Assembly: GCF_030068605.1 (NCBI RefSeq)
Contig: NZ_JASJOU010000001.1
Coordinates: forward strand, 1,488,001-1,552,000
Reading direction: 5' to 3'
DNA from: Xanthocytophaga agilis
Lineage (GTDB): Bacteria > Bacteroidota > Bacteroidia > Cytophagales > 172606-1
DNA: 64,000 nt
How positions within the stretch are numbered: position 1 is the first letter of the stretch; each line of letters opens with the position of its first letter. The position numbers and the translations under genes were made by a program. Of the stretch, positions 1-64,000 are shown piece by piece. The notes under the pieces are model-generated. The model was given only the letters and a program-made list of their open reading frames with translations. It did not search any database and was not told the DNA's origin.

Positions 1-550
1 TGATCTGACGTTCTTCACCACCTACCAGCGTGATCTGCCCTACACCCTGTATCTTTGCCAGCTGAGGTTGTATCCTGTCTTCCACCATCTTGTAAAAGGT
101 AGTGGGACTCACATTGGCAGATACTCCCATTTGCAGAATAGGCAAATCGTCTGTTGAGAATTTATTTATTGTAGGTGCATCTACATCATCAGGCAACTGC
201 GATAAAATTGCATTTACTTTTCGCTGAGCATCCTGTACTGACTCATCTACATTAGCAGATTGCAACAACTGAATCACTACCAGTGATACGCCTTCCTGCG
301 AAGTGGACTGAATCTTATCCAGGTTCTCCAGTGAGGATAAGGCATCTTCAATCTTTTTGGTTACAGATGTTTCAACCTCTCCTGCCGCAGCTCCCGGATA
401 CAGAGTAATCACAGACATCACCGGAGCTTCGAACTTTGGAAGCAGGTTGTAATTAAGCTGAGAATAACTCAGCAAACCCAATATACCCAGCACGGTAAAA
501 ATTACAATTACCAATGCGGGCCGTTTAATGGAAATCTCGGTAATAGACAT
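1..550 (-). CDS. RND efflux transporter permease, N-terminal part (runs off the window)
   Basis: Reading the minus strand from the ATG at 550 gives MSITEISIKRPALVIVIF followed by a first transmembrane helix and a periplasmic porter domain with the RND phrases LLPKFEAP and LYPGAAAGEVE. About 183 residues are present; family members have about 1,000-1,050, so the gene is cut by the window edge rather than broken. RND permeases are proton-driven inner-membrane pumps working with a periplasmic adaptor and a TolC channel. The adaptor (594-1652), TolC (1687-3138) and TetR (3169-3768) genes lie directly upstream on the same strand with short gaps, so this is the last visible gene of a drug/solvent efflux operon. 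Substrate cannot be told. Confidence 0.93.
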   Translation of the reverse strand, partial: MSITEISIKRPALVIVIFTVLGILGLLSYSQLNYNLLPKFEAPVMSVITLYPGAAAGEVETSVTKKIEDALSSLENLDKIQSTSQEGVSLVVIQLLQSANVDESVQDAQRKVNAILSQLPDDVDAPTINKFSTDDLPILQMGVSANVSPTTFYKMVEDRIQPQLAKIQGVGQITLVGGEERQI

Positions 551-593
551 AGTTTCCGTAAATTAAAAATCGTGACTTTAAATAGTTTTACCT

Positions 594-1652
594 TTACTGA
601 ATCACTGCCACATGAGCATTATCGTACAGGTTAATTTGTCCGGTAGTAACTACCTTCTCTCCTTCTTTCAATCCATCCAGCACTTCCAATGCTGTACCGT
701 TATCTCCTCCAATCGTAACTTTACGAAGTTTTACTACATTGTTTGCTCCCACCACATACACCTGTGCATCTTTGATACTTCCTACAAGGGCTTCACGTGG
801 GATCTGCAAAGTAGGCACCTGGCTTTTACGGTTAAAGGCTACATCTACATAGGTACCTGCTTTTAATGGATTTTTAGACTGATTAATCAGTTGAATCTCT
901 ACCGGATAATTGTGCGCATCATCTCCTCTGGGACTGATAAAGGTTATCTTCCCTTCAAATTTTACTCCCGGATATACCGAAGCTGTCAGACTTACCGGAT
1001 CACCTAGCTTTAGTGCATACACATCCCGCTCTGCTACATTCAACTGCACTTTTAACTTAGATACATCTACCAATGTGCCAATAGAAGCGCCGATATTGAC
1101 AAAAGCACCTGTTTCTACAGGTTTCAATGTGATAACTCCACTGATTGGCGCAACAATATTCGTATTATTCAGTTCTTTCCGAGCCTGTTCCAGCTGGTTT
1201 TTTGCATTGTCATAGGTAAGCTGGTATTGTTGAAGCTGAGCCTCTGTAGCAGCTCCACCTTTGAATAGGTTAGTATAGCGATCTACGTTCTGTTTAGCAT
1301 TGGCAAGGGTCTGTTCAGCCGTAGAAACCGCCAATGACTTCACCCGTGCATCTACCCGTGCCAGTACCTGTCCCTGGCGTATCTGGTCACCCAGTTCAAA
1401 GTTTACACTGGTCAATGTACCAGCTACTTCAGCCTTAATATCTATCACCTTATTGGCTGTTACAGTCCCAACCAGTGTCAGATTCTTTTCACTTGCTTTG
1501 CTTTTTACTTCTGCCACATTAACCGAAATTTGTACTCCGGTTGTATCGGGCATTTGTTTCTTTGCGTCAATCTGTTTTTTGTTGTTCATTAGCCGGAAAC
1601 CTACCAGAGCTATAACAACGATAATGACTAGTATGGTGAGAATGCGTTTCAT
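594..1652 (-). CDS. RND efflux periplasmic adaptor subunit (MFP/HlyD family)
   Basis: 352 aa. Residues 4-20 form an N-terminal membrane anchor or uncleaved signal. The two halves of the lipoyl/barrel-sandwich domain are at about 68-100 (VAGTLTSVNFELGDQIRQG) and 168-198 (APISGVITLKPVETGAFV), separated by a coiled-coil hairpin (105-163), then a beta-barrel and a membrane-proximal domain ending in GLKEGEKVVTTGQINL. This is the usual order for MexA/AcrA-type adaptors that bridge the RND pump and TolC. The gene sits 43 bp upstream of the pump gene and 34 bp downstream of the TolC gene, all co-directional, so it belongs to the TetR-headed efflux operon. Confidence 0.93.
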   Translation of the reverse strand: MKRILTILVIIVVIALVGFRLMNNKKQIDAKKQMPDTTGVQISVNVAEVKSKASEKNLTLVGTVTANKVIDIKAEVAGTLTSVNFELGDQIRQGQVLARVDARVKSLAVSTAEQTLANAKQNVDRYTNLFKGGAATEAQLQQYQLTYDNAKNQLEQARKELNNTNIVAPISGVITLKPVETGAFVNIGASIGTLVDVSKLKVQLNVAERDVYALKLGDPVSLTASVYPGVKFEGKITFISPRGDDAHNYPVEIQLINQSKNPLKAGTYVDVAFNRKSQVPTLQIPREALVGSIKDAQVYVVGANNVVKLRKVTIGGDNGTALEVLDGLKEGEKVVTTGQINLYDNAHVAVIQ

Positions 1653-1686
1653 GTTTCTATAATATATAAGAGTATAGTATCAGTTA

Positions 1687-3138
1687 TTATTTAGCGGAAT
1701 TCAAGTAGGTAAGTAGATTTCCCTTAGATCGCTCCAGATTTAATCGTGCTCTATATAAATCCAATAATGTAGTGATGTATGTATTCTGTGCCTGACGTAA
1801 TGAAGTCTCTGCATTTACTACATCTGTAGAAGTACCTACTCCCTCTCTAAACTCCAGTTGTGTTACTTGATATACTTCCTGAGCCAATTCAACATTTTTT
1901 TGCTCTGACTCAATACGTTGTACTGTATTACGATATTGAGTTAATGCATTGGCAACCTCCAGATTAATATTTTGCCTGGTCAGAGTAATATTTTCTTCTA
2001 TCTGCCGCGCTTTTATTCTGGATTGTTGTACTTGAGCACTTCGTTGTAAACCGTCGAATATTGGAATACGTAATCTTAGGCCAATAGAAGCAGTTGTATA
2101 GTCTACCCACCCGTTCCCAGCTGTTTTAAACAAACCCAAATTTGGTCCTTGGCCAGTATAACCATAATTGGCAAATGCTGTCAAAGTAGGAAAATAACCA
2201 GTAGATATATTTCGCCGATCTAATTCCTGTAAGGCCAGGTTGGTTTGTAATATTCTATAGTCAATCCGATTTTCAATATAGTTCTCAGGAGCATCGGAAG
2301 ATAATGCATCAGATTCATTGAATGTCAAAGTTGTATCACTCAAGGTAATTTGTTGATTTAGTGGCATTCCCATCTGGAACTTTAGACTATTTAGAGACTG
2401 TAACAAAGTCAATTCTGCTTGTCGGATCTGTGATTCCAGATTGCTTGCATTTACTCGTAGACGGTTCACATCTACCTGCTTAGCGACACCATTTTTAAAT
2501 TGAAGTTCAGTACTACTTAAGGTAGCCTGTGTGTTAGTCAAATTAGAATGGAGCAACTGTAATTGTTTCTGAGCAACAATTACCTGATAATAAGCATCAG
2601 CAACAGAATAAGCTACTTGCTCGCTTGCCTGCTGAGTATTCTGTAAATACAATTCACCAGAATATTTAGCAGCCTTAAGCCCTACCCAAAAAGAAGGATC
2701 AAAGATCATCTGAGTAACTTCTCCGGTAAGTGTAGTATTAAACTGATAACCTAATGGAATACCTTTACCATCTGCATTATTACCATTATTGCTTCCACTT
2801 CCTGTTCCTGTTGTATCTCCCCCGAGAAGGCTACCAGCTCCAGGAATTACCAGTAAAGGAACTTTTAACCGATCTTCAAAAGTCCCATTGATATTAGCCT
2901 GCGGTAATCCACGACCTCTGATCTGGCGTACCTGTTGTTGTGCGATTTCTTCGTCATAACGAGAAATCTTTAGTTTACTATTTTTTTGGGCTGCATACTC
3001 AATACAATCCTTTATGGAAAAAGAAGCACTAGAGTCTGCTATTTGTGCCCATATTGGCTGACTGGTTATTAACCCAATCAGGATTAGTAACCGACATCCG
3101 GCAGCGTGAAAGAAACGCTTTTTAAAAGTGGAATTCAT
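1687..3138 (-). CDS. TolC family outer membrane efflux protein
   Basis: 483 aa. A signal peptide ends near residue 32 (QPIWAQ). The mature part starts with FSIKDCIEYAAQKNSKLKI, a typical TolC-family opening, and holds two long alpha-helical hairpin repeats (about 150-260 and 375-475) with the second-repeat phrase EFREGVGTSTDVVNAE. A Gly/Asn/Ser-rich insert lies near residues 105-125. Expected role: trimeric outer-membrane exit duct for the adaptor and pump encoded downstream. It lies 30 bp after the TetR gene on the same strand, consistent with co-transcription. Confidence 0.93.
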   Translation of the reverse strand: MNSTFKKRFFHAAGCRLLILIGLITSQPIWAQIADSSASFSIKDCIEYAAQKNSKLKISRYDEEIAQQQVRQIRGRGLPQANINGTFEDRLKVPLLVIPGAGSLLGGDTTGTGSGSNNGNNADGKGIPLGYQFNTTLTGEVTQMIFDPSFWVGLKAAKYSGELYLQNTQQASEQVAYSVADAYYQVIVAQKQLQLLHSNLTNTQATLSSTELQFKNGVAKQVDVNRLRVNASNLESQIRQAELTLLQSLNSLKFQMGMPLNQQITLSDTTLTFNESDALSSDAPENYIENRIDYRILQTNLALQELDRRNISTGYFPTLTAFANYGYTGQGPNLGLFKTAGNGWVDYTTASIGLRLRIPIFDGLQRSAQVQQSRIKARQIEENITLTRQNINLEVANALTQYRNTVQRIESEQKNVELAQEVYQVTQLEFREGVGTSTDVVNAETSLRQAQNTYITTLLDLYRARLNLERSKGNLLTYLNSAK

Positions 3139-3168
3139 AGAAGTATTAAAAGTTGAATAGCAAAAAAA

Positions 3169-3768
3169 TTATTGTATACTTTTGATAAAGCGACGAGTAG
3201 CTCTTTCCAGATAAAGCTCAGGCTCCCAGGCATCTGGTTCTTTTTCAATGCGGTGTCTCATAATGAGGGCCATCGTAATAAAACCATGCACGATGCACAT
3301 CCATTGGAAAAACAATTCTTTGTATTCCTTATCCTCAAGCCCTGGAGTAATGGCCTTCATAGCATTTTTGATTAACTCACCAATACTGAGTACTTCCTGA
3401 GGGCGTTCTTCTGCAACAGAAGGAATCGATTCAATGCTAAACATAAGCTTATACAATTCCGGGTTCTGCTCAGCAAAATGCCAGTGTATGATAGCATACC
3501 GACATAGTTGCTTATGAGTATCTTCTATTACCTCTGCTTCAAGCATGTTGCGTAAGATGGTGAACCCATCCATGGCTACTTCAAAGAAAACAGCCTCTTT
3601 GTTTTCAAAAAACTCATATACTATCGGTGGTGTGTACTCTACCTCATCGGCAATCTTGCGAATAGTGACAGCCTGCCAGCCTTCCTTTAAAGCAATATTG
3701 CGTGCTGCCTGAAGAATGCCTGTGCGTAAGGCTTCTTTGTGTCTGGTCTTTCTATCTATACTGCTCAT
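3169..3768 (-). CDS. TetR/AcrR family transcriptional regulator
   Basis: 199 aa. The N-terminus (about 12-60) has the TetR helix-turn-helix: RNIALKEGWQAVTIRKIADEV followed by the recognition helix region TPPIVYEFFENKEAVF. The remaining helical domain binds an unknown ligand. It is the first gene of the minus-strand efflux operon. A near-perfect palindrome (3782-3816) lies immediately before its start codon and encloses a -7 box, so autorepression and repression of the downstream pump genes is the natural reading (inference). Confidence 0.93.
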   Translation of the reverse strand: MSSIDRKTRHKEALRTGILQAARNIALKEGWQAVTIRKIADEVEYTPPIVYEFFENKEAVFFEVAMDGFTILRNMLEAEVIEDTHKQLCRYAIIHWHFAEQNPELYKLMFSIESIPSVAEERPQEVLSIGELIKNAMKAITPGLEDKEYKELFFQWMCIVHGFITMALIMRHRIEKEPDAWEPELYLERATRRFIKSIQ

Positions 3769-3781
3769 ATTTTTTACATGC

Positions 3782-3816
3782 TATAAAAAAATCTAACAAA
3801 GGTAGATTTTTTTATA
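3782..3816 (-). promoter_or_regulatory. Candidate TetR operator over its own promoter
   Basis: Positions 3783-3795 (ATAAAAAAATCTA) and 3803-3815 (TAGATTTTTTTAT) are perfect inverted 13-mers separated by 7 nt; an outer T/A pair extends the arms to 14 bp (3782, 3816). The centre read on the minus strand is TACCTTTG (3804-3797), matching the Bacteroidota -7 consensus TAnnTTTG. A repressor bound here would cover the promoter. No clear -33 TTTG at the standard spacing. Confidence 0.65.
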
Positions 3817-4022
3817 AAGGATAAGTATCATTCTTTCAAAAAAGTTCAAATGTGTAAGTTTGCGTTAAAAAATGTTTGTTTTTGATTGCTTAAGAGGAGG
3901 CTTATATAGGAAGACGGGCATAGTATTGTTTTACTTTATCAGAGACTCCATTTTCTTTTCGGAATAGAAATTAGAAATTTGAGTTTTACTTCTGTTGAAA
4001 ATCGTCTACAACCATTCTTTAT

Positions 4023-5075
4023 ATGTCGCTTCCTTTCCCAGATATTGCACCTATTACACGCTATTTACGTGCAAAAGCCAGCTCACATCTGCTGGTAGCA
4101 GCTGTTCACCATTTACCTGTTTTCGAGATACTTTCTCATGGACCTTTATCTATTACCGAACTACAGGAGCAATTAGCCATAAAAAATCGCCCGGCAATGG
4201 TCTTATTTCCCGCACTCTGTGCTATGGGAATGATTTGTTACACAGAGGATAAAAAACTAAGCCTTACGGAGTTGGGACGTTATCTCACCAAATCCAATCT
4301 ACACAATCTGATAGGGTATGCTGGCTTGGAAAAAGATGATCCGGGTGTATTGACTATGGTTCAGCATCTACTAAATGATGGGCCTGTGGATACAAATCAG
4401 GGCGTTTCCTATGTAAAAGATGACGAAGCACCTTCTCCTATGGACGATCCGGAAGCAGCCCGTATGTTTACACTTGCTCTGGCAGGAAGAGCCCGTTACC
4501 TCTCTCCTATTGTTGCCAGTCATCTGCCCAATCAACAAGGACATCTGTTGGATGTAGCAGGTGGTACAGGATATTACACCTATGAATGGCTGCGTGTAAA
4601 TCCACAATCAACAGCTACGGTGGTAGACCGTCCGGCAGTATTGAAGGTAGCAGCAGAGTTGCTGGAAGAATTTTGTAACAGTGATAAGGAAAATGCAGCT
4701 GATATCCAATCCAGAGTACTGTTTTTCCCGGCTGACATGTTAACAGATCCTCTGCCACAAACAGATTTTCTGTTGGCAGCCAGCCTGTTTCATGACTGGC
4801 CTGAGGATATTTGTCAGTCTCTCGCCCAAAAATTCGCCAATGCACTTCGTCCCAATGGTGAAATCTGGATACATGATGCCTTTCTGGATGATACACTGGA
4901 TGGGCCACTGGCAGTGACAGACTATTCGGCTATGCTGTTTCTAGGTACCAAAGGCAGAGCCTATAGCCGTAAAGAATATCGTCAATGGTTTTCTGCTTCA
5001 GGTCTTGTTAACGTACAGGAAGATATTCCTACCTTAATGGACTATGGCCTTATCCATGCCCGTAAACCTCTGTAG
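4023..5075 (+). CDS. SAM-dependent O-methyltransferase (winged-helix dimerisation type)
   Basis: 350 aa. Residues 10-90 form the winged-helix dimerisation domain found in acetylserotonin/hydroxyneurosporene-type small-molecule O-methyltransferases. Residues 176-184 (LDVAGGTGY) are the glycine-rich SAM-binding motif I. The conserved ASLFHDWPED stretch (catalytic His in plant and bacterial relatives) and a late acidic segment (DAFLDDTLDGP) follow. It would transfer a methyl group from SAM to a hydroxyl of an unidentified small molecule in the cytosol. It is divergent from the TetR gene across 254 bp and has no obvious partner enzyme nearby, so the substrate is unknown. Confidence 0.85.
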   Translation: MSLPFPDIAPITRYLRAKASSHLLVAAVHHLPVFEILSHGPLSITELQEQLAIKNRPAMVLFPALCAMGMICYTEDKKLSLTELGRYLTKSNLHNLIGYAGLEKDDPGVLTMVQHLLNDGPVDTNQGVSYVKDDEAPSPMDDPEAARMFTLALAGRARYLSPIVASHLPNQQGHLLDVAGGTGYYTYEWLRVNPQSTATVVDRPAVLKVAAELLEEFCNSDKENAADIQSRVLFFPADMLTDPLPQTDFLLAASLFHDWPEDICQSLAQKFANALRPNGEIWIHDAFLDDTLDGPLAVTDYSAMLFLGTKGRAYSRKEYRQWFSASGLVNVQEDIPTLMDYGLIHARKPL

Positions 5076-5162
5076 GCAAGTTGTATAAAACCAATAAAAA
5101 AACTTACAAACAGCACTTCATCCCTTTTGTTACCCTCACTAGTTGTCGGGTATATAAAAGGG

Positions 5163-5813
5163 ATGAAAAAGGCGATTCAACTCTTTCTGTTAGTACTCGT
5201 TTTTGCAGGGCTTATATCCTGTGAAGTGGAGGAAGTTCCACCCAAACCTTTGGGGTCGTTTACGACCATTACATCCAATGGGTTTGTAACCTTTAATCTG
5301 GTAGGCGGTCCTGTGAACAAGGTGATCTCTACCTCCATGAGTGATTCCTATTATAATGTAAGCAACGGGAATTTATCCATTAATGGAATGGGGACCATTA
5401 CCATTGCTGTCAGGAATCTATACCTATTGTCCTGTAACAGCTGTTCTGTAAAAAGTGCTGAATCGTTTACAGCAGATACACTCAATTTTTCCATTCATGC
5501 AGGTTCTCTGAAACTCAAAGATGTCATTGTAACCCGTTATCTCGGACTTAATGCTATTAATACCGGAACATATGAAATCTCTGGCAGAACTCCTTTTCTG
5601 AATCTTGGACTAACCAATATGGTTGCATTTAAAGGTTATAGCCTCATTACAGACAGCACTTACGTAAACTCTACAAATGTGTTAGATTGTGAAGTGTATA
5701 CCAAACAGGTGATCAATGCGTTTGTGAATTCTATAGGGAATGTCAACTATAAAGGTCGTCCACCTATTGTACGGGCCTCGTATACTGGTACAGGAAGGCT
5801 GGTAGCAAAATAA
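5163..5813 (+). CDS. GIN-domain (DUF2807-like) lipoprotein
   Basis: 216 aa from the ATG at 5163. An upstream in-frame TTG at 5127 is less likely because the ATG start gives a clean lipoprotein signal (MKKAIQLFLLVLVFAGLISC, lipobox Cys 20). The mature chain is rich in beta strands and Asn/Gly/Ser, with repeating strand-turn units typical of the putative auto-transporter adhesin head GIN domain. Predicted to be a lipid-anchored beta-helix protein of the cell envelope with unknown role. It follows the methyltransferase by 87 bp on the same strand. Confidence 0.75.
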   Translation: MKKAIQLFLLVLVFAGLISCEVEEVPPKPLGSFTTITSNGFVTFNLVGGPVNKVISTSMSDSYYNVSNGNLSINGMGTITIAVRNLYLLSCNSCSVKSAESFTADTLNFSIHAGSLKLKDVIVTRYLGLNAINTGTYEISGRTPFLNLGLTNMVAFKGYSLITDSTYVNSTNVLDCEVYTKQVINAFVNSIGNVNYKGRPPIVRASYTGTGRLVAK

Positions 5814-5929
5814 TTTTAAGAAAACCTGAGGCAACCAAAATAAATAATCGCCTATATATCAACATATTACATCACAAGCAAAAGTAGCTTTACCTATATC
5901 AGAAAAAATATTTTAGAAATCTTTTTCAC

Positions 5930-5966
5930 TACGCAAATAGGCTGCGTAGCGTCAGAGATATCTTTG
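5930..5966 (+). promoter_or_regulatory. Palindrome and -7 box upstream of the split-tRNA array
   Basis: 5930-5936 (CTACGCA) and 5943-5949 (TGCGTAG) form a perfect 7-bp inverted repeat with a 7-nt centre. TATCTTTG at 5959-5966 matches the Bacteroidota -7 element TAnnTTTG; at N19 upstream there is no TTTG, and the palindrome overlaps that place, as an activator or repressor site would. Transcription from here would begin about 10 nt before the first GGTCAA-N8-TACTTCT motif. The rest of 5814-5929 is AT-rich with nothing recognised. Confidence 0.5.
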
Positions 5967-5980
5967 TAACATCAAATGCA

Positions 5981-6001
5981 GGTCAAGAATAAGTTACTTC
6001 T
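5981..6001 (+). repeat. 21-nt motif copy 1 (GGTCAA-N8-TACTTCT)
   Basis: GGTCAA at 5981-5986 and TACTTCT at 5995-6001. It lies 47 nt before the acceptor stem of the first tRNA. A T-run/A-run and the block AATTACC (6030-6036) follow, an arrangement repeated after copies 4 and 6. Confidence 0.85.
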
Positions 6002-6097
6002 AAACTTCCTTTTAAGAAAAAACTCTTTCAATTACCGCATTTGTCTTTGAAGCAGTAGTTCAGTGGTAGAACGACGTATAACATTAAGATTATCACT

Positions 6098-6181
6098 ATG
6101 GTCAATTTAGTCATACTTCAACTGGCAAGAATCTCTTCGGAGATTCTTTGGTTCGATCCCAAAATGACTGAAAATTACCAT
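6098..6181 (+). ncRNA. tRNA-like structure lacking a D arm, inside the tRNA-Asp insertion
   Basis: A long basal stem pairs 6098-6114 with 6164-6181 (AGTCAT/ATGACT, AATTT/AAATT, ATGGT/ACCAT with small bulges). Inside it are a perfect 9-bp hairpin with a UUCG tetraloop (6127-6148) and a T-arm mimic with loop TTCGATC (6152-6158) closed by TTTGG/CCAAA. The hairpin and T-stem share two bases, so one must open by 2 bp. There is no D arm. Bacterial Y RNAs (YrlA) are the best-known RNAs with a tRNA-mimicking module on a long basal stem, which makes that a possible relation, but no Ro/TROVE gene is seen here. Structure was judged by eye. Confidence 0.55.
6100..6120 (+). repeat. 21-nt motif copy 2 (GGTCAA-N8-TACTTCA)
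   Basis: GGTCAA 6100-6105, TACTTCA 6114-6120; last base differs from the consensus. It overlaps the 5' basal strand of the inserted tRNA-like RNA and directly precedes its hairpin/T-arm part. Confidence 0.75.
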
Positions 6182-6184
6182 TCT

Positions 6185-6205
6185 GGTCAAAACATGTTTA
6201 CTTCC
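6185..6205 (+). repeat. 21-nt motif copy 3 (GGTCAA-N8-TACTTCC)
   Basis: GGTCAA 6185-6190, TACTTCC 6199-6205. It ends one base before the 3' part of the Asp-type tRNA (6207). Confidence 0.8.
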
Positions 6206-6259
6206 AGCCTGTCACGCCGTAGGTCGTAGGTTCGATTCCTACCTGCTTCGCAAAATCAA

Positions 6260-6280
6260 GGTCAAGTCAGGCTTACTTCT
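6260..6280 (+). repeat. 21-nt motif copy 4 (GGTCAA-N8-TACTTCT)
   Basis: GGTCAA 6260-6265, TACTTCT 6274-6280. It lies between the two tRNAs, 10 nt after the first and about 60 nt before the second; a T-run/A-run and AATTACC (6308-6314) follow as after copy 1. Confidence 0.85.
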
Positions 6281-6339
6281 CTTTTTTTTGGTAAAAAACA
6301 GCTTTACAATTACCTAATTTTAACTAAAGTATACAATAT

Positions 6340-6460
6340 GAAGGCAGTAGCTCAGCGGTAGAGCACTAGATTGAAAAGTATTGAAATTACCCGATGGGTC
6401 AATCAAGACTTACTTCTCAATGGGTTCTAGGGGTCGCTGGTTCGAATCCAGCCTGCCTTC
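6340..6460 (+). tRNA. Interrupted tRNA with 48-nt insertion in the anticodon loop (Pro- or Phe-type)
   Basis: The 5' part has acceptor AAGGCAG (6341-6347; G6340 can extend it to 8 bp with C6460), T8-A9, D arm GCTC-AGCGGTA-GAGC and anticodon stem CTAGA (6366-6370). The 3' part has TCTAG (6426-6430), variable GGGTC, T arm GCTGG-TTCGAAT-CCAGC and acceptor CTGCCTT. The 55 nt between the stem strands contain a 7-nt loop plus a 48-nt insert. Two junctions give normal loops: TT+TGGGT (anticodon TGG, Pro, with G37) or TTGAAAA (anticodon GAA, Phe), so the isotype is unresolved. The insert can fold as a hairpin in which 6371-6380 pairs with 6411-6420 at 9 of 10 positions. The G-1:C73 pair is otherwise a tRNA-His trait. 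Confidence 0.75.
6397..6417 (+). repeat. 21-nt motif copy 5 (GGTCAA-N8-TACTTCT)
   Basis: GGTCAA 6397-6402, TACTTCT 6411-6417. It ends 3 nt before TGGGT-TCTAG, the 3' part of the second tRNA. Its TACTTCT half can pair with AAAAGTA at 6374-6380. Confidence 0.85.
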
Positions 6461-6468
6461 CAAATTAA

Positions 6469-6489
6469 GGTCAAGGAGTACTTACTTCT
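6469..6489 (+). repeat. 21-nt motif copy 6 (GGTCAA-N8-TACTTCT)
   Basis: GGTCAA 6469-6474, TACTTCT 6483-6489. It sits 8 nt after the second tRNA and 56 nt before the ATG of the RING/TerD gene, linking that gene to the array. Confidence 0.85.
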
Positions 6490-6545
6490 ATTTTCTCAAA
6501 AAAAAATAGTTCTCCGATTATCTGATTTAACGATTAACTACAACT

Positions 6546-8777
6546 ATGAATCCATTTATTACAGTAAGCCTTCGTCAAAAGGCCATTTTTATTCCGAATG
6601 TAGAAAATGCTACAATCAACAAAACGCTTAGAGGAACTACCTCAGTGCTGGTAGCCAATTTAGGTAAATTAGGATATGGTGTATCTGAACCTTTATTGCA
6701 TGCACTTAATCAGACAACACCTGCTTTCCAGGCAAATCTACTGGAGAAGTTTCGGGAAGTAATGGGCGTCAACAAGAACTGGACTCCATTGGTAAAAGGA
6801 TGGGATACACCAACAGGTGAGACTGTAACAGATCATATCATTACATTCTTTGTCAATGTCTTTGAAGGACGTGGTACTACACTGCCTTGTGGACACATTA
6901 TTCCAGCTAATACATTTCCATTGGAACGCTACAATGGTTGCCCATTCTGCGGAACGCCGTTTGAGTTTGGAAAAGTTGAATTGTATGGTCAGGGAAGTAA
7001 GCTAAAAATGCTGGAGCTATGGACTGAGAAAGAGCTAAAAAACTTTTTCAAAGATTTACTTACATCCAAAACAGCATTAGATGCCACACAGATTGATAGT
7101 CTGAAAATCTTATTGAAAGAACTGCCATTGCCGGAAGTGTCTATCGGAATGAAAGAAACACTGATGACAGTGATAGATATATGTATTGAGCAAAACCAAC
7201 CCGAAAAAGCACAGGCATTGTTTACTTCTCCTACGGATATCCTGCGTTATCTGTGGTATAAGCATACAGGTTTCTTACAGATTATAGAGCCAAAGACCAT
7301 TATCCAGCGCCATAAAAACAATAACAGGCATACTGTGTCCTTGCTGGGAAATAGTGCAAAAGCGAAACTGGCTGCTAAAGATGCATTAAAGCTGAAATAC
7401 AGTCGTAAGACTAGTAGTATGGTAGCGCATTGGTTGAACAATCTGCCAATGGACGCAGAAAAGATGTGTGAGATGATGCACCCAAAACGTGGAATGTGGG
7501 TACGGTTTATCCGGGCGTTACGTCTGGCTGAATACAGCAAACGTGCAGGCTTTGAGAAGCTGAAAGAGATGATGGATTTGTTTTACAATCAGGTGTATGA
7601 AGTATGGCAGGGACGTGTCAATCAGTTCCGTCTGCGTATGGATCAGGATAATACCTTAAAACTGTTGAAACAACGTCCGGGTCTTTTTGCACGATCGCTG
7701 TTTGCCAATATGTTATGGTTTGGAAGCGAACCTGTTGTCGAGGCTTTTGCGGAAGTCATTGACAAAGTACCTGCTCGTCTGGTATTTACCTTGAATATGT
7801 ATGCAGAAAATTATTTCACGAAAGGCTTTAACCGGGTAGTAAAACCACTGGGAGGTGTTAGCAAGAATATTCCGGCCAATGCACTTCTACCTTTATACAA
7901 TGATGATCAGCTGGATGAGATGAAGTCAGCAGTAGCCGATCTTTGTCTGGTTGCCATGGAAAAACGTTTTGCAGCACAGGAAACAAAAAGCAAAACTATT
8001 TACATTGATCCGATCCTGTTTAAGATGCCTGTATCTATCGGTGACCGTAGTGACAATGTGCAGGATTTGCCTTCGGCTTTAATGGGAACTCGTTTTCCAA
8101 TTGAAGGAGACACCGTACGTTTATTTATGCAGTGGGGAACAGGTTTGCCTGCCCAACATATGGATATGGACTTGAGTTGTCATATTGCGTTTGCGTCTAG
8201 AATGGAATTCTGCTCTTACTCTTCTCTGGTAGCAACCGGCTGTAAGCACAGTGGAGATATCCGAAGCATTCCAAACCAGATTGGAACAGCCGAATACATT
8301 GAAATCAATGTAAATGAACTGCGTAAGGCACAGGCAAAATATGTAACGTTTACTTGCAATGCGTATAGCAATGGCTCTATCACCCCTAATCTGGTGATTG
8401 GCTGGATGAACACTCGCTTTCCAATGAAGATATCTGAACAAACCGGAGTAGCCTATGATCCATCCTGTGTACAGTATCAGGTTCGTGTAACCAATAGTCT
8501 GGCAAAGGGAATGGTATTCGGGGTACTGGATGTAGAAGCTAAAGAAGTTATCTGGCTGGAAATGCCATTTGGAGGACAGGTTGTACAAGGTCTGGATACA
8601 CGAAATATAGAATCTATGCTCAAAAAGCTGGATAGCAAGTTAAGTGTAGGAAATCTATTGTCTATCAAGGCCAATGCACAAAAACTGCAGGTTTTAGAGA
8701 CACCAGAAGCAGATGAGGTATATACCCAGCAATGGGCTATGAATGCTGCGGCAGTTACACAATTGTTAGTAGATTAA
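6546..8777 (+). CDS. RING-like zinc domain protein with TerD-like C-terminal domain (MXAN_6230/SCO0854-type)
   Basis: 743 aa, soluble, no signal peptide. Residues 115-135 hold a RING/zinc-ribbon-like site (CGH at 115-117, CPFC at 132-135). The middle (about 180-500) is helical. Around 530-640 there is a TerD-like beta-sandwich signature: RLFMQWG, DMDLS (near 540) and KHSGD (near 566), then YIEINVNELRK. The order RING, helical domain and TerD-like domain resembles the family I remember as MXAN_6230/SCO0854 RING domain proteins; that is recall, not a search. TerD domains belong to tellurite/stress-response systems. Motif copy 6 is 56 nt upstream, and no terminator separates the gene from the split tRNAs, so co-expression is likely. 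A role in binding or sensing those RNAs is inference. A strong terminator follows. Confidence 0.8.
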   Translation: MNPFITVSLRQKAIFIPNVENATINKTLRGTTSVLVANLGKLGYGVSEPLLHALNQTTPAFQANLLEKFREVMGVNKNWTPLVKGWDTPTGETVTDHIITFFVNVFEGRGTTLPCGHIIPANTFPLERYNGCPFCGTPFEFGKVELYGQGSKLKMLELWTEKELKNFFKDLLTSKTALDATQIDSLKILLKELPLPEVSIGMKETLMTVIDICIEQNQPEKAQALFTSPTDILRYLWYKHTGFLQIIEPKTIIQRHKNNNRHTVSLLGNSAKAKLAAKDALKLKYSRKTSSMVAHWLNNLPMDAEKMCEMMHPKRGMWVRFIRALRLAEYSKRAGFEKLKEMMDLFYNQVYEVWQGRVNQFRLRMDQDNTLKLLKQRPGLFARSLFANMLWFGSEPVVEAFAEVIDKVPARLVFTLNMYAENYFTKGFNRVVKPLGGVSKNIPANALLPLYNDDQLDEMKSAVADLCLVAMEKRFAAQETKSKTIYIDPILFKMPVSIGDRSDNVQDLPSALMGTRFPIEGDTVRLFMQWGTGLPAQHMDMDLSCHIAFASRMEFCSYSSLVATGCKHSGDIRSIPNQIGTAEYIEINVNELRKAQAKYVTFTCNAYSNGSITPNLVIGWMNTRFPMKISEQTGVAYDPSCVQYQVRVTNSLAKGMVFGVLDVEAKEVIWLEMPFGGQVVQGLDTRNIESMLKKLDSKLSVGNLLSIKANAQKLQVLETPEADEVYTQQWAMNAAAVTQLLVD

Positions 8778-8812
8778 TGGGCTAATCCCGAATTTGGGAT
8801 CTTAGTCTTTAT

Positions 8813-8859
8813 CCAACGCCTATGCTTTTGAAATGAGTATAGGTGTTGGGTTATTTTTT
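8813..8859 (+). terminator. Rho-independent terminator after the RING/TerD gene
   Basis: CCAACGCCTAT (8813-8823) pairs with ATAGGTGTTGG (8839-8849) over 11 bp including one G-U, followed by a T-rich run (8851-8859). It closes the split-tRNA/RING transcription unit. Confidence 0.8.
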
Positions 8860-8922
8860 AAGAAATCTATCTCCCTTCATTAGTTTATTGTCCCAATCAT
8901 TTTTCTTCTTATAGCTTCTTCC

Positions 8923-9066
8923 TTTTTTGCTTTCCCAAAAAACGAAGCAAAAAAGGGCACCTTTTCCCGATCCTCCCGCCCACTGGTCAAAGGCCAACCT
9001 CGCGGGAAAAGGAAGGCCAAAGCACCTACACCACCTACCACGATTGAAGTCATGGTCTCTCTTTGT
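8923..9066. repeat. Dispersed intergenic repeat, copy A
   Basis: About 145 bp of GC-rich sequence in an otherwise gene-free gap (8860-9132). It matches 37547-37694 along its length: TTTTTTGCTT-(G/C)-CCCAAAAAA, CCCGATCCT-CCGCCCAC, AAGGCCAACCTCGCGGGAAAA and a final TTTGTA. CCCGC and GCGGG inside it can pair. Open frames on the minus strand (8851-9099, 8880-9071) are by-products of the repeat and probably not proteins. Confidence 0.75.
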
Positions 9067-9132
9067 AGCATCTTTGTTTTTGTGAACTATGTATTTCAAT
9101 CAAGTTCTTTGCCTCAAAATTTGGGATGAATT

Positions 9133-9465
9133 ATGTTTAGTCATTATAAAACAGATGATCTTGTGAAACAACGAATGAAGCTAATGCCTGAATTTGAGTG
9201 TTATCCAATATGGATAGCAGATGCAGAAGGAATACATCACAATATATCTATTGATTCACTTCTTATAACTAGCGCGTTAAAGAAAAGACTGGAAGAATGG
9301 GATAGTCAATTTCAATTGACATTCAATAGTAATTATCCTCCTGATTCAGACTTTACCAGTGAGTCAGAAAGAGAAGCCTACCAAAAAGAAGGAGTCGAAA
9401 TATACCAGCAACTGGTCAATGAGTTGGGAAACACTTTTGAGATACGCTATTATCCTTCCTATTAA
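9133..9465 (+). CDS. Hypothetical small protein, 110 aa
   Basis: Cytosolic, acidic, no signal peptide or transmembrane segment. It has WIADAEGIHHNISIDSL early and a C-terminal helix (EAYQKEGVEIYQQLVNELG) followed by the strand FEIRYYPSY. Size and composition resemble the many small Bacteroidota orphan or immunity-like proteins, but I recognise no family and no toxin gene is adjacent. It stands alone between the dispersed repeat and a bidirectional terminator. Confidence 0.6.
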   Translation: MFSHYKTDDLVKQRMKLMPEFECYPIWIADAEGIHHNISIDSLLITSALKKRLEEWDSQFQLTFNSNYPPDSDFTSESEREAYQKEGVEIYQQLVNELGNTFEIRYYPSY

Positions 9466-9498
9466 AAAAGCTAAATAACTTTGTGCCTATCTAAAACT

Positions 9499-9531
9499 AA
9501 AAAACCTTCCTCAAAACAAGGAAGGTTTTTT
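9499..9531. terminator. Bidirectional terminator between convergent genes
   Basis: A-run, AACCTTCCT (9503-9511), loop, AGGAAGGTT (9519-9527) and T-run. The A and T flanks make it work in both directions, serving the 9133-9465 gene and the minus-strand efflux operon ending at 9552. Confidence 0.85.
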
Positions 9532-9551
9532 CCATTACTAACTATTAACTT

Positions 9552-10976
9552 TCAACCTCCACCCAGTGATCGGTATAACTCTACCATGGCATCCAGTTGC
9601 TGGCGCTTGATAGAAGCCTGATCTAACCGAGCTTGTAAACCATTGCTTTGTGCTGTGATAACTTCCAGATAATTAGCAATCCCGCTTTTAAACAGAGCCT
9701 GAGCATTCTGAATAGCTCCTCTCTGTATTTCTACCCGATTGGATGCTATTTGCTGTTGTTCCTGTAACTTTTCAATCCGGACAAGTGCATTTGAAACCTC
9801 TCCTACTGCATTAAGCACAGTTTGTCGAAACCGAAGTTCTGACTCCTGACTTTGTATTCTAGCAACTTCCAGTTGGGTTTTCAATGCTCTACGTTGAAAT
9901 ACAGGCTGAGCTATTCCACCCGCTACGGTTCCGAATAATGACCCAGGTACAACAAACCATTCACTTGCCTGAAAGGCATTTACACCACCTGCAGCGGTAA
10001 TATTTAGAGTTGGATAGCGATTGGCCTGTGCAGCTCCTACCCGCGCATTGGCTGCCACCAGCTCCATTTCACTGGCTCGTACATCCGGGCGTTTGCTGAT
10101 TACCTGTGCAGGAATTCCTGTTTTTACGTCAGTCCATAATTGAAAATCATTCAGACGCGAATGTGCAACGGGTGTTCCAGGCAACTCACCTGCCAAAATA
10201 TGTAAGGCATTTTCCTGAATCGTGATTTCCTGTTCCAGTTGAGACACCAGCAGTGCTGCTGCCTGCGCCTGAGACTGAGTTTGCTGTACAGCCAGTTCTG
10301 TCACTTCCCCGGCAGTCTTTTGCAATTGCATCATCTGTACGATGGTATCACTTAGCAGTTTATTCTGGCGGGCAACCTCCAGTTGTTGCTCCAGCATCAG
10401 CAGGTTAAAATAGTTCTGTGATACATTGGCGATCAAACGTGTTTTCACAGCCCGGCTGGCTTCTGCAGATTGTAAGTAGGTTGCTCGTACTGCTTCGTTC
10501 TGCCGACGAATTTTCCCCCAGATATCAAGCTCCCAGGATAATGTAAGCTGGGCTGTGTAATCTTCCAGATGGTTTCGACCTAAAAAGTTTTCCAGACTAA
10601 GTCCATTCAAACTGTTTTTGGATGGGGTAGTACTGGAAGCAGCCACCTGAGCATTGACTGCAGGTAAGAGTGCTACACGTGATTGTTTTACGTATGCCTC
10701 TGCGGTTTCTACTCGTTTGATAGCTAGTTGCATATCGTAATTCTGCGTCAGTGCTTTGTCTATCCATTGACGTAATACAGGATCAGGAAATAACTGATTC
10801 CAGCTGATATCAACTATACTGGAATCGGTAGCAGCTACCGTGTGAAACTGAGCAGGCAACGCTACAGAGGGCCGTTGATAATCTTTTCCGGCCTTGCAGC
10901 CTGCAACCCACAGGAGAAGCCACAGCCCAGCTACATACAGTAGGGACTGTGAAGTTCTTTTATATTTATTTTTCAT
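9552..10976 (-). CDS. RND efflux outer membrane lipoprotein (OprM/NodT type)
   Basis: 474 aa. Lipoprotein signal with Cys 27 in VAGC, followed by KDYQRPSVALPAQFH, the classic OprM/CusC/NodT opening. Two outer-membrane efflux repeats follow; SKRPDVRASEMELVAANARVGAAQANRYPTLN divides them, with PVFQRRALKTQLEVARIQ in the second. It forms the outer-membrane channel of the tripartite pump whose inner-membrane part (11081-14242) and adaptor (14318-15499) lie upstream on the same strand. A 104-bp gap with a strong hairpin (11031-11068) separates it from the pump gene and may tune its level. Confidence 0.93.
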   Translation of the reverse strand: MKNKYKRTSQSLLYVAGLWLLLWVAGCKAGKDYQRPSVALPAQFHTVAATDSSIVDISWNQLFPDPVLRQWIDKALTQNYDMQLAIKRVETAEAYVKQSRVALLPAVNAQVAASSTTPSKNSLNGLSLENFLGRNHLEDYTAQLTLSWELDIWGKIRRQNEAVRATYLQSAEASRAVKTRLIANVSQNYFNLLMLEQQLEVARQNKLLSDTIVQMMQLQKTAGEVTELAVQQTQSQAQAAALLVSQLEQEITIQENALHILAGELPGTPVAHSRLNDFQLWTDVKTGIPAQVISKRPDVRASEMELVAANARVGAAQANRYPTLNITAAGGVNAFQASEWFVVPGSLFGTVAGGIAQPVFQRRALKTQLEVARIQSQESELRFRQTVLNAVGEVSNALVRIEKLQEQQQIASNRVEIQRGAIQNAQALFKSGIANYLEVITAQSNGLQARLDQASIKRQQLDAMVELYRSLGGG

Positions 10977-11030
10977 AGATTTATTAATAGTTATGTACAG
11001 TTGCCATGCAAGCTGGCAAGTTGAGTAGTG

Positions 11031-11068
11031 GTCTATTCTTCAGATTTTGTAAGATCTGAAGAATAGAC
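11031..11068 (-). other. Intra-operon hairpin between pump and outer-membrane channel genes
   Basis: GTCTATTCTTCAGAT (11031-11045) is the exact reverse complement of 11054-11068, giving a 15-bp stem with an 8-nt loop. No long T-run follows in the transcribed (minus) direction, so it looks like a processing, stability or partial-termination element rather than a full terminator. Confidence 0.55.
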
Positions 11069-11080
11069 TGTTATAGATTA

Positions 11081-14000
11081 CTAGGGAGCCACAGCTTCTA
11101 CTTCTTCATGATGTTTGACTACAGATTTTGGACGTTTTATTTTTTCCTGTACATGCTGGCAAATCACAAACAGAACCGGAATAATAAACAACCCTAGTAC
11201 TACACCTGTAAGCATCCCTCCTGCAGCACCGATACTGATGGATTTATTTCCCATCGCAGAGGAGCCTGTTGCCCGCATCAAAGGAACCAATCCGGCAATA
11301 AAGGCAAAGGATGTCATCAGAATAGGTCGTAATCGAAGCCTTGCCGCTTCCAGAGCTGATGCCAGCAAGCCCATGCCTGCCTGACGACGTTGTAAAGCAT
11401 ATTCGACAATCAGAATGGCATTTTTAGAAAGCAACCCTATCAACATAATCAATCCTACCTGTACATAAATATTGTTATCAATTCCAGCAGGATTGATGAA
11501 CAGGAACACACCCAAAATTCCCGGAGGTATAGACAGAATGACAGAGAAAGGTAGAATATAACTCTCAAACTGAGCTGCCAGTAGGAAGTACACAAATACC
11601 AGACACAACAGGAAGATCACACCGGATTGTCCGCCAGAAGCAATTTCTTCCTTCGACATACCTGTCCATTCATAGGAATAGGTACGTGGTAAGTGTTTCT
11701 TGGCAACTTGCTCTACTGCTTTGATAGCATCACCAGAACTATAACCAGGAGCAGGCTGCCCATTGATCATTACAGAGTTGAACAGGTTGTTTCGGGTTAC
11801 TGTCTGGGTTCCAAATACCCGTTTCAGAGAGACAAGTGTATTTACAGGTACCATCTCCCCTGTCTGGTTTTTCACATATATACCTGCCAGAGATGTTGGC
11901 GTTGCACGCTGATCTGCTTCTGCCTGTATAATAACCCGGTAGAACTTCCCAAACCGGTTAAAGTCTGACACAAAACTGCTACCGTAGTATACCTGCATAG
12001 TCTGTAATAAACTGCTGATGGAGACACCTAGTTGTTTGGCTTTTTTCTCATCTACTTCCAGCATCAGTTGCGGATTGGCGGTACTGAATGTAGTAAAAGC
12101 AAACGCTATCTCTTTGCGTTTCATCAACTCGCCAATAAAAGCATTGGCAGTTTGTCCCAATCCGTCCAGTGAACCACTGGCTCTGTCCTGCAACATCAAC
12201 TCAAATCCCCCCATGTTGCTGAAGCCTGGTACTGTAGGCAAATTGAATAACAACACGTTGGCTTCCTTGATACTGGCCAACCTCTGATTTGCCAGTTGCA
12301 TTACCTGATTGAGATCACGTACCTCTCCCCGCTCTTCGTTAGGCTTTAGTCTCACAAAACCTACTGCATAATTGGAGCTAATGGAGTTGGTTAGAATATT
12401 CATTCCGGTTACTCCTATGTATTCCCGAACCGCATCCATACTAGCCAGAATGCTATCTACTTTTTCCACCACATGCTGTGTACGTTGCAGGGAAGAACCC
12501 GCAGGCATGGTAATCGAATATACCATAAACGACTGGTCTTCATTAGGAATGAAACCGGTTGGCGTACTACGCACAATCCATACGGTAACACCGGTCACCA
12601 GTACGAGACCGGCAATTGCCAACCATTTCCGGCGAACCAGAAACCGAAGTGCACCTACATATTTATTGGTAATTGCTTCAAATCCTGAATTGAAGGAATG
12701 AAAGAACCGATCTGCAAAGTTTTGTTTGCCGTGAGAACTCTCTTCTGAATGGTCTTTCAGCAATAGTGCACACAACGCAGGACTCAGTGTCAAGGCGTTA
12801 ATAGCAGAAATCAGAATGGCAATAGCCAATGTAAAAGCAAATTGCCGATAAAACACACCAGCAGGACCTTGCATAAAACCTACCGGAATAAATACTGCCG
12901 ACATTACCAGTGTGATAGATATAATAGCACCTGAAATCTCCTGCATGGAACGAATCGTAGCAATCTGTGGAGACAGATGTGTTCCTTCCATTTTGGTATG
13001 CACCGCTTCCACTACCACAATGGCATCATCCACTACAATACCAATCGCCAGAATCAAGGCAAACAATGTCAGCAAATTGATACTGAAGCCGAATAACTGC
13101 ATGAAGAAAAACGTACCAATAATAGCTACAGGTACTGCAACAGCAGGAATCAGGGTAGCTCTGAAATTTTGCAGGAAGATAAACACCACAATTACCACCA
13201 GTATAAATGCTTCTACCAGTGTATGTTTTACCTGCTCAATAGACTCATCCAGATACTCTTTAGTACTATAAATAATAGTATGATCTATACCTGCAGGAAG
13301 AGCTTCAGTAGCTTTTTTGAACAACGCATTGATCTGTGTCTGAATATCATTGGCATTGGAGCCTGCTGTCTGGTAAATGGCAATCCCGATGCCATGTTTG
13401 CCATTTACATGGGTATTGTTGTTGTATGTAAATGAACCCAGTTCTACACGAGCCACATCTTTCAGATGCAGAAACGAACCATCCGGATTCGCTTTCAGAA
13501 TAATATCTTCAAACTGAGTTCCTTTGTTACGTTTGCCTTTGTATTTGATTACATATTCAAACGATTCCAGGCTATTCTCACCCAACCGACCAGGTGCAGC
13601 TTCCAGGTTCTGCTCCTGAATAGCAGCCATCACCTCCTGTGGAGATAACTGATACGCAGCCAAACGATCAGGCTTCAGCCAGATTCGCATAGCATAGTCC
13701 TTGGAGCCAAAAGTCATAGCTTGTCCAACACCCGGTACACGCTGAATTTCAGGAATGATATTGATACGTGCATAGTTTTGCAGAAACGTTTCATTGTAGC
13801 GTTCTTCATCGCTAAACAGGTTCAGTACCATAATCATACTGTTCTGTTGCTTCTGTGTACTGATCCCTGCCTGAATAACTTCCTGTGGCAATTGACTGGT
13901 TACTTTGTCTACCCGGTTCTGCACATTGACAGCTGCCTGATTCGGATCGGTTCCCAGTTTGAAATAGACACTCAGTGTCATAGTGCCATCATTGTTGGAG

Positions 14001-14242
14001 TTAGAGGTCATGTAGGTCATGTTTTCCACTCCATTGACAGCTTCTTCGATAGGAGTAGCTACCGAACGGGCCACCACTTCGGCGTTGGCACCCGGATAAT
14101 TGGCCTGTACCTGTACGCTGGGTGGAGCAATGTCCGGAAACTGTGTCACCGGTAAAGACACCAGTGATATGACTCCCAGTAGCACCAGGAGGATGGAGAC
14201 AACCGTAGCCAGTACGGGTCTTTCAATAAATTTCTGTAACAT
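11081..14242 (-). CDS. RND multidrug efflux permease (HAE1/AcrB family)
   Basis: 1053 aa, the normal AcrB length. N-terminus FIERPVLATVVSILLVLLG is the first helix; the porter domain has SLPVTQFPDIAPPSVQV and YPGANAEVV. The TM4 proton-relay aspartates are in GIVVDDAIVVVEAV (near 405-410), and the C-terminal repeat ends with KNAILIVEYALQRR and ALEAARLRLRPILMTSFAFI. Inner-membrane drug/proton antiporter exporting hydrophobic compounds. It lies 75 bp after the adaptor gene and before the outer-membrane lipoprotein gene. Confidence 0.96.
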   Translation of the reverse strand: MLQKFIERPVLATVVSILLVLLGVISLVSLPVTQFPDIAPPSVQVQANYPGANAEVVARSVATPIEEAVNGVENMTYMTSNSNNDGTMTLSVYFKLGTDPNQAAVNVQNRVDKVTSQLPQEVIQAGISTQKQQNSMIMVLNLFSDEERYNETFLQNYARINIIPEIQRVPGVGQAMTFGSKDYAMRIWLKPDRLAAYQLSPQEVMAAIQEQNLEAAPGRLGENSLESFEYVIKYKGKRNKGTQFEDIILKANPDGSFLHLKDVARVELGSFTYNNNTHVNGKHGIGIAIYQTAGSNANDIQTQINALFKKATEALPAGIDHTIIYSTKEYLDESIEQVKHTLVEAFILVVIVVFIFLQNFRATLIPAVAVPVAIIGTFFFMQLFGFSINLLTLFALILAIGIVVDDAIVVVEAVHTKMEGTHLSPQIATIRSMQEISGAIISITLVMSAVFIPVGFMQGPAGVFYRQFAFTLAIAILISAINALTLSPALCALLLKDHSEESSHGKQNFADRFFHSFNSGFEAITNKYVGALRFLVRRKWLAIAGLVLVTGVTVWIVRSTPTGFIPNEDQSFMVYSITMPAGSSLQRTQHVVEKVDSILASMDAVREYIGVTGMNILTNSISSNYAVGFVRLKPNEERGEVRDLNQVMQLANQRLASIKEANVLLFNLPTVPGFSNMGGFELMLQDRASGSLDGLGQTANAFIGELMKRKEIAFAFTTFSTANPQLMLEVDEKKAKQLGVSISSLLQTMQVYYGSSFVSDFNRFGKFYRVIIQAEADQRATPTSLAGIYVKNQTGEMVPVNTLVSLKRVFGTQTVTRNNLFNSVMINGQPAPGYSSGDAIKAVEQVAKKHLPRTYSYEWTGMSKEEIASGGQSGVIFLLCLVFVYFLLAAQFESYILPFSVILSIPPGILGVFLFINPAGIDNNIYVQVGLIMLIGLLSKNAILIVEYALQRRQAGMGLLASALEAARLRLRPILMTSFAFIAGLVPLMRATGSSAMGNKSISIGAAGGMLTGVVLGLFIIPVLFVICQHVQEKIKRPKSVVKHHEEVEAVAP

Positions 14243-14317
14243 AAGATAAAGAGTTAGCTGGAGACCTAAAATATAGGTCCCTTATGAGGTTGAATTCCAG
14301 GATAAAATGGAGTATGC

Positions 14318-15499
14318 TTACAAAGGATTCGCTTGTAACAAACTATCCAAGGATACGCGTTGCGGTTTGATCAACGCACCATCACGTAACCGGTTATGTC
14401 CGGCAAAAACTATCTGCTCGCCTGCTTTTATCCCATTGCCCACCAGATAATAATTGCCACTCTGATCTGCAATCTGCACAGGCCGGCTAACTACCTTATT
14501 GCTATCTGTTACTGTAAATACCAGCACCTGGTCCTGTAATTCAAAGGTAGCCTCCTGAGGAATTACCATGGCGGTATTATACAGATTAGGTAGCCGGACT
14601 TTGCCTGTGTTTCCAGAACGTAACAAGCCTCCCGGATTAGGAAAACTGGCTCTGAAGCTGATAGAGCCCATCGTTTTGTTAAACTGACCTTCCAGCGTTT
14701 CTATCTTTCCAGGTTGAGGAAACAAGCTATTATCAGAGAGCACTAACTGAACCGGAGGAAGATGTTTAATCTTCTCCTGAATGGTATTGCCGGGAAACCT
14801 TTCCTTAAACTGTAAAAACTCAGCTTCACTCATGGAAAAATAGGCATACATCTCATTGACATCAGATAAAACTGTAAGAGACTGCGGTTCGCTGCGGCCT
14901 ACCAGACTGCCGGTTTTGTAGGGAATTCTTCCTATATATCCGCTCACAGGAGCGGTAATGTGTGTGTATCCAAGATTAATCCGGGCACTGGACACCATAG
15001 CCTGCGCCTGAGCCTCATTGGCTTTGGCAGCTTCATAGGCAGCCTGGGCCGACTGAAGTTGTATCTCCGATACTACTTTATTTTGTACCAGAGGAGTCAG
15101 ACGATCCACTTCCAGTTTTGCTTTGGTTACACTCGCTTTGGCTGCCAGCAGGCTAGCCTCTGCAGTGTGTAACTGCTCTCTGTAAGGAGCCTCGTTGATC
15201 TGGAATAAAGGTTGCCCTTTTGTCACAAAGGCGCCTTCATCAATATAAATCTTTTCCAGATAGCCATCTACCTGGGGTCGAATCTCGATATTTACTTTTC
15301 CTTCCAGGGTAGCAGGTATATCCCGATGGGTACTGGCAGACATCGACTTCACTTCCAACACCGGAATTTCTGGTGTTTCCATCTGGTTTCCAGCTTGTTC
15401 CGAATTACCGCCACAGGCATAAAGAAGGCCTAGCAACAGACTATGAAGAAATACATTAGTAATTGCAGAAACGAGTTTTGAATGGTTTAACGGTTGCAT
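14318..15499 (-). CDS. RND efflux periplasmic adaptor lipoprotein (AcrA/MexA type)
   Basis: 393 aa. Lipobox LLYAC (Cys 29) predicts a lipid-anchored periplasmic protein. Barrel-sandwich halves: EIRPQVDGYLEKIYIDEGAFVTKGQPLF and APVSGYIGRIPYKTGSLV, separated by a coiled-coil hairpin of Ala/Glu/Lys-rich helices; then beta-barrel and membrane-proximal domains ending in GIKAGEQIVFAGHNRLRDG. First structural gene of the second RND operon. The AraC-type gene upstream is on the same strand but separated by 371 bp containing a terminator-like hairpin, so this operon probably has its own promoter. Confidence 0.94.
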   Translation of the reverse strand: MQPLNHSKLVSAITNVFLHSLLLGLLYACGGNSEQAGNQMETPEIPVLEVKSMSASTHRDIPATLEGKVNIEIRPQVDGYLEKIYIDEGAFVTKGQPLFQINEAPYREQLHTAEASLLAAKASVTKAKLEVDRLTPLVQNKVVSEIQLQSAQAAYEAAKANEAQAQAMVSSARINLGYTHITAPVSGYIGRIPYKTGSLVGRSEPQSLTVLSDVNEMYAYFSMSEAEFLQFKERFPGNTIQEKIKHLPPVQLVLSDNSLFPQPGKIETLEGQFNKTMGSISFRASFPNPGGLLRSGNTGKVRLPNLYNTAMVIPQEATFELQDQVLVFTVTDSNKVVSRPVQIADQSGNYYLVGNGIKAGEQIVFAGHNRLRDGALIKPQRVSLDSLLQANPL

Positions 15500-15541
15500 A
15501 GATTATACGGTTAATAGTTAAAAAATATATCTGGCTCTTAT

Positions 15542-15583
15542 CTTTCAGTACATAGCATTCCCATCAGACTTTCTCTCTGAAAG
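15542..15583 (-). promoter_or_regulatory. Inverted CTTTCAG/CTGAAAG pair upstream of the efflux adaptor gene
   Basis: CTTTCAG (15542-15548) and CTGAAAG (15577-15583) are inverted half-sites 43-84 bp before the adaptor ATG. The same pair within a similar context (TTATCTTTCAGTA ... CTGAAAGTT) occurs upstream of the AraC gene at 16872-16906. Candidate binding site for that AraC regulator (inference). Confidence 0.5.
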
Positions 15584-15775
15584 TTTTTCTTATTGGAAAT
15601 TCTGTCTATTAAATCTACTGGCAACTTCTGTTGACAAACAGGTTATGGAGTCAAAGGCATGGGAATATCAAGGCATGCATTATTCATACCAGCACCAATC
15701 TTCAACAGAGATAGGGATATACTTTCAGGTCAGTGGTGGCAACAACAGACTAACTGCGGACCTGTGCAAGTAAAA

Positions 15776-15862
15776 ATACCGGAAGCCATAGGAGAATAGG
15801 TGTGTGTCTATGTCCTGTAATAGTTAAGAATCAATAGGACAAAGGTAAAAGGCTTCCGGTAT
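15776..15862 (-). terminator. Long hairpin downstream of the AraC gene
   Basis: ATACCGGAAGCC (15776-15787) is the exact reverse complement of 15851-15862; an inner GTCCT/AGGAC pair shortens the loop. Read on the minus strand the stem ends in GGTATTTTTAC, giving a short U-run. It starts 9 bp after the AraC stop and probably ends that transcript. The remaining 15584-15775 shows nothing clear. Confidence 0.6.
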
Positions 15863-15870
15863 AAAATGAT

Positions 15871-16758
15871 TTACATAATTACGGAACCAACTGCACTTTT
15901 CGCGGATAGTTGAAATTCCAGTGGAGTTAATCCGGTATGTTTCTTAAAGAACCGATGAAAATAGGCATCATCTTCAAAATTCAGTTTCCAGCTGATTTCC
16001 TTCACAGCGCTATTACCCCAGAACAGTAACCGCTTGGCTTCCAGCACTCTTTTCTCATCAATAATCTGTTTGGCTGTTTTTCCAACCGCAGCCTTAATGG
16101 TATCATTGAGGTGACCGGGGGTCACATGCAACAACTCCGCATATTGAGAAACCTGTACTTTTTGAGCAAAGTGCTGGTTCACCAATAATCTGAATCGACT
16201 CACTAACTGTCCTTTTTCTATATTGGCCATGTATTGACTGACACAGGTTTTCTGCATTCGGGCACACGCAATCAGAAATGTATTCAACAGATTGCGAACA
16301 ACAGAATCCTTGTAAGGTTGATTTGTTTCGGACTCACGAAGTAAGTACTCTGTCAAAGGCAGAATATCTCTTAACTGTCGCTGATCCAGCTCTATCACAT
16401 TTGAGCGAAGCATACATTCCAGGTAGCCCACCATATCTTCTGTTTCATTGGTCAGAAAATAACTCATAAAGGCAATTGTAATCAGTTCTGTACCTGGCTC
16501 AATACTTTTCTTGTGGATCTGCTCAGGGCCGATCAGTACCAATGCAGGGGCATGTACAGTAAATTCTTTAAAATCAATAGAATAATTAGCACTGCCCGTC
16601 AGCAACAAATCTACCCCATATCCATCATTACGGTGAGGTTCATTTAGTAACGGACATTCATCATCTTCATAGGTCCACTTTTCCACTATAAAATAAGACC
16701 CATTGGAACATTCTTCCAGCCGGTATAAAGGGATATCAACCAAAGATCTTTCAAGCAT
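15871..16758 (-). CDS. AraC family transcriptional regulator
   Basis: 295 aa. The N-terminal half is a cupin-like sensing domain (TGSANYSIDFKEFTVHAPALVLIGPEQIHK). The C-terminal ~100 residues form the paired AraC helix-turn-helix: VSQYAELLHVTPGHLNDTIKAAVGKTAKQIIDEKRVLEAKRLL, then KEISWKLNFEDDAYFHRFFKKHTGLTPLEF. It lies upstream of and co-directional with the RND efflux operon, with shared inverted half-sites before both, suggesting it controls the pump and itself. The effector is unknown. Confidence 0.92.
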   Translation of the reverse strand: MLERSLVDIPLYRLEECSNGSYFIVEKWTYEDDECPLLNEPHRNDGYGVDLLLTGSANYSIDFKEFTVHAPALVLIGPEQIHKKSIEPGTELITIAFMSYFLTNETEDMVGYLECMLRSNVIELDQRQLRDILPLTEYLLRESETNQPYKDSVVRNLLNTFLIACARMQKTCVSQYMANIEKGQLVSRFRLLVNQHFAQKVQVSQYAELLHVTPGHLNDTIKAAVGKTAKQIIDEKRVLEAKRLLFWGNSAVKEISWKLNFEDDAYFHRFFKKHTGLTPLEFQLSAKSAVGSVIM

Positions 16759-16871
16759 AGGTTTGTAGAGGTTAAGTATAATAGGAGCTAGTTAAAAGTA
16801 TTTATCAGGATGAGAAAGCCATTGGCATTTCGTTAGAAATGAAATAAAGGGTGATAGCGCTTCCTGTTTAT

Positions 16872-16906
16872 CTTTCAGTATTACAATGGCATACTGTATC
16901 TGAAAG
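16872..16906 (-). promoter_or_regulatory. Inverted CTTTCAG/CTGAAAG pair upstream of the AraC gene
   Basis: CTTTCAG (16872-16878) and CTGAAAG (16900-16906), 114-148 bp before the AraC ATG, match the pair before the efflux adaptor gene. Start-to-start spacing is 28 bp here and 35 bp there. Candidate autoregulatory site. Confidence 0.45.
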
Positions 16907-16990
16907 TTCCCATTCAGGAGAAATTGCTTTTCTATGTGTTTTTTTATTACTTAGCAACCGGTAATACTTCTACGAGCCATACTATACATC

Positions 16991-17082
16991 CATACGTATT
17001 ATGTAGTCTTCAAAACTGATACGTATGTTGATTCCGCAAATACATCTTAGTTGTTTGTTTTCAGAATAAGATCCATTCTGAA
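16991..17082. other. Two inverted repeats in the gap between the AraC and histidine kinase genes
   Basis: CATACGTA (16991-16998) with TACGTATG (17020-17027), and TTCAGAAT (17060-17067) with ATTCTGAA (17075-17082), are perfect 8-bp inverted repeats in a 505-bp divergent gap. They could be operators for either gene. The rest of 16759-17263 is AT-rich with no gene-like frame. Confidence 0.4.
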
Positions 17083-17263
17083 GCTTAATAGTAAACTATT
17101 CAATCAGCAGATACTCTTTATTTTCATAAATCCATCTAATAAGCAGTTTGGTATCCACATATCCATTATTCGTCTAAATTTTAATTACATAAGCTGCTGA
17201 CAGATAATAAATATAATAGATAACCCCGAGACAAAAGATAATCCAATTAATTGTTTGTAGTAG

Positions 17264-19255
17264 ATGAGTGGTATATCCTGGTATAAATTATTTTTTGTGA
17301 TGTTTATTGGGTGGTTGGCTATAAGCTCTCCTTTGAACGCTCAAAATACAATTGTAGATAGTCTGCAGACAAAACTTGCAGATTCAACTCTTACAGATTC
17401 TGTACGAATTGAATCCCTGAATTATTTATCCAGAGAATATGCCTACATATCTGCCAGTCAGGGGGCAGGGTTTGCGCAAAGTGCATTAGAACTCAGTCTT
17501 CGAACAGGCAATAAGCAAGGCGAGGCATATGCATACCGAAATCTGGCTTCTATGTATGCGGCTCAGGAGTCATTTTACTTTACACTGGAATTTGTCCAGA
17601 AAGCCATCCATCTATTTGAACAAATACATGATACAGTAGGTTTAGGCAATTGTTATATGACGCTGGGTGTATTGTATAAAAATAATCAGTCATATGCTAA
17701 AGCTATAAATTATCATAATAAAGCGTTGGATATTTTCCAACAAAAACAACTGGCAGAGAGAACCGCTATCTGTCTGTATAATCTGGGAGATGCAGAATTT
17801 TTCTCAGGAAAACTGCAGGATGCATCTATACATGCAGAAGAGTGTATTCGCATTTATCAGTCTTTATATTTTCAGCGGGGTCTGATGCTGGGCTATCGGT
17901 TAAAAGGATCTATTCATTTTCGGGAAAATCAATTTGCAGATGCAGCCAGAAGTTTTCATCGGGTGTTGCAACTCTACAAAACGCTTGGCAAAAATGCGAT
18001 CAAAGAATCAGCAGCTGATGCAATGATCCAACTAAGTCGAATTGCTCATCAAAATGGACAGGCAGAACAGGAATGCAACTATCTCAAGGAAGCATTTTTA
18101 TTGTCGAAAAATAACATTTACTCCCTTCATCTTCGGACTTCCTACCAATATCTGAGCAGTTATTATCTTCAAAAGAAAAATTTTCCGGCTGCTCAACAAC
18201 TGCTTGATGAGTATACCAAAGCCAATGACGATCTCATTGTATGGCAAAATCGGGATAAAGCAGCAATGGTAGGGTCTGTACTGGATGCACTCAAACTATC
18301 CAATGATAATCAACAACTCGTTCGGCAGCATGCGCTAAAACAGGAAGTAATTGAGGATCAGAAACAATTGCTGACGCTTACTATTGTTATATCTACATTA
18401 CTGTGTCTGGTTTGTATTGTGGTGTTATTTCTTTATCTGACCCGAAGAAAGTTGGTTACTGAGTTGTTAAAACAGAAAGATATTATCCATGAGAAGTCCC
18501 AGAAGCTGGAAGAAAATAATGCAGCTAAGGATAAATTCTTTAAGATCATTGCCCATGACATGGTATCTCCTCTCAATAGTATGAGTGGTTTGGTAAATCT
18601 CTTGGCCCAGGATATGGAGATGTTTTCACCCAAAGAACTTCAATCTATCATGGATGAGTTCAGCAAAAAACTGCATAACACACTTGGTCTAGCTAATAAT
18701 CTGATTATCTGGGCACATTCTCAAATGCAGGCTAGCCCTCCAGAATTTTCAGTTACTTCTGTTGCTGAACTTGTAGAGAAAATCAAAGACACCTATGGAG
18801 ATATTGCCCAACAGAAACAAATAACTCTTCGTACAGATATACCGTCCAATCTTACTATATATGTTGACTCCAACCAGATTGAATTTGTACTCCGAAATCT
18901 GGTCAATAATGCAATCAAATTTACTTCTCGTCAAGGATGTATTACTATATCTGCGGAAGAGAACCATCTTACAGTAATTCTATCAGTAGAAGATAACGGT
19001 CAGGGTATGACAGACGAAAAAATGGAGAATCTGTTCAAACTGGACAACGTCCGCCAGTCCCAGGGAACAGAAGGAGAGAAAGGCACAGGGATGGGGCTTG
19101 TGTTATGTCAGGAATTTATACGCAAGAACAATGGAAAGATAACTGTAAGAAGTCAGAAAGGTGCAGGAAGTACCTTCTCTATTCATCTACCACAAGCACC
19201 TTGTAGTGATGTAATACAATCAAGTCTTGTTTCAGAAGATGATCTGATCCAATAA
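17264..19255 (+). CDS. TPR-sensor histidine kinase
   Basis: 663 aa. Signal peptide (to about 27, SPLNAQ), an extracytoplasmic TPR array (about 40-330; for example AKAINYHNKALDIFQQ), one transmembrane helix (about 367-392), then a short coiled coil and a HisKA domain with phospho-acceptor His 431 in IAHDMVSPLNSM. The HATPase domain shows NLVNNAIKFTS, VEDNGQGM and GTGMGLVLCQEF. It senses an unknown envelope signal and autophosphorylates; no response regulator gene is adjacent, so the partner is elsewhere. Such TPR kinases are common in Bacteroidota. Confidence 0.93.
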   Translation: MSGISWYKLFFVMFIGWLAISSPLNAQNTIVDSLQTKLADSTLTDSVRIESLNYLSREYAYISASQGAGFAQSALELSLRTGNKQGEAYAYRNLASMYAAQESFYFTLEFVQKAIHLFEQIHDTVGLGNCYMTLGVLYKNNQSYAKAINYHNKALDIFQQKQLAERTAICLYNLGDAEFFSGKLQDASIHAEECIRIYQSLYFQRGLMLGYRLKGSIHFRENQFADAARSFHRVLQLYKTLGKNAIKESAADAMIQLSRIAHQNGQAEQECNYLKEAFLLSKNNIYSLHLRTSYQYLSSYYLQKKNFPAAQQLLDEYTKANDDLIVWQNRDKAAMVGSVLDALKLSNDNQQLVRQHALKQEVIEDQKQLLTLTIVISTLLCLVCIVVLFLYLTRRKLVTELLKQKDIIHEKSQKLEENNAAKDKFFKIIAHDMVSPLNSMSGLVNLLAQDMEMFSPKELQSIMDEFSKKLHNTLGLANNLIIWAHSQMQASPPEFSVTSVAELVEKIKDTYGDIAQQKQITLRTDIPSNLTIYVDSNQIEFVLRNLVNNAIKFTSRQGCITISAEENHLTVILSVEDNGQGMTDEKMENLFKLDNVRQSQGTEGEKGTGMGLVLCQEFIRKNNGKITVRSQKGAGSTFSIHLPQAPCSDVIQSSLVSEDDLIQ

Positions 19256-19284
19256 TCTACAAATAATATTCTATCAAATCATTC

Positions 19285-21753
19285 TCATATTCCTGTCAGC
19301 ACATACACTCCACCTGGCAAAGTTTGTATATCATACAACCAGGTAGTAGACAATCGAGCTGGAGTTAGAGGTGCCTTTTCTGAAATAACAGGAACAGGAG
19401 TAGCTTGTAGCTGAAAAAAAGGATTGACATTAGGAATTGCATCATTTACTAGCTTTATCCCTTTTCCTTTGAGTTCATTTGAAACTCTCAGCCTGCAGTT
19501 TCCGCCTAAAGTTGAACGAATGATAAGTTTTTGTACTTTTCCTTCTTTCCATATCAGCGATACTATCTCATAACCACCCCGCGTACGTAAACCACTAACA
19601 GATCCTTTCTTCCATGCATCTGGTAAGGCTGGCAGTATATGTATAGCCCCATCATGGCTCTGAAGCAACATCTCTGCAATACCAGCAGAACAACCAAAAT
19701 TTCCATCAATCTGGAAGGGAGGATGTGCATCAAATAAATTAGGGTATGTGCCACCTCCCCCTTCTTTCCGTTTAACAGCTTCTTCAACTGGCACTAACTG
19801 GCTTTGGATCAATTTTAACGCACGGTTGCCTTCCAACAAACGTGCCCACCAATTCACCTTCCATCCCATAGACCATCCAGTAGAAACATCACCTCGCTGA
19901 TTCAAAGTAGTTGCGGCGGCAGCAAAAAGTTCAGGAGTACGATAAGCAGAAATCTGATAACCAGGAAATAACCCATATAGGTGTGAAATGTGTCTATGTT
20001 TATCTGCTGGATCATCCAGATCATCCATCCATTCTTGCAGTTGTCCATATTGCCCTATCTGCATAGGCGGTAATCGTTTAATGATAGTTTGCAAAGAATC
20101 CCGAAACTCTTTATCTGTTTCCAGAAGTTCAGAGGCTCTGGCTGTGGTAGAAAGTAATTCAAATACAAGCTGGTTGTCCATCGTTACCCCAGCATCCATA
20201 GAGATCCCCGGATGTGTATATGGTGCATTTTCAGGAGACATGGAAGGGGCTGTTACCAACCAATGTTTTACAGGATGTTCTGTAAGAAAATCTACAAAAA
20301 ACAGAGATGCACCCTTCAATAATGGATAAATAGATAAGAGATATTGCTTATCACCTGAATACAGATATTTTTGCCACAGATGTTGGCTCAGCCAGGCACC
20401 TCCCATTGGCCACATGCCATAATAAGTTGCATCCACAGGACCTGTTGTACGCCATAAATCCGTATTGTGATGGGCAACCCACCCTCTTGCACCATACATA
20501 GTCCTGGCAGTTTGCTGTCCTGTCTGTGACAATTCTTTAACCATTTGTAGTAAAGGCTCATGCATCTCTTCCAGATGACAAACTTCTGCTCCCCAGTAAT
20601 TCATTTCCGTATTGATATTGATGGTATATTTTGAATCCCAGGGCGGATTCATTGTAGCATTCCATATACCTTGCAAATTAGCAGGTTGCCCACCAGGCGC
20701 TGAAGAAGAGATAAGCAGATAACGGCCAAACTGGAAATATAAAGCGACAAGCTGAGGATCATCACCTGTCGCGAAATTTCGTAAACGGACATCTGTGGGG
20801 TCTTTCATAGCATCCGTTTTCCCCAGATCCATCTTTACACGATTAAAGTATGACTGATAGATTTTACTATGCATTTTCAGAATATCTGCATACTTTTTAG
20901 AAGTAGCTGTATTCAGATATGATCTTGCTTTTACTACTTCATCTCCGGAAATATCATTGTAACTCACAAAATTACTTGCTACAGTGATATATAATGTAGC
21001 AGAAGATGCTTTATCAACAGATATAGATGTATCTGTCTGGCTTATCTGTCCGTCTTCAGTATGTATCTTTACATAGGACTGAAATTTTACTTTACCCTCA
21101 ACACCCTCATGTGTACTCGTATGGCCAGCTAACCCAAGCATGTTATTGTCTAAAGTGGCTCGGGAATTATTTTGAGGACTTTGCAAAAATGTTGTAAATG
21201 TAAGACTTTGAAGCTTACTGGCTGTCAAGCGAATTACAACTACTTTCTCCTGGAGTGGAGCTATCACTTCCCGCTTAAAGGTAATCCCATCAACAGTATA
21301 AATTGTAGTAGTTTTAGCAGTTGCCAGATCCAGTTCCCGATAATATGCTGAAGGTTTATCATGCCCCTTAAAATTCAGACAAACACTACCTACAGGTTCA
21401 AACTTCATCCCATTAGCTTTTTTCTTAAAAGCAATAGTTTTATCCACCAATTTATGTGCTTCCCTTTGTTGCCCTTCAAAAATTAACCTTCGGACTTCTG
21501 GTAATACAGATAATAGCTCAGGATCGTCATTCCGATGCGGACTTCCAGACCAGATTGTCCCTTCATTCAGTGTGATTTTTTCCTGCTCTGGATTGCCATA
21601 TACCATAGCACCTATATAGCCATTGCCAACGGGCAAGGCTGCAGCCCATTGTTCTCCAGCAGGTTGTTTATACCATAGTTTTAAATCATTCTGTGCATTT
21701 ACGAATACACAGAAAAAGACAATGCAAAAAAGCGTATATAAATATTTTCTCAT
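19285..21753 (-). CDS. Glycoside hydrolase family 95 (alpha-L-fucosidase-like)
   Basis: 822 aa from the ATG at 21753, chosen because it gives a signal peptide (MRKYLYTLFCIVFFCVFVNA); the frame stays open upstream to 21912 but codes for an implausible leader. Conserved GH95 phrases: LWYKQPAGEQWAAALPVGNG near the start, TLNEGTIWSGSPHRND, NLQGIWNATMNPPWDSKYTININTEMNYWGAE, and FDAHPPFQIDGNFGCSAGIAEMLLQS. GH95 enzymes remove alpha-1,2-linked fucose (or galactose) from glycans by inversion. Predicted to be exported to the periplasm or surface. No SusC/D pair is nearby. Confidence 0.93.
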   Translation of the reverse strand: MRKYLYTLFCIVFFCVFVNAQNDLKLWYKQPAGEQWAAALPVGNGYIGAMVYGNPEQEKITLNEGTIWSGSPHRNDDPELLSVLPEVRRLIFEGQQREAHKLVDKTIAFKKKANGMKFEPVGSVCLNFKGHDKPSAYYRELDLATAKTTTIYTVDGITFKREVIAPLQEKVVVIRLTASKLQSLTFTTFLQSPQNNSRATLDNNMLGLAGHTSTHEGVEGKVKFQSYVKIHTEDGQISQTDTSISVDKASSATLYITVASNFVSYNDISGDEVVKARSYLNTATSKKYADILKMHSKIYQSYFNRVKMDLGKTDAMKDPTDVRLRNFATGDDPQLVALYFQFGRYLLISSSAPGGQPANLQGIWNATMNPPWDSKYTININTEMNYWGAEVCHLEEMHEPLLQMVKELSQTGQQTARTMYGARGWVAHHNTDLWRTTGPVDATYYGMWPMGGAWLSQHLWQKYLYSGDKQYLLSIYPLLKGASLFFVDFLTEHPVKHWLVTAPSMSPENAPYTHPGISMDAGVTMDNQLVFELLSTTARASELLETDKEFRDSLQTIIKRLPPMQIGQYGQLQEWMDDLDDPADKHRHISHLYGLFPGYQISAYRTPELFAAAATTLNQRGDVSTGWSMGWKVNWWARLLEGNRALKLIQSQLVPVEEAVKRKEGGGGTYPNLFDAHPPFQIDGNFGCSAGIAEMLLQSHDGAIHILPALPDAWKKGSVSGLRTRGGYEIVSLIWKEGKVQKLIIRSTLGGNCRLRVSNELKGKGIKLVNDAIPNVNPFFQLQATPVPVISEKAPLTPARLSTTWLYDIQTLPGGVYVLTGI

Positions 21754-22004
21754 TTGCCTATTCGTATGGAACCTGTCTAAAATATGTATTAAAGTCTGTA
21801 AAAGCATAGTACAAAATATAGTCTCTTCTGCCTTACAAATTGTAAGATAGACAGGAATCGTTAGGAAGTATTGCCACCAATATATCAACAAAATACAATA
21901 GCACAATACCAACCAATATATGGCTTACAATTTGATTTTGTAATGTGGTTGTTTTTTTGCAAATCGCATCTGCGTTACGAAGTAACTAACTAAAATACAG
22001 AAGC

Positions 22005-22283
22005 ATGTCGGAGCTAGATCCTCAGCTAAGTGGGGCCAAACTAATCAAAAAAGGACTCAACGGAATACTTGTAGTCAATACCCAAAATATTCGCTTTTTA
22101 ATCAAGCCAGAGTCTATACACTGTGTCCATCTTAACCCTGATATGACAGCTAACTTTGCCAGTCTTGAACAGATGTTTGCCCATGCGAACAAACTACAGT
22201 GGGGTACAAAGCTTACTCATATCAATCAGATACAGATACAACATATATTTCGTGTGCCAGGCAGTGCACCTGATAATTGTTAA
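22005..22283 (+). CDS. Hypothetical small protein, 92 aa
   Basis: Cytosolic 92-aa frame starting MSELDPQLSGAKLIKKGLNG, with alternating strands (ILVVNTQNIRFLIKP) and a C-terminal IQIQHIFRVPG. It begins 252 bp from the divergent GH95 start and ends just before a peroxidase relic on the other strand. No recognised family or strong ribosome binding site. Probably real because it fills the gap between divergent and convergent genes, but a chance frame is possible. Confidence 0.45.
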   Translation: MSELDPQLSGAKLIKKGLNGILVVNTQNIRFLIKPESIHCVHLNPDMTANFASLEQMFAHANKLQWGTKLTHINQIQIQHIFRVPGSAPDNC

Positions 22284-22293
22284 AAACTATTAT

Positions 22294-22533
22294 TTACAAA
22301 GGAAGATCTGGAGGATTAACGCGTTGAGGTATAGTTCCTAGTATTCGTAAAAAATCTTCCAGATCCTGCCTTTCCTGAAGTGTCAGCTTTAATTTTCGTA
22401 AAATAGGCGAAATAACCGGACGAAAGCTTTCGTCTACTGTAACGGCACACTGGATAAGAGAAGGATTGTCCATATTATACTATTCAACTACATCCCGCAA
22501 AGCAGGAAAGTTGCCATGATACCTCCTTCTCAT
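22294..22533 (-). pseudogene. Relic of a di-haem cytochrome c peroxidase (MauG/CcpA-type) C-terminus
   Basis: One minus-strand frame reads RYHGNFPALRDVVE, an in-frame TAG (22482-22480), then YNMDNPSL, ISPILRKLKLTLQERQDLEDFLRIL and a final VNPPDLPL. This matches the C-terminal layout of bacterial di-haem cytochrome c peroxidases (H-x-G-x-F-x-x-L-x-x-VV-x-x-Y, then L-T-x-x-E-x-x-DL-x-x-FL). The haem-binding N-terminal ~250 residues are missing; upstream sequence is the 3' end of the beta-lactamase gene. The part after the stop could initiate at ATG 22473 to give 59 aa, but without haem sites it would not be an enzyme. Confidence 0.6.
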
Positions 22534-23432
22534 TTATAATATTCCCATACAACTTTTGTTATATCTTTCATAAGTTGTATTGTAGCTTCATCACTTTCTT
22601 TAGTATCTGATACAAACAAAGCAATAGCAAAATGTTTTCCATTAGACAAGTTCACAATACCAATGTCATTAAAAGCAGCCCGCACACCTTGTGCATTCCG
22701 GCCTGAAGTACCAGATTTATGTCCTACTACTGCATCCTTTGGTAAGGCGGCCTGAAGGCGTTCAGATCGTATCGAACGTACCAGCAGTTCCCATAAAAAG
22801 TCATGCTGCACTTTCTTGAGGAGGTTTCCCTTATAGAATTTTTCAAGTAGCTGAACAGCAGCTATTGGTGTAGACCAGTTGGTAAACTGAACAGACCATG
22901 CCTTTTTCATCTCACCTTCTGTAGCAGAGATCTGAATATCCTGTACTCCTGTGCTATGGATATAAGCATTGACTTTTGCAGGTCCACCCACTAGTTCAAA
23001 TAAGATATCACAGGCATTGTTATCGCTTTGTTCTACGGTGTATCTGAGTAGATCCTTTATCGAAACATGCAGATCCTGATTGGGATAATCTTTTATCATC
23101 GGACTCCAGGTATTTGTATCCAGCTTTTCTTTTTTCACATCAATTATCTGGACCAATGACAAAACACCTTCATCTACCTTTTTCAATACAGCTAATCCCA
23201 GGTGAAATTTAAAGACACTCTGCATAGGGTAATGTTTTTTATCATTGAATCCCATCTTTTCTCCGGAATCCAGATCCAGCACAGCAACCCCTACATCAGA
23301 GTGAGAAGAACGAATGAGACTGGCAATTTTGCCCTCAACTTCTTTTCTGGTAATTGATTGGCTAAACCCCACTGTTGAGCAAAGAAGGAAAATAGTAACG
23401 AGACGAAATGTAGTGGTTTGAAGGTAGTTCAT
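22530..23432 (-). CDS. Class A beta-lactamase (CfxA/PER-like subclass A2)
   Basis: 300 aa from ATG 23432, preferred over ATG 23447 because the signal peptide (to FSQ) is then of normal size. Active-site motifs (this numbering): SVFK at 72-75 (nucleophile Ser 72, Lys 75), SDN at 136-138, the omega-loop ATEGEM near 170-175 with the general-base Glu, and KSGTSG at 239-244. PMQSVFKFHLGLAVL is typical of the Bacteroidota CfxA/CepA/PER branch. A periplasmic serine hydrolase expected to open penicillin or cephalosporin rings; spectrum cannot be told from sequence. It abuts a peroxidase relic downstream, suggesting local rearrangement. Confidence 0.93.
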   Translation of the reverse strand: MNYLQTTTFRLVTIFLLCSTVGFSQSITRKEVEGKIASLIRSSHSDVGVAVLDLDSGEKMGFNDKKHYPMQSVFKFHLGLAVLKKVDEGVLSLVQIIDVKKEKLDTNTWSPMIKDYPNQDLHVSIKDLLRYTVEQSDNNACDILFELVGGPAKVNAYIHSTGVQDIQISATEGEMKKAWSVQFTNWSTPIAAVQLLEKFYKGNLLKKVQHDFLWELLVRSIRSERLQAALPKDAVVGHKSGTSGRNAQGVRAAFNDIGIVNLSNGKHFAIALFVSDTKESDEATIQLMKDITKVVWEYYK

Positions 23433-23605
23433 ATAGACAAAAAACATAAATAAATCAGGTGTTTAAGATAAAGCAAATTGGAGAACCCATTAACATACTC
23501 TATGTGGTTTTCATTTAGTTGGATTCAATTACCATAAAAAATGCACTCTCCAACCAGATAGGTTGAAGAGCGCAGGGTATTTACTCTACCAAAGCGGTTA
23601 TTCTT

Positions 23606-26194
23606 CTACTCAGAACGTAAACTTTTAATCGGGTTAACCAAAGCTGCTTTAATACTCTGATATCCGATAGTAAGAGCAGCAATAAGAATAGTTATGATTA
23701 GTGAAATCAGAAAAATGACCGGACCTAACTGAATATGATATGCAAACTCTTGTAGCCATTGATTCATAAAATACCAGACGAGCGGCCCGGCGATGGCAAA
23801 CGCAATGAATACAAGCCATATAAACTGACGTGAAAACAACAATACAATGCTACTAACTGACGCACCCAATACTTTTCGTATCCCTACTTCTTTTGTCTTC
23901 TGTACTGTCATAAGTGATACCAAACCATACAAGCCCAAACATCCTATCAGAATAGCTATTGTAGCAAAAAGTCTGAAAGCATTGTATACATTTTGTTCCT
24001 GTGCATATTTTTTTGCAATGTGTTCATCCAGAAATTCATAAGTAAACAAAGACTCAGGGTTTAGTGCAGTCCAGTCAGCCTCAATAGATGTCAGCGTTTC
24101 ATGCATCTGCTCCGGACGGAGTTTTACATTGGCCTGCCAGAATTTTTTGGGATCATAGGACAATATACAGGGTCGGATTAATGCATGTTTGGACTCACTC
24201 TGAAAATCTTTAACCACTCCTATAATTACACAAGGATCTCCTGCACCACGAATCCTTTTTCCAATAGCATTCTGAGGATCGGAAATACCCAGTTTCCGGA
24301 TCAAAGCCTGATTCACTACAATTCTCTTTATGCTATCTTCTCCATTGACTTTTCGTATAGGTTCTCCTGCCAGAAGCTTTAGCTGAAACATATCCATATA
24401 ATTTTCATCAATACGTTTTAACTCTGTCACCTGATTTTCTGTTACTCCAAACTCGGGGGCTATAAAAGGGGCAAAGCTTGAATTATATGCCGGACCAGCG
24501 GAAGCCAGACTTATCTGCTGTACACCGGGCTTAGTTGCCAGTTTTTGTAGCAAAACTTCTCTTTTCTCTCCAACCGGAAAGGAAATAACAGCATCTTTCG
24601 TAAACCCTAAATCCTGGTTCAGGAAAAAATCCATTTGACTGGCTACAATCAATGTAGCAATAATAATGGCTTGTGTAATGACAAATTGTATGACCACTAA
24701 TCCCTTACGTAAACCAACCCCACCTACAGACTGATCTGTAATCTTAGACTTAAGAGCCTGAACAGGCTCAAAGCCAGATTGAATAAGTGCCGGATACAAT
24801 CCTGCCAGCAAAATAGTAAGCAAAACGATTCCGGCAATAATTCCCAGTACATCAGGTTCCATAATCTGTGCACTGCTAAGCCTGATGTCCAGTAATGTTT
24901 CTGAGACTGGAATAAAAAAGGAAATTAATACCATAGCTATCATAACTGCTATAAAAACCAGTGTAGAAGTCTCACCAAGCATCTGACCTATCAACTGTCG
25001 CCGGTAAGCACCCATGGTTTTTCGCACACCTACTTCTTTAGCACGTCTGATAGCTTGTGCGGTTGCCAGATTCACAAAGTTGATACAGGCTGATAGTATG
25101 ATAAACACAGCGACCCCCAGTAGTCCATAAATACTTTCTTTGGTTCTGGTTTTAACAACATGTGTCATATAACGTTTATCATAATGGATTTCCTGTAAAG
25201 GCTGCAATAGTAATCTGGCCTCCTTTGCAATATCCTTTCCCCAGTTTTTATCTACAAAAGCAGGAAGTAGTGCTTCTACTTTTTGGGCAGATACCTTCTC
25301 TGGAAGAGTAACATAGGTAAAACCGCCCTGGATATTCCAAAAGGGAGATTTCTCGGCATCTTTTTGGATGGTTGCCCAGGATATCAGAAATCGAAACGAA
25401 AAATGTGTATTGGAAGGAAGATCTTTCATCACACCTGTTACTCTTAAATCCCAGCGATTTTCTAGCTGAATAGTTTTACCGATAGGATTTTCCTTTCCAA
25501 AATACTTTTGTGCCGCAGATTCAGTAAGTACAATAGAATTGGGGGACTGAAGAGCCGTTTTCGGATTTCCCTCTAACCAGTTAAAATTAAATACCTGAAC
25601 AAACTGATCATCTGCAAAAGCAAGTGCTTTTTCACTATACCGTTCAGACCCTATTTTTATCATTCCCTCCTGCCAGTGCCAAAACTGGGAAATATTTTCA
25701 GCTTCCGGAAAATCATTTCTCAAGGCAGGTGCAATAGCAAAAGACACACTTGGATTATAATCCAGGGCACGTACAGTCACTCTATACGTTCGGTCTGCCT
25801 TGGCATGAAAACTATCATAGGTCAATTCATTGCGAACAATCAGAAGAATAACAATCGTAGCCGCAAGTCCTAATGCCAACCCTGCAATATTGATAAAAGC
25901 ATAGCTTTTGTGACGGAGCAATCCCCGAACAGCTATTTTTACGTAATTTCGGATCATGGTAGCAGAAAATAAAGGTTGAGTGTAGTGACCAGACTTTTGT
26001 TTTCGAAAGAATGGATTGATATAGCGAATCACATTCCATCCATATTCCCTACGGGCTTTGGCTATACCTACCATCTTAGCTCTCCGCTGATAGATTTCAT
26101 ACAGATCGCCCTGCACATCTTCCAACAGATGATCTGATACGAAATATTCCAGCAAACGATCTGCCCAGCGGGGGGGATTGGGAATGGGTTCCAT
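23606..26194 (-). CDS. MacB/FtsX-type ABC transporter permease with N-terminal permease-prefix domain (paralogue 1)
   Basis: 862 aa. Residues 1-75 are the cytosolic permease-prefix domain (NPPRWADRLLEYFVSDHLLE, VQGDLYEIYQRRAK). The remainder is two FtsX/MacB units, each a transmembrane helix and a large periplasmic domain plus three more helices, with AKEVGVRKTMGA and TKEVGIRKVLGAS motifs. The last residues are SIKAALVNPIKSLRSE. Such proteins pair with a separate ATPase, not seen next door. It follows paralogue 2 by 17 bp in an operon headed by a PadR gene. Confidence 0.92.
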   Translation of the reverse strand: MEPIPNPPRWADRLLEYFVSDHLLEDVQGDLYEIYQRRAKMVGIAKARREYGWNVIRYINPFFRKQKSGHYTQPLFSATMIRNYVKIAVRGLLRHKSYAFINIAGLALGLAATIVILLIVRNELTYDSFHAKADRTYRVTVRALDYNPSVSFAIAPALRNDFPEAENISQFWHWQEGMIKIGSERYSEKALAFADDQFVQVFNFNWLEGNPKTALQSPNSIVLTESAAQKYFGKENPIGKTIQLENRWDLRVTGVMKDLPSNTHFSFRFLISWATIQKDAEKSPFWNIQGGFTYVTLPEKVSAQKVEALLPAFVDKNWGKDIAKEARLLLQPLQEIHYDKRYMTHVVKTRTKESIYGLLGVAVFIILSACINFVNLATAQAIRRAKEVGVRKTMGAYRRQLIGQMLGETSTLVFIAVMIAMVLISFFIPVSETLLDIRLSSAQIMEPDVLGIIAGIVLLTILLAGLYPALIQSGFEPVQALKSKITDQSVGGVGLRKGLVVIQFVITQAIIIATLIVASQMDFFLNQDLGFTKDAVISFPVGEKREVLLQKLATKPGVQQISLASAGPAYNSSFAPFIAPEFGVTENQVTELKRIDENYMDMFQLKLLAGEPIRKVNGEDSIKRIVVNQALIRKLGISDPQNAIGKRIRGAGDPCVIIGVVKDFQSESKHALIRPCILSYDPKKFWQANVKLRPEQMHETLTSIEADWTALNPESLFTYEFLDEHIAKKYAQEQNVYNAFRLFATIAILIGCLGLYGLVSLMTVQKTKEVGIRKVLGASVSSIVLLFSRQFIWLVFIAFAIAGPLVWYFMNQWLQEFAYHIQLGPVIFLISLIITILIAALTIGYQSIKAALVNPIKSLRSE

Positions 26195-26211
26195 GAGTTT
26201 ATTCGGTGTGC

Positions 26212-28863
26212 TTATTCAGAACGTAATGACTTGACAGGATTCATTAAAGCAGCCTTAATTGCCTGAAAACTTACTGTCAGTAAAGTAATTGAGACTGCTG
26301 CCACTCCTACTCCTACAAATACCCAGGCATTGATCTGAATCTTGTATGGATAGCTATTGAGCCACTGTTGCATACCAAACCAAGCCAGTGGAGTAGCTAT
26401 TGCCAATGCGATCAGAATCAGCTTGAGAAAATCTTTGGAAAGAATAAGGATCAGGTTAGCAATGCTGGCACCCAGCACTTTACGGATACCGATTTCTTTG
26501 GTGCGTTGTTCTACTACCAATAGAGCTACCGCAAACAATCCCAGACAGGACAATAGAATAGCAACCAAAGAAGCAATTGAAAATATCTGTGACATTTTCT
26601 CTTCGCTTTTATACCAGCTGTCGACGTTTTCATCTACAAACGAGCCAATAAATTCAGCACCCGGAGCCACCTCTTTCCAGGTGTCTCTCATCTTGGTCAT
26701 TGCTGTTTTTACACTCTGCGGAGCTACACGAACAAAAATGTAGCTGATTCCTTCAGTGCTGGAAATATGCATAGTAATTGGCGATTTTTTCTGGGCAAGG
26801 GAATACAAATGATAATCGGCAATTAGTCCGATTACCTGGTACTTGGTTCCCCCACTATCTACCTGAAAATAGGAGTTGACGGCTTGTTTTTCGCCAAGTG
26901 CCTGCGCCATACTTTCTGTAATCACTACTTTATCAACTGAATCCGCTGCATAGCCACGTTCAAACTCTCGTCCATTCAATAACTTGATGTTGAGGGTTTT
27001 CAGATAATCGTAATCTACCAGCAGCCAATCCGTAGTTATATTCTTCCCTTTGTAATCAAATCCGACCATTGCGCGACTTGTAGAATTATCCTTGCCGCGT
27101 CCCAGATTTACATTGGAACCACTGATAGCAATCACCGAAGGATCATTGGCGAACTTATTTCGCATCCTTTGTAGTACTTGTCTGCCCTCATACTTGTTGC
27201 CAACCGGAATACTGATAATCTGTTCTTTTTCAAAGCCCAGTGGCACAGAACGCAGATAATCTGTTTGCTGAACAGCCAGTATGGTGCAACAGGTAAGCAG
27301 ACACGACATGGCAAATTGTGTTACGATCAGCGAATTACGCAGAAAGCCAGGACGCTTTAATGTAATTTTGCCCTTGAGTACTTCAATAGCATTGAACAGA
27401 GACATCTGCCAGGCTGGATAGCCACCTGCCAGCAAGGTTACAAAGAGAAACATGACCAGTATCCCTACAATAACCCCTGGCTGAAGCACATAGTTCAGGC
27501 TAATTTTCCCATCAAATGCGGCATTAAACTCTGGCACCAGCAGCACTACCAGCACTACTCCCGCCATCAGTCCCAGAAAACATACTACCGTTGTTTCACC
27601 CCATATCTGCATAAAGAGCTGACTCTTCAAAGCCCCCAGGTATTTACGCACACCTACCTCACGGGCACGGGTAAAGGATCGGGCTATACTTAGATTAATA
27701 AAGTTAAAGCAAGCGATAAGCAGAATAAAGAGAGCTATACCCAGCAGTACATATACAACCGTCACAGGAGGTCCACCAGAGAGCTCACTATCAAAGTGAA
27801 GCTTGGATAGATTCTGAAACCGCACAGCAGCGATATCGCCACGCTGATCGGGTCGGGCACCCTTCTTTTTCAGGGTTTCAACGGTAGGAGCAAAATACTT
27901 TTGCGAGAATGATTTCAGCTTTTTCTGAAGGACTTCAGGATCGGTGTTTTCAGCAAGCTTTACATATACTGTATGAGAGAAATCATCCCACTGATTCTGT
28001 CGGCTGTGGTATCCGGGTATATTCTCAATCCGGACTAGCACATCATATCGCACTGTCGAGTTGGTGGGGGCGTCTGCCAGCACTCCAGTTACGATGTAGC
28101 TCTTTGTTTCTCCATTGTCTTTGAGTTGAATCTGCTTTCCTATCGGATCTTCTGTGCCAAATAAGGCATTGGCAGTTGTCTCATTTAATACAATATTTCC
28201 TAGCTCCTGAAAAGCCGTTTGCCGGTTTCCTTTGATCAGAGGAAATGAAAATATCTTCAGAAAATCTGCATCTACCAAACGTATTACTTTATCCAGCGAT
28301 TTGTCTTTGTATTCGATAAGGCTTCTCTCGTTCACAAAACGTGTAGCAGCCTCTACCTCCGGATATTCAGCTTTGATAGCAGGAACAAACGGAAGTGGTA
28401 ACTGTCCTCTTCGCTCTGGCTTATCAGGATTATTAAAAAACAAATAGGCCTGATAAATTCGGTCTTTATCTGCATGAAAGGAGTCAAAAGTAAGCTGATT
28501 GTAGGCAGTTAAGAATAAAAATGTGCAGATACAGAAGGCCACTGAAAGGCCTAGTATATTGATAGTGGCATAGCCTTTACTTTTCCAGAGAGAACGCAGG
28601 GCTATTTTTATATAGTTTTGAATCATAGAAGTAGAGAATAAAGGTTGAGTGTCATGATTGGATTTATAACTTCTGAAAAAGGGATTGATGTACCGCACAG
28701 CATTCCATCCATATTCCCTACGGGCTTTGGCTATACCTACCATCTTAGCTCTTCGCTGATAGATTTCATACAGATCGCCCTGCACATCTTCCAGCAGGCG
28801 ATCTGATACAAAATATTCCAGCAAACGATCTGCCCAACGAGGGGGATTTGGAATGGGTTCCAT
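26212..28863 (-). CDS. MacB/FtsX-type ABC transporter permease with permease-prefix domain (paralogue 2)
   Basis: 883 aa with the same architecture: prefix domain (1-75), first MacB-like periplasmic domain after a transmembrane helix (GYATINILGLSVAF), FtsX helices with AREVGVRKYLGA, then a second unit with TKEIGIRKVLGASI and the tail SFQAIKAALMNPVKSLRSE. The prefix is nearly identical in DNA to paralogue 1, whereas the rest is clearly diverged. Inner-membrane mechanotransmission or export component; substrate unknown. Gaps of 17 bp on each side indicate one transcript. Confidence 0.92.
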   Translation of the reverse strand: MEPIPNPPRWADRLLEYFVSDRLLEDVQGDLYEIYQRRAKMVGIAKARREYGWNAVRYINPFFRSYKSNHDTQPLFSTSMIQNYIKIALRSLWKSKGYATINILGLSVAFCICTFLFLTAYNQLTFDSFHADKDRIYQAYLFFNNPDKPERRGQLPLPFVPAIKAEYPEVEAATRFVNERSLIEYKDKSLDKVIRLVDADFLKIFSFPLIKGNRQTAFQELGNIVLNETTANALFGTEDPIGKQIQLKDNGETKSYIVTGVLADAPTNSTVRYDVLVRIENIPGYHSRQNQWDDFSHTVYVKLAENTDPEVLQKKLKSFSQKYFAPTVETLKKKGARPDQRGDIAAVRFQNLSKLHFDSELSGGPPVTVVYVLLGIALFILLIACFNFINLSIARSFTRAREVGVRKYLGALKSQLFMQIWGETTVVCFLGLMAGVVLVVLLVPEFNAAFDGKISLNYVLQPGVIVGILVMFLFVTLLAGGYPAWQMSLFNAIEVLKGKITLKRPGFLRNSLIVTQFAMSCLLTCCTILAVQQTDYLRSVPLGFEKEQIISIPVGNKYEGRQVLQRMRNKFANDPSVIAISGSNVNLGRGKDNSTSRAMVGFDYKGKNITTDWLLVDYDYLKTLNIKLLNGREFERGYAADSVDKVVITESMAQALGEKQAVNSYFQVDSGGTKYQVIGLIADYHLYSLAQKKSPITMHISSTEGISYIFVRVAPQSVKTAMTKMRDTWKEVAPGAEFIGSFVDENVDSWYKSEEKMSQIFSIASLVAILLSCLGLFAVALLVVEQRTKEIGIRKVLGASIANLILILSKDFLKLILIALAIATPLAWFGMQQWLNSYPYKIQINAWVFVGVGVAAVSITLLTVSFQAIKAALMNPVKSLRSE

Positions 28864-28880
28864 AGATTTATTCAGTGTGC

Positions 28881-31502
28881 TTATTCAGAGCGTAATGACT
28901 TGACAGGATTCATTAAGGCAGCCTTGATTGCCTGAAAACTTACAGTAACCAGCGCAATGCCTAAGGCACCCAAGCCTGTCAGCACAAACACCCACCAGGA
29001 AATTTGTGTATGGTAAGCATACTTGGAGAGCCATCCATTGAGCAGGTACCAGGATATAGGTGTTGCGATCACAAAGGCAATCAGTACAAGTGCCAGAAAA
29101 TCTTTGGAGAGTAGTTCCCACAGACTAAATACCGAAGCACCCAATACTTTACGAATACCCACCTCTTTGGTGCGTTGTTCGGCCATATAAGCAGCCAGGC
29201 CAAACAATCCCAGACAGGAAATAAAGATGGCTAAGCCTGCAAAGATCCCTGCCAGCTTTCCGATTAGTACTTCCAGATTGAACTTTTTGGCATACGTTAC
29301 ATCGGTAAACTCATAGGTGTAGGGATACGAAGGATTATACTTCGTGAATAATGCTGTAAGCTGCTGGAGAGCGTCCTGTGTTTTGATCTGTGGTGACAAC
29401 CGATACATCATCTCATCCTGTACATCAGGTGTACATAAAAACATAGTGGGATCAGCCGCTGTGAAAGGAGACATCATAAGAGCATCCTTTACTACTCCTG
29501 CAATCTGGTATTGCTTTTCGTTAAAAGTAATTAGCTGACCTATCGGATTTTCTAAGCGTAAGCGCTTAATCGCTGTTTCATTAAAAATAACACTGTTGGT
29601 ATCTGTTGCACTAAAGAAATTTCGCCCATCTTTTATTGCCATTCCCATTGTTTTAAAATACTCGTTGTCTGTGATAATCACCCCTAACTCTACTGTTTCA
29701 CCTGCACGTTTTCCAGGCCATTGTTCAGGAGTAGAATGCCAGGAAATATCTGTTGCCGGACTGGAAGAAGTAGTAACGGATTCGATGATTCCCTTCTGAA
29801 GCATTTCATTTTTCAATGCAGTATGATTCTTTTGCAGATCTCCATTTACACTCGTTGACAAGAGTCGGTTTACATCATATCCGGTAGGCCGGTCTTTGGC
29901 ATACTGAACCTGTTGGTAGATGACAATAGCTCCTGTAATCAACGCGATTGAGCAGCTAAACTGGGTGACTACCAATACCTTGCGGGGTAAGGAAGCTGTT
30001 TTTCCCATTCGCATAGCCCCCTTCAGCACTTTGACAGGCTGAAAGGAAGACAGATAAAAGGCGGGTCTGCTACCTGCCAGCAAAGCGGTAATCAGAACAC
30101 ATCCTATTGTGATAAGCCAGAAATATACATTGGCAAAAGGAATATGTATGTGTGCGGCTGTTAGAGCGTTAAATGCAGGTAGGATAGCCCAGGATAGGAA
30201 GAACGCCAGTACAAAGGCAATTCCTGTGAATACTACAGCTTCTACCAGAAACTGTGCGATAAGCTGTTTGCGTTCGGAACCGATGGACTTACGAATACCT
30301 ACTTCTTTCGCCCGTTTTTCGCTGCGGGCAGTAGTCAGATTGATAAAGTTGATACAGGCAATAAGCAATACCAACACTCCGATTACACTAAAAATACGCA
30401 CATATTCAATAAACCCACCACTATCCTTGCCATTGATGTATTCGGAGTATAAATGCCATCGTTGTAATGGCTGCATAATCACTGTAGATCGCATTGCATT
30501 GACGTTATCTTTTTCCGTATGTTCGATAGGTCCTATTTTTGCGAGAACCTGATCGTAATCAGCACCTTTTTTCAACTTGACAAAAATCTGGAAAGAATTA
30601 TTTCCAAAGCTGCCTGTACGGGCCTCTTTTATCCAGGATTTGGTTTGCTCATAGTAGTCAAACGGAACCAGGAAATTAAACTGAAAGGAAGAGTTGGAAG
30701 GAATATCTTTTAAAATGCCTGTCACCTTCAGATCGTTGTCATTATCAAAGCGCACGATCTTTCCCATGGCGTTTTCATCGCCAAACAAAGCTTTGGCTGT
30801 TGATTCTGTAAGTACAATGGAATAGGCCGAATGTAATGCAGTTTTGGGATCTCCTTCCAGTAGTGGATACTGAAACATTTGCAAAAAATCACGTCCTATC
30901 ACTGCTCCATTCTTAAATAACTTTGTCTCCCCTACTTTTAATCCATGTGACCCCATCCAGTCACTTTCTGCTACATACTCTATTTCGGGAACTTCACTAC
31001 GGAGTACATTTGTCAGTTTTAGTGAGGTAGTATTAAAAGTAAGTGTATTATCTCCATTTTCATCAAAGTTACGTTTCACCTGATACAGTTGCTCAGAATC
31101 CGGCAGAAAACGGTCATAGGAGTACTGATGATACACCCATAGTCCAATCAGTAAGGCTACACTCATGCCTGTAGCCAGTCCGGCTATATTCAGGAAACTA
31201 TAAGCTTTGTTAGTCAGTAGCTGCCGCCAGGTGATAATAAAATAGTTTCGTAACATAGTTGTTGATATCAAAGGTTGAGTATAGTGAGTAGTTTTTTGTT
31301 TTCTGAAAAACGGATTAATATACCGGATCACATTCCAGCCGTATTCTCTTTGGGCTTTGGCTATACCTACTAGTTTGACTCTTCGCTGATAGATCTCATA
31401 CAAATCGCCCTGCACGTCTTCCAGCAGATGATCTGATACAAACCATTCCAGCAGGCGGTCTGCCCAGCGAGGGGGTTGTGTAGGATGATTTTTGGTATTC
31501 AT
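28881..31502 (-). CDS. MacB/FtsX-type ABC transporter permease with permease-prefix domain (paralogue 3)
   Basis: 873 aa from ATG 31502 (MNTKNHPTQPPRWADRLLEWF); an upstream ATG at 31517 would add five residues. Prefix domain then two FtsX units: RAKEVGIRKSIGSERKQLIAQFL in the first, TKEVGIRKVLGASVFSLWELLSKDF in the second, and the shared tail SFQAIKAALMNPVKSLRSE. First of the three permeases to be transcribed after the PadR gene and the 122-aa membrane protein. A triplet of non-identical permeases suggests different heteromers or ligands (inference). Confidence 0.92.
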   Translation of the reverse strand: MNTKNHPTQPPRWADRLLEWFVSDHLLEDVQGDLYEIYQRRVKLVGIAKAQREYGWNVIRYINPFFRKQKTTHYTQPLISTTMLRNYFIITWRQLLTNKAYSFLNIAGLATGMSVALLIGLWVYHQYSYDRFLPDSEQLYQVKRNFDENGDNTLTFNTTSLKLTNVLRSEVPEIEYVAESDWMGSHGLKVGETKLFKNGAVIGRDFLQMFQYPLLEGDPKTALHSAYSIVLTESTAKALFGDENAMGKIVRFDNDNDLKVTGILKDIPSNSSFQFNFLVPFDYYEQTKSWIKEARTGSFGNNSFQIFVKLKKGADYDQVLAKIGPIEHTEKDNVNAMRSTVIMQPLQRWHLYSEYINGKDSGGFIEYVRIFSVIGVLVLLIACINFINLTTARSEKRAKEVGIRKSIGSERKQLIAQFLVEAVVFTGIAFVLAFFLSWAILPAFNALTAAHIHIPFANVYFWLITIGCVLITALLAGSRPAFYLSSFQPVKVLKGAMRMGKTASLPRKVLVVTQFSCSIALITGAIVIYQQVQYAKDRPTGYDVNRLLSTSVNGDLQKNHTALKNEMLQKGIIESVTTSSSPATDISWHSTPEQWPGKRAGETVELGVIITDNEYFKTMGMAIKDGRNFFSATDTNSVIFNETAIKRLRLENPIGQLITFNEKQYQIAGVVKDALMMSPFTAADPTMFLCTPDVQDEMMYRLSPQIKTQDALQQLTALFTKYNPSYPYTYEFTDVTYAKKFNLEVLIGKLAGIFAGLAIFISCLGLFGLAAYMAEQRTKEVGIRKVLGASVFSLWELLSKDFLALVLIAFVIATPISWYLLNGWLSKYAYHTQISWWVFVLTGLGALGIALVTVSFQAIKAALMNPVKSLRSE

Positions 31503-31556
31503 AATCAACAGAATCAAACAGTCAGTAAAATCGTATCAATAGAGTGTGCAGTATTA

Positions 31557-31925
31557 TTACATTCCAAAAACAAGCAAAGCTGCTGTACAGGCATACGCAC
31601 TACATGTTAGCAGCACAATTAATACAGTGTAAAAAGAGAGATAGCCGACTACCCGAAAATCTTTTGTAAAGAAAAAATAAACCATACAACATATCAGATA
31701 AGTACTATGAGCCAGATAACCCAAAAACACTCCTGTTAGAATCTGAAGATTCAACAAGGCATGCTCATCTCTAAGCGATAGACCATAATAAAAGCGGTAT
31801 AAGGCATCACTGCCTGCCCAGACATACGGAACAAGCAAAAGCAAATCGATTCCTATATGCCACCGCCAGAATGTTCTGTAAGACCTTTTATGTTCATTTG
31901 TATATAGTAATTCTTTATTCATCAC
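31557..31925 (-). CDS. Small integral membrane protein, 122 aa
   Basis: About three hydrophobic segments: WHIGIDLLLLVPYVWAG, LLNLQILTGVFLGYLAHSTYLICCMVYFFF and VGYLSFYTVLIVLLTCSAYACTAALL. No known domain. It sits 16 bp after the PadR gene and 54 bp before the first ABC permease, so it is probably a member of the same operon; a regulatory or accessory subunit is possible but unproven. Confidence 0.75.
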   Translation of the reverse strand: MMNKELLYTNEHKRSYRTFWRWHIGIDLLLLVPYVWAGSDALYRFYYGLSLRDEHALLNLQILTGVFLGYLAHSTYLICCMVYFFFTKDFRVVGYLSFYTVLIVLLTCSAYACTAALLVFGM

Positions 31926-31941
31926 ACAGACGTTTTAGTAG

Positions 31942-32328
31942 TTACTGACCGAGTATCTGAAGTTTACCTTCCGGAATAGCTTTCCATAATTTCTGGCGCA
32001 TCTGTTCCAGTTCTATCAGTGCCCTGCTACCTGCTACTGTCAGTGAAAAAAATCGTTTTCTGCGCCCTCCCCGCTCGGCAGTGGCCCCACCCATCTGTGA
32101 AGACAGAAATCCTTTCTCCTCCAGACGATATAAAGTAGCATGTACAGCACTGATGGTAATACTCCGGCCTGTCTGCTCCTGTACCTGCTCCCAGATAGTT
32201 ACACCATAGGCATCTTCGGTACAGGCAGCTACAATCAGTAAAATGAGTTCTTCAAACTCTCCCAGAAAAGCTCTCCGCATAGGATGGTATTGATTAGTTA
32301 TCATTTTGCAAACCAAATCATATGCCAT
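31942..32328 (-). CDS. PadR family transcriptional regulator
   Basis: Up to 128 aa; internal ATGs at 32304 and 32280 are alternative starts, and the conserved part begins FLGEFEELILLIVAAC. Winged helix with YGVTIWEQVQEQTGRSITISAVHATLYRLEEKGFLSSQ, then the wing GGRRKRFFSLTVAGSRAL, the PadR signature. PadR genes coupled to permease-prefix ABC genes are typical of Cytophagales. It probably represses its own operon (32328 down to 23606). Confidence 0.9.
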   Translation of the reverse strand: MAYDLVCKMITNQYHPMRRAFLGEFEELILLIVAACTEDAYGVTIWEQVQEQTGRSITISAVHATLYRLEEKGFLSSQMGGATAERGGRRKRFFSLTVAGSRALIELEQMRQKLWKAIPEGKLQILGQ

Positions 32329-32388
32329 AATGTAGACAGGCTCTAAACGCCTTAAAATGGGCTTTTAGCAGGTATAGTGGATATGTTG

Positions 32389-32429
32389 GTTGTTCACTAC
32401 CGGACACTCTTTGTCCGGTAGTGAACAAC
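32389..32429. promoter_or_regulatory. Perfect 18-bp inverted repeat upstream of the PadR gene
   Basis: 32389-32406 (GTTGTTCACTACCGGACA) is the exact reverse complement of 32412-32429, with a 5-nt centre (CTCTT). It lies 61-101 bp before the PadR start. It could be an operator or a small transcribed hairpin; no T-run is next to it, so a terminator is less likely. Confidence 0.55.
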
Positions 32430-32470
32430 TTTGTCTGTTAAGAGAAAGCATTTTGATAGTTTGAAACTAT

Positions 32471-32755
32471 ATCAAGGGGTAAGAAGGGTCGGATGCGGGT
32501 CAGTTGCGGGCAAGATATAAGTGATTGATAATCAATGCGGGTAAGAAGGGTAAGATGTTTAGAGCTAAACGGTAGCAGAAGAATAGGAGCAGAAAGGGTT
32601 AGTATATGCTATATTTATTATTTTCTTTTATATAATATATATAACACACGTAGTATAGAAAATATTCTTACCCCTTCTTACCCTAACTGATTATCAACTA
32701 CTTACATCTGACCCGCAACTTACCCGCATCTTACCCTTCTTACCCCTATTGATTA
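32471..32755. repeat. Large imperfect inverted repeat built on GGGTAAGAAGGG
   Basis: Arm 32471-32557 and the reverse complement of 32667-32755 align over about 85 bp with roughly 85% identity by eye; the shared order is GGGGTAAGAAGGGT, GATGCGGGT, AGTTGCGGG, TTGATAATCA and GGGTAAGAAGGG. Each arm also holds GGGTAAGAAGGG near both ends, so direct and inverted repeats are nested. The 109-bp centre is AT-rich (TATATAATATATATAA). No ORF. Confidence 0.7.
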
Positions 32756-32817
32756 TCAGACATTTACTCAAAAATCTAGACAAAAACAGACTATAATCTT
32801 AGTGCTTTTTCTATTTT

Positions 32818-32957
32818 GAACTAAACTCCGGTCGTTTATGACAGTGAACTAAATTCCGGTCAAACAAGAAATTGACCATTATTCGAATATTTCTTGAAAG
32901 TGATCAGTATTCTGGTCAAACGCAAAAATGATTCGAACTATGGTCAAAAACGATTTC
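32818..32957. repeat. Degenerate 28-bp tandem repeat, five units
   Basis: Units start at 32818, 32846, 32874, 32902 and 32930. The clearest are GAACTAAACTCCGGTC and GAACTAAATTCCGGTCAAAC; units 4 and 5 keep GGTCAAA at the same phase, unit 3 is worn. A further GAACTCCGGTT lies at 33001 out of phase. Multiple spaced terminal repeats resemble ends of IS21-family elements, and spaced direct repeats also resemble iterons. No transposase or replication gene is adjacent. Confidence 0.55.
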
Positions 32958-33071
32958 AACTGGAAGTCTTAAAATATTTTTTTCATTTCATTCATGACCA
33001 GAACTCCGGTTATGAATAGATATGTATCAAATTCAGCCTATTTACAGAATCGCCAATCAATAACGACAAAT

Positions 33072-33102
33072 TTTGTTTTTCCGGTTATCTGTTTTACCTT
33101 TG
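33072..33102 (+). promoter_or_regulatory. Consensus Bacteroidota promoter for the ABC-F leader
   Basis: TTTG (33072-33075), 19-nt spacer, TACCTTTG (33095-33102): exact match to TTTG-N19-TAnnTTTG. A start near 33108 gives a leader of about 275 nt before the ABC-F ATG. Confidence 0.8.
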
Positions 33103-33131
33103 TAGCATTACAAACATAATTCATTACTACA

Positions 33132-33149
33132 ATGAGAATATCTAAGTAA
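33132..33149 (+). CDS. Leader peptide uORF1 (MRISK)
   Basis: ATG AGA ATA TCT AAG TAA, a complete 5-codon frame about 24 nt after the predicted transcription start. Its stop codon is followed without a gap by the ATG of uORF2 (TAAATG). Its position fits a ribosome-stalling leader, but so short a frame can occur by chance. Confidence 0.4.
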   Translation: MRISK

Positions 33150-33203
33150 ATGATGGTCATATACCATCATGCGGTTTCAGCCCCTTCTGGAGCATTTTGG
33201 TAA
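33150..33203 (+). CDS. Leader peptide uORF2, 17 aa, in the ABC-F leader
   Basis: Encodes MMVIYHHAVSAPSGAFW then TAA, with the Trp codon last. Its start overlaps a perfect 8-bp hairpin (33150-33157 with 33163-33170), so ribosome position on either uORF would change RNA folding. It precedes the attenuator-like hairpin at 33280 by about 75 nt. Confidence 0.5.
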   Translation: MMVIYHHAVSAPSGAFW

Positions 33204-33279
33204 TATATATTCATTTGTCAACTACAGATCTCCTACCTGTATTGGCTAAACTTAGATACGATGTAATAGATACCTTAGC

Positions 33280-33300
33280 AAAAAGCCCTGCTTTTTATCT
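33280..33300 (+). terminator. Attenuator-like hairpin in the ABC-F leader
   Basis: AAAAAGC (33280-33286) pairs with GCTTTTT (33290-33296) around CCT; the T-run is part of the stem and continues as ATCT. Alternative pairings exist with GCTTTGC downstream (near 33311-33317) and with AGCA/TGCT. A weak intrinsic terminator or anti-terminator switch is plausible. Confidence 0.45.
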
Positions 33301-33383
33301 CTTATCGATGCTTTGCAAATCCGTTCGGTTTGTGTAGCCTCTCTATACTCTATTCTCTCCATTTATTTATCCTCTTTATTGCT

Positions 33384-34976
33384 ATGAGTATCATCCTCAG
33401 ATCCATTTCCTATATCCATCCCGATCGGGAAGTATTATTTCGTAATCTCACGCTGTCTCTTGCTACAGGAGAGAAAGCGGCTTTCATTGGTCCAAATGGC
33501 ACTGGCAAGTCTACCCTTTTACAAATCATGGCAGGCCGCCTGCAGGCATCTGAGGGAGACATAACTCTCTCAGAAAAACCCTATTATGTTCCTCAGCATA
33601 TGGGGCAGTACGATGCCTTTAGCCTAGCAGAAATGCTGGGTGTAGATCAGAAAATAAAGGCACTACGGGCTATCCTGCAAGGAGATGCCTCTCCTGAACA
33701 TTTTACAGCACTGGATGATGACTGGGAGATTGAAGAACGGGTAAAAGCAGCTCTGGAACTCTGGCAGCTCCAGCATCTGGATCTAGGCCAAACCCTTCAA
33801 TCGCTGAGTGGAGGAGAAAAAACCAAAGTTTTTCTGGCAGGCATATCCATCCATTCTCCCAAAATTATTCTGATGGATGAACCTTCCAATCACCTGGATA
33901 CGCACAGTCGTGATCTTCTTTATGCATTTATCAGTGGCAGCAAAGCCACCATTGTAGTAGTTAGTCACGACAGAACATTGTTAAATCTACTCCCTGTTAC
34001 ACTGGAACTCAGCCACAATGGCATTGAGGTGTATGGAGGCAATTATGATTTTTATAAAGAACAGAAAGAAACCAAACTACAGGCTTTGCAGGAACAGGTA
34101 GATGACAAAGAAAAGACATTAAAACAGGCACAACAAAAGGCCAGGGAAGTAGCAGAACAACGCCACAAGAAAGAGGCTCGGGGAAAAGCTCACGGACAAA
34201 AGCTTGCTTTACCCCGTATCATTGCCAATAGCCGCAAAGGACAGGCTGAGCAAAGTACAGCCAAGCTCAAAGAAGCACACAATGAGAAGATCAGCGGTAT
34301 TTCAGAAGACCTCAAAGAACTCAAAACACAGATACAAGCTTCTAAAGTATTACAGGTTGATCTGCGAAAATCCGATCTCCATCAGGGAAAAAATCTGATA
34401 GCGGCTAAAGCCATCAACTTTGCGTATACACAGCAAAAGCTGTGGTCTTCTCCCCTGTCCTTCCAGATTCGTTCAGGTGATAGAATACGCATATCAGGAA
34501 ACAACGGAGCAGGCAAAACTACTCTTTTGCATCTCATAACCGGCAAGTTATCACCTTCCGAAGGAGAAGTGTACAGAGCGGACTTTCACTATATTTATAT
34601 GGATCAGGAGTATTCAGCTATAAAACCTCAGTATTCCATAGTGGAACAAATAGAGAAATTCAATACCCGGCACTTACAGGAACATGAACTCAAAATGCTT
34701 CTCTATCAACACCAGTTTGGCCGTGACATGTGGGACAGAAAATGTGCAGACCTCAGTGGTGGTGAAAAGATGAAACTACTTCTCTGCTGTCTGGCAGCCA
34801 GCGATAATACTCCGGATATGGTAATACTCGATGAACCTACCAACAATCTGGATATACATAGCCAGGAGGTGTTGACACATGCGATACAAGCCTTTACAGG
34901 TACTGTACTGGTTATTTCTCACGATCAGTATTTCATACAACAGATTCAGGCAGAAACAACACTGGAGCTTGGATGA
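33384..34976 (+). CDS. ABC-F family ATPase (probable ribosomal protection type)
   Basis: 530 aa from ATG 33384; an upstream in-frame start at 33330 adds an unlikely hydrophobic leader. Two ATPase domains without membrane segments: first with GPNGTGKST (36-44), LSGGEKTK and MDEPSNHLD; second with GNNGAGKTT, LSGGEKMKLL and LDEPTNNLD. The inter-domain linker, which reaches the ribosomal P site in this family, is long and highly charged (about 85 residues, KEQKETKLQALQEQVDDKE onward). ABC-F proteins bind the ribosomal E site; antibiotic-resistance members displace PTC drugs. The leader with two uORFs and an attenuator-like hairpin fits the resistance type, but the drug class is unknown and a housekeeping role is not excluded. 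Confidence 0.9.
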   Translation: MSIILRSISYIHPDREVLFRNLTLSLATGEKAAFIGPNGTGKSTLLQIMAGRLQASEGDITLSEKPYYVPQHMGQYDAFSLAEMLGVDQKIKALRAILQGDASPEHFTALDDDWEIEERVKAALELWQLQHLDLGQTLQSLSGGEKTKVFLAGISIHSPKIILMDEPSNHLDTHSRDLLYAFISGSKATIVVVSHDRTLLNLLPVTLELSHNGIEVYGGNYDFYKEQKETKLQALQEQVDDKEKTLKQAQQKAREVAEQRHKKEARGKAHGQKLALPRIIANSRKGQAEQSTAKLKEAHNEKISGISEDLKELKTQIQASKVLQVDLRKSDLHQGKNLIAAKAINFAYTQQKLWSSPLSFQIRSGDRIRISGNNGAGKTTLLHLITGKLSPSEGEVYRADFHYIYMDQEYSAIKPQYSIVEQIEKFNTRHLQEHELKMLLYQHQFGRDMWDRKCADLSGGEKMKLLLCCLAASDNTPDMVILDEPTNNLDIHSQEVLTHAIQAFTGTVLVISHDQYFIQQIQAETTLELG

Positions 34977-34988
34977 TGTTGCATGTGG

Positions 34989-35029
34989 TATTCTATCACT
35001 ATCGCATCTATTTAGATAGTGATAGAATA
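34989..35029 (+). terminator. 15-bp hairpin downstream of the ABC-F gene
   Basis: 34989-35003 (TATTCTATCACTATC) is the exact reverse complement of 35015-35029, with an 11-nt loop, starting 12 bp after the ABC-F stop. No T-run follows, so it may be a 3'-end stabiliser or a weak terminator. Confidence 0.5.
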
Positions 35030-35093
35030 ACTTCAGGGTTACTTTACAAAGGATTTTGCATAAATGCTGTACTTTTTATTTTCACTAACGGTT

Positions 35094-35534
35094 ATGCATA
35101 CCCATACACTCCAGGATTTTCAGGTAAATGTCAGAATTAAGCTTGCAGCTTTGTGGACAGCAGTAATGTTTTGCTATGTATATGGTGATTTTTTCTCGCT
35201 ATTTGTGCCAGGACGTATCAAACATCTGATGGAAGGTCAGTCTGGAGTAGGTACAACTACTCCTATTTCACTTTTGTGCTTTTCTCTTCTTATGACTGTC
35301 CCCAGTCTTATGATCTTTCTATCTCTTGTTCTCAAACCACAGATAAGTCGCTGGTTCAATCTGGTATTTGGAATCTTTTTTACTCTCATAATGACCCTTA
35401 TACTCATTACCACCAATGATACATGGATGATCTTCTATAGTTATCTGGCAGTTGTGGAAATTGTTCTCACCGGTACCATTGTGTGGTATGCATGGACATG
35501 GCCCAGGCAGCAAACACAGGATAACCCTCTGTAG
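35094..35534 (+). CDS. DUF6326-like four-helix membrane protein
   Basis: 146 aa from ATG 35094 (MHTHTLQDFQVNVRIKLAALW); an upstream ATG at 35064 would add ten hydrophobic residues. Four predicted transmembrane helices, with VNVRIKLAALWTAVMFCYVYGDFFSLFVPG before helix 1-2 and a C-terminal YAWTWPRQ, the pattern I recall for DUF6326. Function unknown. Stands alone after the ABC-F gene. Confidence 0.75.
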   Translation: MHTHTLQDFQVNVRIKLAALWTAVMFCYVYGDFFSLFVPGRIKHLMEGQSGVGTTTPISLLCFSLLMTVPSLMIFLSLVLKPQISRWFNLVFGIFFTLIMTLILITTNDTWMIFYSYLAVVEIVLTGTIVWYAWTWPRQQTQDNPL

Positions 35535-35865
35535 AAGAGAGAGCAGAAACCTGGCTGTAGCATTTATCAGATGTATAGTAGTGTAGAGAATTAGTAACAC
35601 CTTTAGAGGCCTTATTCTTTATTTTAATAAAATGTAGAAATTACTTAAAGAACCATCTGTTTATCCGTTTTTTTTAGTATATACATCTTCTTGAAAATAA
35701 GTCTGTTATAAAAAATCCTGTAAAGTAAGTAAAAACCGCTATACAGCCTGTTTGGCTAGCACATTCAGAATACATTTAGAAGAGATAAATAACAGCAGGC
35801 ACAGATATTGTTATAACTAGAATCAAGTAAAGAAATATCTCTAAATTATACACCGACTAAATAAA
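35535..35865. other. Gene-free stretch before the response regulator
   Basis: 331 bp, AT-rich. I see no open frame, strong hairpin, tRNA or exact TAnnTTTG promoter in it. Confidence 0.5.
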
Positions 35866-36210
35866 ATGGAAAGTAGCGTGTTGATTATCGAAGATGAGAC
35901 TGTAGTATGCGATCTTCTTACTCGCTTTCTGGAAACAAGACATTACCAGGTGGTATGTGCTCAGACCCTGACAGATGGTCTGGAAAAGGCTAAGGCATTT
36001 AAGCCGTCTATAGTACTGATGGATAACAACTTACCTGACGGCAAGGGCGTTGACTATATTTCACAGATTAAAGATATTCTGCCTAATATACGTATCATTG
36101 TTCTCAGTGCGATGGATAGTGCACATGTTCAGGCAATAGAAAAGGGTGCGGAACGCTTTATCAGAAAGCCATTTGGTTTCAGACAAATAGAGAATGCAAT
36201 ACAGGCCTAA
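35866..36210 (+). CDS. Single-domain response regulator (CheY-like receiver)
   Basis: 114 aa, one receiver domain only. Acidic pair E9-D10, phospho-acceptor D53 in VLMDNNLPDG, Ser 81 (switch position) and Lys 101 in IRKPF. No output domain, so it would act by protein contact in a phosphorelay or as a phosphate sink. No kinase gene is adjacent. Confidence 0.9.
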   Translation: MESSVLIIEDETVVCDLLTRFLETRHYQVVCAQTLTDGLEKAKAFKPSIVLMDNNLPDGKGVDYISQIKDILPNIRIIVLSAMDSAHVQAIEKGAERFIRKPFGFRQIENAIQA

Positions 36211-36455
36211 AATTTCAGGTAAGGTAAGTAGTATTACTTGTTGGTATAGTAGCGTTATCTATATTCATCGAAAATAGTGGTAGAAAGCATATCAGAAGGC
36301 AAAATATTCTTTTCTGATCAACTTACCTACAGGCCTGTCTCTGCCTACTGATTTTGACCTTCAAGGAAATAGCATAGTGGAATCGATTCCATGCATGTAA
36401 ACTAGTTCAGGAAAGTACTATATTTGCCTGTTCTTACTGCTATCCACTCTCTTTC

Positions 36456-37442
36456 ATGGCTCATTTTCCTGTTTCCAGTTCGATTCTATCATCGAATGCA
36501 TTAAGTCCTTTGCTGCAAAAACAATACAACCTCAGTACATCCGCCACTTGTCGCTTATTAAAAGCAGGAGTTAATCACACCTATCTCATTACAGATCAAA
36601 CTAACCGTTATATTTTTCGGATCTATAGCCTAAACTGGCGTAGTGAACAGGAAATAACAGAAGAAATCCGCTTACTCCAGCTTGTACAAAATCACAATAT
36701 AGCGGTTTCAGTAGCCTTACCAGATGTTTCCGGTCAGTATATTCAATCCATCAATGCACCGGAAGGAACACGATTGGGTGTGATGTTTTCGTTTGCCCCT
36801 GGCGAAAAATGCCATAGTCTCTCCATAGATCAGCATTATCAGGTGGGTGAAACGATGGCCAGATTCCATCAGGTTACACATAATCTAACGCTACAACGGG
36901 TTCAGTATACCCCACAACTATTGTTGATGGATCCTTTTGAGGAACTAAAGAAGTTTCTTCCAACCGATATCCCTGAAATGCAGTTTATGAAATCTGCTCA
37001 GAGGTACCTGCTCGACCAACTCACCACGGCCAACCTGCAATCTATTCGTCAGGGAGTAGTACATATGGATATCTGGTTTGATAACCTGAACATCTATGAT
37101 GATAAAGAGATTACGCTTTTTGACTTTGATTTTTGCGGCAATGGCTGGCTTTGTCATGATATCGCCTATTATCTTCTACAACTTCATAACACAGAAAAAG
37201 TAGAAACAGAATACCAAAGCAAAACAGAAAGCTTTCTAAGGGGGTATGAATCCATCACTCCCCTAACGACGGAAGAAAAGCGCCTACTTCCTACACTGGC
37301 AGTATGTTCGCATTTCTTTTACTTAGGCGTACAATGTCAGCGTTATGAAAACTGGTCTAATGTATTTCTCAATGATGCCTATCTGAAACGGTACATTCAG
37401 GTACTTGTCAAAAAGTATTTTGAGAGTAATCATCTGGGATAG
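36456..37442 (+). CDS. APH/choline kinase-fold phosphotransferase
   Basis: 328 aa. Kinase-like fold: N-lobe with NHTYLITDQTNRYIFRIYSL (ATP Lys region), and the C-lobe catalytic loop VVHMDIWFDNLNIYDD (Brenner-type H-x-D-x-x-x-x-N) followed by the metal-binding FDFDFCG. Resembles homoserine kinase II/SrkA-type members of the APH family (PF01636). Substrate could be a small alcohol, amino acid, aminoglycoside or protein; sequence does not settle it. Stands alone. Confidence 0.85.
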   Translation: MAHFPVSSSILSSNALSPLLQKQYNLSTSATCRLLKAGVNHTYLITDQTNRYIFRIYSLNWRSEQEITEEIRLLQLVQNHNIAVSVALPDVSGQYIQSINAPEGTRLGVMFSFAPGEKCHSLSIDQHYQVGETMARFHQVTHNLTLQRVQYTPQLLLMDPFEELKKFLPTDIPEMQFMKSAQRYLLDQLTTANLQSIRQGVVHMDIWFDNLNIYDDKEITLFDFDFCGNGWLCHDIAYYLLQLHNTEKVETEYQSKTESFLRGYESITPLTTEEKRLLPTLAVCSHFFYLGVQCQRYENWSNVFLNDAYLKRYIQVLVKKYFESNHLG

Positions 37443-37546
37443 GTGATTGGTTACCTCATTATGTACTTTCTTTATCTAATAGATTTTGCTTCTATATTCC
37501 ATAGTTCTTTATAGTCCGGAACATTATTCTTCCTACCACCTGTCAC

Positions 37547-37694
37547 TTTTTTGCTTGCCCAAAAAAGTAACCAAAAAAAGGCACTTTTTCCCGATCCTTC
37601 CGCCCACAAGGCCAAAGGCCAACCTCGCGGGAAAAAGATTGCCAGCGCACCTATAATACCACTCGTGATTAAAGTGACTATCACGATATTTGTA
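37547..37694. repeat. Dispersed intergenic repeat, copy B
   Basis: Matches copy A at 8923-9066 in the same orientation, including TTTTTTGCTTGCCCAAAAAA, CCCGATCC, AAGGCCAACCTCGCGGG and the final TTTGTA. It lies in the gap 37443-38049, which otherwise holds AT-rich sequence with no gene. A minus-strand frame (37472-37684) is a by-product of the repeat. Confidence 0.75.
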
Positions 37695-38049
37695 CCATGT
37701 GCTTTGTATTATTACTCCTGGTTCTCTTCTTTTCCGAAAAGGATTGTATGATGCCTATGAAGCAAACAAACTATTATGGCAATCGAAAGAAGATAATAAC
37801 TCAGAATAAAGCAAAGTCATAAATTAGATAATGATTATCAACTATTGGCTCCTTCCGTTTACATTCTGCAGTCAATATGTATTAAAATACAAGTATAGAT
37901 TAGGAAGTTAATACACTTTTAAGTATATTGTTAACGCTAAAGTCTCGGTAAAAAAGTAAAATTAATACATTGTGTCTTGTCTTTTACAGACAAGCCTTTA
38001 CTTTTTTGTATACTACTTATAACTATACAGAACACTGAGCTTACGGTAA

Positions 38050-39735
38050 ATGGTCGCTTCTAAAATGGTACTGGAGCAGAGACATCCTCTATCCAAGGGT
38101 ATATCAATCGAAATTTTTTTATTTTCTTTTCTTACAGGTCTCTATCTGATTCCTCTTTTTCTGGAAAAGTATACACTAACGGATGATGGGCCTGCGCATT
38201 TGTATAATGCATTGTTGCTGAAAAATTTCTGGGATGGCAATATTGACTTAATTGACAATTTCTATCAGCTTAATCATCATTTTTCTACTAACTGGATAGG
38301 TCATGTAACGCTGGCATTACTGATGTATAGTATTCCAGCAGCTCTGGCTGAGAAAATAATCCTGCTGAGTTACATAGTCGGACTTCCACTGACTTTTCGC
38401 TATGCATTGACCCGGCTAAATCCCAATGCAAGTATCTATTCCCTACTGATTTTCCCGTTCCTGTATAGCCAGGTCTTTATGTTTGGCTTTTATAATCAGT
38501 CACTTAGCTTTGTACTGTTGTTTCTCTTTATTGGTAAGTGGCTCTCTATTGACTATTATTTTACACGCAGAAACATACTTATATTGACTGGCCTTGTATT
38601 ATTAATCCTCTTTTCACATCCGCTTACATTTTTATTTTCTGCCCTGATCAGTGGAGCATTTCTTCTGGACCGTTACACCTATCAGCGATCTGGTAACCGA
38701 TGGTCTTTTATACAATGGAAATCAGGCTTGATAAAATTACTTTCTTTACCCGAAAATTTTCGCCAATCACTGCAATACTGGTTGTTAATATATGCACCTG
38801 CCGGATTGCTTTTTGTATACTTTATCTTATCCAACAAAAGTAAAGAGGAAATCTATCTTCCTCATGAGCAACTAGACTTCCTATGGGGTTTAGCCAGTAT
38901 GACTACTATTCTTGATTCAGATGGTAGTTTACTTACTCAAATCCTCTTTTCTCTACTGTCACTAACACTAGTAATTCTGCTGGTAATTACATTACGCCGT
39001 TTACTCTACTACCGTCAATACAAATACTTTCTGGCATTTGTAGTAATAGGTAGTGTGACTTTGGTACTATACTTATTTATGCCTGAACGTATTGCAGGTG
39101 GCTTCATCATCCGTCCCCGAATTGGATTTTTATTCTGTACACTGATTATTCTGACCATTGCCACCTATTCCTCAGAACCTGTTTCTGACCGAATGCAAAA
39201 ATCAATTCTTTTGCTAACATTTTTTCTGGCAACAGGATTTCTCGTTCGTCAGATCCGGTATATGAATACGCTTTCTATGGAAATGGAGGAGATTTTAACA
39301 GCAGAGCGTTTTATTCCTTCTCATGCCGTAGTTTTGCCTTATACATCTATTGAATATGATACACGGCTTAAAAATCCGGAACATCTGCCCCGACATTTTA
39401 TACATATATCCAACTATCTGTGTTTGGGAGACCAACAAGTATGTTTACACAATTACCAGGCTCAATACAATTATTTTCCTATCAATGGAAGACAATGGGA
39501 CTTTGTCAAAGATCCTGTCATTGATCAACTCTCGCCCAAAAAACCGCTCAACATCGCTGGCTTTGAGCAATTATCTCACGGACAAATTACCCATGTTGTA
39601 CTGATTGGAACCACAGAACGGGACCCTAAGCTCACTTCAACCAGGAGTGAATTAGCAAGTGAGTTTCACAAAGTATACACATCTGCCCATCAACTGGTTA
39701 CTGTATATGAACGTAATTCGTTTAGTGTCCGGTGA
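38050..39735 (+). CDS. Multipass membrane protein, possibly GT-C-type glycosyltransferase
   Basis: 561 aa with about ten hydrophobic helices through residue ~395, then a C-terminal soluble domain (ERFIPSHAVVLPY, YNYFPINGRQWDF). The first loop carries an acidic motif, LTDDGPAHLYNALLLKNFWDGN, placed like the catalytic Asp loop of GT-C glycosyltransferases that use polyprenyl-phosphate sugars. That assignment is inference from topology; I do not recognise a specific family. Single gene with no glycan-synthesis neighbours. Confidence 0.7.
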   Translation: MVASKMVLEQRHPLSKGISIEIFLFSFLTGLYLIPLFLEKYTLTDDGPAHLYNALLLKNFWDGNIDLIDNFYQLNHHFSTNWIGHVTLALLMYSIPAALAEKIILLSYIVGLPLTFRYALTRLNPNASIYSLLIFPFLYSQVFMFGFYNQSLSFVLLFLFIGKWLSIDYYFTRRNILILTGLVLLILFSHPLTFLFSALISGAFLLDRYTYQRSGNRWSFIQWKSGLIKLLSLPENFRQSLQYWLLIYAPAGLLFVYFILSNKSKEEIYLPHEQLDFLWGLASMTTILDSDGSLLTQILFSLLSLTLVILLVITLRRLLYYRQYKYFLAFVVIGSVTLVLYLFMPERIAGGFIIRPRIGFLFCTLIILTIATYSSEPVSDRMQKSILLLTFFLATGFLVRQIRYMNTLSMEMEEILTAERFIPSHAVVLPYTSIEYDTRLKNPEHLPRHFIHISNYLCLGDQQVCLHNYQAQYNYFPINGRQWDFVKDPVIDQLSPKKPLNIAGFEQLSHGQITHVVLIGTTERDPKLTSTRSELASEFHKVYTSAHQLVTVYERNSFSVR

Positions 39736-39761
39736 TAGTCAAAAGATGTTTTAAAAAATAA

Positions 39762-39799
39762 TCCATTAGTCTTTCCTCAACCAAAAGAAGACTAATGGA
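39762..39799 (-). terminator. Terminator after the msrB-like gene
   Basis: TCCATTAGTCTT (39762-39773) pairs exactly with 39788-39799; on the minus strand it is followed by TTATTTTTTAAAA. It ends the transcript of the MsrB gene and can also serve the convergent gene ending at 39735. Confidence 0.75.
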
Positions 39800-39860
39800 C
39801 TAAAACTAAACTGCATATACTATTATCAACCACTAATTTCGTATACTATCGGAAATCCTC

Positions 39861-40433
39861 TTAATGATTACCGGAAGCAGTTTGTTGTGTGTGTGATTTC
39901 TGGTTAAACGGCTCAAAGGTAAGAGAGATAGAGTTCATACAGAATCGCTTGTAAGTAGGTGCAGGACCATCATCAAAAATATGTCCCAAGTGAGAGTCAC
40001 AACGGCTACAGATTACCTCTACTCTATGCATCCCATATGAATTATCTTCTTTGTAAATCACACTATTAGGACGAACTGCCTCAAAGAAGCTAGGCCATCC
40101 ACAACTGCTGGCAAATTTGGCTGTTGAGTTAAACAGCTTATTACCACATACAGCACAATAATAGGTCCCCTTCTCATCCTTATCCCAATATTTACCAGTA
40201 AAGGCACGTTCTGTAGCTTGTTCTCTTGCTACAGCATACAAGTCAGCCGGAAGTATTTTTTTCCATTCAGCATTAGACACATTCAGGTGTGTGGTATCGG
40301 TTTGGGAATAATACGGATTTGTCATAGGTTTTCCTTTCTTTTCATTTTGTCCCTGTACGCAACTGGTACAGAGCACGGTACAAACAATACTAAATACAAT
40401 AAGTATGGCCTTTATGCCTGGTCTGTTTTTCAT
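39861..40433 (-). CDS. msrB: Peptide-methionine (R)-S-oxide reductase, lipoprotein form
   Basis: 190 aa from ATG 40433, selected because it gives a lipoprotein signal with Cys 25 (VLCTSC); the frame extends upstream to 40481 without a sensible N-terminus. SelR fold: zinc ligands C93/C96 (CAVC) and C142/C145 (CSRC), CGWPSF in the middle, and catalytic Cys 165 in RFCMNSISLTF. It reduces methionine-R-sulfoxide in proteins. The lipid anchor puts it in the periplasm or on the outer membrane, so it would repair envelope proteins, with an external reductant needed. Confidence 0.93.
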   Translation of the reverse strand: MKNRPGIKAILIVFSIVCTVLCTSCVQGQNEKKGKPMTNPYYSQTDTTHLNVSNAEWKKILPADLYAVAREQATERAFTGKYWDKDEKGTYYCAVCGNKLFNSTAKFASSCGWPSFFEAVRPNSVIYKEDNSYGMHRVEVICSRCDSHLGHIFDDGPAPTYKRFCMNSISLTFEPFNQKSHTQQTASGNH

Positions 40434-40647
40434 TGTAATTTTTTTTGGGGTTGACAATGGATCTGTAGATTGTCCAGACAACAGAAAAATCTTTCTTACC
40501 CTATAAACGGTTTATTTAAACGCAATGTTCATTTTATGTCTGTTTTCTAAAATCCGTGTTAGATTCTTTCTCTGTTATCCATCTGACAAACTTACGTAAA
40601 ACAACTATGACCGGATCTTAGAAAAAAGAATTACCTACTGATAGTCA

Positions 40648-43257
40648 CTACTTATCTCGTTTCTGAGGAAGATTCCAGGTAACGGTAGTATAGTAAAATC
40701 CACCAATCTGAGGGCCACCCAGAAAAGATACATAGTAGTGATTGAACAGATTAGTAGCACCTATACGACTATCTAATGCACCAGAAAAATGATACGACAC
40801 CTGAGCATCTACCGTAGAATAAGAAGGCACATCTCCATTTACCAGAAAAGACTGCCAGTAATAACGGCTTTGCCACTTATAGGTCAGTCCGGCACCCAAA
40901 CCTTTCCAGATATGCTCATGAGCAATTCCCATATTCAATGTCCACTGTGGCGTATTAAACCCGTCTTCCAGTCCGTCATTGGAAGTTTTATGATCCAGTC
41001 TGGAAAACGATACATTGCCTCGTAATGACAAATCAGATGTAAGCATATACCGAAGTCCAACACTGGCTCCGTAGTTGTATACAGTAGTTTTAGAATTAGT
41101 CCATAAACGGTATCTGTCCTGTTTGGTACGGTCATACATATAAAAAGCCAGAGAATCCGGATTACTCCCTTTGGGAATATTGGCTTCAATCTGAGCCATA
41201 AAATTCTGATAGTAATTGTAATAAAAGTCTGCGTCCACATACAAATCCCCATCCAGCCACAACCCTTTATATCCCACCTCCAGCGACTGAATCTTCTCAG
41301 GTTTCAGATATGTATAGGTATTACGGGTAATTAACCCTGCATTCGCGACAATAAGACTATCCCGTTTGGAGGCGCCCAGCTTGTTCACTCCTGCATTGAC
41401 AGCAGATACAAAGGCATCTACAGAAGATCGGATATAAGAATTTTCAAAAATACCATTCGACATCACAGGCAACCCTCCTACCCTTTTTACTCCTCCACTA
41501 GTAACATTCGAAAAGCCTTCAAAAATGCTGGGAAAGCGATATCCACTCTGGAAGGAAGTTCTGAAGTGATGCATCTCTGATGGAGAATACACAACTGTAA
41601 CACGCGGGTTCCATTTCAGGGTAAAGTAATCTGACTTATCCCATCGCAATGTCAACCCTACCTTCACCTTAGACTGTGCAAAAGACCGGTTTAGCTGAAC
41701 AAACCCACCTGTTTTTCCATAGACCAGATTTTTGCCTGGCTCTGTAGGATTGATGAAATAATTGCCGTCAGGTACAATACTATACCGTCGATGGTCAAAT
41801 CCCAGATTAATGTCAATACCACTAGTGTTCTTAAATCCTTTCAAAAGGTTTTCGCCCAGATTGGCTTGCCCTTCTATATGAAACAGATACGCTTTTACCC
41901 GTAAGGCTGCACCAATGTCCCAGTTATTTACTGTTCGCAGTGTATCTATCTGCTTCTGAAATGCAGCAGTTCCTGGTACAGGCCTGCCTGCATCTGCAGC
42001 CTGACGGGCCACTTGTAGGGCATCAATAGTACTTTTATCTTGGGCAATAGCCTGAGTAAACCCCTGTGTAAAATCAGAGAACCACGTGTTATCTGTTTTA
42101 TATCCACGATCGATATTTTCGGCCATAGATCGTAGATTGTACGAATTTCTCGTATTTTCAGACGTCAGATACGTTCGAAGCTGCCAGCCGGGAGCACGCC
42201 ACTGAATGCTATACTGACCAAGCAGATAGTCTTCCAGACGGAACCGATTGGATCGCTGATAAATAGAATTCAGATAGGCAATCCGGTAGGCATAGATAAC
42301 TTCGTGTCCCTTTACAGGACGCCAGTGTAAAGCAATGTCACCCTTCCAGTTTCGCAGATGATAATCAGTCACATCCTTTTCTGCATATCCGGTACGGGCT
42401 ACTACAATATTTTTTCCATTTAAGGATAGCGTGCGTCGGTTAGCGGATTCATTTCCATAGGAATTTACAGGGTCTATTGCCGGATTGTCTGATCCAGTAA
42501 GTCCGGCCGAAGCATTGCCATTGGGAAACAAATCGGCTCTGTCATCAGCAATCCAGTCATAGCCACCTGTGTAGGAACCATTGATCTTAAAAGCCAGTTT
42601 AGACGAAAGTTTTTGTGCGTAACGCAAAGCCGTTTCAGAATACAACTGAGGAGAGATCTGTTTGTCAGCCACATGGTTTATACCTACCTTTTGCTGTATA
42701 CTCAGACCTGTATGTTCAAAAGGATTTCGGGTGAGAATATTGGCCAGGCCATTGATGGCATTCATTCCATACAACGCAGAAGCTGTACCCGGAATAACTT
42801 CCACACTCTCTACATCCAGATCTCCCGGAGCCATTGCACTGGCAATCGGAGCACCAATATGCGGAGCCTGGTTATCCATTCCATCCACAAGCTGCACAAA
42901 CCGCACATTGGTAGTATTGGCAAATCCACGGGTATTGAGCACTTTAAATCCAAGGCTGGGTACAATCATCTGCACTCCTTTGATATTCTCCAATGCATCA
43001 AAATAGGATGGCTGTGCCGAAAAGCGAATATCCCGGCTACTCATCTTTTCAATACTAACAGGAGATTGCAGAAGTTTCTCTTCCATCCGGGAAGCAGATA
43101 CCACAATCTCCGACAATGTAAATGTCTTTCCTGTTATAGAAGTATCTGTTCGTTGACTGGTTCGTGTAGAATCACGTGGGGATTGGGCAAAAGTATTACC
43201 TACAACCAGACAAAAAATAGCAATCAGAGTTGATGATAAGGGGTCAATATGCTTCAT
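40648..43257 (-). CDS. TonB-dependent outer membrane receptor
   Basis: 869 aa. Signal peptide ending NTFAQ (25). TonB-box region TFTLSEIVVSAS (about 46-57), a plug domain with RGFANTTNVRFVQLVDGMDNQAPHIG and VESVEVIPGTASALYG, then a 22-strand barrel with many aromatic-edged strands and a C-terminal VTWNLPQ. There is no carboxypeptidase-like N-terminal domain and no SusD partner, so it is more like siderophore/cofactor receptors than SusC. Ligand unknown. The 204-bp gap upstream shows no clear regulator site. Confidence 0.92.
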   Translation of the reverse strand: MKHIDPLSSTLIAIFCLVVGNTFAQSPRDSTRTSQRTDTSITGKTFTLSEIVVSASRMEEKLLQSPVSIEKMSSRDIRFSAQPSYFDALENIKGVQMIVPSLGFKVLNTRGFANTTNVRFVQLVDGMDNQAPHIGAPIASAMAPGDLDVESVEVIPGTASALYGMNAINGLANILTRNPFEHTGLSIQQKVGINHVADKQISPQLYSETALRYAQKLSSKLAFKINGSYTGGYDWIADDRADLFPNGNASAGLTGSDNPAIDPVNSYGNESANRRTLSLNGKNIVVARTGYAEKDVTDYHLRNWKGDIALHWRPVKGHEVIYAYRIAYLNSIYQRSNRFRLEDYLLGQYSIQWRAPGWQLRTYLTSENTRNSYNLRSMAENIDRGYKTDNTWFSDFTQGFTQAIAQDKSTIDALQVARQAADAGRPVPGTAAFQKQIDTLRTVNNWDIGAALRVKAYLFHIEGQANLGENLLKGFKNTSGIDINLGFDHRRYSIVPDGNYFINPTEPGKNLVYGKTGGFVQLNRSFAQSKVKVGLTLRWDKSDYFTLKWNPRVTVVYSPSEMHHFRTSFQSGYRFPSIFEGFSNVTSGGVKRVGGLPVMSNGIFENSYIRSSVDAFVSAVNAGVNKLGASKRDSLIVANAGLITRNTYTYLKPEKIQSLEVGYKGLWLDGDLYVDADFYYNYYQNFMAQIEANIPKGSNPDSLAFYMYDRTKQDRYRLWTNSKTTVYNYGASVGLRYMLTSDLSLRGNVSFSRLDHKTSNDGLEDGFNTPQWTLNMGIAHEHIWKGLGAGLTYKWQSRYYWQSFLVNGDVPSYSTVDAQVSYHFSGALDSRIGATNLFNHYYVSFLGGPQIGGFYYTTVTWNLPQKRDK

Positions 43258-43461
43258 GCAAGTGATTCGTTATTTCCTTGTAAATATATCGATTCCTACG
43301 AAACTATCTTGTGTGTTACTTTTCTTTTCCTACCTACTCTTAGTGATTAAGATAGCTGTTGTATATCCATTTAATTATTACATTCTATTATTTTACAACA
43401 GAAAGAAATAACATTTCCTAAGCCAATTTGTACCTTTCTGCCTGGAAAAGTCTCACATTCT

Positions 43462-43986
43462 ATGATCTCAACTAAAAATCTCACTATCAATACTATAGTT
43501 TTATTAATTGGCGCTTTTTTCATTCTTCTATGCTGGAACAATATAGCTGGCAATTATTTCCCTGAAAGTATCGCCGGATTCTGGCGCTTTGAACAGATAG
43601 CCCACTTCCTGGCTCTTTTTCTTATACTATCACAAAGTCAAATCATTATTCATAAACTATACTTTTCTGGCATTGTCATTAGCAATGTAATCATGATAAT
43701 GGGGTTCATGTTCAAAATTATGCATTGGCCTATGGCTATGGAACTTATTGTAGCAGGTTGTATGCTATCCATGCTGATATATGTGATAAGCTTCCTTATA
43801 AAATCTACCAAAAGCCATCTGGATATACTCAAGGTTCTATGGGTTTTGGTCATGTACATAACGGTACTATTAGTCATGTATGATGTACCTTACCGACATG
43901 AATGGATAGGACTTCCCAGTATTTTATTCTGGATTATGTTTTTTGATTTTGTTTACGTGACATATCGTAAAGCAGAACAAGCATGA
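43462..43986 (+). CDS. Membrane protein of unknown function, 174 aa
   Basis: Five hydrophobic segments (for example NTIVLLIGAFFILLCW, FLALFLILSQSQIIIH and VLWVLVMYITVLLVMY). It includes FKIMHWPMAMELIVAG, a phrase resembling the GldL-like FK-x-MHWP helix of gliding-motility/type IX proteins, although the rest differs. Its stop overlaps the next start by 4 bp (ATGA), so the two are translationally coupled. Confidence 0.7.
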   Translation: MISTKNLTINTIVLLIGAFFILLCWNNIAGNYFPESIAGFWRFEQIAHFLALFLILSQSQIIIHKLYFSGIVISNVIMIMGFMFKIMHWPMAMELIVAGCMLSMLIYVISFLIKSTKSHLDILKVLWVLVMYITVLLVMYDVPYRHEWIGLPSILFWIMFFDFVYVTYRKAEQA

Positions 43987-44552
43987 GAGGGGTTGTACTA
44001 ACTGTCAAATGGCAGATAACCTTATTCTTTATCTTCATTCTATTAGCTGGTTTTACTGCTAAGGCACAAAACCAGGAGATTCGAATCAAAGAGATCCGAC
44101 AGAAATACACGTTGATACATCAGCAACTTTTTGTATTAGATACAGTTCAAAAGGATCTGGAAGGATCATCAGAGGGTGGTAGTGTAACGGGATTTTACAA
44201 AAGTGGGAAGCTCCTGGCAATGAAAGCCACCTATTATGGGGAAACTGGCTATGTAACAACAGAATATTATCTGGAAAATGGAAATTCTTTTTTCATTCTG
44301 CGACAAGAGCACCGCTATAATCGTCCCATGTATTATGACAAAAAAGCAGCACAGGAAAATAACGATCCGGAAGCTTTTGACTCTCAAAAAACAACTGTCA
44401 AGGAGGATCGTTTTTACATGCATAATCAAATCCTAATTCGGTGGATCAATTCTTCGTCTGTCCAAGTTGTACAATCCTCATCAGAGTATAAATACAAAGC
44501 GCAGGAATTACTTACAGAAACAGCATCCCTCCAATCACAACTTGACAACTGA
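43983..44552 (+). CDS. Secreted protein of unknown function, 189 aa
   Basis: N-terminal signal (ITLFFIFILLAGFTAKAQ) and a mature part beginning NQEIRIKEIRQKYTLIHQ. Contains GSVTGFYKSGKLLAMKATYYGETGYVTTEYYLENG, an MORN-like or toxin/antitoxin YwqK-like strand pattern, and ends with a coiled segment. Translationally coupled to the preceding membrane protein. Probably periplasmic. Confidence 0.7.
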   Translation: MRGVVLTVKWQITLFFIFILLAGFTAKAQNQEIRIKEIRQKYTLIHQQLFVLDTVQKDLEGSSEGGSVTGFYKSGKLLAMKATYYGETGYVTTEYYLENGNSFFILRQEHRYNRPMYYDKKAAQENNDPEAFDSQKTTVKEDRFYMHNQILIRWINSSSVQVVQSSSEYKYKAQELLTETASLQSQLDN

Positions 44553-44632
44553 GATTAGTTTATATATTCTGTTTACATTATCACTCCTGTATTATTAATA
44601 GCCATTATACGATCTATCAAACCACCTTATTT

Positions 44633-44746
44633 ATGAAAGCAACCCTACGATTTGCAGGAATTAGTACTGACGATAGCACGTTGTTAAACGTAGTCCAGTT
44701 CATACAATTGGCAACTCGTGTAAAAGTTGTATTTTCTCTAAAATAG
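44633..44746 (+). CDS. Possible small protein, 37 aa
   Basis: ATG-initiated frame MKATLRFAGISTDDSTLLNV... ending VKVVFSLK-TAG in an otherwise empty 261-bp gap between two secreted-protein genes. The start is preceded by an AT-rich run. Could be chance; no family recognised. Confidence 0.2.
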   Translation: MKATLRFAGISTDDSTLLNVVQFIQLATRVKVVFSLK

Positions 44747-44813
44747 AGGTGTTAAATATAGTACGACCTGTTTACCTACAGTTGAAACCTTCCTTCATAC
44801 TCAGTCCTTCTCT

Positions 44814-45671
44814 ATGTATCTTTTAAAACACCTTTTATTTGCGATTCCTTTTCTGCTATCCACCCCACTTTATGCTCAAGAACCTGATGAACAATCTATT
44901 GTAGCAGAAGGATTTCGATTATACAAATCAGAAATGGCATCCTGGTATGGTACTGATCTGTTTCTAGAACATTTCTCGGGTAAAAAAGAACAGGCAGAAG
45001 GATATTTCTCTTATACAGAAGCAGAAGAAAATCGCTGTCTTTTCTTCTCCAGAGGAAATGAACCCAAAGTACTGGTTACTTTTATATTTGATGATACATT
45101 CAATACACAAACAGCTCGTATTGATACCACAGAACGAGCCTTTACTCCGCAGGAAAGAGATTTATACCTGATTCGCAAGAAAGCACTGACTCAGATTAAT
45201 CAGGATACATTATTTAAAAAATACCAAAACACCAGTCTTAACCTAATTCCTGTAGTGGATAAAGATTCAAGAAAAGTATATGTTCTCACAGGCCCTCAGA
45301 AACAAGGAGTAGTTATTATAGGCAATGATTATCTGCTTACATTTGATGAGAATAATCTGCTGGTATCTCAAAAACCCCTGCATAAAAACATCATCCCCAT
45401 CGACTATGCGAAAGACACAACTGGTGTAATTACCATGCATACACATCTTCCGGAAACAGGTGGCACTATTACACCAACAGATATTTGCACGTTGCTTTTG
45501 TATCAGAAATATGCTCACTGGCAGCAACATTATGTAGTCTCTCAAACCTATGTTTCAATCTGGGATTGTGCTTCAAACAAACTGGTGATACTAACAAAAG
45601 AAGCATGGAATAGGATCGAGAAACATCAGGACGAGAAAAAGAAAAAACAAAAGAAGAAGCGAGAGAAGTAA
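44814..45671 (+). CDS. Secreted protein of unknown function, 285 aa
   Basis: Signal peptide MYLLKHLLFAIPFLLSTPLYAQ, then a mixed alpha/beta chain with YKSEMASWYGTDLFLEHF and VLTGPQKQGVVIIGNDYLLTFDENNLL, and a strongly basic, Lys-rich tail (DEKKKKQKKKREK). HTHLPETGGTITPTDICTLLLY holds HxH and could bind metal. It resembles other Bacteroidota exported orphan proteins; no family assigned. Confidence 0.65.
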   Translation: MYLLKHLLFAIPFLLSTPLYAQEPDEQSIVAEGFRLYKSEMASWYGTDLFLEHFSGKKEQAEGYFSYTEAEENRCLFFSRGNEPKVLVTFIFDDTFNTQTARIDTTERAFTPQERDLYLIRKKALTQINQDTLFKKYQNTSLNLIPVVDKDSRKVYVLTGPQKQGVVIIGNDYLLTFDENNLLVSQKPLHKNIIPIDYAKDTTGVITMHTHLPETGGTITPTDICTLLLYQKYAHWQQHYVVSQTYVSIWDCASNKLVILTKEAWNRIEKHQDEKKKKQKKKREK

Positions 45672-45757
45672 ACGATAGTATTGAAATTCCGAAGTAAAAG
45701 GTCTCAAGCTCTATTACCTAAAATGAACTAAACCACATCTGTCTGTTTTTACACAAA

Positions 45758-46345
45758 ATGAAAAAACTTTTATTTCTGCTTATCTGGCTTCCTCAACTCC
45801 TCATAGCTCAGGAGATAAAATCTATCACCTCTGACGAATGGAATCAATTGGTTGACTATCTTGATCAAGAGCAATGGGAAGAGGCCAGCAAAACCTCATT
45901 CGGGTATCTGAACAGACTTTCCAAAGAAGAGCAGGAACTAGACCAGGCAGCTATGCTTCGATATATGTATCTGCTTTCACAGTCTGGTATGATGAACGAC
46001 CGGAAGCTCTCTAAGGACGAAGCGTTCAAAAATGTAAAAGAATTTAAAGGTAAAACTCTTATTCTACCAGGACATCCACTGGAAACCAAACAAGGTTTTA
46101 ATGTTATTCACCCTGCCAACAATAGAGCAGATACGCTAATGATTACTCAAAGCAATCACAAAGCCACCAATATCCTCTGTTTTGAGTACGTAATTCTGGA
46201 AAAGAAGCTCACTATGGCAGAGTTTGAAATGTTAAAAGGAAAGATTGGCCGTGTAAAGGGTAAGCTTAAATCCATTCATGTACATGGCAACTTTTTACCT
46301 CGCTTCCAGCTCTTTATTACCAAAGCAACTATGGAGGTAGAATAA
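45758..46345 (+). CDS. Secreted protein of unknown function, 195 aa
   Basis: Signal peptide MKKLLFLLIWLPQLLIAQ followed by a helical N-terminal half (ITSDEWNQLVDYLDQEQWEEASKTSFGYLNRL) and a beta C-terminal half (KTLILPGHPLETKQGFNVIHPA, GRVKGKLKSIHVHGNF). Co-directional with and 86 bp after the Lys-tailed protein; ends at a bidirectional terminator. Confidence 0.65.
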   Translation: MKKLLFLLIWLPQLLIAQEIKSITSDEWNQLVDYLDQEQWEEASKTSFGYLNRLSKEEQELDQAAMLRYMYLLSQSGMMNDRKLSKDEAFKNVKEFKGKTLILPGHPLETKQGFNVIHPANNRADTLMITQSNHKATNILCFEYVILEKKLTMAEFEMLKGKIGRVKGKLKSIHVHGNFLPRFQLFITKATMEVE

Positions 46346-46352
46346 ACAAGAC

Positions 46353-46384
46353 AAAGATAGCTTAAAAGCTATCTTTTGTTATTT
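46353..46384. terminator. Bidirectional terminator between convergent genes
   Basis: AAAGATAGCT (46353-46362), loop TAAA, AGCTATCTTT (46367-46376), then TGTTATTTTTT on the plus strand. It lies between the stops at 46345 (+) and 46379 (-). Confidence 0.75.
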
Positions 46385-48169
46385 TTTACCCATTGCCTCT
46401 GCTTCTCTAGCAGCTAACAAATAGATCAAAGAGGCTGTACCATCCATAGTGGGTTCATTGGTACTGTAGTCCCCGTAGTCGTCATGATATACTACCAGAT
46501 CGCTCTGAAAAGTGGCATACTCATCGGGTTCATGCAACTGGATACCAATTAGTTTCTTATAAATGCTTCCATATACTGGTCCATCTACCAGTCCACCATC
46601 AATAGGGTATTGTTTCAGATGGGTAAAGGCAGCATGTGGATCAGCAGGTGTATCTCCCCAGGCAGGTAAACCATATACCATAGAGGTTCCCCAGGGATTA
46701 CAGCCAAATAACCAGTCAATCGTAGCCTGCCCCAAGGCATCAAACTCATGGCTGTTTGTTAGCTTCTCATACCAAAAACACTGAATAGCAAAAGCCACAG
46801 TGAGGTTATTGCTGCACCAGATAAAGGGAACTCCTCTATAAAATGCATTGGCTTTGGCTTTATTCCAGACTTGTTCAATTCCTTTTTTATAGTATCCAAC
46901 TACCATTTCTCTATCCTTTCCTTTAACCTGTTGAGCCAACTCATAATGCCCCAGATTAATAAACGGATACCACTGGTAGTGAGCAGCAGTATCTTTACCC
47001 AGCCAGGGAGTAACCGATTCTTTTGTGGCATATTGCAGTGCTTCATTCCATTGTTTCTGCCAGGTAGCAGCCAGTTCCATGTCATCTACCCAGTTGTCTT
47101 CTGCATAGATGTAGGGAGACTTCACTGATACGGTTTGTGTCACACCAGGATTTTTCAAAGCGAAAGCATAGGCGGTTTTAGCTTTTTCCTGTAACTGATC
47201 ACTATATGCTTTGTCTGTCTGTTTATAGAGTTGAGCTCCTAAGGCAAATGCACTCACAAACTTGGCTGCCGTAGAAGAGGTGCCTGTAGTATGATTCATT
47301 CCCTTTCCCTGTTGCTGAGGCTCTCCATTAATAAAATACACCGGACGTTCATATCCCCGACCATACTGACTATCCTGAGCAGGCATACGCATAGAAATAT
47401 GATCTCTGTCATCAGCAATCTGGTTAAACATCCAGTCCGGACGAGGATGCATTTTCACTAGCCAGTCCAATCCCCACCGGGCCTCATCCAACACATCTGC
47501 CTGTTTATTTTTTCCTTCCAGTCCATTAGCCTGACGTATGTCTGTAAACACACCTGGAAAATCCCGATAAGCCATCAGCAGATGATAGGTCGCATTGGCA
47601 GATGTTGTCGCATACTGCAAATAATCCGTTGCATCATGCCACCCTCCTACTACATCCACATGACTACTGTCAGGAAGGCCCGCTTTTGTACCGTACAACG
47701 CATATCCATCATGCGTGTGACAACTATCTTTCAGATAAGGATTGAATCCGGTACGCTGCTGCCGCATATAACGTAAACAGAAATCGGCAGCCCCTTTGTA
47801 TACATCAGTCCCTATCCGAAACTGTGGTGATCGCACTCCTCCTGCCTGAAGATAAAACTGCCCTGTCCGCTGGAACTTAGAGAAATCAAGTCGGTAGGTA
47901 TCTAGAAAAGGTCCATAAGCTCCAAACGCTTTTCCAACATCCCCTTTAAAAACAACCTTCTTTGTAGTAGCATCCACTAGTTCAAACTCCTTAATCTGAC
48001 TTTTTTCTTTGGCACACCACACAGCCACCTTGATACCTACAGGTGTGTACCCTAACTGATTAATACGTATCCATGCCTGTACAAATGAAGTAGTATAGGT
48101 TGGTATATTGGTATAGCTCAGCCAGGAAGGCAGAAAAAAAAATACTAACGAGATACTTAATCTTTTCAT
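46379..48169 (-). CDS. Glycoside hydrolase family 9 (endoglucanase-like)
   Basis: 596 aa from ATG 48169 (MKRLSISLVFFFL, signal peptide). An N-terminal CelD-type Ig-like domain (WIRINQLGYTPVGIKVAVWC) is followed by the GH9 (alpha/alpha)6 barrel: DVVGGWHDATDYLQYAT holds the nucleophile-activating aspartates, and the C-terminal DYGDYSTNEPTMDGTASLIYLLA holds the catalytic acid Glu. The usual His near PADPH is kept. Expected to hydrolyse beta-1,4-glucan-type chains outside the cytosol. First-neighbour deacetylase (11-27 bp upstream) and the beta-helix enzyme suggest one polysaccharide operon. Confidence 0.92.
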   Translation of the reverse strand: MKRLSISLVFFFLPSWLSYTNIPTYTTSFVQAWIRINQLGYTPVGIKVAVWCAKEKSQIKEFELVDATTKKVVFKGDVGKAFGAYGPFLDTYRLDFSKFQRTGQFYLQAGGVRSPQFRIGTDVYKGAADFCLRYMRQQRTGFNPYLKDSCHTHDGYALYGTKAGLPDSSHVDVVGGWHDATDYLQYATTSANATYHLLMAYRDFPGVFTDIRQANGLEGKNKQADVLDEARWGLDWLVKMHPRPDWMFNQIADDRDHISMRMPAQDSQYGRGYERPVYFINGEPQQQGKGMNHTTGTSSTAAKFVSAFALGAQLYKQTDKAYSDQLQEKAKTAYAFALKNPGVTQTVSVKSPYIYAEDNWVDDMELAATWQKQWNEALQYATKESVTPWLGKDTAAHYQWYPFINLGHYELAQQVKGKDREMVVGYYKKGIEQVWNKAKANAFYRGVPFIWCSNNLTVAFAIQCFWYEKLTNSHEFDALGQATIDWLFGCNPWGTSMVYGLPAWGDTPADPHAAFTHLKQYPIDGGLVDGPVYGSIYKKLIGIQLHEPDEYATFQSDLVVYHDDYGDYSTNEPTMDGTASLIYLLAAREAEAMGKK

Positions 48170-48195
48170 GAAAGAAGTAAGCAAAGAAATAACAA

Positions 48196-49029
48196 TCAGG
48201 AATTTAACAAATCAGGTACTGTCACCAACCGATAGTTTCGGTTTTGCAATTCATCAATCAGCTGAGGCAGATACCGATAAAACTTATCTGTCCGACGTGG
48301 ATCGGTACCCAGATGAAGCAGAAGCATAAAACCGTTTAATCCGGAATCATGTTTCTGCTCATAGGTAAGTATGGATTGATAGATTCGTTCACTGGATACA
48401 TAACGATCTGCCATTTCAGGATAAGTATAATCTGCATTGCTACGTGTACCCGATGTAAAATTGACTAATTGCAAGCCAGCCTGTTGGGTCCACACAGCAA
48501 TAGAATCATTATACCACTCATATGGAGGCAAAAAATACGGCGCATCAGCAGATGAGATATTCCATCGCTTCAATTCCTTATAGGAATTGGCAAGATCTGT
48601 TGTAAACTCTTTTTTTGTCACCAGCAAGCTATCTCTCTTCTGCCAGTCACAATACAAGAGGTGTTTGTCGGAATGAGATCCCAGGTAGTGGCCATCGCTT
48701 TTCAGCTTTTTTATCACAGAATGAAAGACTGGATTACGGTAAAAATTTCCGGTAAGAAAAAATGAGGCCTTAATCTTCTTCTGTTTCAATGTAGTTGCAA
48801 CAAATTCTCCTCCATCCCCAAATTCATCTCCGGTAAATACCAATGCCAGCTTCTGAACAGTAGTATCTCCCCGCACAATAGCTCCCTTTACTTTTATCTG
48901 ATTTTTCTTATCAGAGGGAGAGATTATTCCTGAACTAATAACAAATGACTTGATCACAAAGCCACTTACCATCAGTACAGCAACAAATGCAATCAACCTG
49001 CTCGCTAGCGCATAAAAATTCGGTCTCAT
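48196..49029 (-). CDS. Polysaccharide deacetylase (NodB/CE4-type)
   Basis: 277 aa from ATG 49029; the frame upstream begins with a TTG only. N-terminal membrane anchor or signal (LIAFVAVLMVSGFVIKSF). NodB elements: FTGDEFGDGG (motif 1, Asp present but FDD altered to TGDE), FFLTGNF, HSDKH (metal-binding His pair in GSHSDKH), FLPPYEWYN and a late LLLHLGTDP. It would remove N- or O-acetyl groups from a glycan in the periplasm. The altered motif 1 leaves activity to be tested. Sits between the GH9 and beta-helix genes. Confidence 0.85.
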   Translation of the reverse strand: MRPNFYALASRLIAFVAVLMVSGFVIKSFVISSGIISPSDKKNQIKVKGAIVRGDTTVQKLALVFTGDEFGDGGEFVATTLKQKKIKASFFLTGNFYRNPVFHSVIKKLKSDGHYLGSHSDKHLLYCDWQKRDSLLVTKKEFTTDLANSYKELKRWNISSADAPYFLPPYEWYNDSIAVWTQQAGLQLVNFTSGTRSNADYTYPEMADRYVSSERIYQSILTYEQKHDSGLNGFMLLLHLGTDPRRTDKFYRYLPQLIDELQNRNYRLVTVPDLLNS

Positions 49030-49111
49030 TACCGTAATCAACTTAACAAATTTCGTTTTAAAACTTGGGGATCAGACCAGAAAGATATGTATTCTTCTGG
49101 TCTGATACATT

Positions 49112-52090
49112 TTATTTGAGATGAACGCAATAAAACGATGTACTACCGGTTATATACAGGTTCTGATTATTCGAATCCAGCGTAATGGTTGAAGGTCTTT
49201 CAGGAACCTTTACTGTGTTTATCAGTTTACCATCCGGGTTATATACATAGATCTGCCCATCGGCTATATAGACATTTCCTTGCTGATCCACTGCAGAAGC
49301 AAACTCTCCCTTCTCCGTAAAATAAGTCAGATCAGAGACATATCCTTCCGGGCTTACTTTCAGTCTCACGGTTCTCTTGTCGTATTCATCAGTTTCATAT
49401 AACAGCTTGCCAGGATAAGCTTCTACCAGACAGGCAGAACGTGCCAGATCATACACTACAGGAATAATAGTAACTCCGTCTTTAGCCACATAACATTCGG
49501 ATGGTTTATTGACTGTGACTGTATTAAAATCGTGATAATCTCTCCAGCGATGGGATGGATAAAGGGCTTTAAAGATAGTGGCAACACTTCCCATCTTTAC
49601 TTTTGGCAAAAGCTGAATAGTCTCATCCGGATTGGCAGGATTAATGCTATATACCAGCGTACCAAAACCAGAATTTCCCCAACCACTAAAAGATGTTCCG
49701 GCAGCATCGGGCGGATTAGTGTAAACCTCCGGTTTTCCATCTACCAGATATCCTTTTTTGGGAACGTACTTAAATACCACAAGCAAATTATCGTTCTTAT
49801 CGCATGACAATGCATGTGGTTCCCATGGATAATCTGCCAGCAGGTTAATGCGACGAGTCTCTGCCGACCATTTGTAAATGCGCCGCATACGGGATTCACA
49901 GAAATAGATATTGCCCTTACTGTCTTTTGTAATACCTTCCGGAAACTCAAATCCAGTTGCCAGCTTTTCTATATTCCCTTCTGTCTGAAAGGATTTCCCG
50001 GGTTGGTTATCCGATTCTGTAATGATCAATCGGTTAAACTCCCATGGACGGACAGTATAATTACTGTTGGGATCATATAGAGGGGTGTTGGTTGTATACT
50101 TAATCTGGCTATAATTGTGTACATTCAGAAATTCAATAGTAGCATTGCCGGATACACGGACAGAATAAGGATAAGGCTTATTCACCCGGATTACCCGAAA
50201 CATATATAGATTGGCAAAGACCATATCCCGACAATTCTGAATATCCAATGGCAGGCATTCTGTACTTTCCAGGCTCTCTTCTTCTAATTGCAAGGCATAT
50301 ACCTTCCAGTTAGCTACATTGGAGAAACGCACTTCATTTCGCACATGGTGCTCTACCGACATAGCATAGATTCGTCCGGGAGTGCTGGTGTTGGATATAT
50401 AGGCTCCGGCATTGGCATACGAACTAGCCGACCATATGTTTTCAATAGTGCCTCCTCCTCCATCCGTAACCCACAAACTCCAGTATTGTGTATCCCAGGA
50501 AGGATCTACACTTGTAATCCAGGGAAGCGGCGGTGCTGCAGGTTGTTTCCACTTTCGCTGCATACTTCCATGTCCCCCAATAAATTTCACATCATTGAGA
50601 TAGGATTGCTCACCAGCAGTCCATTTACAGGCAACAGCCCGTGGATTATCTGCGCCTGTAGACAGGCCAATACCACTGACAATATTCTTTCCACCTTTGG
50701 CCGTTTCGAGCAATGGCTTGGGAGCGCCAAAGCTTCCAAAGGCTACAGTATTATTTTCAAGTATTAATTGAGTACCAATAGGATTCAAACCAATCAAAAT
50801 GGTGTTCGGCTTTAGTTTGATTGTTTCACTAACCTTATACCAACCTTGTGGTACATAAATAGTTGGGTATTTATCAATAGCTTCCTGAATAGCTTTTGTA
50901 TCATCAGTAGTACCATCTCCTGTAGCTCCCAGCGTTTTGAGATTTACCCAGGTACCAATAGGTGGCAGATTGGGAATATCTTTGGCAACAGGGACAGGAA
51001 ATGTTTTTAGAGGTACTAACTCTGAGATGGTGTGATTCACAGGATCAGCATAGAGACTGCTCATCTGTAAACCGTGCATAAAATTCTTTATTTTATAGAT
51101 AGCCTCTTTGCTGGTTACGGTTTGTCCGGATTCACGAAAACTTATCAGTACAGGTACATTACGACAATCAACGTTACGAAGACTGATCTGATTACCTGCA
51201 TTTTCGCCCAGGCTAATGGTAATTGCGGGTCCGCTTATACGATCAAACTGGCAATCTTCCATGAACAGCTTCTCTACATAATTGGGCTGAATCTCTATTA
51301 CTGAAGGCACATTAACGGCTCTCATACGTATGATGGTAAGCCCGGCTTCACGCGTATTAATAGCCGATTTTCGCTGTCCTTCAAAATAGGTATCAATCAT
51401 AACAAACTGCCAGCCTGGAGAAGGTTTGGTTGTATAAATCCCATATTCCCCACCAAAAAACCGGACATCATTCATTTCATTACCGACATCAAACATTCCG
51501 GCCTTACCGTTTCCAATCTGAATATCGACATGAGAAATAAAACTATGCTGGGCATAATGAGTTCGCAAAGCAACTGCATAGGGATTACCGTCCTCAATCC
51601 GAAGGTTTATGTTAGACATAGCACTATAAAAGGTCCCGGCATTGGCATCATTCACTTTCTTGCCTTCCTGCACTACCTGACTGGTGAACCAGAACATATA
51701 GTGAGCTTTCCCTTTGTCTGTACTATCGGGAAATTGAAAACCAGGTGAGTTTTTCTTCAAAACAAATTCAGGCCGTTTACTTCCATACCCTATCAAACGT
51801 ATTGCCTGTGGAATATAGATAGTCTTAGAGATAAGATAGGTTCCCTGGGGAATAAAGAGAATTCCAAAGTTGTGCGTTGTTTTCAGGTCGTTTATGGCAT
51901 TCTGCAAAGCATCTGAAACGTCTGTTTTACCATCTGCTTTAATGGAAAAGTTTGCAGGTGTAAAATAAACAGCTTCTTCATCCGCTAATCGTTCTGAATA
52001 GAAAGAAGTACCTCCATAGCCTTTACTTTGTGCATGAATCGCGATGGGTATCAGCAATAAACTAAGAATAAGTAAACCAGATTTAAACAT
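49112..52090 (-). CDS. Double pectate-lyase-type beta-helix protein fused to an SMP-30/NHL-like propeller
   Basis: 992 aa with signal peptide (SLLLIPIAIHAQ). Two Pectate_lyase_3 (GH28/GH55-like) starts are visible: FSIKADGKTDVSDALQNAIND (about 48) and LKTLGATGDGTTDDTKAIQEAID (near 385), each followed by PQG-x-Y strand motifs (IPQGTYLISKTIY; VPQGWYKVSETI). The C-terminal ~270 residues form propeller blades (GFEFPEGITKDSKGNIYFCES, EPHALSCDKNDNLLVVF, GQIYVYNPDGKLIN). Twin beta-helices resemble GH55 exo-beta-1,3-glucanases, but the fused propeller is unusual. Likely extracellular glycan-binding or -cleaving enzyme. Confidence 0.82.
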   Translation of the reverse strand: MFKSGLLILSLLLIPIAIHAQSKGYGGTSFYSERLADEEAVYFTPANFSIKADGKTDVSDALQNAINDLKTTHNFGILFIPQGTYLISKTIYIPQAIRLIGYGSKRPEFVLKKNSPGFQFPDSTDKGKAHYMFWFTSQVVQEGKKVNDANAGTFYSAMSNINLRIEDGNPYAVALRTHYAQHSFISHVDIQIGNGKAGMFDVGNEMNDVRFFGGEYGIYTTKPSPGWQFVMIDTYFEGQRKSAINTREAGLTIIRMRAVNVPSVIEIQPNYVEKLFMEDCQFDRISGPAITISLGENAGNQISLRNVDCRNVPVLISFRESGQTVTSKEAIYKIKNFMHGLQMSSLYADPVNHTISELVPLKTFPVPVAKDIPNLPPIGTWVNLKTLGATGDGTTDDTKAIQEAIDKYPTIYVPQGWYKVSETIKLKPNTILIGLNPIGTQLILENNTVAFGSFGAPKPLLETAKGGKNIVSGIGLSTGADNPRAVACKWTAGEQSYLNDVKFIGGHGSMQRKWKQPAAPPLPWITSVDPSWDTQYWSLWVTDGGGGTIENIWSASSYANAGAYISNTSTPGRIYAMSVEHHVRNEVRFSNVANWKVYALQLEEESLESTECLPLDIQNCRDMVFANLYMFRVIRVNKPYPYSVRVSGNATIEFLNVHNYSQIKYTTNTPLYDPNSNYTVRPWEFNRLIITESDNQPGKSFQTEGNIEKLATGFEFPEGITKDSKGNIYFCESRMRRIYKWSAETRRINLLADYPWEPHALSCDKNDNLLVVFKYVPKKGYLVDGKPEVYTNPPDAAGTSFSGWGNSGFGTLVYSINPANPDETIQLLPKVKMGSVATIFKALYPSHRWRDYHDFNTVTVNKPSECYVAKDGVTIIPVVYDLARSACLVEAYPGKLLYETDEYDKRTVRLKVSPEGYVSDLTYFTEKGEFASAVDQQGNVYIADGQIYVYNPDGKLINTVKVPERPSTITLDSNNQNLYITGSTSFYCVHLK

Positions 52091-52492
52091 AAAAAATTGT
52101 TAGGGGTTGGGTAATACATTTTTCCACGAGACTGGCATCGGTTCTTATTTTAGTCTGGGTACTTTTCTTAGCTTTAGAAGGGCATGTATATAACTATACA
52201 AAGATCAAATATGCCATCTTTTTACAAATTAGCCATACATTTCAAAGAAAAATTTATATATTCTCATAGGAAAGGAAATAATTTTCTAATTCAATTAAGA
52301 GACTGATTAGAGCTTACCAGTGTATATTTGACAACCAATTTTGAATTAGGGTAATCCGTAGAAAGACCCGGAAAAGAGAAATTTTAATTTTTACGCAAGA
52401 AGCCAACCAATCTACATTTCATATTGCGAAATCCAATCAGAAGAAATAAGAATATTGGCACTGCCAAACAGGGATTCAAACAGAATAATAAG
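52091..52492. other. Gene-free divergent gap
   Basis: 402 bp between the beta-helix gene (minus) and the HEIGH-motif gene (plus). AT-rich; I see no convincing frame, long palindrome or exact -7 box. Confidence 0.45.
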
Positions 52493-53779
52493 ATGGTGAT
52501 CCCCTTTTTACGGCATTCCACTAAGTTTTTTCCTGAAAACCTCACAGAATACACAAAAGTCAGGCGCTGCATCAATGGAGTCAACTTTCTCTTTGTTGTG
52601 GAGAAAACACGTCCCGATTATTATCATGCCTGTACTATCGAGGACCTGGAAGTAATCCTGCGTAATGTGCTGGTTAAAGATCTGGGAGATCTGACAACCA
52701 TCATTTTGCGTCAACCCAAACGAAAAGAGGAGATACTTTCTCCTGTATGGGGTAGGCTTGTCTATGGGTACGAATTTGAAAATGTAATACAGCCTGCGAT
52801 TATTCTTGAAGCACAGAGCTACCAACGAAGTTTGGTATGGAAGAGAAATTTACATGTAGATGCTCAAAGAGAACTGGAACGACTCCGACACGATGGCCAC
52901 AGAATAGAAGAAAACCGAAGAGAATTCCGTATCTATCCGGAACCGGATAAGGTAAGAGCCACCCAATTATACCGAACTTTACTGCATGAAATCGGGCACT
53001 ATGTCCAGTATAATCAAACCGGTGATGAGTATGTACATATTCCAAAAAATGAAAGAGAAGCTTTTGCTCATCGTTACGCGGATAAAATGAGCAAAATTTT
53101 ACAGGAAAGTCGTCAGATTCCCTTTGATCGGATTATTGACTTTGAAGCATTAACGCGAGACAATTTGCAAATCAGTGATTTTATAGACGGATACAAAGAT
53201 TTTTTATATAAGAAATTTGATGCATTCGATAAGCCTGTTGATGATTCAGAGAAACTCATTTTGAGAAATGCAGTCGAAGTTATTTTAAAAGCTATACCAT
53301 CCCAGCAGTTGGATGCAGAAGATTATTACCTCTGGGGCTATTTATACTATTTTTCGGATGGCGACCGTCCCACTCTCAGAAAGGTTGCCAAAGAAAAATT
53401 TGAGCAGTCATTAGCAGTCGACCCTGGCTATTACATGTCCAGACTTTACCTGGCTCACTGCTTGCATGATGAACGAGAACTGGATGATGCATTACAAGAA
53501 TATGAAAGGGTTGACCAGGAAGCTTTAAGACAAGAATTTCCTATTTGGCGATACGTTAAATTGAGGGAGCAGATTGGTTATTGCTATTACCAATTAGGCT
53601 TTCCCACCAAAGGAGAAGCTTATTTTGAAGAAGTGCTTGAGTACTATCATACTATAGATGATCAACTAGCTCTTCCTAGTGAGTTACTGTCTTGTTTGGC
53701 CGAAAGTCATTCAATAGCTATAGAGTTATGTAAGATAGGGAACTATAAACATGATAACTTTAAAGCCGAAGCATCTTAA
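52493..53779 (+). CDS. HEIGH-motif putative metallopeptidase with TPR-like tail
   Basis: 428 aa from ATG 52493; the upstream extension to 52424 relies on a TTG. No signal peptide. HEIGH at 165-169 within TLLHEIGHYVQYNQTGDEY is a zincin HExxH site, and NEREAFAHRYADKM about 20 residues later could give the third ligand Glu, as in ImmA/IrrE and related gluzincins. The C-terminal third is helical, with TPR-like pairs (FEQSLAVDPGYYMSRLYLAHCLHDERELDDALQEYERV). Function unknown; substrate recognition by the TPR-like part is a guess. Confidence 0.7.
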   Translation: MVIPFLRHSTKFFPENLTEYTKVRRCINGVNFLFVVEKTRPDYYHACTIEDLEVILRNVLVKDLGDLTTIILRQPKRKEEILSPVWGRLVYGYEFENVIQPAIILEAQSYQRSLVWKRNLHVDAQRELERLRHDGHRIEENRREFRIYPEPDKVRATQLYRTLLHEIGHYVQYNQTGDEYVHIPKNEREAFAHRYADKMSKILQESRQIPFDRIIDFEALTRDNLQISDFIDGYKDFLYKKFDAFDKPVDDSEKLILRNAVEVILKAIPSQQLDAEDYYLWGYLYYFSDGDRPTLRKVAKEKFEQSLAVDPGYYMSRLYLAHCLHDERELDDALQEYERVDQEALRQEFPIWRYVKLREQIGYCYYQLGFPTKGEAYFEEVLEYYHTIDDQLALPSELLSCLAESHSIAIELCKIGNYKHDNFKAEAS

Positions 53780-53844
53780 CAATCCATTTTCCGTATAATC
53801 AATCAGGAACATGTAGCTATCTCTGGTTTTGAGTAGCAGATAAT

Positions 53845-54252
53845 TTATGATTTTGGAGTCATTCTTACCCAGTCATTTTGCAGATAATATTCGTTCTGTG
53901 TCTTCCAGAAGGCAAAGTTGAGTACTCCGGTAGCACTTACAAACTCCCAGGTTCCAGTGTAAGAAGATTCAGCTGTCCACTTATAAGGCGTGTCTCCCCG
54001 TTTCGTTACTTTCAACCGGCATTGGTTACTCAATCCCCACATAAAACACTGAAAAGCATCTTCCCATCTGTCAAACTCTGAATGCCACATTTCAAAGTAG
54101 ACAATAAATAAAGAATCTGGTTGAGCAGACAAGATTACAGTAAATCCTTTCTCTGATTTGGGTAGAACTCGAATAGAATCACCGGATCGTTCAACAACAA
54201 TCTCCGGATGTTGTTTCAAATGTTCAAGGATTACCTCTATAGGATGACTCAT
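53845..54252 (-). CDS. Conserved hypothetical protein, 135 aa
   Basis: Cytosolic. Opens PIEVILEHLKQHPEIVVERSGDSIRVLP, then WEDAFQCFMWGLSNQCRLKVTKRGDTPYKWT and GTWEFVSATGVLNFAFWK. I recall similar uncharacterised proteins of the same length in several phyla, sometimes near polymorphic-toxin or immunity genes, but no named family. Six bp after the small membrane protein gene on the same strand, so the two are co-transcribed. Confidence 0.65.
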   Translation of the reverse strand: MSHPIEVILEHLKQHPEIVVERSGDSIRVLPKSEKGFTVILSAQPDSLFIVYFEMWHSEFDRWEDAFQCFMWGLSNQCRLKVTKRGDTPYKWTAESSYTGTWEFVSATGVLNFAFWKTQNEYYLQNDWVRMTPKS

Positions 54253-54258
54253 TGGAAA

Positions 54259-54555
54259 TTAGTCTAAGGCATTTTGGCTATAATATCTCCTTACCTGATT
54301 GTTCTCCATTCTTTTAAAATGCATGTAATGTAACCAAAAGGGTACAACCAATGCGCTTATCAGCGTAAGTAACCATATAGCTTTCAAAAAGTTTTGTGAT
54401 GTTCTTCCTATGCCTTGAATACTCATAATTACTAAAAATATAACCAAAGCACAACCAGGTAATAGCACAATGAGAATTGTACCTGTCACAGCAAGATAGT
54501 ACAAATTATATAACAGGAATCCTATTGTACAATTGAGAAGAACAGATCTAATCAT
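54259..54555 (-). CDS. Small membrane protein, 98 aa
   Basis: Three hydrophobic stretches (TIGFLLYNLYYLAVTG, TILIVLLPGCALVIFLVIMSI, AIWLLTLISALVVPFW) and a short polar C-terminus. No recognised family. Ends 6 bp before the 135-aa protein gene, suggesting coupled expression. Confidence 0.6.
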   Translation of the reverse strand: MIRSVLLNCTIGFLLYNLYYLAVTGTILIVLLPGCALVIFLVIMSIQGIGRTSQNFLKAIWLLTLISALVVPFWLHYMHFKRMENNQVRRYYSQNALD

Positions 54556-54760
54556 TTAAAAGCTTTTAGTCTCCCAAAAGTAAGACATCTCTTAAAATTT
54601 TGCAGCTTATTTTTCAGGTTTATATATAGAGAAGTAGTTTATAACATTTTAGTTATACTCATCTACAAATAAAATACAGACAAGAAAATCAGAAATAATC
54701 TTTTTGTTCGTTTATTTATAGGGAGCAAGAGACTCACTGCACCATACCATTCCTATCAAG

Positions 54761-55315
54761 ATGAAACTATCACTAACTCATTCTTTGATTCTTTTAGCTT
54801 GTATTCTTATCTCCTGCAACAAAGTCAAAGAAGCGGGTCATAAAGTGAAGGAAGCCGGAAAGAACACGGTACAGAAGGCCAAACACAAAGTCAAAAAGGT
54901 TGCAGAAAGACAGGTACAAAAAGTAGTAGATGTTGTATTTCCTCCATTTGACTCTGACAAACCGGATACAGAGAATAACAAAATCCGGTTTCGGGATTTT
55001 ATTCAGGTCGAACTCACTCCAGATATCAAAAACATCTATTGTTATGATGAGGCAATTGGTATTGATGCAACGTATAAATTTTCATTTAATTGTAGTCCTG
55101 CCACATCTAAGAAAATTATAGAAAAACATAATCTCATCCAAGACACCATATATGTACAAGGCGATGTTGAATTTTCCAGGGATTTTTTCTGGTGGGATAG
55201 TAACAAAATCAGTAAGTTACCTAAGTATAACTGGTCAAATGGAGAAAGCTATTTTAAATCCTACTGGTATGATCCTCTGGAACAGAAAGGCTACTTTCTC
55301 GACTTTGATATGTAA
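54761..55315 (+). CDS. Lipoprotein of unknown function, 184 aa
   Basis: Lipobox LISC (Cys 19) after a short signal. Residues 20-60 carry heptad-like repeats KVKEAGHKVKEAGKN and VQKAKHKVKKVAERQVQKV, a basic amphipathic helix. The rest is a beta-rich domain with FFWWDSNKISKLPKYNW. Faces the minus-strand 144-aa gene, whose stop is 6 bp from its own. Small lipoprotein facing a small cytosolic protein resembles toxin/immunity layouts, but nothing proves it. Confidence 0.65.
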   Translation: MKLSLTHSLILLACILISCNKVKEAGHKVKEAGKNTVQKAKHKVKKVAERQVQKVVDVVFPPFDSDKPDTENNKIRFRDFIQVELTPDIKNIYCYDEAIGIDATYKFSFNCSPATSKKIIEKHNLIQDTIYVQGDVEFSRDFFWWDSNKISKLPKYNWSNGESYFKSYWYDPLEQKGYFLDFDM

Positions 55316-55321
55316 AAGTCA

Positions 55322-55756
55322 TTAAACCTTCTCTTTCACTGAAAAGTTTTGATCCTTATATAACAATTGTAGCTGATGAGAGGAAGAGCTACTCCAACCA
55401 TACGCAATACCAAATTTGATAGCTTGCCTGACAAAAACAGGAGTCACTATATCAATCTCATTTCCAGATAAGCCCTTGTCATTAATATATAGCCAAAAGT
55501 CATTATGGTATGTCTCAATTAACAAAACCTGATTGCGGTTTAAGACTTTTCCAATTGTAATTCTGATTGTGTGAGGAACTACTTCCGTTTTACATGTCCA
55601 ATAATACTTCTCATTCTCAACATGTATAAATCTTAATCCTTTCTTTTTAGGAATAGCCATAAACAAAAATACTATTTGTTTATGGCTATTTTCAATTTTC
55701 CTATTATCTGCTTCCCATTCTTCTAAGAAATTAGTAATTCTGCCAGATTCTGACAA
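55322..55756 (-). CDS. Hypothetical protein, 144 aa
   Basis: No signal peptide. Has WEADNRKIENSHKQIVFLFMAIPKKKG, several strands (FIHVENEKYYWTCKTEVVPHTIRITIGKV), WLYINDKGLSGNEIDIVTPVFVRQAIKFGIAYGW and a Ser-rich turn. Fold unknown; convergent with the lipoprotein gene. The initiator lies at the edge of an AT-rich gap. Confidence 0.55.
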   Translation of the reverse strand: MSESGRITNFLEEWEADNRKIENSHKQIVFLFMAIPKKKGLRFIHVENEKYYWTCKTEVVPHTIRITIGKVLNRNQVLLIETYHNDFWLYINDKGLSGNEIDIVTPVFVRQAIKFGIAYGWSSSSSHQLQLLYKDQNFSVKEKV

Positions 55757-56087
55757 AGTTTTCTTCTTAAGCCAATATTCTGTTTACATTTTGTCTACTG
55801 AATCTACCAAAATAGTACTCATCTCCTATTTTGTGCTGTATTGCCAATCATCCTATAATAGGATGTTTTAATGCTATTGTCCGGAAAAAAAACAATCAAC
55901 CCATACATTGCACTTGTGTATTGCCTGTTATAGAAAGTATCGGTTTCATGAAAGATCCAGGTAGCTATACTGATATATTTTCTAACTGACTTTACTGTAT
56001 TTACTTATACATTTTTTCCGATTGTTATGCCATTACTTTTCTGTTTCTATATATGATTTGCTGGCCCAAATCAACTACTTACTACTT
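55757..56087. other. Divergent gap with a small hairpin
   Basis: 331 bp. ATCCTATAATAGGAT (about 55850-55864) is a perfect 6-bp hairpin, extended by C/G on either side, followed by TTTTAA. Otherwise AT-rich; nothing else recognised. Confidence 0.4.
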
Positions 56088-58007
56088 ATGCCTTCGGTTT
56101 TAAGAAAACAAATCCTATTATTCTTTCTGGTGTGTGGAGGATACTTGAACTTTACTCTGGTTATTGCACAGGCATCCTCCTATGAAAAAGCCAGAAAAGA
56201 AGTAGACAGCCTCCGCAGACTATCTGAACAGGAACTACCTCCTGCTCAGGCACTCCATGTAACACTTGAACTTATAGGTTATTATATTGATTTCTCACAG
56301 CAAGACTCTGTACAACTATATATTGATGAGGGTATGCGGCTTAATGAAATTGTACAGGATTCTTTAAAAGGATTTTTTCTGACTGCCTATCAGACAGAAG
56401 TATTTTTATATAGCACGCTTTATGAGCAAGGCATTCAATATGCCATGAAAGGTTTACAACAGGCAGAGCATCTTAAGGATCGAGAATTTATTGCCAATCA
56501 ATACAATTTGCTTGGACTTTTATATGCAGAAATGGCGCAATATCAACAGGCCATGGGCTTCTTTGAATTAAGTCTTACCTATCTTCCACCACAGTCAAAA
56601 CATCACTATGGACTCACACGACGTTATCATGTGTTATCCAATATAGCTCAATGCTATGAAATTCTCAAAGACATTCCAGCGGCAATCCGGTATAATCTAT
56701 CGTCTCTCAAAGAAGCTCAGCGACAGGAAGGATTTCGTGGAATGTCGGTTGCCTCCTGGTCATTGGGTAACATATTTTATACTCAGGGAAACTATGTACA
56801 GGCATTACACTATTATCAGCAATCGCTGCACTATTCTGAAATTATCCATGATACTGATGCAGCGATTGCAGTATACCCACATCTCTTTCATGTACACAGC
56901 AAACTCAATGATCCTCTCACAGCAAATAAATTCCTGAATCAAGGGTTGGCCATAGCTCAGAAAGATATTCAGCGAATTAAGCCCAGTTCCTTAAAGGAAT
57001 TCTATACAGAAGTTATACAGATTTATTATCAACTGTTCAATTATCGCAATGTAGTCACATACCAGCAAAAGCTAAATAAGATCAGTGAACAGATTATTCA
57101 TCAGGAAAAAAAACAACGTCTGGCAGTATTGGCTGCTTTTTATGAAAATGAAAAACGGATAGCCCAGATAGTTCTCGAAAAAAAGGAACAAGAAGCTCAG
57201 TTAAAACAGCATCAGCTATTTCTACGTTATATGGCCCTATTGATAGGATTGGTCATCATTACCTTTTGTGCTTTCTATTATGCATTTCGTCAGAAACAAC
57301 GTCTTAAAAGCTGGCAATTTCAACAACAAATCAAGACTCTGAATCAAAAACAGGAAATGGCAGCTCTTCGGGCTATGGTGGAAGGTGAAGAACAGGAACG
57401 AGTACGTATTGCCCGTGAATTGCATGATGGACTCACAGGATTGTTATCGGCGGCACGTCATCAGGTAGAATCTACCTTTCGACAACTTCCTCTTTCGGAA
57501 GACAAAATCTGTCTGACATCTCCCGCCATTCAATTACTGGATAAAGCCTTTCATGAAGTCAGACGTATTTCTCACAATCTAATGCCCTATGCACTACAAC
57601 GTCATGGTTTGGCAACAGCCTTACAGGAATACTGTGAGAATGTACAACAATCAGGATTGCTAAAGATTGAGTACCAGCAGCTGGGTTGGCGGGAGCGGTT
57701 GTCTCCTACACTTGAGCTCTGGCTATATCGTATCATCCAGGAGCTTATCAGCAATAGTCTGAAACATGCCAAAGCTACACAGGCATTGGTACAATTATGT
57801 CGTTTTGAGGAGATAATTCAGATTACAGTAGAAGATAACGGGCAAGGCTTTGATACACACAAAGTAAATACAAAAGATGGCAATGGATTGTTAAACATTG
57901 AATCACGAATTAAATACATGAATGGTAATCTATCTGTCAAATCAGACGGACAAGGCACTTCTACTCATATTGAACTTTCACTTGTCTACATCCCACACGA
58001 ATTATGA
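56088..58007 (+). CDS. TPR-sensor histidine kinase of the NarL/DegS type
   Basis: 639 aa from ATG 56088 (MPSVLRKQILLFFLVCGGYL signal); an upstream frame to 56022 adds 22 unlikely residues. TPR array about 70-330 (NLLGLLYAEMAQYQQAMGFFEL; LGNIFYTQGNYVQALHYYQQS), a transmembrane helix (LLIGLVIITFCAFYYAF), coiled coil, HisKA_3 with His 446 in RIARELHDGLTG, and HATPase with EDNGQGF and DGNGLLNIESRI. Its stop overlaps the response regulator start (ATGA), so this is a cognate pair. Confidence 0.93.
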   Translation: MPSVLRKQILLFFLVCGGYLNFTLVIAQASSYEKARKEVDSLRRLSEQELPPAQALHVTLELIGYYIDFSQQDSVQLYIDEGMRLNEIVQDSLKGFFLTAYQTEVFLYSTLYEQGIQYAMKGLQQAEHLKDREFIANQYNLLGLLYAEMAQYQQAMGFFELSLTYLPPQSKHHYGLTRRYHVLSNIAQCYEILKDIPAAIRYNLSSLKEAQRQEGFRGMSVASWSLGNIFYTQGNYVQALHYYQQSLHYSEIIHDTDAAIAVYPHLFHVHSKLNDPLTANKFLNQGLAIAQKDIQRIKPSSLKEFYTEVIQIYYQLFNYRNVVTYQQKLNKISEQIIHQEKKQRLAVLAAFYENEKRIAQIVLEKKEQEAQLKQHQLFLRYMALLIGLVIITFCAFYYAFRQKQRLKSWQFQQQIKTLNQKQEMAALRAMVEGEEQERVRIARELHDGLTGLLSAARHQVESTFRQLPLSEDKICLTSPAIQLLDKAFHEVRRISHNLMPYALQRHGLATALQEYCENVQQSGLLKIEYQQLGWRERLSPTLELWLYRIIQELISNSLKHAKATQALVQLCRFEEIIQITVEDNGQGFDTHKVNTKDGNGLLNIESRIKYMNGNLSVKSDGQGTSTHIELSLVYIPHEL

Positions 58008-58648
58008 TACGTTTCGCTATTCTGGATGATCATCCACTAGTTGTAGAAGGTATTCGCAGCCTTTTTCAGGAAGATGCTTATTTTCAATTGGTATGGGGGG
58101 TAACATCTGTTGAACAATGTATGCAACTTCTGCAAACCACTGCTATTGATGTGCTATTACTGGACATTCATCTGGAACAATACAATGGCATTACACTTTG
58201 CAAGCAATTAAAAGAACAGCTTCCCAACTTACATATCATTATACTAACCTCCTATTGCGAAACGTCTTTTGTAAAAACAGCTCTCTACAATGGTGCCTCT
58301 GGCTATTTGTTAAAAAATGCAGGTTATAAAGAAATATCTCAGGCACTGGAATCTGTTTGCACTGGCAACTCTTATCTGTCGGAGCTGGTACAACAGAAGA
58401 TGTTGCAGGGATTACTAACCCGCAAAAGTGCCACTACTACTATAGCATATGTACCTCATCTTACCCGTCGGGAAAAAGAAGTTCTCCAGCTAATTGTAGA
58501 TGAGTATACCACTAGTGAAATTGCAGATAAGCTATTTGTGAGTTTGAAAACTATAGAAACACATCGAATGAATCTTTTACAAAAACTGGGTGCTAAAAAT
58601 ACAGCGGGTCTTGTCAAAGCAGCTCTTAGTCTGGAGCTTTTAGGATAG
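58004..58648 (+). CDS. NarL/FixJ family response regulator (LuxR-type HTH)
   Basis: 214 aa. Receiver domain with D8/D9 in LDDHP, phospho-acceptor D54 in LLLDIHLEQYNG, and GYLLKNA with the conserved Lys. Linker, then LuxR HTH (about 148-205): LTRREKEVLQLIVDEYTTSEIADKLFVSLKTIETHRMNLLQKLG. Translationally coupled to the kinase. The next genes on the strand encode two secreted Cys-rich proteins, the nearest candidate targets. Confidence 0.94.
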   Translation: MIRFAILDDHPLVVEGIRSLFQEDAYFQLVWGVTSVEQCMQLLQTTAIDVLLLDIHLEQYNGITLCKQLKEQLPNLHIIILTSYCETSFVKTALYNGASGYLLKNAGYKEISQALESVCTGNSYLSELVQQKMLQGLLTRKSATTTIAYVPHLTRREKEVLQLIVDEYTTSEIADKLFVSLKTIETHRMNLLQKLGAKNTAGLVKAALSLELLG

Positions 58649-58797
58649 TAAAGCATAATATTTTTCTAACCAGAGATCTTATCTGCCAGATCTCATGGTT
58701 TTCCCTGATTTTTTTCAAATCCGTTTTTTCACTGAGGTGTATTGCCTGTAAATGAGAGACCTTTGAATGGAAAATCAACTTTATTATTCCATTCTCT

Positions 58798-59412
58798 ATG
58801 AAAGTCTTACTCTTATATGGACTAATATGGGTCACATTGACCATAAGTAGCCAGGTGGTTGCCCAGAAACCACTTCAGATGGAAAACCTCAAACTTAACC
58901 GGGAGGTAGCAATTCAAAAATTAAAGGTTCAGGAAAATGCTGCACTACGGCAATATTTTACCAAAGCCGGATTCAAAGAAAGCGAGGCAATCGAAGCCGA
59001 AACCTATAAAGGCACAGACAGTGAAGGCGAATTTCAGATGGATGTTGTCGCCAAAGAAATGGACAAAGCAGGTAAAAAGGTAGTCATTACCACTGTAGAG
59101 TTCAGACAAGGCGGCAAAGTTACTTTGCTTACAGCAGCAGATGATGACAATGGCAATGTAGTCCAGTCACAGCAAAATGCAACGCGAATCTTGTATGCAG
59201 CCAATTCAGCGAATAGCGTAGTGAGTTGTGCACTCTCCAAAATTACCAGTTCCGGATCTTGTCAGAGTTGCCGCAATCAATTTCGCTCCTGCATTCTTTC
59301 GTCACAACCTCTGTTTAAGAAAGTACAATGTCTTTTCAGCACCTATGCTTCACAGACTTGTAGTAGTTGTACTAAAACCAGTGTATTGTCTATAGTCAAT
59401 TGCCTGTTTTAG
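58798..59412 (+). CDS. Secreted protein with Cys-rich C-terminal tail (bacteriocin-precursor-like)
   Basis: 204 aa. Signal peptide to about 22 (TISSQVVAQ), a linker-like middle with GTDSEGEFQMDVVAKEMDKAG, then a C-terminal ~65 residues with nine Cys, including SCQSC and TCSSC pairs, ending IVNCLF. A long polar propeptide followed by a compact Cys-rich tail is how halocin C8-like and related peptide precursors are built. That comparison is from layout only; structural or adhesive roles are equally possible. First gene after the coupled two-component system. Confidence 0.65.
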   Translation: MKVLLLYGLIWVTLTISSQVVAQKPLQMENLKLNREVAIQKLKVQENAALRQYFTKAGFKESEAIEAETYKGTDSEGEFQMDVVAKEMDKAGKKVVITTVEFRQGGKVTLLTAADDDNGNVVQSQQNATRILYAANSANSVVSCALSKITSSGSCQSCRNQFRSCILSSQPLFKKVQCLFSTYASQTCSSCTKTSVLSIVNCLF

Positions 59413-59588
59413 TTCATTCTTTCTCTTCTCTCTTTCATAAAAACTTTTTACAAATACTCTCAACCCAGAGAGATAGGACTTGCATTATCTAAACAAACTT
59501 CCAATCAAAGACAAATAGCTTATCAAAAGTTTAAGAATATATCTATTGTTCTCCCAACTTATCTATTTACACTTTAACAAATAACACC

Positions 59589-60392
59589 ATGAAAACCTCA
59601 AAATCACTTCTCCTTGGACTCCTTATGCTTGTCCTGTTTAATGTTGGTTATGCACAGAATAAAATACCCGAAAACATCACCGTATTTACTCCGGAAGAGA
59701 TGAACATGATGTGGAAAAAGTTCTCTTCTGATAAATCATGGCAGGTATTACAAAAAGAGGTGGATACCAAAAACTTTTACCGCATAGCCAATAAAGAGGC
59801 TGCCTGGGGCTTCAAAGGAACTATTACTGATGAAAAAGGGGTCAAATCAGAAGTACTTTTTTGTGTTTATGACTTCCTGAATCCCAAAAACGAGAAACAA
59901 GGTTGTTCTATGGTCTGGAGTAAAGTCGGCGAAAAAAGCTATAAGGCCTATCTGGTCTTTCCCGAAGGAGTAACAGATCTGGATAAAAAGTTTGAAGCAT
60001 CTGAGGAATGGTATGTGGATGCATCCAATAAAATTCAGAAAGCCAATAGCTGGGGGAAATGCTTTCGTAAATGTGTGCAACGAGGTGTGCCTGTACCTGG
60101 TGTAGAAACCGAAATCGGAAAAGACAAAAGCAAAATCAAAGTTGGCGATGCAACACTGACAGTAAGCTGTCCGGGGCTTTGTTTTGCCAGTGCACTCAGT
60201 TGTAGCACCTTGGCAGCAGGAACAGCCATAGCTATTATAGGTGCTGGAGTGGCAACTGCGAGTACAGGTGGTATTACACTCCCTGTGCTTATCGCAGCAG
60301 GTGGATTTGGTGCAGCAGTATTATTTACCTGTACAGCAACAGGATGTGGTAGTTGTATTTTTCTCTGTGCCTTAGGATGTGTTGGTGAGTAA
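59589..60392 (+). CDS. Secreted protein with hydrophobic Gly/Cys-rich C-terminal tail
   Basis: 267 aa. Signal peptide MKTSKSLLLGLLMLVLFNVGYAQ; a soluble middle with FTPEEMNMMWKKFSSDKSW; and a C-terminal ~85 residues starting TLTVSCPGLCFASALSC, through a Gly/Ala/Ile-rich hydrophobic segment, to CTATGCGSCIFLCALGCVGE. Eight or more Cys in the tail plus the hydrophobic helix suggest a processed pore-forming or membrane-active peptide (inference). Follows the first Cys-tailed protein by 176 bp on the same strand. Confidence 0.65.
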   Translation: MKTSKSLLLGLLMLVLFNVGYAQNKIPENITVFTPEEMNMMWKKFSSDKSWQVLQKEVDTKNFYRIANKEAAWGFKGTITDEKGVKSEVLFCVYDFLNPKNEKQGCSMVWSKVGEKSYKAYLVFPEGVTDLDKKFEASEEWYVDASNKIQKANSWGKCFRKCVQRGVPVPGVETEIGKDKSKIKVGDATLTVSCPGLCFASALSCSTLAAGTAIAIIGAGVATASTGGITLPVLIAAGGFGAAVLFTCTATGCGSCIFLCALGCVGE

Positions 60393-60423
60393 TATAGTGC
60401 ATGTAGTCCTTCTATGTATACAA

Positions 60424-60452
60424 ATCTACCGGAATAAAATCTTCCGGTAGAT
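60424..60452. other. Perfect 11-bp hairpin between the Cys-rich and barrel-like genes
   Basis: ATCTACCGGAA (60424-60434) is the reverse complement of 60442-60452 with a 7-nt loop. No T-run follows, so it may be a processing signal rather than a terminator. Confidence 0.45.
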
Positions 60453-60473
60453 TGCAACTCCTCTACTGTTTAT

Positions 60474-61598
60474 ATGAAACCATATATCCTATTTTCGATT
60501 ATAAACTTAGTTTGTACTGTGTGGGTACTTGCTCAGAATCCAGTACTGGAACCTCCTCAACCTACGAATAATACAGCAGAGAAACCCTTGGAGTTCAGCA
60601 TTCCGGTATCAGCTGCATTCGATCTTCTGGGAGTTAATCCTGCATCTGTGATGAAGCCCGGCAATATTCGTGATATAAAAGTTGACTGGTCATTTCGATC
60701 GTGGCGACTGCGACCCAATATTGCCATTCAAGCTCAACCTATCTGGGAAATCTTTTACAATCGCCCTCACCTGACACGTTATCAGCGTGCCAATCGCTTT
60801 TCAAAAATGCTGTCCACACTGGATTTATCGTTTGGGACAGTAGAAGATGAAAATCAGAATCGCCGTCTTGCCATGGCAACTAAACTTACTCTCTTTCGTA
60901 GCAAAGATCCACTGGACCAACCGGATTTATATAATAATCTAACCGAAGAATTTTACCAGCAACGGGTAGAACTGGAAAAGACGTTGCAGCTACTTCATGA
61001 CTCACTGACACATACTCCCAAAGAATCGGATCTGCTACCCACCCGATTTAAGATACAAGAACAAATAACCTCCATTCAACAGCAGCTTCTGACTATGGAT
61101 CAGACACAACGACAACGCATTCAGGAACTAGCTACACTATTTGTAAAAGAAAACTGGAATGCTTCCTTTCTGGATATTGCCTTTGGTAAAGCGTATACCT
61201 TTCAGAATCCAGTACTGGATAGCCTGAAACTTGCGGAAGATGGCTGGTCTGTCTGGACAAATGGAAGTGTAGGTATTGGGAGAAGATTACTTTTGAGTGG
61301 ACTGGTTCGATACACAGAGTTTACGAAAGATACATTGCACCAAGACAGGCCTATTAAACAATACACAATGGGGATAAATCTTCGCTATGGAAGTCCACGC
61401 TTCAATTTTTTTGTAGAAATGATTAATCAGAAGATTGATCTGCCGATCCGTCAGGATACTTTTACCATAGCCTATGGTGGTGACTGGCGATTTAGTAGAA
61501 ATGTGATGATTAGTTATGCTGTTCGTACAATATATAATCGCAAATTTACTTTTCAGAATCTTATTCCTATTGCTTCTATTTCATGTATGATGCGATGA
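60474..61598 (+). CDS. Exported protein, probable outer-membrane beta-barrel
   Basis: 374 aa with signal peptide (FSIINLVCTVWVLAQ). Strand-rich N-terminal part (FDLLGVNPASVMKPGNIRDIKVDWSFRSWRLRPNIAIQAQPIWEIF), a helical insert at about 155-215 (EEFYQQRVELEKTLQLLHDSL), then amphipathic strands (VGIGRRLLLSGLVRYTEF, YTMGINLRYGSPRFNFFVEMI) typical of barrels. No named family. Co-directional with the two Cys-rich secreted proteins; it could be an exporter, receptor or self-protection component (inference). Confidence 0.65.
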   Translation: MKPYILFSIINLVCTVWVLAQNPVLEPPQPTNNTAEKPLEFSIPVSAAFDLLGVNPASVMKPGNIRDIKVDWSFRSWRLRPNIAIQAQPIWEIFYNRPHLTRYQRANRFSKMLSTLDLSFGTVEDENQNRRLAMATKLTLFRSKDPLDQPDLYNNLTEEFYQQRVELEKTLQLLHDSLTHTPKESDLLPTRFKIQEQITSIQQQLLTMDQTQRQRIQELATLFVKENWNASFLDIAFGKAYTFQNPVLDSLKLAEDGWSVWTNGSVGIGRRLLLSGLVRYTEFTKDTLHQDRPIKQYTMGINLRYGSPRFNFFVEMINQKIDLPIRQDTFTIAYGGDWRFSRNVMISYAVRTIYNRKFTFQNLIPIASISCMMR

Positions 61599-61619
61599 AC
61601 CCACTAGTACCTATGTGGA

Positions 61620-63758
61620 TTATGATGGTAGATAGATCCGGAATGTTGTTCCTTTGTTGGGTTCACTCTCCACCTCAATTTTACCATTCATTACATCAAC
61701 CTGTTCCTTTACAATAAACAATCCCATTCCTTTCCCTTCTGTATGAAAATGCATACGATGGTACAGCTTAAAGAGTTTTTTTGGATCATTTTTTGTCAAA
61801 TCCATACCTAAACCATTATCCTGTACAGACAGACAAATATACTTATCTACCTGTGTTGTTTGTATAGTAATCACAAGAGATCGATCAGGGCTACGATATT
61901 TAATTGCATTGGATAGTAAATTATATAAAATACTTGTCAGATAACTTCGGATAGCAGTAATTACTTGTACAGCCGAAAAATCAGTTAGTACCTGCGCCTG
62001 AGTATTGGCAATTGGTCCTTTCAAACTTTCCAGTACTGTTTGTGCAACCTCATCCATATGTACAGGTTCCCGTACAGCATCTGCCTGATTACGCATTAGC
62101 AGAATATCATTCAGGTCATTGACAATCATGTCCAGATTACTAGCCGAACGATTCAGGTATTCGAGCATTTGAGGAGTCGCCGAACTATTCTGCTGGCTTT
62201 CGCTAAAGATCCCAACCAAACCCATGATCTGAGCGATAGGCGCCCGAAGGTTATGGGAAATGATGTAAGTAAACTGTTCCAGATTCTGATTTTGCTTTAC
62301 CAGATTATCATGAGCAATTTGTAATTCCTCAGTTCGTTCAGCTACACTTTCCTCCAGATGATTATTCAAATCCAGTATCTCTTCGTTTTGTCGGTTTATC
62401 TCCTCATTTTTTTCAAATAGTTCCCTTTGCTGAGTGATCAATAACTGATTTGCCTTATTTTTCTGATGATTACTTCTATATAACAGTCCGGCAAACAATG
62501 TTGTGCAAACCAACAGAAAAGAAGAAGCAAGTAACCAGGATTCCTTCTTTTGTTCTGAAGCAGTAATGACAGCATTGTTTTTTTTCAACAACTCTATTTC
62601 TCCCTGTTTTTTATCAAATTCAAAAGAAACGCGAATGTGTTCAACCTCTGTATTAAATGATTGTCGCCCCAAAGAATCTTTTACCTGATAGTACAGTTGC
62701 TGATAATAGAATGCACTATCAAACTGGTTAGCATGTTGGTAGCAATCTACATATGATTGATATACCTCTACCAGATCATCGTATTCCTTTTCACGCATCG
62801 CCAATAGACGGGCATTCGCCAATACCTGTTTGGCCTGAGCATATTTTTGTTCTTTTGTATAGATTTGGCTTACTCTGCTCATGGTAGTTACTACATCCCC
62901 CCATATCATAAATTTACGACTTAGCTCCAGGTTAGCCTGATAATATTTCAGGGCCGCTGTATACTTATGTTGTAGCTCATATATGTGCCCGATATTACCA
63001 TAATTTATCCCTATCCAAGCACTATCTTCTACTTCTTCAGCCAGGTGTAATGACTGCTTATTATAATTTATCGCCTTTGTATATTGCTTTTGATTGCGAT
63101 AAATTAAGCCAATCGTATTCAGCAAACTAATATGCGAACGAGAATCCAGAGAGTCTCCACTAGTCTCTAGCGCCTTCTGCAGATAGGAAAGAGAAAGTTT
63201 TTCTTGTTTGGTGTGATAAAAAAGATTCCCAATTCGATAAAGAATTCGCCCCTCGGCTAACTTTTGTTTATTACTGATATAGAGGTTTAGTGCATTGAGA
63301 TAATACTTTAGACTAGAATCTGCTTGATCCAGTGAATTGTATACATTTCCTGTTTGGGCAAGATCATCTGCCAGTTCAACAGGCAAATGATAACTGCGGG
63401 CCAATTGGCAAGCCTGCACGGCAGCATCAAGCGCTTTAGGAACATGATTTATCAACTCATAAATAACTGCTTCTATCCGATATCCTGCAGCCAGAGGTCC
63501 TTTAAAAGACAAATGTTTGCTGGCATTCCGTATTTTACCCAACATACTTAGCAATTCATTGTCTGACAGCTGATCTGCTGCCAGACGCAGGTTATTCTCA
63601 AGTTTTTGATACGTAACCCGATACGTAGCAGGAGTAGTATGAGCTAACTCACTAATAGTAGAATCTATTGCCTGATGTTGAGCAACCAAACTATCTACAA
63701 CACCTACAAAAAAAAATGCTATCAGATAAAATACACGTATGTCAGAATAGATTTTCAC
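61620..63758 (-). CDS. TPR-sensor histidine kinase
   Basis: 712 aa. Signal peptide (YLIAFFFVGVVDSLVAQ), extracytoplasmic TPR repeats about 90-360 (LGKALETS-like units, for example AINYNKQSLHLAEEVED), transmembrane helix (SWLLASSFLLVCTTLFAGLLY), coiled coil with NRQNEEILDLNNHLEESVAERTEELQ, HisKA with His 502 in IISHNLRAPIAQIMG, and HATPase with NLLSNAIKYRS, VQDNGLGMDL and GKGMGLFIVKEQVDV. Orphan kinase: no adjacent regulator gene. The remaining 63759-64000 is AT-rich upstream sequence with no gene. Confidence 0.93.
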   Translation of the reverse strand: MKIYSDIRVFYLIAFFFVGVVDSLVAQHQAIDSTISELAHTTPATYRVTYQKLENNLRLAADQLSDNELLSMLGKIRNASKHLSFKGPLAAGYRIEAVIYELINHVPKALDAAVQACQLARSYHLPVELADDLAQTGNVYNSLDQADSSLKYYLNALNLYISNKQKLAEGRILYRIGNLFYHTKQEKLSLSYLQKALETSGDSLDSRSHISLLNTIGLIYRNQKQYTKAINYNKQSLHLAEEVEDSAWIGINYGNIGHIYELQHKYTAALKYYQANLELSRKFMIWGDVVTTMSRVSQIYTKEQKYAQAKQVLANARLLAMREKEYDDLVEVYQSYVDCYQHANQFDSAFYYQQLYYQVKDSLGRQSFNTEVEHIRVSFEFDKKQGEIELLKKNNAVITASEQKKESWLLASSFLLVCTTLFAGLLYRSNHQKNKANQLLITQQRELFEKNEEINRQNEEILDLNNHLEESVAERTEELQIAHDNLVKQNQNLEQFTYIISHNLRAPIAQIMGLVGIFSESQQNSSATPQMLEYLNRSASNLDMIVNDLNDILLMRNQADAVREPVHMDEVAQTVLESLKGPIANTQAQVLTDFSAVQVITAIRSYLTSILYNLLSNAIKYRSPDRSLVITIQTTQVDKYICLSVQDNGLGMDLTKNDPKKLFKLYHRMHFHTEGKGMGLFIVKEQVDVMNGKIEVESEPNKGTTFRIYLPS

Positions 63759-64000
63759 AAAGCAATAAGATCAAAAAAGGATAATATAATGTATATACAA
63801 TACTATTTCATAACTGAAACAGCATCGTACTTCTGAAGGCACATTTACATGTGACACGCAGATTTTTCGTAAAGCTGTGAGATTCTAACGTATTAGGGGT
63901 AAGTGTACTAAATCAATGTATACAGGTTTGAGAAATTTCAGGCACAAACTATTCGTTTCTGTCTGATTTTCAAAAAAATATATACTACAAAGATTAGTAG

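What the first reader, a model, noticed from the sequence alone, without database searches (positions are those of the whole stretch)
5959..6545. Array of tRNA genes split inside the anticodon arm, upstream of a RING/TerD gene
Two tRNA-like genes have canonical acceptor, D and T arms, but each is interrupted at the anticodon arm: between bases 29 and 30 in the Asp-type (130-nt insert), and in the loop in the second (48-nt insert). The acceptor strands of each gene pair perfectly across the insertion, so neither is decayed. The break positions coincide with the region that anticodon nucleases cut, and no terminator lies before the RING/TerD gene. I infer an RNA-damage or tRNA-surrogate system in which the locus encodes ready-made tRNA halves. 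I know of tRNA-like RNAs in Rsr/YrlA and Band-7 RNA-repair loci, but not this layout.
Basis: partly seen in the sequence, partly recalled or inferred. Interest (0 to 1): 0.95.

Follow-up and report, generated by a model that had tools for sequence, protein, structure and literature searches.

The report
tRNA–Y RNA hybrids beside RING/TerD protein
These bacteria carry arrays of small RNAs that are whole tRNA bodies with a Y-RNA-like stem in place of the anticodon arm, next to a RING/TerD protein gene and often next to RNA-repair genes, which points to an unstudied RNA-repair machine rather than to broken tRNA genes.

Summary
The tRNA-like genes are real, but not split tRNAs. In each, the anticodon loop is replaced by one conserved module: GGU-CAA-N8-UACUUC pairing with N8'-n-AUU-AYC. 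The array also holds stand-alone copies and a YrlA-like copy nested inside the first tRNA. All 80 kept relatives of the RING/TerD gene (best 80 of 358) carry the motif upstream on the coding strand (358 copies; 1 downstream, 0 on the other strand). The module helix, not used for selection, covaries at 7 of 8 positions. Neighbours are RNA-repair genes: WYL regulator in 51 of 80 loci, RtcB 31, T4-Rnl1-type ligase 17, RlaP 10, TROVE/Ro60 0. The operator before the array also precedes TROVE, RtcB and ligase genes elsewhere. Nine genomes have protein and array but no TROVE gene. Best reading: an inducible RNP in which the RING/TerD protein takes Ro60's place on Y-RNA/tRNA hybrids. Binding, induction and tether-versus-decoy are inferred. 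Against: no sequence or fold link of the protein to TROVE; genome G008 has the protein without an array. New variant of a known kind (Y RNA RNPs).

The parts
5929..5949 (+). Palindromic operator CTACGCA-N7-TGCGTAG
   Evidence: One of five sites with up to 1 mismatch in the 9.77-Mb genome, and the only exact one; the site plus TTTG lies within 120 nt before the first element in 54 of 78 evaluable relatives
5959..5966 (+). TATCTTTG, fits the Bacteroidota -7 promoter element TAnnTTTG (consensus recalled)
   Evidence: Sequence; TTTG at 12-15 nt from the palindrome in relatives
5973..6043 (+). Stand-alone module 1 (GGTCAA 5981-5986, TACTTC 5995-6000, ATTACC 6031-6036, closing stem CAAATGC/GCATTTG)
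   Evidence: Folds with z -4.25
6049..6249 (+). Hybrid tRNA 1 (acceptor, D and T arms; own module strands 6080-6094 and 6185-6204, with a second element nested between)
   Evidence: fold; double-insert hybrids, by reading, also in L023, L043, L049. Its own N8 helix pairs only 5 of 8 (by eye)
6100..6179 (+). Nested permuted (YrlA-like) element: module plus hairpin plus T-arm-like loop
   Evidence: Fold of 6094-6181 z -3.84; such elements in 11 of 97 loci, this one included
6254..6320 (+). Stand-alone module 2 (GGTCAA 6260-6265, ATTACC 6309-6314); ends approximate
   Evidence: on its own not more stable than shuffles (z -0.35)
6341..6459 (+). Hybrid tRNA 2 (module 6377-6416 in the anticodon loop)
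   Evidence: Rfam tRNA 58.9 bits; model R1 112 bits, but a training member; z -1.31
6463..6528 (+). Stand-alone module 3 (GGTCAA 6469-6474, ATTATC 6517-6522); ends approximate
   Evidence: z -0.47 alone
6546..8777 (+). 743-aa protein: RING finger (aa about 113-136), helical middle, C-terminal TerD fold
   Evidence: NCBIfam NF041916 E 3.3e-41, 141 bits, below its cut-off of 600; Prok-RING_4 below cut-off here, found at E up to 1 in 41 of 41 aligned members; Foldseek TerD 2kxt E 5.1e-5

Best explanation
The array encodes trans-acting RNAs: whole tRNA bodies whose anticodon arm is a Y-RNA-like protein-binding stem, plus stand-alone stems. The downstream RING/TerD protein binds the stem module, as Ro60 binds Y RNA, and the tRNA body displays a tRNA surface to RNA-repair or RNA-quality-control enzymes (RtcB, RlaP, RNA ligases, nucleases). 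A WYL regulator switches the unit on through the palindromic operator, together with Ro60, RtcB and ligase genes where they exist. Shown: array, fold, covariation, gene linkage, shared operator sequence. Inferred: protein-RNA binding, WYL as the regulator of this operator, induction by RNA or DNA damage, and tethering as the task of the tRNA body.
For: De novo consensus fold with 20 of 27 pairs compensated; the module's 8-bp helix, not used in selection, is 89.6% paired with 7 of 8 positions changed on both sides. Stand-alone modules chosen by distance only: 78% have 7 or more of 8 pairs against 8.8% after random re-pairing. WYL, RtcB, Rnl1-type ligase and RlaP within the fetched flanks in 51, 31, 17 and 10 of 80 (families confirmed by Pfam on query or example proteins). 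Operator sites before TROVE, RtcB, ligase, WYL-adjacent and array genes. Of 17 genomes with the protein, 10 have no TROVE gene and 9 of those 10 carry the array, so Ro60 is not the partner there. TROVE loci carry a parallel module (GUGYCGUA, N, U[AC]CUUC with CUUGUUACC) beside or in tRNA-like genes. Outside Bacteroidota 9 of 11 family loci examined have N8-U[AC]CUUC stems within 900 nt (15 sites, 1.49 expected); phage Weasels2 has what reads as a YrlA-type permuted tRNA next to the family gene, with RtcB nearby. The Variovorax member lies near rtcR.
Against: No expression or binding data. The protein shows no sequence relation to TROVE (hhalign probability 0.1) and the 50 Foldseek rows shown of 769 hold no Ro60, so the Ro60 analogy rests on RNA and context. 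G008 has the protein but no array. No RtcB, WYL or ligase gene was seen beside the array in this window; in this genome the close WYL relative, both RtcB genes and the ligases seen lie on other contigs. The operator precedes the first element in 54 of 78 evaluable loci, not all, and with up to one mismatch the scan of 15 genomes gave 68 matches against 18 for the reversed control, so some sites are chance. Of 30 operator loci fetched, 14 precede a recognised member, the rest other or no ORFs. G070's hybrid-like tRNA near RtcB lacks the motif and that genome has no full-length RING/TerD gene. Hairpin modules chosen by distance only: 49% with 7+ pairs against 16%. Hybrid 2 and stand-alone modules 2 and 3 are not more stable than shuffles.
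Confidence: 0.72

Rival explanations
1. Decoy: the tRNA bodies bait anticodon nucleases or other tRNA-attacking enzymes and are protected by the protein.
For: tRNA body conserved and anticodon arm armoured; [quoted passage not shown]
Against: The anticodon loop, the usual cleavage target, is absent; many copies are stems without any tRNA body.
Confidence: 0.15
2. Cis-acting leader: the array is a 5' untranslated RNA that controls the RING/TerD gene.
For: Always upstream on the coding strand in the 80 kept loci; one promoter-like site just before the first element in this window.
Against: Motif copies vary from 1 to 11 per locus; a lone hybrid tRNA on another contig than the gene in G056 (L141, 105 bits); in 4 of the 9 loci outside Bacteroidota with stems (two Vibrio, Weasels2, Niallia) the stems lie downstream of the gene.
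Confidence: 0.07
3. Split or intron-bearing tRNAs that yield halves or spliced translating tRNAs.
For: Perfect acceptor stems and conserved T and D arms (partly by selection).
Against: In all 30 aligned members the insert is a conserved covarying module; no conserved anticodon or insert boundary; stand-alone and nested copies.
Confidence: 0.03
4. The RNAs are Y RNAs for Ro60 in trans and the RING/TerD gene is only a neighbour.
For: This genome has two TROVE genes; operator shared.
Against: Nine genomes have the array and the RING/TerD gene but no TROVE gene; TROVE 0 of 80 at these loci; TROVE loci have their own motif version.
Confidence: 0.03

Closest known systems
YrlA / bacterial Y RNAs bound by Rsr (Ro60), often in rsr-yrlBA-rtcBA operons
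   Same: tRNA-like body plus a protein-binding stem; RNA-repair context; YrlA superposes on tRNA with a circular permutation (passages of PMC11472068; PMC8394870; PMC7790460)
   Different: Here the ends lie in the acceptor stem (natural tRNA order) and the stem is closed; RNAs come in arrays with stand-alone stems; neighbouring protein is RING/TerD, not TROVE
TROVE loci of the same bacteria (L137, L140, L142, L145)
   Same: Arrays of tRNA-like genes and a motif that shares the UACUUC and UUACC parts
   Different: GUGYCGUA and CGCUUGU in place of GGUCAA and nAU; TROVE protein
MXAN_6230/SCO0854 RING family (NF041916)
   Same: Matches over residues 10-677, E 3.3e-41; RING finger
   Different: 141 bits against a cut-off of 600; no RNA partner known to me for the family
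Band-7/SPFH loci with a tRNA-like RNA (Burroughs and Aravind 2016, recalled; paper not held)
   Same: Scaffold protein plus tRNA-like RNA in RNA repair
   Different: No SPFH match in this protein; RNA details could not be compared

Membership tests
Ro60/TROVE RNP | TROVE-domain protein | tested here: not met
   TROVE not among the families matched at E up to 1 by 41 aligned members; hhalign probability 0.1; no Ro60 in the 50 Foldseek rows shown
Y RNA | Conserved helix and internal loop that binds the protein | tested here: inconclusive
   A conserved module of similar layout exists; binding not tested; no Rfam Y RNA match up to E 5
YrlA | tRNA-like body with 5' and 3' ends in the protein-binding stem (circular permutation) | tested here: not met
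   Hybrid tRNAs have their ends in the acceptor stem; only the nested element and those in 10 other loci have the permuted order
NF041916 RING family (MXAN_6230/SCO0854) | Score over curated cut-off | tested here: not met
   141.3 bits against 600; full-length distant relative
Functional elongator tRNA | Anticodon loop | tested here: not met
   Loop replaced by the module in all 30 aligned members
RNA-repair gene cluster | RNA ligase and nucleotidyltransferase in the neighbourhood | tested here: met
   RtcB 31, Rnl1-type 17, RlaP 10 of 80 loci; not in this window

The most novel reading that the evidence does not exclude
The RING/TerD family is a second, Ro60-independent family of Y-RNA-binding scaffold proteins spread over Bacteroidota, Actinomycetota, Deinococcota, Bacillota, Pseudomonadota and phages; in Bacteroidota its RNAs became un-permuted tRNA hybrids with a free acceptor end that could be matured, CCA-tailed or even charged.
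Probability: 0.5. Interest if true: 0.9.

Novelty: new variant of a known kind. Interest (0 to 1): 0.85.

Why it matters
Ro60/Y RNA complexes occur in animals and bacteria, yet what Y RNAs do is still debated. A separate protein family that uses the same kind of RNA, fused to real tRNA bodies and apparently co-regulated with RNA ligases, gives an independent case from which the task of the tRNA part can be tested genetically. It also offers a partner RNA and a pathway for a widespread RING/TerD family of unknown function, and shows arrays that ARAGORN misses.

Tried and rejected
Rejected: decayed tRNAs (arms and pairs conserved); chance (80 of 80 kept loci, strand-specific); a virus-borne origin (8 stretches in viral contigs matched a pattern, none confirmed; distant relatives do occur in 6 phage records); homology of the middle region to TROVE. 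PADLOC: no match for the protein at E up to 0.1. Foldseek rows naming large toxins have TM at most 0.2 and rmsd over 24 A and were ignored. The first AlphaFold model was weak (pTM 0.45) and was replaced. The distance-only test of hairpin modules gave a diluted result, kept in the report. Papers: Chen 2014, Wang 2018, Sim and Wolin 2018, Burroughs and Aravind 2016 are not held; 0 papers name MXAN_6230 or SCO0854; in the listings of searches I saw no title or abstract describing this layout, but subscription papers and preprints were not searched.

Full report
What is there. The window lies in a 9.77-Mb genome (G000) whose kin are Bacteroidota. Upstream of a 743-aa gene (6546-8777) stand two tRNA-like genes. 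Rfam tRNA matches the second at 58.9 bits with 49 extra bases in the anticodon loop; ARAGORN finds none. The first folds as a single nested RNA (z -3.34); the second is no more stable than shuffles (z -1.31). Both inserts, and three further places in the array, share one motif: GGUCAA, eight bases, UACUUC, and opposite it the complementary eight bases, one base, AUUACC or AUUAUC. In the tRNA-like genes the motif sits in a closed hairpin in place of the anticodon loop. In stand-alone copies the same two strands occur in the other order, with the ends at the other side. In hybrid tRNA 1 a third form, with a T-arm-like loop, is nested inside (6100-6179).

Conservation. 10 of 59 genomes searched, own included, have the protein (an eleventh match in G051 is a distant 741-aa protein), as do 7 further genomes with a full-length relative in a draw of 296 from the phylum (five more matched by a TerD-like stretch only). 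Of these 17 loci (L001-L010, L017-L023) 16 carry the motif upstream, none downstream or on the other strand; L010 in G008 has none. A scan of genome contigs found 358 relatives and kept the best 80, from Flavobacterium, Hymenobacter, Niastella, Chitinophaga, Aquimarina and others; more than half are Flavobacterium. All 80 have the motif upstream on the coding strand: 358 copies (355 within 1.5 kb), 1 downstream, 0 on the opposite strand. With a covariance model of 30 hybrid tRNAs (R1), 71 of the 80 loci have at least one full-length hybrid at E up to 1e-9, 88 matches in all, all on the plus strand and upstream; 18 training sequences come from 16 of these loci and match by construction. Loci without such a match: L033, L036, L040, L045, L049, L053, L079, L090, L106.

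Structure. The 30 sequences were chosen for paired acceptor and T stems (120 candidates, 106 distinct, 71 after filters, thinned to 30 below 86% similarity), so those stems count as selected. The module helix was not selected on pairing: 89.6% of its cells pair and 7 of 8 positions show changes on both sides; for the whole structure 0 of 500 shuffles reach the observed values. RNAalifold, without being told, returns the same 27 pairs, 20 with compensatory changes. For stand-alone modules chosen by distance only, 120 distinct, 78% have at least 7 of 8 pairs against 8.8% after random re-pairing; for the hairpin form chosen the same way, 61 distinct, the figures are 49% and 16%, probably lowered because some neighbouring strands were mispaired.

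Other places. In 30 genomes the listed R1 matches of ordinary tRNA length reach at most 56 bits; matches of 67 bits or more occur in all 13 scanned genomes with the protein and in 1 of 17 without it, G070. G008's match is away from its gene and has a decayed motif. In G070 the RNA lies behind an RtcB gene with two RlaP genes and a WYL gene nearby, but it lacks the motif. A further hybrid lies on another contig than the gene in G056 (L141).

Neighbours and regulation. In the 80 loci (up to 6 kb each side, less where contigs end) tblastn finds a WYL regulator in 51, RtcB in 31, a T4-Rnl1-type ligase in 17, RlaP in 10, TROVE in 0; the families of these queries or of relatives rest on Pfam. Among 29 non-Flavobacterium loci the commonest neighbour is again WYL (9), on the opposite strand upstream of the array in those shown; an exonuclease of the RNase_T family occurs in 4 of 29 and 3 of 7 Flavobacterium loci, and a gene of that Pfam family lies downstream in the Segatella plasmid locus too. 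Just before the array lies the palindrome CTACGCA-N7-TGCGTAG followed by TATCTTTG. In this genome only five sites have up to one mismatch, with 0 for the reversed control: this one, one before a TROVE gene, one between a WYL gene and a small Cys-rich gene, one before a tRNA-His gene, and one in what looks like a terminator hairpin. With TTTG at a fixed spacing, exact sites occur in 10 of 15 genomes; with up to one mismatch there are 68 matches against 18 for the reversed control. Of 11 scanned genomes with a WYL relative of 45% identity or more (in G007 a fragment) 10 have an exact site, G079 having only near ones; of 4 with a distant or no relative none has. Of the 30 loci fetched, 14 have a recognised member behind the site: TROVE (2), RtcB (3), Rnl1-type ligase, relatives of ORF461 and of a Cys-rich protein, arrays, the tRNA-His gene and the WYL-adjacent site; in L148 the palindrome read from the other side precedes the WYL gene itself. 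The others precede unrelated, unknown or no ORFs. In the 80 loci the site precedes the first element within 120 nt in 54 of 78 evaluable; 153 sites on the plus and 5 on the minus strand.

The protein. NCBIfam NF041916 matches over 10-677 but under its cut-off. Prok-RING_4 is found in 41 of 41 aligned members at E up to 1. The second AlphaFold model (38 rows, pLDDT 75.9, pTM 0.67) matches TerD (2kxt, E 5.1e-5, TM 0.54 by target length). The middle is helical; neither the Foldseek rows shown nor hhalign links it to TROVE.

Is Ro60 the partner? TROVE was sought in 20 genomes: of 17 with the RING/TerD protein 10 have none, and 9 of these 10 have the array (several are draft assemblies, one with 7% contamination). 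TROVE loci of relatives have their own arrays of tRNA-like genes with a sister motif, GUGYCGUA...U[AC]CUUC and CUUGUUACC. So one RNA design appears with two protein families.

Outside Bacteroidota. The searches gave 15 plasmid and 6 phage records outside Bacteroidota or of unstated host; I examined 11 of these 21. Nine of the 11 have N8-U[AC]CUUC stems within 900 nt of the gene, 15 sites against 1.49 expected in shuffles (the test was framed after the sequences had been seen, and the two Vibrio loci and some Streptomyces loci are close relatives). L112 and L197 fail the strict test though they hold the UCCUUC string. Phage Weasels2 holds three stems and, by reading, a YrlA-type permuted tRNA (T arm, closed acceptor stem, D arm; L117 7447-7585), with RtcB about 3 kb on. 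The minimum-energy fold of that stretch keeps the T, acceptor and D arms but not the Y stem. The Variovorax member lies near rtcR, three small genes between.

Mechanism. Published passages say Y RNA tethers Rsr to PNPase and that the tRNA-like part may act as decoy. By analogy I infer that the RING/TerD protein holds the module and the tRNA body recruits or mimics tRNA for repair enzymes, induced by a WYL regulator. None of the binding steps was tested. That Y RNA superposes on tRNA with a circular permutation is from passages of PMC11472068; the hybrids are the same kind of object in natural tRNA order.

Noticed in passing
L138:4111-4233 (G000:C1:637110-637232): The same operator stands directly before a tRNA-His-like gene (anticodon GTG by ARAGORN, odd anticodon loop by eye) that has no similar copy in the genome at E up to 0.001; an operator-controlled tRNA would be unusual.
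   Followed up: partly
L142:5500-7400; L145:3900-5200 (-); L137:5560-5940; L140: TROVE/Ro60 loci carry arrays of tRNA-like genes with a sister Y-type motif; RNA ligase genes (Pfam) lie beside them in L140 and L142.
   Followed up: partly
L117:7260-7650 (phage Weasels2): What reads as a YrlA-type permuted tRNA, and three stems, next to a RING/TerD-family gene, RtcB about 3 kb away.
   Followed up: partly
L112:1984-7187 (Variovorax plasmid): RING family 4 gene divergent from a small gene cluster that includes rtcR.
   Followed up: partly
L137:4151-5536, 3680-4141, 8737-9111: A 461-aa family and two small Cys-rich proteins without Pfam match lie at or near operator sites; a relative of the first in G004 and of the 124-aa one in G258 also do.
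   Followed up: no
A3 column pair 3:149: 6 of 30 hybrid tRNAs have a G-U pair at acceptor position 3-70, the alanine identity element (recalled); 19 have A-U and 5 G-C, so not a general feature.
   Followed up: no
L011 (G051:C51): A 741-aa protein with a partly similar middle region (26% over 274-426) lies near a one-mismatch operator site.
   Followed up: no
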